Part shown: positions 1 to 38,508 of the stretch, in pieces
Layout of the letters: every line of letters starts with the position of its first letter
Numbering within the stretch: position 1 is the first letter of the stretch
DNA from: a virus
Length of the DNA stretch: 38,508 bases
Reading direction: 5' to 3' (one strand)
Virus record (IMG/VR): IMGVR_UViG_3300034682_000144
Span: 1 to 38,508 of that record
Position numbers and translations under genes: made by a program
The notes under the pieces: model-generated
What the model was told of the DNA's origin: nothing
Seen by the model: the letters and a program-made list of their open reading frames with translations, nothing else
Database searches by the model: none

Positions 1-40
1 CTGTAAGGCAGGGGATTGGGGGCTGCGGGGGGGAAAACAA

Positions 41-70
41 AAAAGGCCCACCTTTCGGTGAGCCTTTTTT
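41..70 (-). terminator. Native tRNA-Thr terminator, displaced by prophage
   Basis: A GC stem (AGGC.CACC / GGTG.GCCT with a TTTC-type loop) is flanked by A and T runs, so it can work in both directions. Read on the minus strand it ends in TTTTTT. It lies just beyond the tRNA 3' remnant at 80-127, in the position expected for the terminator of the minus-strand tRNA-Thr gene before integration. The prophage now separates it from the working tRNA by about 37 kb. Confidence 0.75.
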
Positions 71-79
71 GATACTGCG

Positions 80-127
80 TATGGTGCCGGCACCAGGAAT
101 CGAACCCGGGACCTACTGATTACAAGT
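80..127. other. attL core (3' half of tRNA-Thr)
   Basis: These 48 bases are identical to 37028-37075. They contain the tRNA-Thr 3' half on the minus strand, from the anticodon loop through the T arm and acceptor stem to the encoded CCA. The match stops just after the anticodon loop, where left and right copies diverge (ACC versus CAG). This is the duplicated core left by site-specific integration. Confidence 0.95.
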
Positions 128-152
128 ACCCTGCTCATTGCTTGTAAATCAA

Positions 153-231
153 TTGGTTACGTCAACTCTTGGTACGTGCTGGGCAAGCGGAAACCCAGAA
201 ACCATGTAGTCTCTGGCCGTGTTGGTACGTG
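153..231. repeat. attL arm: integrase arm-type site candidates
   Basis: The 108 bases between attL core and int carry TTGGTACGTG twice (169-178 and 222-231) and a related TTGGTTACGT at 153-162. The same decamer occurs twice on the other side of the core, near attR (36961-36970 and 36973-36982), always on the same strand. In the circular phage these copies would flank the core on both sides, as arm-type sites for integrase or excisionase do. No gene is seen here. Confidence 0.65.
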
Positions 232-235
232 GGAG

Positions 236-1378
236 TCAGTCGGCGGAAGGGGATACGCGGGGGAGACTGAAGTCGTAGATATCGAGCATGGCTTCGTCGC
301 GGTGGCCGCTGGCGTCCTGCTTCTGCTTGCGGTCGCCTGGGGTGTCGGTGATGCCGCGGCGCTTGAGGTCGTGCAACGCGAAGCGCTGCTCCTCGGTGAT
401 GACGCCGTCCTTGATTGCTCGGGTGATGAAGCGCTGCCAAGTGCTGTCCAGGCTGGACTTCTGCAGTGCGCCCCCGTGTGCTGCCACGATGATAAAGCGA
501 CGCTCGGCTGCGGCTGGGATGGGAAAGGCCTGGCTTGTCCATACACGTCGCCGGTAGGCCTTGGCCCCTTCCCAGGCTGCCCGGAGTCGTGGCGTCCAGC
601 ACACCACGTTATCGCGGCTGCCCTTGCGCCTGTTGGTCTGCACTCCGTCCACCAGTTCATTCGCGTCAGTGAGGGTGACCGCTTCAATGCCTCGTAGCCG
701 ACATAGGTATGCCAGTTCCATCACGTAGCCCAGGTATTCCGGGCAAGCGCCGGGCTGGCCACGCGTGAGCTGGCCCATGGCATGGGCCCGTGTAATCAGT
801 TCTCCCATTATCTTGGGATTGGGTAGGCGGCGCTGCTTGCGCTCGGCCGGCGCCTCGACGCCCAGGGCGACATTGATCTCCAGATAGCCGCGGTTGCGGC
901 CCCACTGCATGACCCGTCGCAAGTATCGATGGACGTGCGCGGCCTTGGACGGAGTCCCTTCGTCGGCGATCCGGTCGACCAGGCGTTGCACCAGGGCCGA
1001 GGTGAACTTACGCACTGACAGTTCGCCGAGTGGTTTCTGCAGCTTGGTCGGGATGGCCAGCAGCACATCGCGGCAGTATTCATAGTCGTCGCGGGTTTTC
1101 TTTGCGAGCCGCTTGCACTGCGCGCTGGCGTGGAACTCCTTGCACAGGTGGTTGAGGCTTTCCCGATCGATGCAGTTCCGTTCCTCCATGATCCGGTGCA
1201 GGTCGCTGAGCGTTGCTGTACGGCCGGCGATGTTCATCCGCTTACGATTACCGCCTTCGTCTCGCCAGGAGGTGTACCAGACACCCTCCCAGCGGTGGTC
1301 AAAAAAAACGGCCGCCGGAATGGCGGCCTGGTCAATGTGGGCGGGTATGTGCGGGTTGTGTTTACGGGGCCGCCTCAT
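236..1378 (-). CDS. int: Phage tyrosine integrase
   Basis: This 380-residue tyrosine recombinase catalyses integration and excision at the tRNA-Thr site 110 bp downstream. The N-terminal third holds a core-binding SAM-like domain (about residues 75-165). The catalytic part shows Arg in CRLRG (about 229), Lys in NRRKG (about 252), the box HDLKRRG (His336), GH at 358-359 and the nucleophile Tyr368 in IYDF. In the H-x-x-R box the Arg position is Lys339, or the Arg is shifted by one, as in a known phage subfamily with HDLK. The ATG overlaps the stop of the DUF4224 gene by 4 bp. It is the last gene of the early operon. A terminator-like hairpin lies within codons 17-26. Confidence 0.95.
   Translation of the reverse strand: MRRPRKHNPHIPAHIDQAAIPAAVFFDHRWEGVWYTSWRDEGGNRKRMNIAGRTATLSDLHRIMEERNCIDRESLNHLCKEFHASAQCKRLAKKTRDDYEYCRDVLLAIPTKLQKPLGELSVRKFTSALVQRLVDRIADEGTPSKAAHVHRYLRRVMQWGRNRGYLEINVALGVEAPAERKQRRLPNPKIMGELITRAHAMGQLTRGQPGACPEYLGYVMELAYLCRLRGIEAVTLTDANELVDGVQTNRRKGSRDNVVCWTPRLRAAWEGAKAYRRRVWTSQAFPIPAAAERRFIIVAAHGGALQKSSLDSTWQRFITRAIKDGVITEEQRFALHDLKRRGITDTPGDRKQKQDASGHRDEAMLDIYDFSLPRVSPSAD
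1301..1328 (-). terminator. Intragenic terminator-like hairpin in int
   Basis: On the minus strand a perfect 7-bp GC stem (GGCCGCC / GGCGGCC) with a 5-base loop is followed by G and eight Ts. This has the form of a strong intrinsic terminator, but it lies inside int codons 17-26 (Ala-Ala-Ile-Pro-Ala-Ala-Val-Phe-Phe). It could attenuate int within the long early transcript. Whether it terminates in vivo is inference. Confidence 0.5.
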
Positions 1379-1590
1379 AGGATCTCGCTGTCATATTTCT
1401 CGGTTGCCGGTCTGTTGCCGCCGGCCTGGTTGACTAGGTCGATGGTGGTCCAAGGGCCATGGCGGCCCCAGAACCAGCGGATGCCCTGCTTTCGCAGGGC
1501 TTGCTCCACCGCAGACCGACGGGTGTAGCCCGTAAGTCGTTGCAGATCCTGGAAGGTCAGGACCGTGCCAGGCTGTTGTTGAGCGATCAT
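1375..1590 (-). CDS. DUF4224-type small phage protein
   Basis: This 71-residue protein contains LTFQDLQRLTGYTRRSAVEQ followed by a segment ending in GIRWFWG. This is the pattern of the DUF4224 family, small phage proteins with a predicted winged or helix-turn-helix core that are commonly encoded just upstream of integrases. A role as recombination directionality factor or int regulator is plausible from position and fold but is not shown. The start overlaps the preceding small gene by ATGA, and the stop overlaps the int start the same way, so translation of the two is probably coupled. Confidence 0.75.
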   Translation of the reverse strand: MIAQQQPGTVLTFQDLQRLTGYTRRSAVEQALRKQGIRWFWGRHGPWTTIDLVNQAGGNRPATEKYDSEIL

Positions 1591-1724
1591 ACGGCCGGTG
1601 ATCCATCATCGGCGACTAGAAGCTCTCCCCACAAATTCTGGCCATCTTTTGGAGGATGAACAGGACACGGCCAGGCGGCACCAGCTGGTGGCAGAGGCTG
1701 GCCATTCCAGAGTGCTTTGCTCAT
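1587..1724 (-). CDS. Small phage protein, 45 aa
   Basis: This 45-codon gene begins MSKALWNGQPLPPAG and ends DDGSPAV. It is Pro- and Trp-rich, and I do not recognise the family. It is supported by context: its ATG overlaps the upstream stop by 4 bp (ATGA at 1721-1724), and its own TGA overlaps the DUF4224 start in the same way (1587-1590). It therefore fills the only gap in an otherwise gapless operon. It has no signal peptide, membrane segment or obvious motif. Confidence 0.65.
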   Translation of the reverse strand: MSKALWNGQPLPPAGAAWPCPVHPPKDGQNLWGELLVADDGSPAV

Positions 1725-2044
1725 AGCTGATACCTCTCATTAGTCCAGCGCCCAGGCGCGATAGCAGGTGTAGGTTCGGGTTGTGTTTCGTGCGGGGAGA
1801 GCTCGCGCTCGTTGTGCGCACCTCCATCGCAAGGCCATTCTGTGCCTGGTCCACAGCTCGGCGTGTTCGGCAACCTGAGCTGGCTGTCGGGGATGCAACT
1901 GATCGATGCGCCCTGGTAGACGCTGTAGAGGTAGCAAGTCACTCCGCGCAGGTCGTCATGTACTACGCGAACGCTTTTATCGATCCGTTCTTCAGCGCCT
2001 GCACCGGTGGCCAGCAGCAGGAGGGTAAGGGCGAGGCGGGTCAT
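1721..2044 (-). CDS. Exported phage protein, 107 aa
   Basis: The start at 2044 is chosen because it overlaps the stop of the upstream gene (ATGA) and gives a clean signal peptide, MTRLALTLLLLATGAGAEE, with a likely cleavage after Ala near residue 17. The mature part has VHDDLRGVTCYLY and GASISCIPDSQL, with three or four Cys residues that could form disulphides in the periplasm. The C-terminal half is rich in Pro and charged residues. The function is unknown. Small secreted proteins of this type occur in early operons of Pseudomonas phages. A longer in-frame extension upstream overlaps the next gene heavily and is rejected. Confidence 0.75.
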   Translation of the reverse strand: MTRLALTLLLLATGAGAEERIDKSVRVVHDDLRGVTCYLYSVYQGASISCIPDSQLRLPNTPSCGPGTEWPCDGGAHNERELSPHETQPEPTPAIAPGRWTNERYQL

Positions 2045-2727
2045 GGCTGGACCCTCTTGAACTCGACTACCCAGACCCATGGGTTGGCCTCCCAGGCGCC
2101 TGGGCCATTGATGGAGTTCCAAAGTCCATGGAAAGCGTATTGCGCACAGCCGAAGCCATCGCACTCGTTTTCCTGCGGCTCCCAGTGCCAGTTGGTGGTT
2201 GTGCAAGGCTGACCATCCAGGCGCGGGTCACCGTCGCATTCTTCAAAGGTCCACGACAGCATGCCCTCGGCTCGCGCCTGCTCTTCGGTTATGTCCAGCA
2301 GGCGCTCGACGCGAACGTCGGTTACCTCCAGCAGGACTCGACTGGCCCAGCGGGGCATGTGGATGCTCGGTTTGTATCCCACGTCTTTCCGGCCGACATC
2401 CCAAAGGCGATCCGCACGGTAGTGAATGGCGGCCATCTTCCTATCGCCGTAAATAGCGAACGTCTCGCGCACCCACAGGCGGTCGCCTGGCTGGCCGTAT
2501 GGGCACTTGAAGTTCCAGCCGTTGCTGGGCACTCCGTTCAAGTGCCCGTGCTGCGGCCGCCAGTACCAATCGACAGTCGCAGGGCCATGTGGATAGTCGC
2601 GACGCGGTATTGCGTCAGTTACCGGAGCGTCAGGCTGATGCTTGATCGCCCGACGCGTGACAGTCTTCCGTCCTTCAATGATGGCGCGGACCATGGGCCC
2701 GCTGAACAGAATTGGCCGCTCACGCAT
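2041..2727 (-). CDS. Phage protein, ASCH-like, 228 aa
   Basis: The protein starts MRERPILFSGPMVRAIIEGRK and contains KTVTRR, GDRLWVRE and YRAD, a pattern typical of phage proteins often labelled 'morphogenetic' and distantly like ASCH/PUA-fold domains (a beta-barrel that may bind nucleic acid). The substrate and role are unknown. The start at 2727 overlaps the upstream gene by 8 bp, and the stop overlaps the exported protein gene by 4 bp. The longer in-frame extension into the upstream gene is low-complexity antisense-like sequence and is excluded. Confidence 0.75.
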   Translation of the reverse strand: MRERPILFSGPMVRAIIEGRKTVTRRAIKHQPDAPVTDAIPRRDYPHGPATVDWYWRPQHGHLNGVPSNGWNFKCPYGQPGDRLWVRETFAIYGDRKMAAIHYRADRLWDVGRKDVGYKPSIHMPRWASRVLLEVTDVRVERLLDITEEQARAEGMLSWTFEECDGDPRLDGQPCTTTNWHWEPQENECDGFGCAQYAFHGLWNSINGPGAWEANPWVWVVEFKRVQP

Positions 2728-3355
2728 GGCTTGTCTCCGCAACCTTGCCCTGGGCCAGACCGGCCCGGCGCAGACCCACCTGCACGGCCAGCACGATGCG
2801 CTGCAGGTACTGGTAGTCCGGGTTCGGCTCAGTGGCGTTACCAGCGGCGTGCCACCACTCGTCGCTAAACAGCTCGGAGAGCAGATCGGAGTGGTTCCAG
2901 CAGTGATCCTCCCGCTCGACGCTGCGCAGCTCGTCCTCGATGCGGTCGAACAGCTTGCGGGCCTCTTCCTTGTCCATGCTGTATGGGTGGTGGTTAGCCG
3001 TGCGCCCGCGCCGGCAATCCAGAACCACGCGCTTCGCCATATTGACCAGGGTGTCACCGCTGAAGCGGCTCCCGCCCAGGCTGGGTGCCAGGCTGCCGAT
3101 TAGGTACCCGCAATGCTCGTCGCTGAAGAACTGGGCAACCGTTCGGTCACCCATTCCGCCCCAGTAGGCCGACCACGATTTACCGTAGCACTCGACAATG
3201 ATCTTGCCCTGCCGAGTGGTGTAGTCCTTGCCATCCATTGGGGTTACGCGGTGCCCAGTGTCTTCAAGGATCACCGTCACCGGGTCCAGCCTGTGCGGCT
3301 CGCCCATTAGATCGCTGATCAGCAGCTTGGTGATCTGAGTGGTGTCGGTCTTCAT
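2720..3355 (-). CDS. Hypothetical phage protein, 211 aa
   Basis: A soluble 211-residue protein with no membrane segment. The centre contains KIIVECYGKSWSAYWGGMG and DRTVAQFFSDEHCGYLIGSL, followed by an acidic helical stretch (DKEEARKLFDRIEDELRSVE). I do not assign a function. It resembles conserved hypothetical proteins of Pseudomonas and enterobacterial temperate phages. The start overlaps the upstream gene by ATGA (3352-3355). It sits mid-operon among accessory early genes. Confidence 0.75.
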   Translation of the reverse strand: MKTDTTQITKLLISDLMGEPHRLDPVTVILEDTGHRVTPMDGKDYTTRQGKIIVECYGKSWSAYWGGMGDRTVAQFFSDEHCGYLIGSLAPSLGGSRFSGDTLVNMAKRVVLDCRRGRTANHHPYSMDKEEARKLFDRIEDELRSVEREDHCWNHSDLLSELFSDEWWHAAGNATEPNPDYQYLQRIVLAVQVGLRRAGLAQGKVAETSHA

Positions 3356-3570
3356 GCCGGCTCTCCTGGATGAATGAAGGTAACCCGGTCTTTCTGGTCG
3401 ATCAGGTCGCGCTGTTGCTCCACCAAGTGGGCCGGATCGAGGCCCAGCTTGGTGGCCATGGCCTCTGCGGCATGACGCGCACTGATGGTGTTGCTGGCGG
3501 TCATCTTCTGGCCCTTGACGGTGGCCACGTAGGTGAGGCTGGTGTACCGGCAGCGAATCTCAACGGGCAT
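3352..3570 (-). CDS. Hypothetical phage protein, 72 aa
   Basis: The start at 3570 (MPVEIRCRYTSLTYVATV) is preferred over longer in-frame starts because it leaves only an 11-bp overlap with the upstream gene. The sequence has a beta-rich first half and a helical second half containing SARHAAEAMATKLGLDP, a pattern that repeats in small phage proteins of unknown role. No catalytic or metal-binding motif is visible. The stop overlaps the 211-residue gene start. Confidence 0.7.
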   Translation of the reverse strand: MPVEIRCRYTSLTYVATVKGQKMTASNTISARHAAEAMATKLGLDPAHLVEQQRDLIDQKDRVTFIHPGEPA

Positions 3571-3760
3571 AGCGGCGTGCTCCCTGGGCCTTCTTGGCTT
3601 CGACGTTGGCCATGTAGGAGGCCCATTCGACATTTTTGAGCTGTTGGCGGATCTGGCTGCATTTCTGGTGTTTGCGGGTGGAGCGAGCGTTTCCGCAGAT
3701 GTCACAGTGACTCGGCAGATCTAGGGCATGGCTGGCCAGGCGTGGGCGGATGCTGTTCAT
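3560..3760 (-). CDS. Small Cys-containing phage protein, 66 aa
   Basis: The start at 3760 (MNSIRPRLASHALDLPSHC) overlaps the upstream stop by ATGA. It contains CDICGNARSTRKHQKCSQIR, which has a CxxC pair followed about 14 residues later by His-x-x-Cys, so it may bind one zinc ion. The rest is a basic and helical tail (NVEAKKAQGARRYAR), consistent with nucleic-acid binding. I recognise no named family. The function is inferred only from the Cys/His spacing and charge. Confidence 0.65.
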   Translation of the reverse strand: MNSIRPRLASHALDLPSHCDICGNARSTRKHQKCSQIRQQLKNVEWASYMANVEAKKAQGARRYAR

Positions 3761-3930
3761 TCGGCACCGCCTTCGGCCGATAGGCCTGGGGTACCGTACT
3801 TCGCGGCGCCGCATTTGCAGCTGTAGAGCCCAACCTTGGTAATGCGGCCGACACGGCCCTTCAGGTGGCTGGTGACAACGTTGCGGACGAAAGTCCAGCT
3901 GTGGCGTTTTCCGAGGGTGCAGGCTTTCAT
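3757..3930 (-). CDS. Small Cys-containing phage protein, 57 aa
   Basis: This 57-codon gene runs from MKACTLGKRHSWTFVRNV to LSAEGGAE. It contains GLYSCKCGAAKYG, a CxC pair after a basic N-terminal half with an early Cys and His, so a small zinc ribbon or knuckle is possible. Its ATG overlaps the stop of the 191-residue gene by 4 bp, and its stop overlaps the next start by ATGA. This continuous overlap is the main support for a gene this short. Confidence 0.7.
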   Translation of the reverse strand: MKACTLGKRHSWTFVRNVVTSHLKGRVGRITKVGLYSCKCGAAKYGTPGLSAEGGAE

Positions 3931-4502
3931 GCGGCACCTCCCTGAGCCGCGGTATAGAGCTTGGCTACCCCATAGCCCTGTTGCTCCCAGTCTTCGGCCA
4001 GGTTCGGGTCCTGCGTCCAGTCCATTACGTCACCATCCTGCAACTGGGCGAACATGAAGGGCTTCTGTTGCCCTGGCTCGTTCGCCATCAGCATGGCCTC
4101 CATATAGCGGATGGCGCCCATGACTTCGTCGCCGTCTTCCTCGAACACCTTGCTGGCCGTGGCCACAGCACGGGCCACAGCGGTCCGCCAGTCTGCCGGT
4201 GGGTGTTCGGCGGGTTCATCCGCTGCCCACCCGATGGCTCGCCGGCGGCTCGAAAGGTTGAGCGCGTCAGCTGCACCCTGAGTCAGGTACGTAGGTTGGT
4301 GACAGTTCCCATCTGCCAAGTCTCTGATGAACGCCTCCAGGGCATCTATGGCTGCCAGTTCGTGGCCACGGCTCCAGGCGACCACCTTGCCGCCGTCGAC
4401 TTCCTTCGGGACGTTCTGGCCGGTTGCGTCACGGATGACAATGGTGTCGTAGCGAGGTGTGGTAGCCTTTTCGGCGCCGACTTCGGGGGTTTCTACTTGC
4501 AT
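3927..4502 (-). CDS. Hypothetical phage protein, 191 aa
   Basis: This soluble, acidic protein begins MQVETPEVGAEKATTPRYD. The central region includes ADWRTAVARAVATASKVFEE and the tail MFAQLQDGDVMDWTQDPNLA. I do not recognise a family or active site. The ribosome binding site is the conserved AAGGAGAAACGAC just before ATG, shared with two other genes of this operon and preceded by a hairpin (4526-4555). It is one of the few genes in the operon with its own leader rather than a coupled start, which suggests independent translation control. Confidence 0.7.
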   Translation of the reverse strand: MQVETPEVGAEKATTPRYDTIVIRDATGQNVPKEVDGGKVVAWSRGHELAAIDALEAFIRDLADGNCHQPTYLTQGAADALNLSSRRRAIGWAADEPAEHPPADWRTAVARAVATASKVFEEDGDEVMGAIRYMEAMLMANEPGQQKPFMFAQLQDGDVMDWTQDPNLAEDWEQQGYGVAKLYTAAQGGAA

Positions 4503-4555
4503 GTCGTTTCTCCTTGGGGTTGGTCGGCGCCGGGGAGTTGCAGCTCCTCGGCGCC
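4500..4555 (-). repeat. Repeated leader A: hairpin plus conserved RBS
   Basis: On the minus strand a 12-bp hairpin (stem GGCGCCGAGGAG, loop CTGCAA, one G-T pair) is followed by CCCCAAGGAGAAACGACATG. The loop and the RBS block recur in leaders B (5503-5552) and C (6409-6453) of the same operon, while the stem bases differ but still pair. Confidence 0.7.
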
Positions 4556-4561
4556 ACCTGG

Positions 4562-4921
4562 TTACTTGAGGCGGTACTGCTTGCCGTCATCGATGATGTA
4601 GAACTCGACGTCACGAATCGGGTAAACGCCGCCTGGTCCGCCGTGGACAGCAAAGTTTCCGTAGGGTGGTTTGCCTACTCGAACAGGGAACAACTTGTCG
4701 CTCTGGTGCGCGTATTCGCTGGTTCTTTTGATCCGCGCATATAACTGCTGGCCAGATGGTCGGCAGCCGGCGGGGCCATGTGCCGCCTCGAACCCGAGCC
4801 AGGCCGCACGGGTTTCCACATTGGTCGGGTTTCCATTGGCATCAGCGCTTAGGTCATAGCCGTGCTCTTCGGCCCACACCGTGAACCCCAGCATTAAGTT
4901 CAGCTTGTCCAGCGAGCTCAT
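4562..4921 (-). CDS. Hypothetical phage protein, 119 aa
   Basis: It starts MSSLDKLNLMLGFTVWAEEH and contains NVETRAAWLGFEAAHG, a pattern seen in several small phage proteins where a Trp- and Phe-containing helix follows 'TRAAW'. The C-terminal half is beta-rich (DVEFYIIDDGKQYRLK). The start overlaps the upstream stop by ATGA. The function is unknown. The gene is followed by leader A. Confidence 0.7.
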   Translation of the reverse strand: MSSLDKLNLMLGFTVWAEEHGYDLSADANGNPTNVETRAAWLGFEAAHGPAGCRPSGQQLYARIKRTSEYAHQSDKLFPVRVGKPPYGNFAVHGGPGGVYPIRDVEFYIIDDGKQYRLK

Positions 4922-5505
4922 GCTGCACCCCCGACTTTCGCCAAGCGGGCTGCCTCATATTCGCTGGGCAGGAGCTCGATGGCCCCACTGATCCAGCCAG
5001 ATGTTGGTTTGCCCGCAGCGACCTTCTCTTCGTGGTCGGCCTTGTTGATCTCGAAGCCAAGGGCGAAATAGGCGATGTTCTGGTGCACAAAGAAGGCGCC
5101 GCCGCAGAGCAAGAGGTTGCCGGTGTTCACGCTCAGTCGGTCCCAGTAATCAAGGCGGTCCAGAGGAGGCGGGCAATTCGCTTTCCACTGCTCGCACAGA
5201 CGATCGTGCTCACCCCGGATCGCAGCGCGCTGCTCCTTTGTAATGCCCTTTGGCGGTACAGCCTTATGACGCAGGCTCCGGTAGCCATACTCATCAGGGC
5301 GGCGCCAGTGGACGTCCAGTTCAGGACTGGCGGAGAGTTTCACGCCACCGGCGAAGTGCGAGGTAACGTCGTGCATCGGGGCGATAGCGCCCCCGAAGAT
5401 TTTGCCCAACTCGGCCAGGCGCTCATTCAGCTGGTCTTTCGCCTGGTAGAACTCCTGGACGATGGCCACCACCTCGGGAGCCTCGGATTTGTAGTAGTGG
5501 TGCAT
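4918..5505 (-). CDS. Hypothetical phage protein, 195 aa
   Basis: The N-terminus is MHHYYKSEAPEVVAIVQEFY. A helical first section (residues 10-45) is followed by a basic central segment (GITKEQRAAIRGEHDRL) and a mixed C-terminal part. No known motif is visible. It is translated from the conserved AAGGAGAAACGAC site of leader B and ends in a 4-bp overlap with the 119-residue gene. It is likely a conserved accessory protein of Pseudomonas temperate phages. Confidence 0.7.
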   Translation of the reverse strand: MHHYYKSEAPEVVAIVQEFYQAKDQLNERLAELGKIFGGAIAPMHDVTSHFAGGVKLSASPELDVHWRRPDEYGYRSLRHKAVPPKGITKEQRAAIRGEHDRLCEQWKANCPPPLDRLDYWDRLSVNTGNLLLCGGAFFVHQNIAYFALGFEINKADHEEKVAAGKPTSGWISGAIELLPSEYEAARLAKVGGAA

Positions 5506-5552
5506 GTCGTTTCTCCTTGTGGTGATCGCCGACCAGTTGCAGCTGGCCGGCG
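5503..5552 (-). repeat. Repeated leader B: hairpin plus conserved RBS
   Basis: The minus-strand stem CGCCGGCCAG / CTGGTCGGCG (one mismatch) closes the same CTGCAA loop as leaders A and C. It is followed by ACAAGGAGAAACGACATG, which starts the 195-residue gene. Stem sequence differs between copies while pairing is kept. Confidence 0.65.
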
Positions 5553-5558
5553 TTCTGG

Positions 5559-5774
5559 TTATTCGCTGGCCGCGCTGGCCTGCATGTCTGTCGTGATGAC
5601 CTGGACAACCTCTTCACGGCTGTCGGCATAGGCGAATGGCAGTGAGGAGCCTGGACGGGTCACCGGGTACCGCGAGTGCGGCAGCCGGCACTCGGCCACG
5701 GTGTAGCCGCTGTCGCTTACCCAGCACCGCGGGATGACCTGGCCCTCCTGGTTGCGCTTCGCCTGCCACTTCAT
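5559..5774 (-). CDS. Hypothetical phage protein, 71 aa
   Basis: The start at 5774 (MKWQAKRNQEGQVIPRCWVS) overlaps the upstream stop by ATGA and is preferred to the longer frame. The protein is beta-rich in the first half (DSGYTVAECRLP) and has FAYADSREEVVQVITTD near the end. No motif is recognised. It is probably cotranslated with the DUF7673-like gene upstream and is followed by leader B. Confidence 0.7.
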   Translation of the reverse strand: MKWQAKRNQEGQVIPRCWVSDSGYTVAECRLPHSRYPVTRPGSSLPFAYADSREEVVQVITTDMQASAASE

Positions 5775-6124
5775 CCCCAGTACTCGTGCAGCTGGTTGAA
5801 GATCATCCGGCCCCGCGGCAAGTACTCCTGGAGCGGTTTTTCGTTGAGGAAGGCCAGGTAGAGCACGCACAGGCAGTCCTCAAACACGCCGATGTCGAGG
5901 CTGCGCAAATTGGTAAGTGCAAAGGGGTGTGCCTGGCCGTCGTGCAGACCGAGCAAGAGCCGGGCGACGACACGACTTTCGCCTGTTTCGCGCAGAGCTA
6001 TAGGGACGAGACGGGCGAGCGCCCGAGGGCCGGCCTCCTGAAGTTCCTTGTGTTCCTGGGCGTACTGGTGCTGCACCAGCGCATCGAACAGGTTTTTCTC
6101 GCCTGTGGGTTGGGCTTGTTGCAT
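5771..6124 (-). CDS. DUF7673-like phage protein, 117 aa
   Basis: The central part ALARLVPIALRETGESRVVA followed by RLLLGLHDGQ and FEDCLCVLYLAFLNEK matches my memory of a conserved all-helical family (DUF7673) in Pseudomonas and related phages, whose role is unknown. The family name is from memory and unverified. The RBS is a shortened version of the operon's common site (GAGGAGAACGACATG), without the hairpin. The stop overlaps the 71-residue gene. Confidence 0.7.
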   Translation of the reverse strand: MQQAQPTGEKNLFDALVQHQYAQEHKELQEAGPRALARLVPIALRETGESRVVARLLLGLHDGQAHPFALTNLRSLDIGVFEDCLCVLYLAFLNEKPLQEYLPRGRMIFNQLHEYWG

Positions 6125-6138
6125 GTCGTTCTCCTCGA

Positions 6139-6411
6139 TCAGTTGGCCACGACGGCGTGAACCGTCACATCGGCGTTGGTTCGGGCCTTGATCCGACGTA
6201 GCCCGGAGATCTGTTCCTCGCTGCATTCGTCGATGCAAATCACCTTCGCGCCGTTGCAGGCCCGGGTGAGCACCTCGATTTCCAGATCTCGCGCCAGGAA
6301 GCTGGTGCCAACCAGGATCTGGCTCTCCTTCAGGCCCGCCTGTTTGGCGCTCTGGCGAAGGCGAATGGTCTTTCCGGTGGCCTTGGCGCCTCGGGAAATG
6401 TTCAGTTGCAT
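6139..6411 (-). CDS. Minimal P-loop protein, 90 aa
   Basis: Residues 8-15, GAKATGKT, match the Walker A pattern GxxxxGK[ST]. About 40 residues later AKVICIDEC (around 55-63) is a Walker B-like hydrophobic strand ending in Asp-Glu, and the protein ends in a further beta-strand (DVTVHAVVAN). At 90 residues it would be a very small P-loop fold, with no room for an extra domain. It may be a stand-alone nucleotide-binding switch or a subunit acting with the adjacent primase-helicase. The start at 6411 is fixed by the conserved AAGGAGAAACGAC site of leader C. Confidence 0.65.
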   Translation of the reverse strand: MQLNISRGAKATGKTIRLRQSAKQAGLKESQILVGTSFLARDLEIEVLTRACNGAKVICIDECSEEQISGLRRIKARTNADVTVHAVVAN

Positions 6412-6453
6412 GTCGTTTCTCCTTGGGGTTGTGCCCGGCGTTGCAGCGCCCGG
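6409..6453 (-). repeat. Repeated leader C: hairpin plus conserved RBS
   Basis: On the minus strand an imperfect GC hairpin (CCGGGCG / CGCCGG with a bulge) carries the CTGCAA loop and is followed by CCCCAAGGAGAAACGACATG. It separates the primase-helicase gene from the P-loop gene and is the third copy of the leader module. Confidence 0.6.
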
Positions 6454-6461
6454 CGGGTAGG

Positions 6462-9191
6462 TCAGGGCTGGAAGATCCAGCACCGAACGGTTTTGCCGAT
6501 GAAGTCACCGTCGTTGCGGCCGGAGTTGGTCGGCTTGTTGGCCTCCAGGAACTTCGGCGACTTGCTGGTCTTGAGCAGGCGTTTCAGCTCGCCGAGCGGG
6601 GCGGGCATCTGCTGTCGCTCGTTCGCCGCCTTCTTCACGAACTCGTTGAGGTTCACCGCGATCAGGCCTTTGTTCCGCGAGTGGTTGAGTCCATCGCCTT
6701 CATCGTCGAGGAACTCATAGAGATCCCAGAACTCGCGCACGACCTTGTGATCCGCGTTGATGGTCTCTTGGCGCTGTACAGCCATCCGGCACAGTTCCTG
6801 ATGCACCAGCGCTCGGCGCTCTTCGCCCAGCGGCACGACCAGGGCCAGGCCGTCGGTGATGCTTCGCAGCTGCGCATGGTTCTTGGCGATCCGCACCGTA
6901 CGGATCTCCGGCATGGCCAGCAGCTCCTGCTCGTAGCCCCTGGTGCGTTCTTCCAACAGGCGCAGGATCTCCTCCTCCTTTTGCAGCGCCTTGATGAGGA
7001 ACCCGCTGATCTTCTCCATGGGCATGCACTCCAGTTCCTCGGCGTAGAGCTTCGTTTCTGGGGTGTGGTGCTCGCTGTTCAGCAGTACCTGGGCGATACG
7101 GGTCAGGATGGGGTTGGAGGCGGTGACCGCGTTGTTCTGGGCGATCATCACGCCTGCACGGAAGGGGGGCTCGCGAGTCTCGTTGCCGTTATTCTTGACG
7201 CCGGTCGAGCGCACCGAGCGGCCGTTGTAGGTGGTCTTGATCTCGTCCCAGTCGTAGTGCTTGACCGGTGTACCGTCCTGCTGCTCACGCTCGGACTCGA
7301 TTAGCACCACCGGCAGGTTGGCCACCTGCGAGAAGTTACGGGCACGGCCGGCGGCGGTACCTTTGGTGGGATCGAAGCCTTCGTATTCGATGCGGCCGAC
7401 GAGCTTCCACAGAAACTCGATCAGGGTGGACTTACCCGAGCCGCCTTCGCCGACCAGTTCCAGGAAGCACAGCGTTTTCTGCAACTGGCGGATCTGCTCG
7501 GCGTGTAGGCAGGCCAGCCACCAGACCAGAACAACGGTGCCGCGCACCCCGAAGCACTTCCAGAAAGTTTCGAACCAGCCTTCGTTGTAGGCATTCAGGT
7601 CAGTGTTGATGACCAGGCTCGGCGACATGCTCTGGGACTTGATGCTGAGCGGGCCAACGTCGAAGAAGTCTTCCTCGTTGAGCTTGTAGACGTTGCCCTG
7701 CGAGATCGCGATGTCGTTGAACACGTAGGTTTTGTGTTCCTTCGAATAGCCGATCCAGTCGATGGTGTTGACCTGTTTCAGGTCATCCATTTGTGGCTCA
7801 AGCAACCTGATCAGCTGGGCAGCGCTGCCCGTGTACCAGCCGCCGTTGGACACGTTCAGCAGTCGTTTTGTGAACTCTGGGGCCGAAGCGAGCTGGGCGG
7901 CTGTGAAGGTGCTCTTGGTCACCGGTTTACCGGGCCGCTCGATACGGAAGTAGTACCAGGCCTCGTCCGTCTGCTCGTTGCGCATGTTGTAGAGCGCCTG
8001 GAAGTAGCAGTTGGCAATACGGACCACAGACGCCGACTCGCGCAAGGCCTTGTCCCGCTTCTGGCGGTCGGTCAACGTGATGTCTTCCTGGTCTTTCGGG
8101 TTTTCCAGCTCGAGCATCTTTCTGTCGAACCGGACCATGTCGAACTTGAACCAGTAGAGGCGGCTGGCAAACGAGAAGGAAAACTCGCTCCGTGGCTGCC
8201 AGTCGTACATGAGCAGGCCCTTTTCCTCCGGCGACTCGGCCAGCAGCAGAGCACCCTCGTGGCGGGCACGCTTGAGCTCGGCATGCACCTGGTCATCGCG
8301 TTTGTCGTCGTCCAGGTACTTCCAGCGCAGGTGAAGGTCGTTCCAATCGATCTTTTTATTATCGGGCTGTGGGACCAGAGCGGCCTCACATTTGAAGCCC
8401 ATTTCCCGAGCTTCCTTCGCCCAGCGGCGGGTGTTGGCCTTGGCTACCGGCTCGTTGTCCAAGGCCCAGATCAGCTTGGGTGGGCGCCGGTCAGCCTCCT
8501 GGCATATGCGCAACAGGTCTTTCAGGGACTCAGCTGGAAGTGGTGAGCTGGACATCATCGATACGGCATGAACGCCGTTATGCAACAGGGCGATCGCGTC
8601 GAAGATCCCCTCGACGATCCACAGCTCTTCCACCTGGAGCAGGTCAAGGCCAGGCGGGCACCACCAAACGCCGCTGTAACCAGTCTTGCCTTCGCCGGTT
8701 GGCCGGAAGCGCGCCTTCATCTTGCCGAATCGGCTTGGCTTGTCGATCAGGCGCTCCCAATAGCCGCCCTTGTCGAGCGGGAAGCGAACTGTTGCGCTGC
8801 CGAAGCCAAGTTTTGCGTCCCAGTACGTATCCTGCGTATACCAGCCCTTGATCAGCTCCTCGCGGAAGCCTCGGTTGAATTCGAGGTAAGCACGCGCGGT
8901 GGCGGTTGGGTTTTCATCCGTTGCCGGCGCGAGCTTGCTCCAGTCGTTGAACAGGTCGTCGTACAGGTCTTTAACGTGCACACGGTGGTTGCACTTCTCC
9001 GGCCGGCCGCAGATCAGCATCCATGGAGCATCGTGGAAGGTGTACAGCGTCTTCTGGCCGCAGCCATGCGCAGGGCATTTGCCTTTGCGCATGAATTTGG
9101 TACCGGGCATATGCTTGAGGCCGAAGTCGCGTTCCAGGCGTTGCAGAACGTCCTCGCGCAGACGGTTCTCCATGGGGTGAGTCGTAGTCAC
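6462..9191 (-). CDS. Phage DNA primase-helicase
   Basis: This 909-residue protein is the likely replication initiator. A CHC2-type zinc site is visible at the N-terminus (C39, H42, C44, C61, C67, H69). A TOPRIM-like region follows (LWIVEGIFDAIAL near 190, LIWALDNE near 245, then KKIDWNDL). The second half carries a helicase domain with Walker A GEGGSGKST near 580. This is the architecture of P4-type primase-helicases rather than the rolling-circle nickase A of P2. The GTG start has a GGAG site and a GTGA overlap with the upstream gene; an ATG six codons in is an alternative. It is the largest early gene and is followed by leader C. Confidence 0.88.
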   Translation of the reverse strand: MTTTHPMENRLREDVLQRLERDFGLKHMPGTKFMRKGKCPAHGCGQKTLYTFHDAPWMLICGRPEKCNHRVHVKDLYDDLFNDWSKLAPATDENPTATARAYLEFNRGFREELIKGWYTQDTYWDAKLGFGSATVRFPLDKGGYWERLIDKPSRFGKMKARFRPTGEGKTGYSGVWWCPPGLDLLQVEELWIVEGIFDAIALLHNGVHAVSMMSSSPLPAESLKDLLRICQEADRRPPKLIWALDNEPVAKANTRRWAKEAREMGFKCEAALVPQPDNKKIDWNDLHLRWKYLDDDKRDDQVHAELKRARHEGALLLAESPEEKGLLMYDWQPRSEFSFSFASRLYWFKFDMVRFDRKMLELENPKDQEDITLTDRQKRDKALRESASVVRIANCYFQALYNMRNEQTDEAWYYFRIERPGKPVTKSTFTAAQLASAPEFTKRLLNVSNGGWYTGSAAQLIRLLEPQMDDLKQVNTIDWIGYSKEHKTYVFNDIAISQGNVYKLNEEDFFDVGPLSIKSQSMSPSLVINTDLNAYNEGWFETFWKCFGVRGTVVLVWWLACLHAEQIRQLQKTLCFLELVGEGGSGKSTLIEFLWKLVGRIEYEGFDPTKGTAAGRARNFSQVANLPVVLIESEREQQDGTPVKHYDWDEIKTTYNGRSVRSTGVKNNGNETREPPFRAGVMIAQNNAVTASNPILTRIAQVLLNSEHHTPETKLYAEELECMPMEKISGFLIKALQKEEEILRLLEERTRGYEQELLAMPEIRTVRIAKNHAQLRSITDGLALVVPLGEERRALVHQELCRMAVQRQETINADHKVVREFWDLYEFLDDEGDGLNHSRNKGLIAVNLNEFVKKAANERQQMPAPLGELKRLLKTSKSPKFLEANKPTNSGRNDGDFIGKTVRCWIFQP

Positions 9192-9433
9192 TGCGCACGC
9201 TCCGTGGCAGGGGCAGCAAGCTGCTTCTCAAGCGCCTTGCGCGTACGGCAGATTCCCGACAGGTGTGGCACATCGGCGAGAACCTTCGGGCCACGTTTCC
9301 CGGTTGGTACGTCGCGGTAGCGGTCGGAATACCAGACGTCGGCCATGGTGAGGTTGAACTGGCTATCGAGCCATTGCAGGTAGTGCTTTGCCTGCTGCTC
9401 ATCCAGCTCAATGTGAAGGGTGATCTTGCTCAT
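9188..9433 (-). CDS. Hypothetical phage protein, 81 aa
   Basis: The start at 9433 (MSKITLHIELDEQQAKHYLQ) has GGTGG at the right distance; a GTG 12 codons upstream is less likely. The first half predicts a beta-strand then a helix, with LQWLDSQFNLTMADVWYSDR. The C-terminal tail is basic and Ala-rich. No function is recognised. The stop overlaps the primase-helicase start by 4 bp, so the two are probably translationally coupled. About 70 bp of gene-free sequence lies upstream. Confidence 0.65.
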   Translation of the reverse strand: MSKITLHIELDEQQAKHYLQWLDSQFNLTMADVWYSDRYRDVPTGKRGPKVLADVPHLSGICRTRKALEKQLAAPATERAQ

Positions 9434-9503
9434 ATCGCCACCAATGGAATGCAGTTTCCCCTTACCCACGCAGAACGGGGCATCGGGAAGGGGGTTGTTC
9501 GGG

Positions 9504-9878
9504 TTACTTCGAGGTGTTGCAGGTCTGCCGCATACGCCGCGGTAGGTAGCGTGCCGGCACCAGGTGCCGTTGCTGGGTCGTGGTATCCAGCAAGATCAAC
9601 TGCGCGCGGAAGATCCCGCTGGTCGGGCATACGCCCAGGAGCTTCAAGCGCCCCGTGGTCTTGCTCTCGAACTCAGCGACGGCCAGCTCAGCGATGCGCT
9701 GCACCAGGTGTGCTGGCACTTCCAGCGACTGCGCCAAATAGCGGCTGCAGTTCTCCAGCACCTGGTGGTCGCCAGCAAGGTGAAGGCCCTCCCGGCGGAA
9801 CAGGAAGGCCACGGCGGCCTGCTGCATGGCAGCGCGGTAATCGGTTTCGGGGTTGGTGGTCAGGGCGATGGCGTTCAT
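9504..9878 (-). CDS. Hypothetical phage protein, 124 aa
   Basis: It starts MNAIALTTNPETDYRAAMQQ, overlapping the ogr-type stop by ATGA. It has a helical N-terminal half (VLENCSRYLAQSLEVPAHLV) and a beta-rich C-terminal half ending in a basic tail (YLPRRMRQTCNTSK). I do not recognise it. The position between the late activator and the replication genes suggests a regulatory or replication accessory role, but nothing in the sequence proves one. Confidence 0.65.
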   Translation of the reverse strand: MNAIALTTNPETDYRAAMQQAAVAFLFRREGLHLAGDHQVLENCSRYLAQSLEVPAHLVQRIAELAVAEFESKTTGRLKLLGVCPTSGIFRAQLILLDTTTQQRHLVPARYLPRRMRQTCNTSK

Positions 9879-10174
9879 GCGGTGGCTTCCTCCATGTCCA
9901 ACTGGTCCAGCAGGTCGGGTTGATCGTCAGCAGCAGCGGTTTGCATTGCTTGGCGGCGCATGGCCACCGGGGCGACCGGCAGTCGAACCGTGGGGTTTGG
10001 CATGCCGCTCGGGCTCATTTCGTGGGTCATTTCGAACTGCGCCCGTACGGACCAGCCGCAACCCTCGTTCGCGCATTGCAGGTAAGCGATCCGCAGGAAG
10101 ATGTGTTTGCCTTCGCTGGTGCGGATGCGCATGCGGCTGGAGCAGTGGGGGCAAACGAGCTTGTAGGTGCTCAA
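9875..10174 (-). CDS. ogr: Ogr/Delta-type late transcription activator
   Basis: The N-terminal 41 residues have cysteines at 8, 11, 34 and 39, the C-x2-C-x22-C-x4-C zinc finger of P2 Ogr and P4 Delta, which activate late promoters by touching the RNA polymerase alpha subunit. The 99-residue length is slightly longer than P2 Ogr, with a Pro- and Gln-rich tail. The start codon is TTG, overlapping the upstream stop (TTGA), with an AAGGGGG site in front. In P2 ogr lies beyond D, but here it is inside the early operon, so late activation would follow early transcription directly. The candidate targets are the dyads at 19555, 26462 and 32907. Confidence 0.88.
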   Translation of the reverse strand: MSTYKLVCPHCSSRMRIRTSEGKHIFLRIAYLQCANEGCGWSVRAQFEMTHEMSPSGMPNPTVRLPVAPVAMRRQAMQTAAADDQPDLLDQLDMEEATA

Positions 10175-10644
10175 TTCGAATCCCCCTTCGTGTGCAACTG
10201 GATGGTCGCTGTGACCTCGGCCGTGCGTGCGGAGAGGTATTGGTGGTGCGCATCCATGATGAACTTGGCTTCGTCTTCCTCGATGACGCCGTCCTCCAGG
10301 GACTTGGCGATGATCTGGTCGACTACCCCACGTTTGGCAGCAGCCCGCACTGAGCGCTGGTACAGCTCGACGTTGTCCAAGTCTTCGGGCTGGACGAGCG
10401 GCACGAACATGCCGCCGTACATCTTGGCGATGAACTCGGGCAGGTGTGTGGTACCAGCGTCGGTTTCCAGCAGGTGGATCTGATCGTAGGTCAGCGGACG
10501 GCTACCGGCATTCTCATAGACGCGGTTGTCGAACTGCTTCAGCTCATAGCCAAGGCGGGGTGCAGCGCATTCGCGGCCACCTGGATAGGCGCAGACCACG
10601 GCACTCACCACCTGGCGCAGGGTTTCTAGAACTGGGCGCTTCAT
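10171..10644 (-). CDS. CII/YmfL-like phage regulatory protein
   Basis: The protein is 157 residues long. The first 80 contain MKRPVLETLRQVVSAVVCAY, then LGYELKQFDNRVYENAG and PLTYDQIHLLETDAGTTHLPEF. This is the helix-turn-helix layout of the CII-like/CP76 or YmfL family, which regulates lysogenic establishment or replication in temperate phages. The C-terminal half is helical (EDGVIEEDEAKFIMDAHHQY). It is the second gene of the early operon, 29 bp after the first, and its stop overlaps ogr. Confidence 0.75.
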   Translation of the reverse strand: MKRPVLETLRQVVSAVVCAYPGGRECAAPRLGYELKQFDNRVYENAGSRPLTYDQIHLLETDAGTTHLPEFIAKMYGGMFVPLVQPEDLDNVELYQRSVRAAAKRGVVDQIIAKSLEDGVIEEDEAKFIMDAHHQYLSARTAEVTATIQLHTKGDSN

Positions 10645-10673
10645 GTTCTGGTTTCCTCCTTGAGCCAGGGAGC

Positions 10674-10883
10674 TTAATTTTCAGGTCCGGGTTTGATGCC
10701 GAGCAGCACAGCTGCGCGGTGCGCCTCTCCTCGGAGGCACTTTTTCTGGCCTGTTAGCACGGCGTAAACAGTGCTTGGGTGCAGGTTGTGTTGAAGCGCA
10801 AAGGCCTTCACCGAAATGCCCTGTTCTTCAAGGCGTTTGCGGGCTTCTCTGCAGGCTTGCTCGGGTACACAGGTGGCGTGCAT
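10674..10883 (-). CDS. Cro-like HTH regulator (BcepMu gp16-like)
   Basis: The start at 10883 gives a 69-residue protein, MHATCVPEQACREARKRLEE..., with GISVKAFALQHNLHPSTVYA and CLRGEAHRAAVLLGIK. This is the signature of the small phage DNA-binding family named after BcepMu gp16, a single HTH domain. As first gene of the early operon and divergent from the repressor, it probably plays the Cro/Cox role. An in-frame ATG at 10973 would overlap the repressor start and swallow the operator region, so it is rejected. Confidence 0.78.
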   Translation of the reverse strand: MHATCVPEQACREARKRLEEQGISVKAFALQHNLHPSTVYAVLTGQKKCLRGEAHRAAVLLGIKPGPEN

Positions 10884-10967
10884 AGTTCGTAATCGTGCAA
10901 TTTCGTGTAGTGGTATGCGAAGGATGATGCACGATTGTTCATTTGTAAATAGGCAGAGGGAACGTTT
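10884..10967. promoter_or_regulatory. Divergent early/lysogenic operator region
   Basis: This 84-bp intergenic region lies between the Cro-like gene and the repressor. A 9-bp perfect inverted repeat, AATCGTGCA (10891-10899) and TGCACGATT (10928-10936), has centres 37 bp apart, about 3.5 helical turns. The arms are good candidates for repressor or Cro operators that could loop across the early promoter. AGGCAGAGGG at 10951-10960 is the repressor RBS. I cannot fix -10 and -35 boxes with confidence. Confidence 0.65.
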
Positions 10968-11303
10968 GTGCATCTTTCAGAGGAAATAGGTGCGCGCCTC
11001 CAGTCCGAACGCAAGCGTCTGAATCTCAATCAAGAACAATTGGCGAATATTGTCGGCGTATCGAAACGCACGTTGGCGAGCTACGAGAGTGGATCTCGGG
11101 AGGCCGGTTCGTTGCTGCTGAATCTTGCTGCCACAGTCGGAGTCGATGTTCTGTACGTCGTCACTGGGCAGCATTTGCCAGTCGGTGAGAAGACCTTGTC
11201 CGCGGAAGAGCTGGAAATGGTGCAACACGTCCGGGCTCTCGGGGCCGAAGATAAAGGGGCGGTCCTGCGGCTGCTTCGGGCTTTCAGCATCAAACAGGAG
11301 TAG
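10968..11303 (+). CDS. Phage repressor, XRE family, non-cleavable
   Basis: This 111-residue protein begins at GTG. Residues 5-65 form an XRE helix-turn-helix (NQEQLANIVGVSKRTLASYE is the recognition region), and a short helical tail (77-108) probably dimerises. It has no S24 peptidase domain, so RecA-stimulated self-cleavage as in lambda CI is not expected. In this it resembles P2 C. It diverges from the early operon and heads a three-gene plus-strand operon ending at the 11951 terminator, so those genes should be expressed in the lysogen. It is the best candidate for the immunity repressor. Confidence 0.85.
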   Translation: MHLSEEIGARLQSERKRLNLNQEQLANIVGVSKRTLASYESGSREAGSLLLNLAATVGVDVLYVVTGQHLPVGEKTLSAEELEMVQHVRALGAEDKGAVLRLLRAFSIKQE

Positions 11304-11305
11304 GT

Positions 11306-11650
11306 ATGTTCAAAGGGATTTTGATAGGGGTTATTTCCGTAATCGTCGTCGCTATTGCGGGTTGTGGCGCGGATGAGAAGACTGAAACGGTTTCAAGTAA
11401 GGATTTCGGTGATGCTTGGCCTTTCACAGTTGAGCAGATCGATTTGCTTTGCGATGGCCCATCGCCGAAAGCATTGGCCAGGACTCCAGATGGTGTGATT
11501 TACGCACTGAGTGGCAGCGCTCGTTCCAACGCAAAGGACCGGGGCTGGGCTGACGGCCATGACATCACCAAGCCGAATCCGTCGGTGCCATCGATCAAGA
11601 TGGACTACAGCGACTTTGTGAAGCGTGCTCAGGCTCTGTGCGATAGCTGA
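11306..11650 (+). CDS. DUF2511-like lipoprotein
   Basis: It starts 3 bp after the repressor with AGGAG in front. The N-terminus is a hydrophobic signal ending in the lipobox IAGC (Cys near 20), so it should be lipid-anchored. The mature part has KDFGDAWPFTVEQIDLLC and a C-terminal MDYSDFVKRAQALCDS, the pattern of DUF2511 (YebY-like) proteins, with paired Cys residues that could form a disulphide. Expression with the repressor makes it a lysogenic conversion candidate. A role in superinfection exclusion is possible but only inferred from position. Confidence 0.78.
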   Translation: MFKGILIGVISVIVVAIAGCGADEKTETVSSKDFGDAWPFTVEQIDLLCDGPSPKALARTPDGVIYALSGSARSNAKDRGWADGHDITKPNPSVPSIKMDYSDFVKRAQALCDS

Positions 11651-11780
11651 TACCAACAAAAAACTTACTGCTGGGGGCTGGTGGCACGCCTCCCTGTGCT
11701 GACAATCGCTCATTCCCCGGGTGCTTTGGTCGGTGCCGATGTTGGTACCGGGTACCCGAACGTGTGGAGTGGAGTGAAAC

Positions 11781-11942
11781 ATGTCGGTGAAGGAAGAGGT
11801 GCAGAGCAACCAGAGCAAGGTGCTTGAACAATCCGAACTTAGCCAGTACGAACGGATGGTCCTGCAGATGTTCAGGCAGCTCGACGAGCAGGGGAGGAAG
11901 GACATTATCCGGTTCTTGGACGTACTGCTCGCATCTCAGTAG
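11781..11942 (+). CDS. 53-aa helical protein resembling repressor tail
   Basis: The gene starts at ATG with GGAGTGGAG in front and ends 8 bp before a strong terminator. Residues 20-50 (LSQYERMVLQMFRQLDEQ... then DIIRFLDVLL) align without gaps with repressor residues 77-106 at about 8 of 30 identities, plus several conservative hydrophobic matches. It therefore looks like a stand-alone copy of the helical tail used by XRE repressors to self-associate, without an HTH. It may modulate the repressor by forming mixed oligomers. That function is inference; the reading frame itself is well supported by RBS, terminator and composition. Confidence 0.65.
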   Translation: MSVKEEVQSNQSKVLEQSELSQYERMVLQMFRQLDEQGRKDIIRFLDVLLASQ

Positions 11943-11950
11943 CAGGGATG

Positions 11951-11976
11951 AACCCGGCTTAGCGCCGGGTTTTTTG
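11951..11976 (+). terminator. Terminator of repressor operon
   Basis: The stem AACCCGGC / GCCGGGTT with a 5-base loop runs into TTTTTT on the plus strand. It closes the repressor-lipoprotein-53 aa operon. On the minus strand, facing late gene D, the stem lacks a T run. Confidence 0.9.
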
Positions 11977-11984
11977 TGTCCTGA

Positions 11985-13262
11985 TCAAGTTTTCTCGGCC
12001 TGCAGGCGCTTCCATTCACGGTCAACGGCCCGTCGTGCGTTCTTCTCGCTCACGTACACATGCCGCAGCCGTCTCGGCCTGGTCTGATCGCCGGCCGTGA
12101 CTGACTTCTCTTGCCCAGTGGCCGTGTCTCGGTAGAACGCGATGATGCCGGTGTATTCGATTTTGCCTTTCACCCCGTCCTCGAGGAGGCCATCAACGCT
12201 GTCCTCCGGCAACTTGCTTTCTAGCTCCAGGCTGACTGTGTAACCGGAACTGTCCGTCAGGCTGTGTTGCACGTTGCCGCCGTACCAGATGATTTCGTCA
12301 ATTTCGACCTTTACCCCCTGGAGCGTGTACGTCAGTTCGGGGATCAGGTCTGGCAGGCCTTTGGCCAGCGTATAGCTGAGCGTTGCGCTACCCCGCTGCA
12401 GGCGGTTCAGCTCTGCCCTGGCGGCCCGCAACGCGGACTGACGGTCGCTATAGGTGTGCCGCAGGTCCTTGAGGTTTTCGCCGCCCCCGGCGATCGCTTC
12501 CTGCTTTTTCGTGCTGTTGACGTCGTAGTAGTAGGCTCGCACTCCGTCGTAGCTGTTGCGATCTGCCTGGAGGAAGCGGTGCTGGTCGCCGTCACGGCGG
12601 GTGAGGGTGATATGTGGCAGGCTCAGGCCGCTGACGGTCTTGCCGCCACCTGCCGGCATGCATACCAGGCAACCCGCTTTCACGGTGGCCACCGCATCGA
12701 AGTCCTCGCCGAGACGGGTCAGCAGGTTGGCATCGGACTCGTTGGCCTGGTCCAGTTGGTGGATCGTTTGGCTGTCCAACGTGCCGGCTATTTTCGCGGT
12801 GAGTCCGTTGCCCAAGGCAACGTCGCGTAGGACCTTGCCGAGCGTTGTGGTGCTCCAGCTGCGCTCGCGCTTGGTCTTGAGGCCCTTGCGCAGATCCGCC
12901 GATCGGGCGCGGATGCTCAGAACGTCTGGCGCGCCACTGTGCTCTGTTTCATCGACGATGTAGCTGCCCTTGTCGACAAGGCCTGTGTCGCTCCAGCCGA
13001 GCCAGAGGCGTATCACGGCCCCACGGGGCGGGATTGTCAGCAGGCCGTCGTGGTCGCTGAGCGTAATGCTCAGCTGATCCGCTTCCAGCCCCCGGTTGTC
13101 GGTCAATTGCAGGCTCATTAGGCGTGGCGCGATTCGCATGGCGATATCGTTCCCGTCCACGGTGATGCGAAACGCCGGTACCGGATAGGCAGCGTCTCGC
13201 TGCAATCCATCAATGGCATCGCGTAGGTAGCCGGTGACCTTCGAAATAGCCGCGTCAATCAC
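11985..13262 (-). CDS. D: Tail hub/late control protein D
   Basis: This 425-residue homologue of P2 gpD forms the baseplate hub at the tail tip and is the last gene of the tail cluster. Typical family segments are visible: APRLMSLQLTDNRGLEADQL in the first 70 residues, GLKTKRERSWSTTTLGKVLR, and QLDQANESDANLLTRLGEDF in the middle. The start is GTG at 13262, in a GTGA overlap with U. Length is close to that of the P2 family, with a basic extension at the C-terminus. No gene lies between D and the terminator at 11951. Confidence 0.93.
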   Translation of the reverse strand: MIDAAISKVTGYLRDAIDGLQRDAAYPVPAFRITVDGNDIAMRIAPRLMSLQLTDNRGLEADQLSITLSDHDGLLTIPPRGAVIRLWLGWSDTGLVDKGSYIVDETEHSGAPDVLSIRARSADLRKGLKTKRERSWSTTTLGKVLRDVALGNGLTAKIAGTLDSQTIHQLDQANESDANLLTRLGEDFDAVATVKAGCLVCMPAGGGKTVSGLSLPHITLTRRDGDQHRFLQADRNSYDGVRAYYYDVNSTKKQEAIAGGGENLKDLRHTYSDRQSALRAARAELNRLQRGSATLSYTLAKGLPDLIPELTYTLQGVKVEIDEIIWYGGNVQHSLTDSSGYTVSLELESKLPEDSVDGLLEDGVKGKIEYTGIIAFYRDTATGQEKSVTAGDQTRPRRLRHVYVSEKNARRAVDREWKRLQAEKT

Positions 13263-13699
13263 ATCAGGCCTCGCAGAATGTTCAGGCCACCGCTCAATCC
13301 GGAACCGAGCAGGTCGATGCGACCGTCATCGATGCGCTTGAGGCTGATGGTGAAGTCGATGCGCCGTGCAGCGCCGTCTCGGAAGAAGATGGTTCGGTTA
13401 TCGCTCAGGCTTTCGATCACCCATAGGCCGAGCAATCGGCCCGTTCCTTCAACCAGCGGCCAGGCCTTGCCCGTGTCGGCCATCTGGCGCAAGGCATCAA
13501 GGCTGACGGTAGTGCCCGCCAGCTCGGGCAGCAGCAATCCTGGAAGCGTAATGGCATCTTCGCCGCGGCCGAGGAACTGCCGTGCCGGTTGCGCTCCGAC
13601 ACGGTTGTTCGCAGCGTGTCGCCAATCGGTTTGTCGCTGCATTTCCTGGTAGGCCAGGGTGTGCAGGCTGAATACGAACATGCCCAGGGCGAGCATCAT
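13259..13699 (-). CDS. U: Tail protein U
   Basis: This 146-residue homologue of P2 gpU, a tail terminator or completion protein, begins MMLALGMFVFSLHTLAYQEM and includes WRHAANNRVGAQPARQFLG and DDGRIDLLGSGLSGG, all conserved in the family. It lies 6 bp after T and overlaps D by 4 bp, as in P2. A second Met directly after the first leaves the start ambiguous by one codon. Confidence 0.92.
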   Translation of the reverse strand: MMLALGMFVFSLHTLAYQEMQRQTDWRHAANNRVGAQPARQFLGRGEDAITLPGLLLPELAGTTVSLDALRQMADTGKAWPLVEGTGRLLGLWVIESLSDNRTIFFRDGAARRIDFTISLKRIDDGRIDLLGSGLSGGLNILRGLM

Positions 13700-13705
13700 G
13701 GTGGG

Positions 13706-16700
13706 TTACTCCTGGTCTGAAAGGCGGCTGCGCTGACGGGCAGATTTCTCGCTGTTGCGGCGATCCAGTTCTGCGCTGACAGCACGGGCAATGGCTTGTG
13801 GGTCCATTCCAGGTGCCGGGTGAATGTTGATGGTGATGACGTCGTGGCTGTCGCTGATGCTGGGCGCAGCGCCCGCGATAGGAGGCCGGCTGTCCAGGGT
13901 GATACCTGGTGCAGCGTTCGCCGCCAGGGATTGGCCGGTACCGAGCTGCGGAGCAACAGTCTGCAGATCCCGTTGGCCCATGTTGGCCAGCTGCTTGCTC
14001 AGGCTGATGACCTCGGCGGTCGGTCGGTTGGCGTCGACCCGTGGTACCAATGACTGGACGTCAGGCGCTGCGATGTTGGCCAACTGCTTGCTCAGGCTGA
14101 CCACCTCGGCGGCTGGTCGGCTGGCGTCGATCTTCGGCACCAATGCCTGGACGTCAGGCGCTGTGATGTTGGCCAGCTGCTTGCTCAGGCTGATGACCTC
14201 AGCAGCCGGCCGGCCGGCGTCGACTTGAGGAGCCGACGCCAGGACCTCTTGCGGTGCGACCTTGGCCAATTGTTTGCTCAGGCTGAGCACTTCGGCAGGG
14301 CGCTGCTGGCCCGATCCGGCCGGTGGCACCGCACCTTGGATGTCCAGGCGCCCGACCTTGGCCAACTGGCTATTCAGCTCGGCAATGTTCGCGGGAATCG
14401 CCTGATCAACGCCTGCCGTCGCAAAGTTTTTGTCCAGCGTCCCGGCTTGGGCCAACTGCGCGCCTAAACTGCTTGCGTTGGTAACCAGGCCCTTACTCGC
14501 CGCGACTTCTGGCGCGTTGGCCTGCAGATCGAACTGACCGGCCTTCGTCAGGTCTTGCCCCATGCGAGCGACGGCATCGAGCGGAGCTTTCGCGCCGGCA
14601 TTGACGCCGACGGCCAGGCCCTCGGTCGTGAAGCCACCCAGCTCGGCAAACACCCGTGACGGGCTGTGGATGCCGAGCTTCTCTTTGAACCAGCCAATGG
14701 CTGAATCTCCGAGATTGCCAATGGCGTTCTTGATCTGCCCCAGGCCTGCCAACAGGCCATTAACCAGACCGTTGACGATCATGCTGCCGAACTCGGTGAA
14801 GCGGGTCGGCAGTTCGATGCCAAGGTAGTTCAACACTCCCGCGAAGGCCTGGTAGATCAGGCCGATCGGGCTGAAGTTGGCCAGAACGGTGAGAATGCCG
14901 CCGATGCCAGCACTGAAGCCCGCGCGAATTTCGGCCCAGGAATTGGCGAAATACGCTTTGACCTGGTCCCAGTTTTGATAGAGCAGGTACGCACCGCCGG
15001 CTAAAACTGCGACGACAGCAGCAATGGCCAGCGCTACAGGGTTCATGGCCAAGCCCCACAAGGCGATGCTGACAGTGCGAATTGCCGTCAGCAGCCCGCC
15101 GCCGAGCACACTGGCCAGCTTCCCGACCACCGGCAGTACGCCGGCGCCCTTCACGCTGAACAGCGTCATGCCATAGCGCACCATGGCGAAGGGGCCGAGC
15201 AGGCTGGCCATGGTGATCGCCAGGGCCCCGAAGGCTGCGGCGAGCACCGCGACGGCCGCAACAACCTTGACCAGGCCGCCCGCCAGCCCAGGGTTCTCTC
15301 GGGCCCAGGCGCCGACGCTGGCTGCCATTTCACCCAGAGTAGAGATCAGACCCTTGAGTTCTGGAGCGATTGCCGCACCAAACTCGGCCATGGCGTTGGT
15401 GAAGCTGCCCTCGGCCGCTTCCATGATGTTACTCAGCGTTCCCAGTTGCTCGTTGACGCGAGTACGCAAGTCGGCCTGGTCCTGGAGCTTTTGCTGCACC
15501 TCCTGATACCCGGCCAGGCCCTTGTTCATCATGGTGTTGAGGACGGCCACGGTCTCGGCGTCGTCGCCGAACAGCGACTTGATCGTCGCTGTACGGTCTT
15601 CGTCGTTGAGTACTTTGAGCTTCTCGATCTGCTTGTAGAGGTTCTCCAGACCCGCGAAGTTGCCATCGTCGTTTGTGAAGTTGAGTTTGATTCCTCGGCT
15701 TTTCAGCGCTGTCGAGTCGTTGACATCCTCGACCCCACCCTTGTCCAGACCTGCCTGGAAGATCTTGCGGTAGGCGTTACCGGCAGCACCGCCCTCCATA
15801 CCGGCCTGGTCCATCATGATAAGCAAAGGCCCAAGCTCTTTGGCCGCTTCGATGCCGGTTTTCTTGATGACGTCCATTACCGGCGCGATTTTGCTGAAGC
15901 CTTGCAACATGTTGCCTGGGTCAACGCCGGCATAGAACCCGCGCTGAATGGTGTCCATCAACGCCATCATGTCTTTTTCAGATGTGCGTGTAGCGTCCTG
16001 CATCTTCGCCGCGAACTCAGCCGATTCCTCCACCGGCATCTTCAACTGTACGCCCAGGTAGGCGGCCGCTTCACCGGTACCGCCAAGGATGCTCTGTGCG
16101 CTCAGGCCCTGCCGGCGCAGCATGGTCATCATGTTCTGGAAGTCGGCAGTGGTGCCGGGCAGGCGATCGCCCAGGCGTGTGGCGAGGTCGGTGATCTTCT
16201 GGAAGTCTTCGGCCACCTGGCCGTTGCTGCCCATCATCGAGACCTTCAGCTGTGTGGCCGAATCCTCGTTGGGTGCAAAGGCTTGAATCGCAGCCTTCAC
16301 CGGCTGTGCTGCGGCGTAACCGGTGGCCAGGCCGGCCGCGCCGGTACCGGCCATGCTCGCTCCCAGGCGTTGTGCTTTTTCCAACTCGCTACGGGCCTTG
16401 GCCAGCTTCGCCTGCTTGGCCGCCAGCTGGTCCATACGCTTGGTCTGGGCGCTGATGGCTTCGTTGGTGGCGCTGATCTGGTCTCGCAGCTTGCGCTCAT
16501 GGCTTGCCAGGTCGCGAGTACTGATCCCAGCGGCCGACAGTTTGGTGCGCAGAGCCTGGAGGCCCTGCTCTTGTGAGGCATGCTGGGATTTCAGGGCCCG
16601 AGCCTCGCGCAGGGCGGTGCGGAACTCCTGGTTGAGCCCCTGCATCGGTGCACGGGCTTCCTGCAGTTGGTTGCCAAGCGCCGACAGGCGCTCGCGATGC

Positions 16701-17290
16701 TCACGGGCCTCGGCCGCGCTGGCACGGTGTTGCTGCTGTAGTTCCTTCTGGCTACCGCTGAGCTGGCGCACCAGCGTCAATTGTGCCTGCTGCTGGGTAA
16801 CAAGGGCCGCATATTCGTTGCGCAGTTGCTCTGTTGGCTGGTTGGTCCTGCCGATTTGCTCGCCCAGGTCCCTGATGCGCTTGCGGTTTTCTTGCCATAC
16901 CTGGTTGGCCGCTCGCGCCTGTTCGCGGGTTTGCTTCAGCTGCGCGGTAAGGGATTTGTGGCGATCGTTCAGGGCAGAGGTTTCGCCCTGGAGCTTGTCA
17001 TAGCTGGCCTGGAGCGGCTGGACTGCACGCTCCTGGTCACGCAGCGCGCCGGCCAGCTCCTGGACACGGCTCTTGGTCGCGTTCAGGGCTTCGGCGGTCT
17101 TGCGGGCTTCGGCCATCTGGGAACGCCAAGCACTCACATCCTTCTGCTGGGCGTTCAGTTCCTTGAGGCTGTCCCGGGCAGCCTTGAGCGCTTGCGCGGT
17201 CTCTTGGCTGCCCTGGCTGATCTGGCGAAGCGGCGCGGTGGCTTTGTTGATCGCGCTCAGCACCACTTCTAGGCGCAGGTCATTGGCCAT
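13706..17290 (-). CDS. T: Tail tape measure protein T
   Basis: This 1194-residue homologue of P2 gpT measures tail length and helps inject DNA. Residues 1-340 are coiled coil (ALKAARDSLKELNAQQKDVS onward). The TP901-type minor tail domain follows, and hydrophobic segments near 640-770 (VVAAVAVLAAAFGALAITMA and the like) may insert into the host membrane. Residues of about 975-1105 are a tandem array of 31-residue repeats (see the separate entry). It is much longer than P2 gpT (about 815 residues). The start at 17290 lies inside the end of E' (11-bp overlap). Confidence 0.93.
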   Translation of the reverse strand: MANDLRLEVVLSAINKATAPLRQISQGSQETAQALKAARDSLKELNAQQKDVSAWRSQMAEARKTAEALNATKSRVQELAGALRDQERAVQPLQASYDKLQGETSALNDRHKSLTAQLKQTREQARAANQVWQENRKRIRDLGEQIGRTNQPTEQLRNEYAALVTQQQAQLTLVRQLSGSQKELQQQHRASAAEAREHRERLSALGNQLQEARAPMQGLNQEFRTALREARALKSQHASQEQGLQALRTKLSAAGISTRDLASHERKLRDQISATNEAISAQTKRMDQLAAKQAKLAKARSELEKAQRLGASMAGTGAAGLATGYAAAQPVKAAIQAFAPNEDSATQLKVSMMGSNGQVAEDFQKITDLATRLGDRLPGTTADFQNMMTMLRRQGLSAQSILGGTGEAAAYLGVQLKMPVEESAEFAAKMQDATRTSEKDMMALMDTIQRGFYAGVDPGNMLQGFSKIAPVMDVIKKTGIEAAKELGPLLIMMDQAGMEGGAAGNAYRKIFQAGLDKGGVEDVNDSTALKSRGIKLNFTNDDGNFAGLENLYKQIEKLKVLNDEDRTATIKSLFGDDAETVAVLNTMMNKGLAGYQEVQQKLQDQADLRTRVNEQLGTLSNIMEAAEGSFTNAMAEFGAAIAPELKGLISTLGEMAASVGAWARENPGLAGGLVKVVAAVAVLAAAFGALAITMASLLGPFAMVRYGMTLFSVKGAGVLPVVGKLASVLGGGLLTAIRTVSIALWGLAMNPVALAIAAVVAVLAGGAYLLYQNWDQVKAYFANSWAEIRAGFSAGIGGILTVLANFSPIGLIYQAFAGVLNYLGIELPTRFTEFGSMIVNGLVNGLLAGLGQIKNAIGNLGDSAIGWFKEKLGIHSPSRVFAELGGFTTEGLAVGVNAGAKAPLDAVARMGQDLTKAGQFDLQANAPEVAASKGLVTNASSLGAQLAQAGTLDKNFATAGVDQAIPANIAELNSQLAKVGRLDIQGAVPPAGSGQQRPAEVLSLSKQLAKVAPQEVLASAPQVDAGRPAAEVISLSKQLANITAPDVQALVPKIDASRPAAEVVSLSKQLANIAAPDVQSLVPRVDANRPTAEVISLSKQLANMGQRDLQTVAPQLGTGQSLAANAAPGITLDSRPPIAGAAPSISDSHDVITINIHPAPGMDPQAIARAVSAELDRRNSEKSARQRSRLSDQE
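13960..14370 (-). repeat. 93-bp tandem repeats in tape measure gene
   Basis: A 93-bp unit is repeated with exact spacing (unit landmarks TTGGC at 13983, 14076, 14169, 14262), followed by a 96-bp step to 14358 and more degraded copies beyond. Each encodes 31 residues around VISLSKQLANI and PDVQALVPKIDASRPAAE. Copies differ by scattered substitutions but keep the frame. Confidence 0.85.
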
Positions 17291-17399
17291 TGTTGCTACT
17301 CCTTAACCGCGCCCGCTCGCGCCAGTCCATCAGGTCCTTCACGCCGAGCCCGTCCATGTCGCTCGGCGTCCAGTGGAAAACCACGGCCACATCGGCCAT
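17280..17399 (-). CDS. GpE-family tail protein (E' segment)
   Basis: This 39-codon reading frame, MADVAVVFHWTPSDMDGLGV ending WRERARLRSSNNGQ, matches the short GpE family of P2-like phages. It is reached either from its own ATG or, as in P2, by a -1 frameshift from E. The frame is open without a stop from the slippery site at 17450-17456 through this ATG. The fusion would be about 155 residues and would act as a tail assembly chaperone with gpE. It overlaps the T start by 11 bp. Confidence 0.85.
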   Translation of the reverse strand: MADVAVVFHWTPSDMDGLGVKDLMDWRERARLRSSNNGQ

Positions 17400-17407
17400 G
17401 GCATCTT

Positions 17408-17746
17408 CTACGCAACGAGGGACGCGTCCGTCTTCATCCGCTTCTGCAGCAAAAAACCGGACACTTTCACGCCCACAGCGACCAGGTCGGCTGGGTCCAG
17501 GCGGCTGGCCTCGTACTCATTGAGCTCGCTGATGCGTGGGATCAGCTTGATCAGGCTCGCCACATCCATCTGCAGCAGCTCGGACAGGTGGATACCGCGC
17601 AGCTCGCCGGCGGTGGGCTTGCGCAGCGTGATGACGCCAATTTCGGTTTTGCCGCGCTGGATCGGGGTGTCCAGCTCGACCTGGTTGTCGTTCAGCTGTT
17701 TGGCTTCGGCGGTAGCTGCGACGGTGTTGGCTTCGGTAGTGCTCAT
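17408..17746 (-). CDS. E: Tail assembly chaperone E
   Basis: This 112-residue homologue of P2 gpE coats the tape measure during tail assembly. Family features include TPIQRGKTEIGVITLRKP, then GELRGIHLSELLQMDV and a helical end. Near its C-terminus the zero frame reads GGT TTT TTG (codons 97-99), the T-TTT-TTG slippery site that in P2 yields the E+E' fusion. It lies 33 bp after FII. Confidence 0.92.
   Translation of the reverse strand: MSTTEANTVAATAEAKQLNDNQVELDTPIQRGKTEIGVITLRKPTAGELRGIHLSELLQMDVASLIKLIPRISELNEYEASRLDPADLVAVGVKVSGFLLQKRMKTDASLVA
17450..17456 (-). other. Programmed -1 frameshift site in E
   Basis: The minus-strand heptamer T TTT TTG is in phase with E codons 97-99. A slip of one base gives Ala-Ala-Glu-Ala-Asp-Glu and continues through 17 codons into E'. 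The same kind of site and arrangement is established for P2 E/E' and is analogous to lambda G/GT. Confidence 0.85.
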
Positions 17747-17778
17747 GGTGGCTCCAGATATTCAGTGAGGGGGCGCGG

Positions 17779-18294
17779 TCAGATGCCCAGGTTTCTGCGT
17801 TGTTCGGCGAGCATGTCGACGCCGTCGATGATTTCGATGAAGTTCAGGAGGTCGACCTCCACCAGGACTTCGCCGTCGACCGTCAGCTTGTAGTAGCTGC
17901 AGGTGGTGGTGACGCTCTTCTCGGTGTCTTCACCGGCCTGGGCTTCGCCTGCCTCGATGGTTTCGTGACGGCCGCGGACAACGATCTCGACGGCGGTGTG
18001 CACGCCGGTATCGTCCTGCTGGTAGGTGCCGGTGTAGCGCAGCAGCACGCCATCGGCCTTGATGGCGCCGAACTGGCGAATGACCTGGTCGTCAAAGCCG
18101 CCGAGCTTCCATTCCAGCTGGATGCCGTCATCGCTCCAGCCCAGGTCTGCCTTGACCGGGCCGTTCATGCCGCCGCCGCGATAGCCTTCCATCTTGCGGC
18201 TGAGCGGGGGCAGGGTGACGGTCTTACAGACGCCGAGATAGCTGCCGCCATCGTTGAACAGGTTGAGGTTCTTGAGCTTGCGTGGCATGGCCAT
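17779..18294 (-). CDS. FII: Major tail tube protein FII
   Basis: This 171-residue protein, a P2 gpFII homologue, makes the inner tail tube. It shows MPRKLKNLNLFNDGGSYLG, LPPLSRKMEGYRGGGM and DGEVLVEVDLLNFIEIIDGV, all strongly conserved. Its length equals the usual family length (about 170). It lies directly after the sheath gene, as in all P2-like phages. Confidence 0.95.
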   Translation of the reverse strand: MAMPRKLKNLNLFNDGGSYLGVCKTVTLPPLSRKMEGYRGGGMNGPVKADLGWSDDGIQLEWKLGGFDDQVIRQFGAIKADGVLLRYTGTYQQDDTGVHTAVEIVVRGRHETIEAGEAQAGEDTEKSVTTTCSYYKLTVDGEVLVEVDLLNFIEIIDGVDMLAEQRRNLGI

Positions 18295-18308
18295 GGGTAT
18301 GGTCTCCG

Positions 18309-19481
18309 TCAGCTGTTGATGCGGCTGGCGAAGTCAGCCAGGTAGCGGTCGGTGATGCGCTGGCGCAGCGAGAGGTCTTCCAGCGGCGGCACAGGCGTGT
18401 AGTCGTAGTCGATGAAGAGCTTCCCGGCCTTGAGGGTTGTCTCGGTGTTGGCCTGCTCGTCGTACCAGGCGCTGCCGCCGATCAGGTAGCCACCGGCGAC
18501 AAACTCGCGGAACTTGGCGTTGATGCCTTCCAGCATGTCCCGGATCAGGGAAGGGTGCATCGGCTTGTCGATCGCCCACATGTGCGCCTCGGCCATGGTG
18601 TCGGCCAGGACCTGGGCAGTTCGGGTGTAGTTCTCGAACGCGAACAGGGGATCTTCGGTGCAGGTGCGCGAGCCCCAGAAGCGGAAGCCGTCGGCATTGA
18701 TGAGGGTGGTTACCTCATTGCTGTTGAGGTAGTTCGCGTCGGTTGCCGGGTTCTGCAGGTCCCAGAACACATCGGCGGTGATGCCGGTTACGCCGTTGAC
18801 CGGAACGTTGGAGATGGTTTTGTGCCAGCCGATCTCCTGGTCGATCTTGGCGCGCAGGCCCAGGGCACGGGCGACTGCCGGCGCCGGGACGCTGCCGTTG
18901 CTGACGGTGCTCCACTGTTCGAAGTCCGGCCAGATGACCATGACTTCACGGGCACCGAAGTTCTCGCGGTAGGCGACGGCTTCTTCCTTGGTCTTGCAGC
19001 CCGAGCCTGCAACGTAGACGAAAGCGCGCAGCTGCTGGCCGATCGAGACCAGGGCGGTGGCCACCGGCAGGGAGTCGAGGCCTGGCACGCCCAGAATGCG
19101 TGGGGTGACCTTGAGCCGGGTCTTGGCCGCCAGCAGCGCCTTCATGCCAGTGTATTTGCCGGTTTCGGTGGTGGTGCCGATCAGGTTGCTGGTGGTTTCC
19201 TCGGGGGTCGCACCGGTTGCCACCCGCACCACGACAGTCACGGGCTTGGTCTGGTCGGCGATCGCCTGCAGACTTGCGGCCAGGGTGCCGGTGGTACCGG
19301 CTTTGCCGATGGCAGCCTGTACGTTGGTCAGCAGGACAGGAGTATCGAGCGGGAAAACCGTGGCGTCTGCGTCGTCTGCAGTGCAGACCATGCCGACGAC
19401 GGCAGTGGAAACGGTTCGGGTTGGGCGGGTGCCCTCGCTGATTTCGAGGACCCGGACGCCGTGATGGTATTCGTCGGCCAT
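18309..19481 (-). CDS. FI: Tail sheath protein FI
   Basis: This 390-residue contractile sheath subunit is a P2 gpFI homologue. The start at 19481, MADEYHHGVRVLEISEGTRP, matches the family; a longer in-frame start adds an unrelated 11 residues. Conserved segments include VLLTNVQAAIGKAGTTGTLA near 60-80, INADGFRFWGSRTCTEDPLF near 260 and the sheath-core end RQRITDRYLADFASRIN. It heads the FI-FII-E-T-U-D tail operon, preceded by an Ogr-type dyad at 19555-19573. Confidence 0.95.
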   Translation of the reverse strand: MADEYHHGVRVLEISEGTRPTRTVSTAVVGMVCTADDADATVFPLDTPVLLTNVQAAIGKAGTTGTLAASLQAIADQTKPVTVVVRVATGATPEETTSNLIGTTTETGKYTGMKALLAAKTRLKVTPRILGVPGLDSLPVATALVSIGQQLRAFVYVAGSGCKTKEEAVAYRENFGAREVMVIWPDFEQWSTVSNGSVPAPAVARALGLRAKIDQEIGWHKTISNVPVNGVTGITADVFWDLQNPATDANYLNSNEVTTLINADGFRFWGSRTCTEDPLFAFENYTRTAQVLADTMAEAHMWAIDKPMHPSLIRDMLEGINAKFREFVAGGYLIGGSAWYDEQANTETTLKAGKLFIDYDYTPVPPLEDLSLRQRITDRYLADFASRINS

Positions 19482-19554
19482 GGTGTGTGCCTGTGCAGGT
19501 GGATGACACTGCACAGGCTGCCGCGCGCGCGATGCTTGAGCGAGCTGCTGGGCT

Positions 19555-19573
19555 TGTAAAAGCGGCCGTGACA
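19555..19573 (-). promoter_or_regulatory. Candidate Ogr site of the F promoter
   Basis: TTGT and GACAGG surround a TGT-N13-ACA dyad about 80 bp upstream of FI, where P2 has the Ogr-dependent promoter P_F. Similar sequences (TTGTA...TACAGG) with the same spacing occur at 26462 and 32907. P2 sites are described as TGT-N12-ACA centred near -55. Confidence 0.6.
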
Positions 19574-19586
19574 GGCCGATTTCTCG

Positions 19587-20285
19587 TCAGGCGTGGGCCT
19601 GAGACTCCAACCAGATGTTCAATGCAGCGTCATTGGGGCTGATTGGCCAATCTTCGGCTTCCGGCGCGGTGGCGGTGATATCCAAGCGGCTCAGCTCGAC
19701 GCGGTACACCTTCCAGGCGGTGAGCGCGGCCGCCTCGGCTTCGCTGGCCATATTGAGGTCGACGGCATCCTGCAGCGTGCTGATGCGCGCGGTGGCGTAC
19801 TGGTTGGCCAGCACCTGCTTGCGGTACGCCACCTGGCGCGCCGCTTCCGCCATGGCCGCCTCGTCCGGCACCCATTGCTCGTCCTCCCAAGTGTCGAACT
19901 CGCTCGCCGGTGCCTGCAGCGTGTAGCCCTCGGGCAGATCGCCCAGGGCTTGCCACAAGCGCGGTGCGCCGGTGTCGGTGCTGTACACCGTGGCGCCGCG
20001 ATGGTCGGTGACCACTTCCCAGCCGTTACTGTCACGATTGATCAGTGCGGCGGTACCCGCCTCCAGTTCGGGCGGTTCGATCTGGTAGCTGTACGCGGGG
20101 AACAGCCATACACCAGGCTCCAGCGGGCTGGGGTCGGCCTGGGTAACGCACAGGAACTCGCCAGTACCGCGATGCACGTTGCACATCAGTGGCGGCTCGA
20201 TGCCTGGCTGCTGCCACCAGGGCAGCACCTCGGCCTGCTCCAGCGGTGCCAGCGCCTCGATTAGATCGTCAAGAACATCAGTCAT
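19587..20285 (-). CDS. G: Tail fibre assembly protein G
   Basis: This 232-residue protein of the gpG/Caudo_TAP type helps fold and attach the adjacent fibre. The N-terminal half is a variable domain rich in Trp and Pro. The C-terminal 90 residues contain AAMAEAARQVAYRKQVLANQ, LQDAVDLNMASEAEAAALTA, WKVYRVELSRLDI and WP, the hallmark of this chaperone family. It is 8 bp after the fibre gene H. A 105-bp gap with the candidate F promoter follows. Confidence 0.88.
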   Translation of the reverse strand: MTDVLDDLIEALAPLEQAEVLPWWQQPGIEPPLMCNVHRGTGEFLCVTQADPSPLEPGVWLFPAYSYQIEPPELEAGTAALINRDSNGWEVVTDHRGATVYSTDTGAPRLWQALGDLPEGYTLQAPASEFDTWEDEQWVPDEAAMAEAARQVAYRKQVLANQYATARISTLQDAVDLNMASEAEAAALTAWKVYRVELSRLDITATAPEAEDWPISPNDAALNIWLESQAHA

Positions 20286-20293
20286 GGTTTACC

Positions 20294-23200
20294 TCAATAC
20301 TTGATGCAGGCCAGATAGGCCCGGTTGGCCATGCGGGTCTCGTTGCCGCCGCTGGCATTGATGGTCAAGGTGTGGGTGTGGCTGCCGGATGTGCCACTGG
20401 TGAGCGTTTGCGTCCCATCACTTTGCTGGTCCCCATAGACTGCGTTTCCGCCAGTGGTGGTGAAGTCCGCCAATACCCGCTCTCGCGTCATGGTCACGGT
20501 GTGCGAGTGTGAGCCGGTGGTGCTCGCAGTACCTGTGTGGTCGTGCGACTCGATCTGACCGCTCTGAGCCGAAAACAGCGCTCGCCCCGCGTCGGCCGAG
20601 TTGAGGCCGTCAGTCCACGCGCGGTCGATCAGCTCACGGTCATCCGGCAGATTGAAGGTGGTCGAGCCGTCGCCAGGGCCGAACGTCGTCCCGATAGCCG
20701 CAAACAGCGCCGCATAGGCCGTGCGCGATACCGCTGCCCCGTTTCGCTTGAGCCAGCCTGCAGGCGGCGCACTGAGGGCGAAATGCCCCACCTGCCCTGG
20801 CGGGGCAGCCATGTCGACTTTCTTTTTGACCCAGGCGCTACTAACTCCACGAGTGCTGTTGTCGTCATCAGGCGGCGCCGCGACTGTGATGCCATGATTG
20901 AACCGGACCAGGCCTGTTGCAAAATCCAGCTGCAAAGGCCGCAAGGCGTTGTAGCCGCCAGTTGGGTTCCCGGCGTCGGTTACCAACAGGTAGTAACTGG
21001 TGTTGTCGACCCGACTGATAAGCCCATAGGTTTCCACTTGGTTGATATAGCGCTGAACGTTGCCACCTTTTACGACCACCTCACCCGTAAAGGTGGGACC
21101 GTCAGTAAAGGCACTCTCACGCCATACCCCCCACTCGTTGTTGTAAGCCGTTCGCTCGAACGTCCGAGCAACTAAACCCTCGGTAAAGTGGAAAGCTTGC
21201 GTAACGCGCGTACTGGTCGCGCTGTTGATTCGACCCTTCACCTCCAGCAGACCATAAGTCTGGTTGGCCGGCTTCACGCCCAGCGTGGTGTTGCCTACCG
21301 CATACATCCCATTCTTGAGCGTGACGTCATCAACGGTGGCAATGGCATCTAATCGCGTCACCCCCAGGCCAACAGCAGCCAGCAGCGCGTTGACCGTCGT
21401 CAGGTCAGCGACTTCTTCCCACTCTTTCCAGTTCACCACGCCATTAGTTGCCCCAGTAGAGCAACGATGAAACATCTTGTTGGCCGCCTGGGGGAACATC
21501 AACTGGTGCGTGTAGTTCTGCGCATTGGTACCGACAACGAATAAGATCCCACCGGTGTAGCCTGGCGGCGGATTGACCACGGCACTGACCTGATATGAGC
21601 CGCCCACATTGAGCGTATTCAGGTCCACGCCATTCGGCAGATCAGCAAGGTCTGATGTTCCCAATCCCAGCGAAGCAAGCAGATTAGCTACAAACTGCGT
21701 GCTTGCCGCATTGGCGGAACGGTCTGCGGTGGCCCGCGTGGGCACGCCAACGTCGCCTGAGAAGGTGGGACTGGCCACTCTGGCCGACTCCTCCCAGGCT
21801 AGCCACGCCCCGGCCGCACCCAGGGTCCGCGAAAACTCTCGGCCCTCACCGCCACCTACGGGACTGAAGGTTTGGCGAATGTTCGCCGCCGTGTACCGCT
21901 CAACAACCACCGTGCCATAACGCGACACACCTGCAGGCAATGTACCTGCAGGCACCGAGACGCGATAAAACCCGCTTGGCGTTGTAGACGAATCCATATC
22001 GGCCAGAGTCGGCGGCGTACCGGTGACGCCAAGTCCAGCGGCTTGCAATGCGTTCTGCACGGCCGTGAGCGTGGAAACTTCTTCCCATGCCGTCCAGCTG
22101 CCATTGAAATAGGTGCGGAACATCTGCCGGGTCGTTGCCGAGTCCGTTGCAAAGAACGTCTGCATAACACGGCCAGTGGTGCCAGTAGTGTTACTGCGAC
22201 CAGCAACGAATACGGTACCCCAGGTTTGCCCCGGCGGCTTGACCCCTCCAGTTGTCGCCAGGGTCACCGCGTACCAACCATTGCCCAAAGCGGGGTCGTC
22301 TATGTCAGTGATGACGCCCGCGTAACGCTCTCCCAGGCCGTAAGCCTTGATCAACAGCTTTACAAACTCGGTATTCGCCGCACTCTTACTGTTGTTGTCG
22401 AGCGCTGGGGTTGGCACCCGTGGGTCGCCGGTGAATACAGGCGAATCAAGCTCAGCGACCTCTTTGAGCTTGCCGCGCCCGAACACGAACCAGGAGGCTC
22501 CCGAGGCGACCACTTCAAAGAACTCAAACGGTTTCACCTCAACCGAAGTAACCGTATTACCTGCGTCGACCAGCGTCCCCGAAGACGCCACCTTAAGCGT
22601 CTGCGTGGCGGTCGAAGACGGGTTACGGAACATGAAGGACGCACCGTTGCCCACATCGGCGACGGCCGGCAGGGTTACGGTGACCGGGCCGGTGTTGAAT
22701 TGCAGCGCGTTGCCTGCCTGCGAAGCCGTCAACGTCAGGTTCGTTGAAATCCCGATCACTGCCGAGCGGAACGAGCGCGACGCCGCCGCTACCGCCGTGG
22801 CCAGCGCCGACATGTTGGCCGCCTGCAAGCCGGTGCTGCCGGCTGCCGGGGTAGGTACTTCTGGCGCACCGGTGAACTTCGGCGAGGCCAGCGGCGCCTT
22901 TTCGGCCAACTTGTTGACCATGGTGGCGGAAAAGTTGGCGTCGTCGCCCAGAGCTGCAGCCAGCTCGTCCAGGGTATCCAGCGCACCCGGTGCCGAGGCG
23001 ACCAACCCCTGGACCGCCGCACCAACGGCCGTCGAGATTGCCTGGTCGGTCTCGGTCTTGGTGTACGTCTCCGACTTGGTGTAAACGTCGGTGATGCCGT
23101 AGCCCGCCACCGTGGTCGGGTTGGTCGCCGCCACGACTCGGCCGGACTTGTCGACCTGTACGCTACGGTAAGTGCCGGCAGTCACGCCTGTGCGACCAAA

Positions 23201-24004
23201 CGCCATTTCGAACGACAGCGCCGTTACACCCAGGCTGATAGGCGAGTCGGTAACCAACTGCCAAGCGCTGTCGCTATTGGCCGTGCCCTTCTCGACCAGG
23301 ACCAGCAGGCCGGGGGTAACCTTGGCGCTGCTGTTGGCATCGGCACTACGCGTCCAAGGGCCGCCTGATACAACGTCGTAAATGCCGTTATCCTTGGCTG
23401 CCGTCTGGTTCTTCACCAGCACCCGCGCGCCGGCCGTCAACGCCACACCATCAATGGTCTGCAGGCCGCTCAGGGCGATGTTGGCCGTGGTGGCCACCTG
23501 TACCGAATGCTTGAAGTCCTGCCGGGCCAGCTCCTCGGTGACCCATTCGCGGGTAGCCAGCACCACACTGGGGTCGATCTTGAGCTGTACGTTGGCGACG
23601 TTGCTGACCACCAGGCTCATACGCAGCACCTGTGTGCGGCCCGATCCCTGCGACAGCACCGGCTTGTACGTCGGCGCGCAGTTGGCCACCGCCACCAGGT
23701 CGCCGTCCGCGTCGTACAGGCCGATCTCACGAATCCACTTACCGCCAATGTCGGCTGGTATGACCTGCTCAGCCACGATGATCGAGGCGTCGTTGTCGTC
23801 GACTTTCAGCTGATTGAGCGGCGCCCGGCGCCACTCGTTGATCAAGCTAGTCTGCGTGGCATTCGGGGTCGGATCGGTGCCGTTGGCATCGCCAACGCCC
23901 ATTTGGGTAATTTTCCAAGCGATGCCCAAGGCATCAGCGTTGGCTTGCTTGGCCGCGCCCACATTGGTAAGGATCGCGTAAAACTGCGAGTTCTGGTCAA
24001 CCAT
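20294..24004 (-). CDS. H: Tail fibre protein H
   Basis: This 1236-residue fibre presents the receptor-binding tip. Residues 1-150 are the conserved phage-attachment domain (MVDQNSQFYAILTNVGAAKQ onward). A trimeric stalk follows, then at least four related domains of about 75-80 residues with GxYxV and a Trp-Glu-Glu or equivalent end, resembling pyocin knob domains, separated by linkers of the form SPxFTGxxxVPT. The C-terminus is a tail-collar domain (PPGQVGHFALSAPPAGWLKR) with HSHTVT and HTHTLT metal-binding-type pairs. The start at 24004 overlaps I by 8 bp and is preferred to an upstream in-frame start. Confidence 0.92.
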   Translation of the reverse strand: MVDQNSQFYAILTNVGAAKQANADALGIAWKITQMGVGDANGTDPTPNATQTSLINEWRRAPLNQLKVDDNDASIIVAEQVIPADIGGKWIREIGLYDADGDLVAVANCAPTYKPVLSQGSGRTQVLRMSLVVSNVANVQLKIDPSVVLATREWVTEELARQDFKHSVQVATTANIALSGLQTIDGVALTAGARVLVKNQTAAKDNGIYDVVSGGPWTRSADANSSAKVTPGLLVLVEKGTANSDSAWQLVTDSPISLGVTALSFEMAFGRTGVTAGTYRSVQVDKSGRVVAATNPTTVAGYGITDVYTKSETYTKTETDQAISTAVGAAVQGLVASAPGALDTLDELAAALGDDANFSATMVNKLAEKAPLASPKFTGAPEVPTPAAGSTGLQAANMSALATAVAAASRSFRSAVIGISTNLTLTASQAGNALQFNTGPVTVTLPAVADVGNGASFMFRNPSSTATQTLKVASSGTLVDAGNTVTSVEVKPFEFFEVVASGASWFVFGRGKLKEVAELDSPVFTGDPRVPTPALDNNSKSAANTEFVKLLIKAYGLGERYAGVITDIDDPALGNGWYAVTLATTGGVKPPGQTWGTVFVAGRSNTTGTTGRVMQTFFATDSATTRQMFRTYFNGSWTAWEEVSTLTAVQNALQAAGLGVTGTPPTLADMDSSTTPSGFYRVSVPAGTLPAGVSRYGTVVVERYTAANIRQTFSPVGGGEGREFSRTLGAAGAWLAWEESARVASPTFSGDVGVPTRATADRSANAASTQFVANLLASLGLGTSDLADLPNGVDLNTLNVGGSYQVSAVVNPPPGYTGGILFVVGTNAQNYTHQLMFPQAANKMFHRCSTGATNGVVNWKEWEEVADLTTVNALLAAVGLGVTRLDAIATVDDVTLKNGMYAVGNTTLGVKPANQTYGLLEVKGRINSATSTRVTQAFHFTEGLVARTFERTAYNNEWGVWRESAFTDGPTFTGEVVVKGGNVQRYINQVETYGLISRVDNTSYYLLVTDAGNPTGGYNALRPLQLDFATGLVRFNHGITVAAPPDDDNSTRGVSSAWVKKKVDMAAPPGQVGHFALSAPPAGWLKRNGAAVSRTAYAALFAAIGTTFGPGDGSTTFNLPDDRELIDRAWTDGLNSADAGRALFSAQSGQIESHDHTGTASTTGSHSHTVTMTRERVLADFTTTGGNAVYGDQQSDGTQTLTSGTSGSHTHTLTINASGGNETRMANRAYLACIKY

Positions 24005-24608
24005 GTGCAATATCCATTGTGTCGATTGTGGTTTCGCGACCACCGCGGGCGATCACCGCAGTGACCACGATGTCGCGTTGCGAAGGTGGGTAAACGTCCA
24101 GGATGTCCCCTTCCTGGATCGAAGCGCCCAGGTAGAACTGGCCGCTGGTTTCCAGACTGATGACCAGTCCAGTGAGGTGACGGGTAAGCGGTTTTGCGTC
24201 ATCGATCAGCCAGGTCAGTTCCTGGTACATCTCCTCGGTGATACCTGTTTCCAGTACCCCGATCTTCAGCGCGAACGTGCCGGGCTCGCCTTCGGGAAGG
24301 GTGTCGAACCACTCCACCACCTCGATCAGGTAGCCCAGCGGTTCCACCACGCGTCGTAGAGCTCCGATCGTGCCCTTGCGCGAGTGAATGAAAAATGAGG
24401 AGCGAATTGCCCGGCGCTTGGCGGACTCTGGCCAACTCCCGTCCCAGCGATCGACGCTGAAAGCCCAGGCCAAGTAAGGCAGCAGCGGCACAGGACAACG
24501 CTCAGGACTGAGCAAGTCACGGATTGGAATCGGCACCCGCTGAATCTGGGCCAGGGCCTCGGCGGCCTGTCGCTCTAGAGGGGTGCTGTTCCCTGGGAGC
24601 ATGCTCAC
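23997..24608 (-). CDS. I: Tail/baseplate protein I
   Basis: This 203-residue homologue of P2 gpI links baseplate and fibres. Typical family segments are LLPGNSTPLERQAAEALAQI at the start, CPVPLLPYLAWAFSVDRWD and SFFIHSRKGTIGALRRVVEP in the middle. It overlaps J by 4 bp upstream and H by 8 bp downstream, as expected for the V-W-J-I-H-G operon. Confidence 0.94.
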   Translation of the reverse strand: MSMLPGNSTPLERQAAEALAQIQRVPIPIRDLLSPERCPVPLLPYLAWAFSVDRWDGSWPESAKRRAIRSSFFIHSRKGTIGALRRVVEPLGYLIEVVEWFDTLPEGEPGTFALKIGVLETGITEEMYQELTWLIDDAKPLTRHLTGLVISLETSGQFYLGASIQEGDILDVYPPSQRDIVVTAVIARGGRETTIDTMDIAHG

Positions 24609-25519
24609 GGGTCAACACCTTCAGTTAAGGTGATCGCCGTGCAGTAGGGAGCTTGGGACAGGCTGGCGTTGATGTCAGTCCACCCCGTCAGTACCACCTT
24701 TCGGACACCCTCGACATGCAGCGCCGCGTGGATGGCGGATTCGGATACCTGCATGCCGAGGCGTCGGCGCTGATTGACATAGGTCGCTAGCTTTTTCTGG
24801 GCCGCATCAAGGATCGGCTCAACTTCAGGGCCCTGGCTCAGCAGGAAGAGTTGGGCGACCACTTGAAAGGGCAGGACCTGGGCGCCCTGGACAATCAGTC
24901 GGTCGGCTACTGGGCGACGGTCTTCGTCATTCAGGTGAGCGCGTACCTGGGCCAGCAGAGCTTCATCAGCGCTGCCATCCCCTTCAATGGCCTGGATAGT
25001 GACCACCGCCACGGCTGGAGAAGGGCTATCAGCTGATGCATCCGCTACCCGGCCATTTGCAGATCGGGCGTGGAAAATATAGGCGTTGCGGGGGCCAGCC
25101 GTACTCAGCCCTTCAAATGCCATCTGGGCGCGCTCGCGCAGGGCATCGTCATTCTCCATGACCAGGGGCACAGGGGGAATGGCCTGTAGGTTGGCGACTT
25201 GCACCACCAGGCGTTTCACGTTGACGTTGGCGGCGACCTGGTCCAGGTCATTGCCCTTGGCGTAGGCCAGCAGCGTTGCGAGGGACGCCTCGTTGACGCG
25301 CTGACGCCATATCATTTCCCGATAGGCGTTTTCTTGCAGCAGCTTGGTCAGCGGCTCGGACTCCAGCGCCAAGCGCCCGGCGATCTCTGCTTGCTCCTCG
25401 GCAGGCCACAGGCTGATGGCCTTGGCCTTTCGGTCGGCAAGGATCTGCTCGTAGCTGATTTGCTCGACAACGTCGGGCGCCGGCAGTTGGCTCAGGTCGA
25501 TGGGGGTGAAGGTATTCAT
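24605..25519 (-). CDS. J: Baseplate wedge protein J
   Basis: This 304-residue P2 gpJ homologue is a main baseplate wedge component. It shows IDLSQLPAPDVVEQISYEQI, ASLATLLAYAKGNDLDQVAA and ALRERAQMAFEGLSTAGPRN, the conserved core. Its length is the family norm (about 300). The start overlaps W by 4 bp and the stop overlaps I by 4 bp. Confidence 0.95.
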   Translation of the reverse strand: MNTFTPIDLSQLPAPDVVEQISYEQILADRKAKAISLWPAEEQAEIAGRLALESEPLTKLLQENAYREMIWRQRVNEASLATLLAYAKGNDLDQVAANVNVKRLVVQVANLQAIPPVPLVMENDDALRERAQMAFEGLSTAGPRNAYIFHARSANGRVADASADSPSPAVAVVTIQAIEGDGSADEALLAQVRAHLNDEDRRPVADRLIVQGAQVLPFQVVAQLFLLSQGPEVEPILDAAQKKLATYVNQRRRLGMQVSESAIHAALHVEGVRKVVLTGWTDINASLSQAPYCTAITLTEGVDP

Positions 25520-25860
25520 ACGGCACCTCCGAATTGCAGCGGCATGCGCATGCTGAACGGTTCGTTGTTGTCGACCAGGGCCCCGGTGAGTTCCAGCTCT
25601 GCTCGGCCACTCAGGCCAACGGTGGCCATTTGCACCTGGGATAGTCGGATGCGGGGTTCCCAGCGCATCAGGGCCATGGCGGTGGCGGCGTAAAGGCGCA
25701 GGCGTGTGGCGTCGTTCTGAGGATGATCGATCAGCTCAGGCAGGAGGCTGCCGTATTCGCGGCGCGCAATCCGCGTGCCCAGGCGCGTAGTGAGGATGTC
25801 TTCGATCGACTGCTTGATGTGCTCCATCGCAGTGATGGTCGACCCGTTCAGACGGTTCAT
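25516..25860 (-). CDS. W: Baseplate protein W
   Basis: This 114-residue homologue of P2 gpW and T4 gp25 is a lysozyme-like fold without enzyme activity that connects the baseplate wedge to the tube. The start at 25860 (MNRLNGSTITAMEHIKQSIE) overlaps V by 4 bp. The signature IEDILTTRLGTRIARREYGS with EYGSLLPELID (the T4 gp25 EPR-like region) is present. A longer frame into V is rejected. Confidence 0.94.
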   Translation of the reverse strand: MNRLNGSTITAMEHIKQSIEDILTTRLGTRIARREYGSLLPELIDHPQNDATRLRLYAATAMALMRWEPRIRLSQVQMATVGLSGRAELELTGALVDNNEPFSMRMPLQFGGAV

Positions 25861-26414
25861 TTCACGGGTACTCCGGTAGTGCCCGGCCCCGACATGACGC
25901 CGCCGTGCTTGTGGGTCACCAGGCTGATGCCGGCCGCGACGACGTCGATGGAGACGGTCATCTTGCCGGTTTGGTTGTAGTCGCCGATGTGGGTGATGGG
26001 GCCCTCGATCCGGATCCCGCCCTTGCTTATCAGGTTGGTGGTGCCCTCGGCAGGAAGCGTGGCGTTCAGGTGGTGAGCCTCGCTGTCGTACTCGATTACG
26101 GCGCCGTCGGCATAGGTGCGACGGTGCAGGCCGGGGCGGTCGCCATTGGCCGGAATGAGGTCGCTGAAAAGCCCGGTGATTGCCACGCCATTGGCAAGCT
26201 GGCCACTTGGCGAAAGCAGGATGACCTGCTCGTCGACAGTGGGTGGGTCCCACTCTCGATTGGCGCCGGCGCGGATTGCGAGCCACGGCAACCAGGTGGT
26301 CAGCAACTCGCCAGTGCGCACCCGCACGCGAGGCGGCTTGTGCTGCACCTCGGCAATGGTGCCAAAGCGGACGAGGTTTTCGATGAGGCGGGCAAGTTCG
26401 GCGAGGCTGTTCAT
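25857..26414 (-). CDS. V: Baseplate spike protein V
   Basis: This P2 gpV homologue is the membrane-piercing spike. The N-terminal OB-like domain starts MNSLAELARLIENLVRFGTI, conserved in the family, and continues to LTTWLPWLAIRAG. The C-terminus is a beta-helix ending THKHGGVMSGPGTTGVPVK, where the His-x-His is the known iron site of the spike tip. The start is uncertain: 26414 fits the family, while ATG at 26450 has a weak AAGG site. It opens the V-W-J-I-H-G operon, and an Ogr-type dyad lies just upstream. Confidence 0.93.
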   Translation of the reverse strand: MNSLAELARLIENLVRFGTIAEVQHKPPRVRVRTGELLTTWLPWLAIRAGANREWDPPTVDEQVILLSPSGQLANGVAITGLFSDLIPANGDRPGLHRRTYADGAVIEYDSEAHHLNATLPAEGTTNLISKGGIRIEGPITHIGDYNQTGKMTVSIDVVAAGISLVTHKHGGVMSGPGTTGVPVK

Positions 26415-26461
26415 GCCGGCGATGGTCGCGCCGCCTACGCGTGCGCGCATCACCGGGGCCT

Positions 26462-26480
26462 TGTATGGCGGGGCGCTACA
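26462..26480 (-). promoter_or_regulatory. Candidate Ogr site of the V promoter
   Basis: TTGTA-N11-TACAGGG, a TGT-N13-ACA dyad with 4-bp arms, lies between S and V and overlaps the S stop. P2 has its Ogr-dependent promoter P_V at the same place. It matches the sites at 19555 and 32907 in spacing and flanks. Confidence 0.6.
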
Positions 26481-26931
26481 GGGTCAGGTGGGCAAGTAAG
26501 GTGTCACGGACCTGATCGAGTTCGACATCCGTGAGGCCGAGCAGCTCGCGCTCGTCGTACTGAACGGTCGGCGCGTTGCGGGCCGCTCGATCGCGCAGGC
26601 CTTCCTGGTGTACCCGTGCAATCCTGGCGATCCGGCCGGTGAAACCCACGGTGGCCGCCGAGGCGTCGCCACGGGCCTTCATGAAGGTCGCGGTTCGCAG
26701 CTTCTGGAACATCTTGACCTTGGCCCGGATCCGGCCTTGTTTCCCGCGCAGTTGTCGCGGTTTGCGGGGCGCATACGCCGAGCCATCCGGGTTCTGTTGC
26801 GCTGCAATACGCTGGTTCTGGCTGCGCCTGAGTTGTTGGGCGATCGAGCGGGCCAGCTTGGAGCGTTCAGCTGGCTCGATGCGCTGTAGGAGCGGACTTA
26901 CCCAGCCCTCCAGGGCTTCGAGATCAGCCAT
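26476..26931 (-). CDS. S: Tail completion protein S
   Basis: This 151-residue P2 gpS-like protein takes part in tail completion. The start at 26931 (MADLEALEGWVSPLLQRIEP) overlaps R by 8 bp. The conserved region ERSKLARSIAQQLRRSQNQR is followed by PDGSAYAPRKPR and a basic stretch, typical of the family. A longer frame overlapping R is rejected. Confidence 0.9.
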   Translation of the reverse strand: MADLEALEGWVSPLLQRIEPAERSKLARSIAQQLRRSQNQRIAAQQNPDGSAYAPRKPRQLRGKQGRIRAKVKMFQKLRTATFMKARGDASAATVGFTGRIARIARVHQEGLRDRAARNAPTVQYDERELLGLTDVELDQVRDTLLAHLTL

Positions 26932-27457
26932 GGTCTGGCCGCCTTGGGTGCGGTACCGACAATGCCATGCCCTCCGGTGCCGGCGGCGGCTGCCAAGAGG
27001 CCAGCGGCTGGCCATCCGCGAAGATGGTCACCTCGCCGTAATCCTGGTACGGCTCGTACTGCGGTTCGCCCGGGTGGGTGACGTCATAGGAGCCGTCATC
27101 CATGCGTTTCACAACGACACGTTCGGTCAGCGGCAGGGTAATGCTCATGTCTACCTTGCTCCGGTCAATGAGGTCGACCTCGAACTTGACGCTGTTGGCG
27201 GCCTTTTCCAGGTTCACCAACAGTTCCGACTGGTTGACCCGTAGCCAGCCCAGAATCGGAAGCATCACGCTGTCGGGGTGGCCCGCGAAGTCGGTCAGGA
27301 TGATCTGCAGCGTGTAGCTGTACTCGAACGACAGGGTCGGGGCCGCCGTGCAGCGCACCTTGCCGGCGTCGATAAACATCAGCAGCGCGTCTGGGTTCGG
27401 CTTGAGACCTGGGACGGCCGCGAGCAGGTGGTCTCGGAGGCTATTGGGCTTGTTCAT
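26924..27457 (-). CDS. R: Tail completion protein R
   Basis: This 177-residue P2 gpR-type protein is required for stable tails. It begins MNKPNSLRDHLLAAVPGLKP, contains FEYSYTLQIILTDFAGHPD and SVMLPILGWLRVNQSELLVN, and ends in a Pro-rich tail. It starts inside the 3' end of the Rz1-type gene (17-bp overlap) and overlaps S by 8 bp. Confidence 0.92.
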   Translation of the reverse strand: MNKPNSLRDHLLAAVPGLKPNPDALLMFIDAGKVRCTAAPTLSFEYSYTLQIILTDFAGHPDSVMLPILGWLRVNQSELLVNLEKAANSVKFEVDLIDRSKVDMSITLPLTERVVVKRMDDGSYDVTHPGEPQYEPYQDYGEVTIFADGQPLASWQPPPAPEGMALSVPHPRRPDHG

Positions 27458-27707
27458 GGTTCACCTGGTGCTGATAAACACGGTCGACTTGGGCGGCACA
27501 CTCGGCCCAGGCCAGTTCGACAATGTCCTGGTCATTGAGCAGATCCCCGTTGGCCCTCGGCGCCGTCGCCGGCAGGATGCAAGGGACCACCACCGGACAG
27601 CCATTGACGGTAAGCGTCAGCGCCGGTGAGGGCGGGACGCTCCCGCAGCCGGCGAGCAGCATCAGGCAGAAGCTGGCGAGCCCAGTCCCGAAGTTGGTCA
27701 TTTTCAT
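27441..27707 (-). CDS. lysC: Rz1-type outer-membrane spanin (LysC)
   Basis: This 88-residue lipoprotein has a signal and lipobox LLAGC (Cys near 21), followed by a Pro-containing segment (GSVPPSPALTLTVNG). It is the outer-membrane spanin partner of LysB, disrupting the outer membrane at lysis. Its first 176 bp lie inside lysB in another frame, the nested Rz/Rz1 layout seen in P2 and lambda. Its end runs past lysB and overlaps R. Confidence 0.85.
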   Translation of the reverse strand: MKMTNFGTGLASFCLMLLAGCGSVPPSPALTLTVNGCPVVVPCILPATAPRANGDLLNDQDIVELAWAECAAQVDRVYQHQVNHEQAQ

Positions 27708-27996
27708 GCTTGAGTGCCTCGATTGTGCGTTGACGGGTGGCCAAGCCCTGGCGCAACTCGCCCTGGATCTTCAGGAGTTGGGCTTGGTCGTCGCGCTCGC
27801 GCTCCAGGGTGGATTTCAATTCGGTGGCGGTGGCCAGGTTGCGGCGGGCCTCGTCCTGAGCGGTTGTGAGCTGGCCTTCCAGGCCCTTGGTCTTGGTCTT
27901 CTCAGCCCCGAGCAGGACCTGTTGACCCCAACCCCACAGCCCGGCCGACACTGCGGCGAGCAAAGCGCCGGCCAGCAACCCGTCGCGCAGGTCCAT
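27532..27996 (-). CDS. lysB: Rz-type inner-membrane spanin (LysB)
   Basis: This 154-residue protein has a single N-terminal membrane segment (about residues 5-25, LLAGALLAAVSAGLWGWG), a long coiled coil (LEGQLTTAQDEARRNLATAT onward) and a C-terminal part that meets LysC. It is the inner-membrane spanin of the lysis cassette. It begins at the base where the endolysin gene ends. Confidence 0.88.
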   Translation of the reverse strand: MDLRDGLLAGALLAAVSAGLWGWGQQVLLGAEKTKTKGLEGQLTTAQDEARRNLATATELKSTLERERDDQAQLLKIQGELRQGLATRQRTIEALKHENDQLRDWARQLLPDAARRLRERPALTGADAYRQWLSGGGPLHPAGDGAEGQRGSAQ

Positions 27997-28853
27997 CAGG
28001 CAGCCTCCTGTCCGCAGCCGCAGTCCTGGTGCCGCTCAAAGGCGCGTTGCAGCTTCACGTCGTAAAGGTTCCGCTTGTAGTCCGGGCCGTTGTACAGCTC
28101 GGCCACCTTGGCCCACTTGAGCGACTTGAGGGCCTTGAGCAGGGTAGGGTCGGCCTCGATGTAGCGGACGAAGGCCTCCAGTTGGTCCGATTCGCTGCGG
28201 CACATAGCCTCGACGAAGGTCTGGACGCTGGGATAGCCCAGGCGCTCCCAGTGGAAGCCCATCACCTGGAAGGCTCCCCAGCTGCAGGATTCCAGGGCGG
28301 CCGGCTCGTCAATCATCCGGGCCTGGGCCAGGCGCTGGTGTTCCGCAGTACCGCCGATATAGCCGCCGAACTTGGTGTTCACCAAGGCGGGGAACTGCTT
28401 GGCCAGCTCGTCGGCGCGCTGCCGAAGTTGGTCGGTCATCTGCTCCAGGTCGCCCTGGTCATCGCAGGGCCGGCGAATCTTTTGCAGGCGGAGGTACATG
28501 ATGTGTCGCTCGTACAGGATCACCGGCTTGCCGTTATCCAGGAAGCCTCGCCCCTTGGACTCGACTTCATTGAACGCGTATACGGCCGCCAGGGGAACGC
28601 CCAGGCGGTCGGCGGCCCGCACCAGGTCGGCGTTTTGCAACAGGTGAGCGCAATCGGCGCCCTGCAGGCTGGCTAGGGTTTTAGGGCCGGCGATGCCGTC
28701 CGCGACCAGGCCTGCCTGATGCTGGTAGGTGCGGACAGCGGCCTCGGTGGCGTCACCGTACACGCCGTCGGCGCCGATCTTGGCGCCACGGTCAATGAGT
28801 TTGCGCTGAAGGTCGCGCACCGCCTGGGAGCGGTCACCATGGCGAAGGATCAC
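27996..28853 (-). CDS. Endolysin, N-acetylmuramidase type
   Basis: This 285-residue muralytic enzyme replaces P2 gpK. Residues 1-66 are a peptidoglycan-binding domain (LRHGDRSQAVRDLQRKLIDR, then GADGVYGDATEAAVRTYQ). Residues 75-270 are an N-acetylmuramidase domain of the DUF3380 type, with the probable catalytic Glu in FNEVESKG and then VILYERHIMYLRL. It has no signal peptide, so export needs the holin upstream, whose stop it overlaps by 4 bp. Confidence 0.92.
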   Translation of the reverse strand: MILRHGDRSQAVRDLQRKLIDRGAKIGADGVYGDATEAAVRTYQHQAGLVADGIAGPKTLASLQGADCAHLLQNADLVRAADRLGVPLAAVYAFNEVESKGRGFLDNGKPVILYERHIMYLRLQKIRRPCDDQGDLEQMTDQLRQRADELAKQFPALVNTKFGGYIGGTAEHQRLAQARMIDEPAALESCSWGAFQVMGFHWERLGYPSVQTFVEAMCRSESDQLEAFVRYIEADPTLLKALKSLKWAKVAELYNGPDYKRNLYDVKLQRAFERHQDCGCGQEAA

Positions 28854-29164
28854 AGTGTCCCCTCCTTACGAGTGAAGGTTTTCTTCGCGGCCGCCCGGAC
28901 AAACTCAATGCCCAGCAGGCCGATCAGGCCTCCGAAGAAGGGCGCAGCGGTCAGTGGGATGCCGATCAGCGACAGGCCGTGGCTGGCCGAGAGGGCAACG
29001 AACCCGCACAGCGGTGCTTCGATGACCAATTGACGGAGCTTCCCGCCGCCGTAGACAACCCGCAGCGCGGCAATGAGGGCGGCCAGTAGGCCGGCGTACA
29101 GCCCGGGCCAGTTGTTTTCGAGCCAGGTGGCCAGGAAGGCCCAGGTTTCAGGACGGTCAGGCAT
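28850..29164 (-). CDS. Holin, lambda-type family
   Basis: This 104-residue membrane protein starts MPDRPETWAFLATWLENNWP with AAGGA 6 bp ahead. Three hydrophobic segments can be seen, around 20-38 (LYAGLLAALIAALRVVY), 50-70 and 72-88 (PFFGGLIGLLGIEFV), and the tail is basic (AAAKKTFTRKEG). This is the layout of a class I holin of the phage_holin_3/lambda type. It times endolysin release. An upstream ATG at 29200 is possible. Confidence 0.85.
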   Translation of the reverse strand: MPDRPETWAFLATWLENNWPGLYAGLLAALIAALRVVYGGGKLRQLVIEAPLCGFVALSASHGLSLIGIPLTAAPFFGGLIGLLGIEFVRAAAKKTFTRKEGTL

Positions 29165-29206
29165 GGGAGTCCTTCCATGGTTTCGGGTGGTTTTGGTCAT
29201 GGGCAA

Positions 29207-29419
29207 TCACTCCCACAGGTTCACCATCTGGCGCTCAGGCGCAGAGGTTTGGATTTCGGGCAGGTTGACCAGCACGCCGGCCTGCAAAACCGCGCCGCGA
29301 TCGGCCAGACCTGGGTTGGCGTCGAGAACGGATTCAACGACCCCCGCAGTACGGCCGTAATGCCGCCAGCACAGGGCGTCGACGGTGTCGTTTTGCTGGG
29401 TGCGGAGCTGGGCTGTCAT
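29207..29419 (-). CDS. X: Tail protein X
   Basis: This 70-residue P2 gpX homologue has a LysM-like fold found at the tail baseplate. It shows NDTVDALCWRHYGRTAGVVE, VLDANPGLADRG and VLVNLPE, all conserved. Its length is typical. It lies between the small 29416 gene (4-bp overlap) and the holin, opening the lysis section. Confidence 0.93.
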   Translation of the reverse strand: MTAQLRTQQNDTVDALCWRHYGRTAGVVESVLDANPGLADRGAVLQAGVLVNLPEIQTSAPERQMVNLWE

Positions 29420-29637
29420 CGCTTTTCGCCCTTCGATAAGTCGTTTCCGTGTGGCGATTGGCCTGCGTCTTCGGCGTACGCGAAGGGCCCGTCATCGCTC
29501 ACGACTGCGCCAGGCGATAGGCCTGTTTCTGGATCGCGGCATACCGCTAGGCCCATCGGATGGAGGATCTCGCGATTGATTCGAACCAGGAGCCCACGGC
29601 GGGACAGCTCGTTCCAGTCGATAATCATGCTGGCCAT
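29416..29637 (-). CDS. Small phage protein between L and X
   Basis: This 73-residue protein contains MIIDWNELSRRGLLVRINRE, ILHPMGLAVCRDPETGLSPG and FAYAE, a pattern I know from small proteins at this position in Pseudomonas P2-like phages (a DUF7415-like family, name unverified). No function is known. ATG at 29637 has GGAG in front and touches the L stop; GTG at 29640 is the alternative. It ends in a 4-bp overlap with X. Confidence 0.78.
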   Translation of the reverse strand: MASMIIDWNELSRRGLLVRINREILHPMGLAVCRDPETGLSPGAVVSDDGPFAYAEDAGQSPHGNDLSKGEKR

Positions 29638-30113
29638 CACAACAGCTCCACGGTGGTGCGAGAGGTACCCAGGATGTCCCGGACGGCCCAGCGCTGGTCG
29701 CGGCGGTAGTCATCGATCGTGGGTTCAGTCTCTTCGGCCTTTTTATTGCCGCTGGCGGTGGTGTCATAGCCTCGGTACCGCTCACAGACCTCGGCGCCGG
29801 CCGCGCACTCGACGGCTCGCTTGTAGAGGTAAACCAGCTGGGACTGGTCCTGGATCTTTTCGCTTGGAACTGCCTCAAGCGAGATGTAGCCCGCGGCCTG
29901 TTGGGTCGCACGCCATTCAGCCAGGTCTCGGTTGACGCTGATGACAGCCGCGATGATGGCGGTTTCGAGCCGGGCGGAGGTGACGCTGGAGTCGATTCGC
30001 AGGGTCTCGCGCAGCTTGTCCAGGTCGATCGAGGGCCAGAAGGCCTCGCTATTGATGTGCACGCCGGGTACGGGAGGACTGGGCGGTAGGCCGCCAGGAA
30101 TGAATCCACTCAT
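29637..30113 (-). CDS. L: Head completion protein L
   Basis: This 158-residue P2 gpL homologue completes the head before tail joining. Family segments include FIPGGLPPSPP at the start, LRIDSSVTSARLETAIIAAV and QSQLVYLYKRAVECAAGAEV, and the end RRDQRWAVRDILGTSRTTVE. It is 105 bp downstream of M; that gap shows no gene or clear signal. Confidence 0.93.
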   Translation of the reverse strand: MSGFIPGGLPPSPPVPGVHINSEAFWPSIDLDKLRETLRIDSSVTSARLETAIIAAVISVNRDLAEWRATQQAAGYISLEAVPSEKIQDQSQLVYLYKRAVECAAGAEVCERYRGYDTTASGNKKAEETEPTIDDYRRDQRWAVRDILGTSRTTVELL

Positions 30114-30218
30114 GATCGCGGTGCTCGGAATAAGTCGGCGGTGGTCGGAGCTTCACAGCTGGGCCAAGGAGAAAGCCGCTGATCCACCCCGAGCCGCCGG
30201 GTTGCGTGGGACGCTCGG

Positions 30219-30920
30219 TTAGCTGGCAGGGCCAGCGAGTTTCTTGAGGAGGCGCTCGGCGCGCTCCAGGTCTTTTTTGCCGCCGCAGTTGTCGTGCAGC
30301 TTGATTGCGCGCCGCAGGAGGTCGACACCTTCCTGTACATCGCCTGGTTGGCCGGGGTTCGCCTCATCGAGGCCCAGTAGGGTGACCCGACCGCGAGCAA
30401 GCATGAGCTTGGCGCGGGCCTGGTCCGGCATGTCCTCCTCCTCGGTCAGCTCGGCCGCACGGGTCAGGATCTCGATCGGGAACTCTTCCCCCGTCTTGAG
30501 GGCCTTGAGTGCCGATTCGGCAACTTCCTCTGCGACGGTACAGCCTGCGGTTCGGTTGAAGCGGTCAGGCAGCTTGAGCCCGTGCTGCAACACGTACTCG
30601 GCAATATCCAAGCCGCCAACCCAGTCGCCTGCGTCGAAGCGCCAGACCATAACGGTGGTCAGCACCTCGTCTTGAGCACCACGCCCAGCGGTAAGCACGC
30701 CAGCGACATACGGCTCGTAGGTCGGGAGCAGGGCAGCCTTGAGCTTTGCTTTGCCGTCCATGGACTGGACATTCGACAAGCGCAGCTTGTCCTGGTGAAG
30801 CTGCGCGAGCTGCACTTCGTAGCCGTTCAGGCCATCCATCAGGGCGGCCGGGGCAGTGGCTGCAGCCTCCAAAGCTGCAGTCGCCTTGATGAAGTGGCGC
30901 TTGGCTGGACTGATGGCCAT
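30219..30920 (-). CDS. M: Terminase endonuclease subunit M
   Basis: This 233-residue P2 gpM homologue cuts cos and works with ATPase P. It begins MAISPAKRHFIKATAALEAA and has conserved LHQDKLRLSNVQSMDGKAKL, VMVWRFDAGDWVGGLDIAEY and the end LHDNCGGKKDLERAERLLKK. It lies 4 bp after the capsid gene, in the O-N-M-L operon. Confidence 0.93.
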   Translation of the reverse strand: MAISPAKRHFIKATAALEAAATAPAALMDGLNGYEVQLAQLHQDKLRLSNVQSMDGKAKLKAALLPTYEPYVAGVLTAGRGAQDEVLTTVMVWRFDAGDWVGGLDIAEYVLQHGLKLPDRFNRTAGCTVAEEVAESALKALKTGEEFPIEILTRAAELTEEEDMPDQARAKLMLARGRVTLLGLDEANPGQPGDVQEGVDLLRRAIKLHDNCGGKKDLERAERLLKKLAGPAS

Positions 30921-30924
30921 GGCG

Positions 30925-31941
30925 TTATGCCCCCAGCTCGATGTTTTCGACCAGGCAGCCGAGACCGTAGTCCTCGACGACGTAAGCGTCGTTGCTGGAC
31001 TCGAAGTTCTCGATGCGGTTCTTGCTTGGGTTTTCCTGGGTGTAGCGTCGGCGGCCGCTGATCTGCCAGTAAATGGCCAGGTTTTCCAGGCTGGTGATCA
31101 GGGCCGCGCCGTCCGGCACATAGGGCACTTCCACCGGCTGTTTCCCGCCCATGCGCTTCTGCGACAGGATCATGTCGGTTGCCAGCTTCTCGGACGCCGG
31201 CTGTTCCTTGTTCACCAACGGGAAGTACTTGTCGTGCACCAGGTTGCTGCCCAGGATGACCACAATGCCTGGATCCTTACGGTGCCACGGGTCGATCAGG
31301 TTCGCGATGGCGTCGAAAATCAATGCATCGAGGTTGTTGTAGTCGGCATCGGCACCGGTACCGATGACGATCTTGCCGGCAACCTTGCCATCCTTGAGCA
31401 CGCGAGCTGGGGCATTGTTGCGGTATTGCTGGAGCCAGCCGATGTTGACGTCCTGGAGCAACTGGTTGACGGCTCGATCAGTGGTCGGAGCGGCGGAAGT
31501 ACCGTTGAAGCCGATCATGATCCGGTCCAGCGCTTGGCGACGCAGGATGGCGTCGCGCAGCAAGGTCTGGAATTCCTTGTGGCGCGCCCAGGCATCTAGC
31601 TGTGCGTAGCGGATCGCGGTATCGAAGTCGGTCTTCTCGCACTCGTACCCTTGCTTGTCCAGGCCGGACACGTCGCGAGGAACGCGGACACCGTCACCAC
31701 TGGTATCGGTACGGCCGGCAATGGTGCTGCTCACACCTACGCCGATTTTTTCCCCCTTGAGCTCATCGACACCGTGCATGCCGATTCGGGACAGGAAGTC
31801 GCTGGATTCTTGCATCCGCGACTCCAGCTTTTGCTGTACCGAGGGGGTAACAGTGAAGGTTTTGGTGGGATCGCTTACGCCGTTGAGTTTGGCGATCTGT
31901 TCGAGGTAGGCACCGTATTGGGTGCGGGTATCGTTACGCAT
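30925..31941 (-). CDS. N: Major capsid protein N
   Basis: This 338-residue HK97-fold capsid protein is a P2 gpN homologue. In P2 the first 31 residues are removed by the O protease; here the N-terminus MRNDTRTQYGAYLEQIAKLN fits that processed segment. Conserved core pieces are DALIFDAIANLIDPWHRKDP, VVILGSNLVHDKYFPLVN and YWQISGRRRYTQENP. It is 43 bp after O. Confidence 0.95.
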   Translation of the reverse strand: MRNDTRTQYGAYLEQIAKLNGVSDPTKTFTVTPSVQQKLESRMQESSDFLSRIGMHGVDELKGEKIGVGVSSTIAGRTDTSGDGVRVPRDVSGLDKQGYECEKTDFDTAIRYAQLDAWARHKEFQTLLRDAILRRQALDRIMIGFNGTSAAPTTDRAVNQLLQDVNIGWLQQYRNNAPARVLKDGKVAGKIVIGTGADADYNNLDALIFDAIANLIDPWHRKDPGIVVILGSNLVHDKYFPLVNKEQPASEKLATDMILSQKRMGGKQPVEVPYVPDGAALITSLENLAIYWQISGRRRYTQENPSKNRIENFESSNDAYVVEDYGLGCLVENIELGA

Positions 31942-31984
31942 GGTGTTCTCCGGTTGTCCTTGGCTGTTTCATGTCCGTTTGGGA

Positions 31985-32821
31985 TCAGCAGTCGGTGACG
32001 GCATTGCCGGCACCACCGGAAACCGGCGGGCGATCCTTCTGGGTGTGGTCTTTGGTTTCGCCCAGGCGCTTGACCAGGTCTTCGTGATCAGCGCTGAGTT
32101 TGGTGAGCTTGGCCTCCAAGTCGGCGAAGGCCTTCTGCCCTTTTTCCAGTTCTTCGGCTTGCTTGGCGCCATGGGTGGCCAGCTGCTCGATCAACTCGCC
32201 CAGGGCGGCGAAATTGGCGGCATCCTTGCCTTCCTTGTCCTTGCTCGTTTTGAGGAGACCACCGACCTTTTCCCGCAACGACGCGAACATGCTGGGGGTG
32301 TCGGTAAACTCCTCGAATTCGAATGCCGTTTCTTCGGCAGCACTGAAGACGTTGTCCTTGTCTTTTTTGTGGCCTGCTCGGAACGAGAGCGCCTCGGTGC
32401 CCAGGCTGGCGGGGGTGTCGGTAACGGCGAGGCCGACCAAGTACGCTTTTCCGCTGTCGGCGAACTTCGGCTGCACCTCGATCGAGGTGTAGATCTTTTG
32501 GCCGGCTTTGTTCAACGCCAGGAGCGCGTCGTTTGGCTGCAGCTGAGCGAACAAGGCGAGCTTCTTGACACCAGCAATCTCGACCTCTTCGGCTTTGAGC
32601 GCGACCACATCGCCATACGCGCCAAATTCACTGCCCGGCCAGTAGCTCTTGATGTGTTCGCAGTTGATGCGAGCGCCATAGGTGTTGGGGCTGTAAGTGC
32701 TGGCCATGTCCTCGATCCAGCTGCGTTCGATGTTGCGACCATCGGTAGTCGCGCCCTCAACGGCGATGCGGGTCCATTTCGAGCGGTACTTCTTGGCGGG
32801 TGCATTGGTTTTTTCGGACAT
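31985..32821 (-). CDS. O: Capsid scaffold protease O
   Basis: This 278-residue P2 gpO homologue acts as scaffold and maturation protease. The N-terminal serine protease part (residues 1-150) contains RIAVEGATTDGRNIERSWIE, YGARINCEHIKSY (His) and SLGTEALSF (likely Ser). The C-terminal part is a helical, charged scaffold (EELEKGQKAFADLEAKLTKL). It is the first gene of the minus-strand head operon and diverges from P. Confidence 0.94.
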   Translation of the reverse strand: MSEKTNAPAKKYRSKWTRIAVEGATTDGRNIERSWIEDMASTYSPNTYGARINCEHIKSYWPGSEFGAYGDVVALKAEEVEIAGVKKLALFAQLQPNDALLALNKAGQKIYTSIEVQPKFADSGKAYLVGLAVTDTPASLGTEALSFRAGHKKDKDNVFSAAEETAFEFEEFTDTPSMFASLREKVGGLLKTSKDKEGKDAANFAALGELIEQLATHGAKQAEELEKGQKAFADLEAKLTKLSADHEDLVKRLGETKDHTQKDRPPVSGGAGNAVTDC

Positions 32822-32906
32822 GCCGGGAATCCTCAGTGCGGTGGCGTTGTGCCTTGCGATGGGGGCATGGTCCGCAGCGCGCTGCTTGGCGGCAACGCGC
32901 CGCAGT

Positions 32907-32925
32907 TGTAGGCCTGAGCCCTACA
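32907..32925. promoter_or_regulatory. Candidate Ogr site for divergent O and P promoters
   Basis: TGTAGG-N7-CCTACA, a perfect 6-bp dyad with TGT-N13-ACA spacing, is flanked by TTGT and ACAGGGG. It lies in the 151-bp region between the divergent O and P genes, where P2 has the Ogr-dependent promoters P_O and P_P. A single site is seen, so it may serve both directions. No other gene is in this gap. Confidence 0.65.
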
Positions 32926-32972
32926 GGGGACGCCGATAGGGGAACGCGCGCGCGAGCGGCAGCATCGGCGCC

Positions 32973-34730
32973 ATGAACGCCATAGTCGACCTACCCACAG
33001 ATCATCGCCGCCACGCCAAGCACCTGTATTGGCAGGGGTATCGCGTGTGCGAGATCGCCGAGTTGATCGGCGAGAAAGAGAAAACCCTGCACAGCTGGAA
33101 AGCTCGCGACGAGTGGGACCGGGCAACCCCGCTGGAGCGAATCCAGGCGGCGACCGAGGCCCGCCTGGTGCAATTGATCCTCAAGGACCCGAAATCAGGG
33201 GCGGACTACAAAGAAATCGACCTGCTGCACCGGCAACTGGAGCGCCAAGCGCGCATTGAGCGTTACAAGGGGGGCGGTACCGAAACAGACCTCAACCCTG
33301 AGCTGGCCAAGCGCAACGAGGGGCCGAAGCGAAAGGCGAAGCGAAACGAGATCGACGAGGAACAGGTCGAGAAACTGCTCGAGGCGTTTCTCGACGGATG
33401 CTTCGACTACCAGAAAGACTGGTACCGTGCCGGCAACCAGCGTACGCGGGCAATTCTCAAATCACGCCAGATCGGTGCAACGTTCTACTTCGCTCGCGAG
33501 GCCCTGATCGACGCGCTGACAACCGGGCGCAACCAGATTTTCCTTTCTGCCAGCAAGGCGCAGGCCCATATCTTCAAGGCCTACATCCAGGCCTTTGCCC
33601 GTGACACGATCGGCGTAGAGCTTTCAGGGGACCCTATCATCCTGGCCAACGGCGCCGAGCTGCATTTCCTCGGCACCAATGCCCGAACTGCCCAGGGCTA
33701 TCACGGCAACTTCTACTTCGACGAATTCTTCTGGACGTTCAAGTTCAAGGAACTGAACAAGGTCGCCTCAGGTATGGCGATGCAGAAACAGTACCGCCGA
33801 ACCTACTTTTCGACGCCCAGCTCAATGGCCCATGAGGCCTACACCTTTTGGACCGGTGAGCGCTTCAACAAGGGCAAGCCCACGGCGCAGCACATCAAAC
33901 TGGACGTCACCCACAGCGCCCTGCAGATGGGCCGCCTGTGCGAGGACCGGATCTGGCGGCAGATCGTCACGATCATGGACGCAGAGGAACGGGGATGTGA
34001 CCTGTTCGACCTGGACGAACTGCGCTTGGAGTATGACGCCGCGGCGTTCCAGAACCTGCTCATGTGCGAGTTTGTTGACGACGGCGCGAGCATCTTCCCG
34101 TTGGCGCTGCTGCAGCCGTGCATGGTCGACAGCTGGACGGAGTGGGACGACTACAAGCCATTCGCTGCCAGGCCTTTCGCCGATCGGCAGGTCTGGGTGG
34201 GTTATGACCCCGCCGAGACTGGGGATACAGCGGGCCTGATCGTTGTCGCGCCGCCGTTGATACCGGGCGGGAAGTTCCGCGTCCTGGAGCGACACCAGTT
34301 CCGCGGGATGGACTTCGACAGCCAGGCCGAGACGATCCGCAAGGTCACACAGCGGTACTGGGTGACCTACATCGGTATCGATACCACCGGCATGGGTAGC
34401 GCCGTGGCCCAGCTGGTGCGCCAGTTCTTCCCTGGGCTGCGCACCTTCTCCTACAACCCGGAGGTCAAGACGCGCCTGGTGATGAAGGCCTGGGATGTAA
34501 TCAGCAAGGGCCGCTTGGAGTTCGACGCCGGCTGGACAGACCTTGCGCAGTCACTGATGGCGATCCGCAAGACCATCACCCCCGGTGGCCGACAATTTAC
34601 TTACACCGCCGGTCGCAACGACACAACCGGCCACGCCGACTTGGCGTGGGCGCTCTTTCATGCACTGCACAACGAGCCGCTGGAGGGCCAGACCGTGGCC
34701 AATACCGGCATCATGGAGATCTACCAATGA
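32973..34730 (+). CDS. P: Terminase ATPase subunit P
   Basis: This 585-residue P2 gpP homologue is the large terminase that pumps DNA into the head. The N-terminus has an HTH-like part (RVCEIAELIGEKEKTLHSWK). The ATPase centre is near 165-260, with the variant Walker A KSRQIGATFYFARE and Walker B-like YFDEFFW. The nuclease half contains VGYDPAETGDTAGLIVVAPP. It diverges from O and overlaps Q by 4 bp. The visible RBS is weak. Confidence 0.95.
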   Translation: MNAIVDLPTDHRRHAKHLYWQGYRVCEIAELIGEKEKTLHSWKARDEWDRATPLERIQAATEARLVQLILKDPKSGADYKEIDLLHRQLERQARIERYKGGGTETDLNPELAKRNEGPKRKAKRNEIDEEQVEKLLEAFLDGCFDYQKDWYRAGNQRTRAILKSRQIGATFYFAREALIDALTTGRNQIFLSASKAQAHIFKAYIQAFARDTIGVELSGDPIILANGAELHFLGTNARTAQGYHGNFYFDEFFWTFKFKELNKVASGMAMQKQYRRTYFSTPSSMAHEAYTFWTGERFNKGKPTAQHIKLDVTHSALQMGRLCEDRIWRQIVTIMDAEERGCDLFDLDELRLEYDAAAFQNLLMCEFVDDGASIFPLALLQPCMVDSWTEWDDYKPFAARPFADRQVWVGYDPAETGDTAGLIVVAPPLIPGGKFRVLERHQFRGMDFDSQAETIRKVTQRYWVTYIGIDTTGMGSAVAQLVRQFFPGLRTFSYNPEVKTRLVMKAWDVISKGRLEFDAGWTDLAQSLMAIRKTITPGGRQFTYTAGRNDTTGHADLAWALFHALHNEPLEGQTVANTGIMEIYQ

Positions 34731-35773
34731 GCAAATCGCGCAAGCGCCGGCAGAGTGGCGGCGACCTGGTGCAGCCGCCCCTGGACGGCGAGCTGCTGGC
34801 CAAAGGAGAGGGCGGCCAGAGCGTGGCCTTCACCTTCGGCGACCCAGTACCGGTGCTGGACGGGCGCGAGATCCTGGACTACTTGGAATGCTGGTCCAAT
34901 GGTCGCTGGTACGAGCCGCCCGTCAACCTCGACGGCCTGGCCCGTTCAACCAAGGCAAGCGTCTACCTCCAGTCTGGGCTGACCTTCAAGCGAAACATGC
35001 TGGTGCGCAGCTTCATCCCGCACAAGCTGCTGAGCCGTCAGGCTTTCGAGCAGATCGTCATGGATTGGGGTTGGTGCGGAAACCTATACCTGGAGAAGCG
35101 CGACAACATGCTCGGCCAGGCCCTGGGCCTGCAGCCGTGCTTGGCCAAGTACATGCGCCGCGGCACAGACCTGGCCACGTACTATCAGGTGCGCGGGTGG
35201 AAGGACGAGCACGAGTTTAAGACCGGCACCATCTGCCACCTGCGCGAGGCCGATATCAACCAGGAGGTGTACGGCCTACCCGAGTGGTTGGCCGCGCTGC
35301 AAAGTGCCTTGCTCAACGAGAGCGCGACGCTGTTCCGTCGCAAGTACTACCAGAATGGCAGCCATGCTGGCTTCATCCTGTACATGACCGACGCCGCCCA
35401 CAACGAGAAATTCGTCGACGACCTGCGCGATGCGATGAAGAACAGCAAGGGCCCTGGCAATTTCCGCAACCTGTTTATGTACGCACCAGGAGGCAAGAAG
35501 GATGGCATCCAACTGCTGCCGATCAGCGAGGTGGCGGCCAAGGACGACTTCGGTGCCATCAAGAACATCAGCCGGGACGATCTGCTGGCCGCCCTGCGCA
35601 TCCCGCCGCAGTTGATGGGGATTGTGCCGCAGAACGCCGGGGGCTTCGGCTCAATCAAGGAAGCCACGGAGATCTGGACCCAGAACGAACTGGAGCCCGT
35701 TCAGACCAGGCTGTCGCAGGTCAATGAGTGGCTTGGTGATGAGGTTGTGCGCTTCCAGAATCCACAGGTGTAG
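34727..35773 (+). CDS. Q: Portal protein Q
   Basis: This 348-residue P2 gpQ homologue, PBSX-type portal, forms the DNA entry channel. The start at 34727 (MSKSRKRRQSGGDLVQPPLD) overlaps P by ATGA. Conserved segments are VAFTFGDPVPVLDGREILDY, PPVNLDGLARSTKASVYLQS and LLAALRIPPQLMGIVPQNAG. It is last in the P-Q operon and is followed by a strong terminator. Confidence 0.95.
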   Translation: MSKSRKRRQSGGDLVQPPLDGELLAKGEGGQSVAFTFGDPVPVLDGREILDYLECWSNGRWYEPPVNLDGLARSTKASVYLQSGLTFKRNMLVRSFIPHKLLSRQAFEQIVMDWGWCGNLYLEKRDNMLGQALGLQPCLAKYMRRGTDLATYYQVRGWKDEHEFKTGTICHLREADINQEVYGLPEWLAALQSALLNESATLFRRKYYQNGSHAGFILYMTDAAHNEKFVDDLRDAMKNSKGPGNFRNLFMYAPGGKKDGIQLLPISEVAAKDDFGAIKNISRDDLLAALRIPPQLMGIVPQNAGGFGSIKEATEIWTQNELEPVQTRLSQVNEWLGDEVVRFQNPQV

Positions 35774-35787
35774 TCAGCCCACAATGC

Positions 35788-35817
35788 AAAAAGCCGCCCT
35801 TCTGAGGCGGCTTTTTT
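35788..35817. terminator. Bidirectional terminator after Q
   Basis: The stem AAAAAGCCGCC / GGCGGCTTTTTT has a short loop and A/T runs on both sides. It closes the P-Q operon on the plus strand and can also stop the convergent minus-strand gene at 35937. Confidence 0.9.
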
Positions 35818-35936
35818 ACGTCTCCAGGGCCTGAAAATGTGTGGGGCTGGAGTATGGAAAGACCCAGTTAATCCTATCACTTTGGCCACCTTCAAGCTAT
35901 ATCGAGCAGTGCTCAAGCCCAATAATTTCGGGGTCC

Positions 35937-36254
35937 TTAGAGCATCGGGTAGACGGGGGCAACCTCTCGCCAGATCCGAACATCAGGTTGACCGCCCCAG
36001 GTTGAGAACCCGTGCCGGCGGGAAGCCGTCTCCATGAGCAAGCGTGCGTGGAGCTCCCTTACTTCCCGCTGCAGCCCCGTCACCTGCTTGTTCAGGCCCG
36101 CGTTAATCATTGTCAGCTTTCGGATATCCCGATTGGCCTTGGCCAGGTACTGCCACACCTGTTCGCTCTCGTGGGTCATCACCACCAGTTGGTGTTGAAG
36201 CATTTCCTCGTGAGTGGGCATGCCCAGGTCGAACCCATCGTCATCAATCAGCAC
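35937..36254 (-). CDS. LexA-box-controlled coiled-coil protein
   Basis: This 105-codon gene starts at GTG 36254 with AGGAGG 8 bases ahead. The protein begins acidic (IDDDGFDLGMPTHEEMLQHQ) and then forms a likely coiled coil (TMINAGLNKQVTGLQREVRE) before a basic end with Trp residues. It matches no family I know. A near-perfect palindrome of LexA type lies 19-42 bp upstream of the start codon. The gene sits between Q and the candidate cos site, away from all other early genes, a place where phiCTX carries its cytotoxin gene. The likely options are an SOS-induced antirepressor (Tum-like in role) or cargo. Longer in-frame starts lack an RBS. Confidence 0.7.
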   Translation of the reverse strand: MLIDDDGFDLGMPTHEEMLQHQLVVMTHESEQVWQYLAKANRDIRKLTMINAGLNKQVTGLQREVRELHARLLMETASRRHGFSTWGGQPDVRIWREVAPVYPML

Positions 36255-36272
36255 CGCGTCACCCTCCTGATA

Positions 36273-36296
36273 GATACTGGATGCGCATACAGTATC
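36273..36296 (-). promoter_or_regulatory. LexA-type SOS box
   Basis: GATACTG-N10-CAGTATC is a 24-bp palindrome with one unmatched pair in the centre. It contains CTG-N10-CAG (36277-36292), the gamma-proteobacterial LexA consensus. It overlaps the expected promoter position of the gene starting at 36254. Confidence 0.75.
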
Positions 36297-36354
36297 AGGT
36301 GGGCCCCAGTCTGGCGAGGGGGTAGTCGGCCAATGCGACCAGCACCCGGCGCGC

Positions 36355-36371
36355 GCCCTCGTCCCCACGCC
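36355..36371 (-). other. Candidate cos end
   Basis: On the minus strand GGCGTGGGGACGAGGGC resembles the left-end starts of P2 (GGCGAGGCGGGG) and 186 (GGCGTGGCGGGG), in the correct orientation towards Q. It lies in a 775-bp gene-free stretch (36255-37029) between the Q side and the attachment site. The exact nick positions are not visible. Confidence 0.45.
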
Positions 36372-36561
36372 ACGCCTGCGGGCTAAACGTGTCGGAATTT
36401 CCGCACCCCTGCGCAGTTGCTAAAGAGGCCTGGCTGTTGGGCTGCTGGGGGGAACTGGTGTACCAGGTCTTCTGCGAATCCCTGCACCCATGGGGTATTT
36501 CGACGGCGCAGAGCTGATCCTGGAGCGTTATTTGGCAGAGGTAGGGGGTAGTCTCGAAAAA

Positions 36562-36840
36562 AGAGTAACAAGCGTAACTGTGAGGGAGGACCAGCGCTGG
36601 AGGCCCCGTATTTGCAAGGCTTCGCAGGTTACAAAGAGGGGTAATAGAAAGGTAATGGAAAAAGTAATATTTCGCTAAACCCTTGATTTTTAAGGCTTTC
36701 AGGTTTGGCAAATATCACTCAAACAAAGAGTAATCTGATTACTTATAGGTTACTTAAAAATTACTTTTTGAAACTGAGCTGAGGCCGCGAATTTCAAGGG
36801 CTGCGAGGGAGAAAACGGTCAGGATTACCGAGGTTACTCT
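36562..36840. repeat. GTAAY/RTTAC repeat cluster on attR side
   Basis: About twelve copies of a short motif (AGAGTAAC, AGTAAT, GGTAAT and the complements ATTACT, GGTTACTCT) lie in 280 AT-rich bases, in both orientations. The outermost copies, AGAGTAAC at 36562 and GTTACTCT at 36833, are inverted. They lie in the long attP arm, suggesting integrase, excisionase or host-factor binding sites. No gene is seen here. Confidence 0.5.
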
Positions 36841-36960
36841 TTTTTTTAGGCCGGCCCCTACATTGGAAGGTTGGGTCTAGACGCGGGTGCATGCGCACGC
36901 GTTAACAATGTGTTGCACGCGTTGATGCTGCTGGGTGCGAAGGGGATGAAACGGGGAGGC

Positions 36961-36982
36961 TTGGTACGTGCGTTGGTACGTG
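36961..36982. repeat. attR arm copies of TTGGTACGTG
   Basis: Two direct copies of TTGGTACGTG, 12 bp apart, lie about 46-58 bp from the attR core. They match the copies at 169 and 222 on the attL side. Confidence 0.65.
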
Positions 36983-37027
36983 GAGGCTAGATTTCACCTC
37001 AGCTAACGCACGTAAGCCCTTGAAAAA

Positions 37028-37105
<78 letters not shown>

Positions 37106-37116
37106 AATGGGGCGTC

Positions 37117-37144
37117 ATTATAGCGATCGTTTGGCGCCTGTAAA
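37117..37144 (-). promoter_or_regulatory. tRNA-Thr promoter
   Basis: TTTACA (-35, 37139-37144) and a perfect TATAAT (-10, 37117-37122) are separated by 16 bp and point into the tRNA. Between -10 and the tRNA is GC-rich sequence, as in stringently controlled stable RNA promoters. This promoter is host DNA and survives integration. Confidence 0.85.
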
Positions 37145-37203
37145 CCACTTCCTTGCGAATGTTCGCAAAAGACCTAAGTCACCGGCCCAAAAGAAGAATT
37201 TTC

Positions 37204-37452
37204 CTACCAGCCGCGGTGCATGGTGGTGACGCTAGGCTCGTTTTTACCCGGGTTGAAAAACAGCTTGTCATTATCGCAGCCGCGCTTGCGGCATGGGGCT
37301 TCTGTGCGCAGGGGCAGGCCGTTGTCGCCGCCCAGCTGCATGCCGGGGTGGTTCCAGCCCAAGTTGCTGTTGGGTTGGGGCGGGGTGCCGCCGGCACAGC
37401 CGGTCAGGGCCAGGGCGAAGGTCAACAGGGCGAGGGGGTTGGCTCGGGTCAC
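37204..37452 (-). CDS. Small host lipoprotein, 82 aa
   Basis: It starts MTRANPLALLTFALALTGCA, a lipoprotein signal with lipobox LTGC (Cys 19). The mature part is Gly-, Pro- and Asn-rich (GGTPPQPNSNLGWNHPGMQL) and has a Cys pair (EAPCRKRGCDNDKLFFNPG). No enzyme motif is present. It is a small envelope protein of unknown role, upstream of tRNA-Thr and part of the host genome. It reads towards the tRNA promoter, with about 60 bp between. Confidence 0.8.
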   Translation of the reverse strand: MTRANPLALLTFALALTGCAGGTPPQPNSNLGWNHPGMQLGGDNGLPLRTEAPCRKRGCDNDKLFFNPGKNEPSVTTMHRGW

Positions 37453-37605
37453 GATGCTCAGGTCCGGTGGTCCATTGTCGGTTCTGGCGCAACGCCAGAA
37501 GGTCGCGGGGCTGGCGGGCAGCGCGCGACGTCACTTTTTAATGATTTGGGGGACGGATGATACACCGTTGCGGCGGTGGAGCATTAGCCTTGTGTTGTCT
37601 GGTAT

Positions 37606-37640
37606 GGCCTCTTCGCGGGTGAACCCGCTCCTACAGGGGG
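37606..37640. repeat. P. putida-type REP element
   Basis: A 35-nt palindromic element with GCGGGTGAACCCGC in its core and CTCCTACAGGGGG at the end closely matches the REP sequence scattered in hundreds of copies through P. putida genomes. It is the only recognisable item in 37453-37780. Confidence 0.8.
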
Positions 37641-37780
37641 CGGGTAAGCCGGGTTATCTGTGTAAGGGAATTCTGAACCATGGGGTCAAAAGCTTCAGGG
37701 TTTGGATGCTTCGGAAGTATCCTACGCGCGCCGCCGAAGTAACGCTGTTGTCGGGGAAGTGGCTCACGGATACCGTTTTC

Positions 37781-37905
37781 GGGTCGCTCTGGCGACTGGG
37801 TGTGAGAACCCGACTTGAATAAGCGCTACTCGCCATGGTGGTCGTACGTGGGCAGACCTCGGTCTGGCCGGGCTTCCTTATTCACTCGGTTTCTCACCCT
37901 GCGTA
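37781..37905 (+). ncRNA. C4-antisense-like structured RNA
   Basis: The RNA has a 5' hairpin (GTCGC-TCTG-GCGAC, 37783-37796) and nested long-range stems: GTGAGAACC (37802-37810) with GGTTTCTCAC (37888-37897), and TGAATAAG (37816-37823) with CTTATTCA (37877-37884). Inside is the hairpin CAGAC-CTCG-GTCTG (37853-37866). The two 3' strands are also complementary to GTGAGAAA (37925-37932) and GTGAATAAGG (37954-37963), just before the DUF3077 gene; the second contains its RBS. This is the a'/b' versus a/b logic of phage P1 C4 RNA. Confidence 0.7.
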
Positions 37906-37970
37906 CGGCTGCCGCCCCAAATCCGTGAGAAAGATTTTTGGCAGTCTCCTTCCGTGAATAAGGATTTGCC

Positions 37971-38246
37971 ATGAAAAAAGATGTTTCTGAGCCAATCACA
38001 ACCGCAGGCGTGGAAACCTTCCTCGCAGCCGGTAACCCATCCCTCAATCTCCTGCGCGTAGAGCCCGGCGTCCCCGTCGACGCGGCCTACGAGCATGTCT
38101 CGATCCTGATGGGCTACATCAAGCACCTGGTGCGCGAGGGGGATATGGAGGACGACCATAAATTCCTGGGTGCAGCCGATTACCTGTGTGACATGGCCAA
38201 GGCGCTGATGAACGATATCGAGATCGCCAAGGGTAAGGCGCATTAG
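37971..38246 (+). CDS. DUF3077-type protein, 91 aa
   Basis: This 91-residue soluble protein begins MKKDVSEPITTAGVETFLAA and includes SLNLLRVEPGVPVDAAYEHV and DHKFLGAADYLCDMAKALMN, the pattern of the Pseudomonas DUF3077 family (small, helical, many paralogues). The role is unknown. AAGGA lies 6 bp before the ATG and is part of the segment that can pair with the upstream C4-like RNA, so translation is probably silenced by that RNA. It belongs to the host flank, not the prophage. Confidence 0.82.
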   Translation: MKKDVSEPITTAGVETFLAAGNPSLNLLRVEPGVPVDAAYEHVSILMGYIKHLVREGDMEDDHKFLGAADYLCDMAKALMNDIEIAKGKAH

Positions 38247-38261
38247 GCATTGACGCGGTCA

Positions 38262-38381
38262 TTTGTGGGAGCGACCTTGCGTCGCGAATGGGCTGCAAAG
38301 CAGCCCCGGCGATTTCAGAGATTGCACTGAAAACGGGGGCCGCTTTGCGGCCCATTCGCGACGCAAGGCCGCTCCCACAAA
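38262..38381. repeat. 120-bp inverted repeat (REP pair)
   Basis: TTTGTGGGAGCG and the following CTTGCGTCGCGAATGGGC are mirrored by GCCCATTCGCGACGCAAG and GCTCCCACAAA. Each arm holds an inner GC palindrome (GGGCTGCAAAGCAGCCC and GGGCCGCTTTGCGGCCC). A unique 20-25 bp centre separates the arms. It looks like two inverted REP-type units (BIME-like) and would fold strongly in RNA after the DUF3077 gene, perhaps acting as a terminator. Confidence 0.75.
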
Positions 38382-38382
38382 A

Positions 38383-38508
38383 TGGACTGCCCCCAAGAAG
38401 TTGGACACCAATCCAACCCTTGGGGGATCTATGGGTAAGTACACCGAGCAATTCAAGCTCACAGCGATCACAGCCTACCTGGATGGCAGCAACGGTTTCC
38501 GAAAGGTG
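38383..38508 (+). mobile_element. Start of an IS3-type insertion sequence
   Basis: TGGACTGCCCCCAAGAAGTT followed by GGACA is typical of the terminal inverted repeat of IS3/IS150-type elements. It begins two bases after the inverted repeat at 38262-38381. A transposase OrfA follows 48 bp later. The right end is outside the window. Confidence 0.75.
38431..38508 (+). CDS. IS3-family transposase OrfA, partial
   Basis: Only the first 26 codons are inside the window: MGKYTEQFKLTAITAYLDGS then NGFRKV. This is the usual beginning of the helix-turn-helix OrfA of IS3-family elements (KYSxEFKLxxVxxYLxG), which binds the terminal inverted repeats and is fused to OrfB by frameshifting. The frame is open to the window edge. 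The TIR lies immediately upstream. Confidence 0.78.
   Translation, partial: MGKYTEQFKLTAITAYLDGSNGFRKV

Follow-up and report, generated by a model that had tools for sequence, protein, structure and literature searches.

A putative stand-alone copy of a repressor tail and its candidate structured RNA leader in Pseudomonas prophages

The Bacillus subtilis genes sinI and sinR are neighbours, and SinI is a small partner of the repressor SinR. Residues 74–111 of SinR are described as the part of the protein that both tetramerises and binds SinI (PMC3163267). A second kind of small partner is found in the TF-smORF modules which, as presented in PMC10432266, encode a small protein through which a phage inactivates its own repressor with no DNA damage involved; the smORFs of that account are without homologues and lie divergent from an activating transcription factor gene. 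Here we describe a 53-residue microprotein encoded in the immunity region of a Pseudomonas P2/phiCTX-like prophage that is contained in a virus record of 38,508 bases (the window). Among the papers listed by our literature searches, none concerned this microprotein or the leader that precedes it.

The plus-strand immunity region reads, in the ORF list, repressor, DUF2511 gene, a 130-bp gap, the 53-aa ORF and a terminator. The gene positions given in the earlier note hold for all three ORFs: repressor 10968–11303, DUF2511 protein 11306–11650 and microprotein 11781–11942, the last with a GGAG at 11771–11774 before its start codon. So does its terminator behind the 53-residue protein, an intrinsic element on the plus strand (11950–11976) with a 9-pair stem at 11950–11972 followed by a T-rich tail. 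The stem is kept in five aligned loci and faces the convergent late tail gene D (11985–13262, minus strand), which shows 72.8–75.9% DNA identity to the tail/D genes of Pseudomonas phages, the tail gene of phage Dobby among them. One relative (L002) has a 447-aa plus-strand ORF (4355–5698) after the microprotein, where others have D. On the other side, divergent from the repressor, lies a Cox-like HTH protein of the BcepMu gp16 family (10674–10883, minus strand; TIGR04111, E 1.2e-21; phrog_925, E 4.7e-23), whose start at 10883 was picked by comparing relatives. A scan for sigma-70-type promoter-like sequences found none.

The prophage ends are likely marked by a tRNA-Thr gene (37030–37105, minus strand), an 18-base piece of whose 3′ part forms a direct repeat (89–106 and 37037–37054); these repeats are the likely attachment sites, and the integrase (236–1378, minus strand) adjoins the left copy. 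We also note a C4 antisense RNA (RF01695) at 37831–37919 on the plus strand, which at 62.5 bits exceeds its gathering score of 45. Because it is located beyond the tRNA-Thr gene it probably lies outside the prophage, and the two ORFs beside it are without a Pfam match.

The repressor is an XRE-type immunity repressor of 111 aa (HTH_3, E 1.1e-8; phrog_8, E 2.6e-14), consisting of an HTH head and a C-terminal two-helix tail, with the tail helices placed at residues 79–89 and 93–109 in an AF2 monomer model (pLDDT 84.5). A Foldseek search of the PDB with this model returns SinR (1b0n_A) as match 5, over 107 columns and with E 1.9e-3, and its neighbours also include entries presented as phage repressors solved with small antirepressors (9sf2 and 9iaq; E 5.6e-3 and 0.024). 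The repressors of phages Sirocco (L054, 2501–2857) and Dobby (L055, 2495–2836) have nearly the same tails and different HTH heads, and the immunity head seems to have been exchanged inside the repressor gene in this pair.

The microprotein is a real gene under purifying selection. Its median dN/dS is 0.25, from the 34 of 153 pairs with usable dS in a set that is full length in 18 of 26 coding sequences. The product is a short stand-alone helical hairpin (residues 20–53) with no predicted DNA-binding domain; in an AF2 monomer model the helices span residues 22–33 and 36–51, with pLDDT 93–96 in blocks 21–50. A Pfam search at E up to 1 returned no family, SinI included. Fold searches with the microprotein give a similarly sparse picture: the viral matches are headed by repressor proteins (DicA, CI and XRE), all of them weak (E at least 0.69), and the PDB search with the microprotein alone gave four uninformative matches (best E 2.8; best Z 2.3 on re-comparison).

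Relatives were found among viral contigs at 3 loci with the single protein as query and at 14 with an alignment, plus one locus from a genome collection; within the 14-member alignment, identity to the window microprotein is 49–70%. Searching 398 Pseudomonas genomes with a profile brought in diverged members. The 29 loci from that search (L059–L087) comprise 28 with a small ORF and one (L084) with an AmrZ-like protein, and an XRE repressor stands upstream on the same strand in 25 of the 28; the other three, the 3-kb loci L079, L082 and L083, yielded no such repressor. Both repressor and microprotein are present in 61 of 70 examined loci, all told 48 distinct pairs from Pseudomonas prophages, the latter being the figure to use since some contigs were fetched twice. 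Neither of two microprotein variants had a tblastn match in 50,697 phage records, and the family is therefore scarcely represented among isolated phages.

Between single sequences, the likeness of microprotein and repressor is weak: in a search of 4023 ORFs, the microprotein profile gives the window repressor 4.6 bits. Comparison of families by hhalign, using 47 microproteins and 47 repressors (the frameshifted L034 pair was left out of the 48 here and in the distance comparison below), gives Prob 95.5 and E 1.6e-8, the E-value to be read with the knowledge that block shuffles attain E 1.4e-6 and that hhalign E-values come out too optimistic when the helices are short and amphipathic. The alignment runs over 44 ungapped columns and registers microprotein residues 9–52 to repressor core positions 63–106, and the HTH head gives Prob 0.2. 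None of 200 column shuffles reaches the real score of 43.5; the best block shuffle scores 28.9, the best full shuffle 14.9 and the reversed profile 19.7. Smaller alignments gave Prob 69 and E 4.3e-5 for microprotein against tail. By eye, the two families have in common the pattern L-S/T-x-x-E ... F/Y/V-R-x-L ... R-L/F. The earlier note had aligned the microprotein with the helical tail of the repressor, and that alignment is borne out by family profiles over residues 9–52, with scores far above those of the reversed and shuffled controls. As judged from these profiles, the microprotein reproduces, as a separate protein, the oligomerisation tail that XRE-type prophage repressors carry. Mixed oligomers with the repressor, also proposed in that note, would be possible because the microprotein appears as a stand-alone two-helix tail that recurs behind repressors.

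The natural candidate partner of the microprotein is the neighbouring repressor, and we give roughly even chances to the microprotein acting on it as an antirepressor, or tuner, in the manner of SinI or AimX. In such a mechanism, (i) the microprotein would hook onto the tail hairpin of the repressor as SinI does onto that of SinR; (ii) it would cap or re-size the repressor oligomer, so that repression would be weakened or tuned; (iii) the leader hairpin, acting as RNA, would keep the microprotein scarce in the lysogen, or make its dose there conditional, and (iv) the DUF2511 protein would be exchangeable secreted cargo, outside the switch.

Two sets of distance comparisons bear on this antirepressor reading. 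Across 47 loci, microprotein distances correlate with those of the tail at r 0.80 vs 0.37 for the HTH head. This apparently specific mirror-tree signal is lost in a linkage control within the 26 DUF2511 loci, where the correlation is 0.85 for microprotein and D (n = 14, the loci of the 26 in which D genes were identified), 0.83 for tail and DUF2511 and 0.51 for microprotein and tail. Distance correlations in these loci are therefore explained by gene position, and the covariation of microprotein and tail within the DUF2511 group looks like linkage and is no stronger. In four locus pairs, moreover, the microprotein hairpins are near-identical (distance < 0.05) and the repressor tails 42–48% different, with 26% in a fifth pair, and the cognate tail is no closer to its microprotein than a random tail (mean percentile 0.50). 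The near-identical microproteins with divergent tails count against the antirepressor reading, as does the equally good match to the tail of a host protein, AmrZ.

AmrZ is a chromosomally encoded ribbon-helix-helix host regulator for alginate, motility and biofilm, and the host protein matched by our profile is presumably AmrZ, going by its sequence and an Arc domain (PF03869, E 2.4e-26). An alternative that we consider unlikely is that the microprotein mimics this regulator, binding the AmrZ C-terminal oligomerisation domain and altering its assembly so that the surface of the lysogen changes. The profiles of the C-terminal domain and the microprotein align with Prob 95.6 and E 1.2e-8, at a real score of 44.4 vs 26.6 for the best of 200 shuffles, and the N-terminal part of AmrZ gives Prob 0.07; the microprotein is 34% identical to the C-terminal domain over 38 aa vs 20% to the repressor tail. 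That domain, residues 67–108, is described in a 2012 paper as having no similarity to other proteins and is proposed there to oligomerise (PMC3325190).

Genome searches point the same way. A search of one whole genome, with matches accepted up to E 10, ranks the AmrZ-like gene first once the microprotein itself is set aside (E 0.016), and matches at E <= 0.1 occur in 382 of the 398 Pseudomonas genomes. Most of the genome matches listed are ORFs of ~110–145 aa matched at profile positions 15–40, and all 18 that were inspected (L052, L084 and 16 fetched) are AmrZ-like. In locus L111, a leader match (model R1, E 0.0027) even precedes an AmrZ-like gene. The Arc/AmrZ-like protein of that locus (1575–1907, reverse complement) carries the same tail hairpin, with E 1.8e-4 to the microprotein profile. 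Against AmrZ as the partner, the microprotein gene sits in an immunity operon beside the repressor, the single-genome E-values are just ~0.01–0.05, and the hairpin is common to the repressor too, so the likeness may reflect only a common module. A bolder version, which we hold to be doubtful, is that a new structured mRNA leader and the microprotein form a mobile cassette in Pseudomonas prophages, that the hairpin is a module common to phage repressors and AmrZ and that the microprotein enters oligomers of AmrZ, or of AmrZ and the repressor, thereby coupling the lysogeny switch to host control of biofilm and motility.

The sign of the effect on the repressor could also be the reverse of that in the antirepressor reading, with the microprotein acting as a co-repressor whose entry into the repressor oligomer would make repression stronger or more stable. 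The same homology and gene order speak for this, and its position on the same strand behind the repressor makes production in the lysogen possible. The microprotein is without a DNA-binding domain, however, and SinI, its best-known relative in design, is described as abolishing DNA binding (PMC3163267). We regard a co-repressor as rather unlikely and return to the antirepressor reading, in which the leader would set the dose.

The conserved leader of the microprotein (11676–11783, plus strand) comprises a 5′ block (11676–11706), a hairpin and the ribosome-binding region. Model R1, built from 22 leaders with the window itself in the alignment, has its sole window match here (E 3.2e-30). In the hairpin (11718–11758, plus strand), a 5-nt bulge in the 5′ arm lies between two helices. 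Over 13 loci, 97.7% of cells are paired and 8 of 17 pairs show two-sided changes, a count reached in none of 500 shuffles. When 22 sequences are aligned without reference to structure, 98.2% of 330 cells are paired and 7 of 15 pairs change on both sides (again 0 of 500 shuffles), and sliding the hairpin partners by 1–3 columns drops pairing to 34–44%. A diverged set of 18 leaders has two-sided changes at 12 of 15 pairs, but was aligned to the model and is hence biased to it.

Might this intergenic element be a DNA operator or promoter rather than a regulatory RNA? Its hexamers, GGYRCC, are near-palindromic with a 12-bp period, and the 5′ block is conserved in sequence without supported structure and could well serve as a promoter or as a site for a protein. 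Departures from Watson–Crick pairing in the hairpin, however, include 62 G.U and no A.C among 330 cells (alignment A7), whereas nothing in a DNA palindrome would favour G.U pairs on one strand; and covariation extends to the outer helix, which lies beyond the inner hexamers. The same G.U and A.C counts identify the plus strand as the folding strand. In alignment A8, which was aligned by the structure model and takes in two probably chance matches (E 0.052 and 0.74), the counts are 35 and 5 of 260 cells. A DNA site in place of the RNA is accordingly graded as improbable, and we treat the leader, whose hairpin covaries and stands at a fixed place, as a candidate cis-regulatory structured RNA. 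It appears to be new: the leader had no Rfam match at gathering scores, and none when E-values up to 5 were allowed. Two further ideas were dropped. Pairing of a GUGU with the start codon occurs in one fold; it lacks two-sided covariation and is missing from the fold of the larger alignment. Sigma-54 and AmrZ DNA sites in the leader were judged by eye, and neither is conserved enough to claim.

The leader nearly always stands before these microproteins. In viral contigs, the exact leader motif is followed by a microprotein start 30–31 nt downstream in 23 of 23 cases (one of the ORFs has a later frameshift, another is truncated where its locus ends, and 11 of the contigs were already known). 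The covariance model finds 26 places in 24 of the 398 Pseudomonas genomes, 21 of which precede ORFs also found by the protein profile. The leaders of L101 and L105 precede ORFs of 42–43 aa that weakly resemble the microprotein, L109 has no recognised small ORF behind its leader and the L113 match is probably chance. Conversely, a leader match at E <= 0.01 is present in 19 of the 28 small-ORF loci and absent from L070, L072, L073, L076, L079, L082, L085, L086 and L087. A pattern search with the 5′ block of the L111 leader, allowing three mismatches, hit 17 places spread over 16 of 298 genomes, most of them random-looking.

The gene between the repressor and the leader encodes, in the window, a DUF2511 protein in lipoprotein form (11306–11650, plus strand; PF10709, E 2.9e-8, 34.4 bits against a gathering cut-off of 21; phrog_2950, E 1e-18). 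It had been called lipid-anchored, and the window protein does have a lipobox (IAGC), but the trait is not conserved: the lipobox is present in 9 of the 26 DUF2511 relatives, the window counted, and absent from the other 17, which start with other signal-like stretches. Judged from their starts, DUF2511 proteins are predicted to be secreted. No match to the window protein was found by tblastn in the 50,697 phage records.

DUF2511 is what fills the slot in the window's group, and the content varies elsewhere: L101 and L105 have a protein of 156–157 aa with a signal-like start, L109 has a protein of 281 aa, and in L063–L065 and L067 the repressor and microprotein are separated by 183–218 bases. 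The DUF2511 gene is thus one of several exchangeable genes in this position and, because the gene before the leader varies, leader and microprotein look like a unit of their own. The suggestion that the microprotein is the third gene of one operon therefore needs amending, since a conserved structured leader of its own accompanies the microprotein whatever gene precedes. In Dobby, a 116-aa protein with a signal-like start (L055, 3155–3505, plus strand) lies behind a 38-aa ORF and is a probable further secreted product of an immunity region.

That the microprotein is a functionless vestigial duplicate of the repressor tail, as the one frameshifted family member (L034 and L066) might suggest, is very improbable given purifying selection, 48 distinct pairs and a conserved leader and start site.

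If the antirepressor reading is true, Gram-negative prophages would commonly control a repressor in the SinI manner, through a separate copy of the repressor tail, and a regulatory RNA without an Rfam match would be part of the device. The C-terminal domain of AmrZ would gain its first relatives, where PMC3325190 gives none. A 53-residue reagent could then be used to probe both the switch-off of short XRE repressors that lack a protease domain and the role of the AmrZ tail.

How, then, does this locus compare with the systems described? One case among named phages is that of Dobby and Sirocco (Citexvirus), whose 38-aa ORF behind the repressor, annotated as hypothetical, has an R1 leader directly before it (E 1.3e-5) like the microprotein, but is too diverged for the microprotein profile (E 2.5 among 4023 ORFs). 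AmrZ shares the hairpin profile with the microprotein in its C-terminal domain and, unlike it, has a ribbon-helix-helix DNA-binding domain. In keeping with the TF-smORF modules, which act without DNA damage, no SOS box (CTG-N10-CAG) lies at 10366–13727 of the window; unlike the smORFs, the microprotein resembles the repressor tail, and its neighbours are DUF2511 on the same strand and the convergent D, with no adjacent divergent transcription factor gene.

The arbitrium phages offer a further parallel, in that AimX is presented in 9sf2 and 9iaq as a small antirepressor on a phage repressor, the fold of which resembles that of the window repressor; the microprotein profile did not retrieve AimX itself from the PDB. 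The best-known relative in design is SinI/SinR (1b0n), in which the XRE repressor oligomerises through a two-helix tail and its small partner is built from the same hairpin. The microprotein likewise is a predicted stand-alone hairpin, resembles the repressor tail and is encoded next to the repressor. It differs in being found in Pseudomonas prophages, where a structured RNA leader and often also a gene for a secreted protein stand between it and the repressor, and a search of PDB sequences with matches accepted up to E 10 returned no SinI chain. Although it falls outside the SinI sequence family by both Pfam and PDB searches, the microprotein may nonetheless act like SinI.

Follow-up and report, generated by a model that had tools for sequence, protein, structure and literature searches.

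C4, a textbook example of an antisense RNA in phages, has been characterised in detail in P1 and P7. The P1 record annotates a1, b1, C4 (77 nt), a2 and b2 before icd, and describes a2 and b2 as the sites that are targeted to repress icd/ant translation. In P1, RNase P cleaves the RNA, which blocks translation (PMC5320573, PMC8198154). To judge from its citation in PMC5320573, the work of Weinberg et al. (2010) already reported C4 in Pseudomonadales, and processed species of the C4-like Group 1 sRNAs were observed in Acinetobacter baumannii (PMC5320573). In this work we have analysed a stretch of 38,508 nucleotides from an IMG/VR virus record (the window), in which a C4 RNA lies ahead of a gene for a DUF3077 protein. 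We consider it very probable that this is a chromosomal C4-type module, in which a processed C4 RNA pairs with two target boxes, a2 and b2, and represses the translation of DUF3077. Membership of the family, the anatomy of the boxes and their covariation, the copy number and the location were computed directly, and it is the processing and the repression that we infer.

The Rfam covariance model for C4 (RF01695) matches positions 37831-37919 on the plus strand of the window with 62.5 bits, against a curated cut-off of 45 bits, and the window RNA is a true member of this family. A sequence-only reading of the same DNA had proposed the a'/b' design of C4; this match, obtained by the very check with the Rfam model which that reading had suggested, and the covariation of the boxes with the RNA described below both bear the proposal out. 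The elements of the module are as follows.

37770 to 37816, plus strand: c4-a1b1 element (RF03163), 22.9 bits, E 8.6e-4, under the gathering score of 46.7
37802 to 37808, plus strand: box a1 (GTGAGAA), complementary to a'
37815 to 37823, plus strand: box b1 (TTGAATAAG), complementary to b'
37837 to 37916, plus strand: C4 antisense RNA, predicted mature part (RF01695 match, ends by analogy with P1 C4, fold z -4.3)
37876 to 37885, plus strand: b' segment (CCTTATTCAC), loop of the third stem
37890 to 37897, plus strand: a' segment (TTTCTCAC), unpaired joint
37925 to 37932, plus strand: target box a2 (GTGAGAAA), exact complement of a'
37954 to 37963, plus strand: target box b2 (GTGAATAAGG), exact complement of b', covering the ribosome-binding site
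37971 to 38246, plus strand: DUF3077 protein of 91 aa (PF11275, 57.1 bits)

The order a1-b1-C4-a2-b2-ORF is that of phage P1. The mature RNA is placed at 37837-37916 because the end points of P1 C4 were carried over by analogy, and its predicted size of about 80 nt replaces the 110-120 nt expected earlier. The GGT at 37837-37839 agrees with the 5' GGW of P1 C4. Alone, the RNA takes the C4 shape (-39.4 kcal/mol, z -4.3 against shuffles), and when 37835-37917 is folded the three stems form, the third one carrying b' in its loop, and a' falls in the joint. All of the exact pairings previously claimed between two segments of the RNA and boxes near the DUF3077 start are present, and the AAGG of the ribosome-binding site lies inside b2, 7 nt ahead of the ATG at 37971. 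The 'own 5' strand' with which the same segments had also been said to pair corresponds to a1/b1, and when the whole leader is folded to minimum energy these boxes do pair with a'/b'. The leader resembles the c4-a1b1 motif RF03163 (Weinberg et al. 2010, PMC2864571) in position and in shape, and its a1 likewise occupies the loop of hairpin two. Its a1/b1 letters, however, follow another code than the model consensus; although the score is below the cut-off, the exact boxes and their covariation show that the upstream pair is present.

Could the module belong to the phage? The window contains a tailed, P2-like prophage whose terminal repeat lies inside tRNA-Thr (tgt), and the IMG/VR record takes in the right host flank.

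81 to 127 and about 37029 to 37076: direct repeat of the prophage ends, 46-49 bp, inside tRNA-Thr

Integrase, primase, tail, head and terminase genes are found between the repeats. The C4-DUF3077 module lies about 0.6 kb outside this prophage at a conserved chromosomal site, and the window-type copy occupies one conserved chromosomal position beside tRNA-Thr in many species. In other genomes the relatives run collinear with 37029-38246, through the tRNA. The empty site is represented by L013, in which the equivalent of window 19-127 is joined directly to the equivalent of 37028-38382. Because the module is outside the att repeats, its relatives are collinear and an empty site exists, we regard it as part of the host chromosome, and these three observations confirm the small chromosomal gene of the sequence-only reading. 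The position outside the att repeats rules out that the module is a phage gene. Directly after DUF3077, at 38250-38380, there is a long imperfect palindrome (REP-like, TGTGGGAGC...GCTCCCACA), which occurs at the same place in several relatives in either orientation, and right after it, at 38390-38508, is the apparent start of an IS3-like insertion sequence.

We gathered C4 loci around DUF3077 genes, from whole genomes and from P1, located them with a model built here, and measured pairing as the longest Watson-Crick run, with a threshold of at least 7 bases. Non-cognate combinations were those without a shared 5-mer. Among 116 non-redundant loci, 93% of the cognate combinations of a' and a2 reached the threshold, against 0.1% of the non-cognate ones, and for a' and a1 it was 97% against 1.4%; for b' the corresponding values were 61% against 2.5% with b2 and 56% against 1.8% with b1. 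The observed mean pairing was attained by none of 5000 permutations, and the excess of cognate over non-cognate pairing rules out chance complementarity. These loci contain at least 15 distinct a' 7-mers, each with a matching a2 and nearly always a matching a1, and 72 distinct b' loops. The pairing of b' with b2 is imperfect at many loci. Nevertheless, in close homologues both sides have changed in 8 of the 10 b'-b2 pairs (covariation 0.302, shuffles 0.200) and in 6 of the 8 b1-b' pairs (0.461 against 0.216), and both signals are abolished when the pairing partner is slid. Compensatory changes in both pairings, which had been named as a check on the proposal, are thus seen in the homologue alignments as well as in the 116 loci. 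The loci are related, so that the counts do not equal independent events, and the shuffles keep this relatedness; the coordinated change at three separate sites is a stronger argument than the counts. One such case is L003, whose DUF3077 protein is 93% identical to that of the window, yet the b boxes have changed: its b' is CCTACGTTCAC, matched by b1 over 8 bases, and its b2 is GAACTAGGG, a bulged match.

How specific are such codes where many modules share one cell? Pseudomonas sp. BP8 (G001, the genome behind L040) holds 24 C4 RNAs. By eye, about 19 of them precede an intact or broken ORF starting with M-[KLRF]-K-[IVL]-V-P-D-P-P or near it; of the rest, three are ahead of other small ORFs and two are apparently degenerate. 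By the summed a2 and b2 score, 18 of the 24 RNAs have their cognate leader at the top, 14 of them without a tie, and 19 of the 24 leaders have their cognate RNA at the top. The codes in this genome are largely private, but not absolutely so, since 40 of the 552 non-cognate combinations also satisfy a double test with loose limits.

The proposed repetition at paralogous loci is seen in these 24 RNAs and across the genus, as 110 of 120 sampled Pseudomonas genomes have C4 above the Rfam cut-off, often in 20-33 or more copies per genome, where 33 equals the number of candidates scored and is a lower bound. DUF3077 occurs in 94 of the 120 genomes, in up to 19 copies. In a class-wide sample, C4 was found in 18 of 274 genomes, with 1-6 copies each apart from BP8. 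Among the 20 C4 RNAs outside BP8 in that sample, a match of at least 7 bases was present in a2 for 19 and in b2 for 18, and an ORF usually follows about 50 nt downstream. Four of these ORFs are of phage-regulator types (AntA, KilA-N, Bro-N and Rha). One gammaproteobacterial locus of this sample (L157) has four C4 RNAs within about 1.4 kb, one of them before a KilA-N gene, with differing a' codes and a nearly constant b' loop. A phage antirepressor switch that expanded in Pseudomonas and was joined to other small genes is the likely history.

C4 lies on the same strand upstream of 75 of 80 DUF3077 loci, and two of the five loci without it have less than 240 nt of upstream DNA. There are two layouts. 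In that of the window the DUF3077 ORF directly follows the boxes; in the other a DUF6124-like leader ORF comes between them. This leader ORF may be distantly related to DUF3077, as suggested by hhalign (probability 62, E 7e-5) and by weak Pfam cross-matches to DUF6124 and DUF3077. The structure model of DUF3077 is a helical hairpin (mean pLDDT 89), for which the PDB gave no significant match in fold or sequence. With no PADLOC match, identity with a known defence protein was rejected, and so was that with a known phage protein, with zero matches in the phage collection and only a PHROG of unknown function. P1 Icd gave no match to the DUF3077 family. One copy of DUF3077 is on a plasmid. In the open-access literature we found no paper on DUF6124 and one passing mention of DUF3077, in furfural-tolerant P. 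putida, where an insertion restored a DUF3077 pseudogene (PMC9630843); as a clue to the role of the protein this is suggestive only.

The region upstream of the module also has conserved elements.

37662 to 37677, plus strand: operator-like motif, forward copy (GTAAGGGAATTCTGAA), 2 mismatches to GTAGGRNNTTTCYNAA
37710 to 37725, minus strand: operator-like motif, inverted copy (GTAGGATACTTCCGAA), 1 mismatch to GTAGGRNNTTTCYNAA
37748 to 37776, plus strand: putative promoter TTGTCG-N17-TACCGT, proposed from conservation among loci of the TTTCTCAC class

Most Pseudomonas C4 modules have the 16-bp motif GTAGGRNNTTTCYNAA, in either orientation, on their upstream side at a distance of about 120-175 nt. 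With at most one mismatch allowed, BP8 has 35 matches, and the reversed pattern has 8; about 16 of the 35, including 7 of the 10 exact ones, are just upstream of C4 RNAs. Inverted pairs 47-48 bp apart occur at six C4 loci of this genome, and the two copies in the window, 48 bp apart, have the same arrangement. Shared promoter ancestry contributes to the conservation of the motif, for which reason a common regulator can only be inferred. There is also an exact match around position 1501 of L158, without a nearby C4 and beside an ORF that, judged by eye, resembles Abi_2-type proteins. A scan for the sigma-70 consensus found nothing, and the putative promoter is weak by consensus.

We suppose that a1/b1, the C4 RNA, a2/b2 and the DUF3077 ORF are made as a single transcript, in which the C4 part would adopt its three-stem fold and would probably be excised by RNase P. 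The freed RNA of about 80 nt would place a' on a2 and b' on b2, masking the ribosome-binding site and repressing DUF3077. As C4 and its target would share one transcript, transcription would produce its own repressor, and the protein would be made only if C4 were titrated, mis-processed or outpaced. Because each module has its own code, repression would mainly concern that module's mRNA. Pairing of a1/b1 with a'/b' in the precursor would compete with the C4 fold and may time processing. Could this competition itself be the switch, setting translation in cis with little or no free processed RNA? The two leader folds are nearly equal in energy (-56.9 kcal/mol with a1/b1 paired, -55.4 kcal/mol for the C4 fold) and a1/b1 covary as strongly as a2/b2. 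However, the C4 stems covary too, with changes on both sides in 17 of 27 stem pairs of the consensus fold of C4 loci, and the Acinetobacter C4-like RNAs accumulate in processed form with a 5' start at the GGW motif (PMC5320573). We therefore consider a mainly cis-acting switch unlikely.

There are also rival views of the role that the module may have. Perhaps it is selfish and addiction-like, with C4 as an RNA antitoxin against a harmful DUF3077 protein or leader-ORF product, the private codes having evolved to stop one paralogue from silencing another. Such a view is about what the module is for, and the proposed mechanism could hold alongside it. The many copies per genome with differing codes, the existence of a plasmid copy and the inhibition of cell division by icd, which occupies this position in P1 (PMC8198154), would fit such a role, but the lack of a PADLOC match and the fixed position of the window-type copy by tRNA-Thr in many species do not, and we hold it to be a tentative and rather doubtful possibility. 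It might also be asked whether chromosomal C4 RNAs act in trans as immunity, silencing the antirepressor operons of incoming phages with matching boxes. Outside Pseudomonas C4 does stand ahead of the antirepressor-type genes mentioned above, and the commonest Pseudomonas a' class is identical to that of P1. Yet nearly every C4 copy has local target boxes and the b' codes vary as widely as the 72 loops indicate, which makes this reading very improbable.

If the pairing rule holds, the roughly 60 bases after any C4 RNA are enough to tell its target, which would be a direct test for targets of the Acinetobacter C4-like RNAs, and the DUF3077 family could be assigned a regulator, a regulon and an origin in evolution. 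With so many codes in one genome, nature supplies a set of RNA repressors and targets whose pairs are nearly insulated from one another. In the open-access literature we found no paper on C4 in Pseudomonas chromosomes, nor any mention of C4 acting on DUF3077 or on the leader ORF, of the Pseudomonas scale, of near-private codes or of the operator pair; apparently new are the expansion throughout the genus, the two kinds of target (DUF3077 and the leader ORF) and the codes that are nearly private. It is an evenly balanced question whether a phage lysogeny-control RNA has here been turned into a genus-wide, dispersed Pseudomonas regulon, in which each genome carries tens of modules with near-private codes, the targets are small proteins (DUF3077 and that of the KIVPDPP leader ORF) and one regulator reads an upstream operator pair common to the modules.

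Among the known systems, the C4-like Group 1 sRNAs of A. baumannii (PMC5320573) resemble the modules described here in being numerous on the chromosome of a single genome and in having target segments that vary. For those RNAs varied bacterial or incoming-phage targets were proposed (PMC5320573), whereas the target in the window is the adjacent ORF, with matched boxes. The closest likeness is to c4-icd-ant of P1 and P7, in the three-stem RNA, the order of the boxes, the position of b2 over the ribosome-binding site and the similar spacings: the gaps in the window and in P1 are 6 and 7 nt between a1 and b1, 8 and 3 nt between the C4 end and a2, 21 and 22 nt between a2 and b2, and 7 and 10 nt between b2 and the ATG, although the 13 nt between b1 and C4 are fewer than the 66 nt in P1. 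No P1 C1 operator was identified at the window module, and no same-strand ORF after DUF3077 was identified as an antirepressor, so the comparison with a P1-type icd-ant operon failed in this respect. Unlike the phage systems, the module is chromosomal and outside the prophage, has DUF3077 in place of icd/ant and carries a different, operator-like pair upstream.
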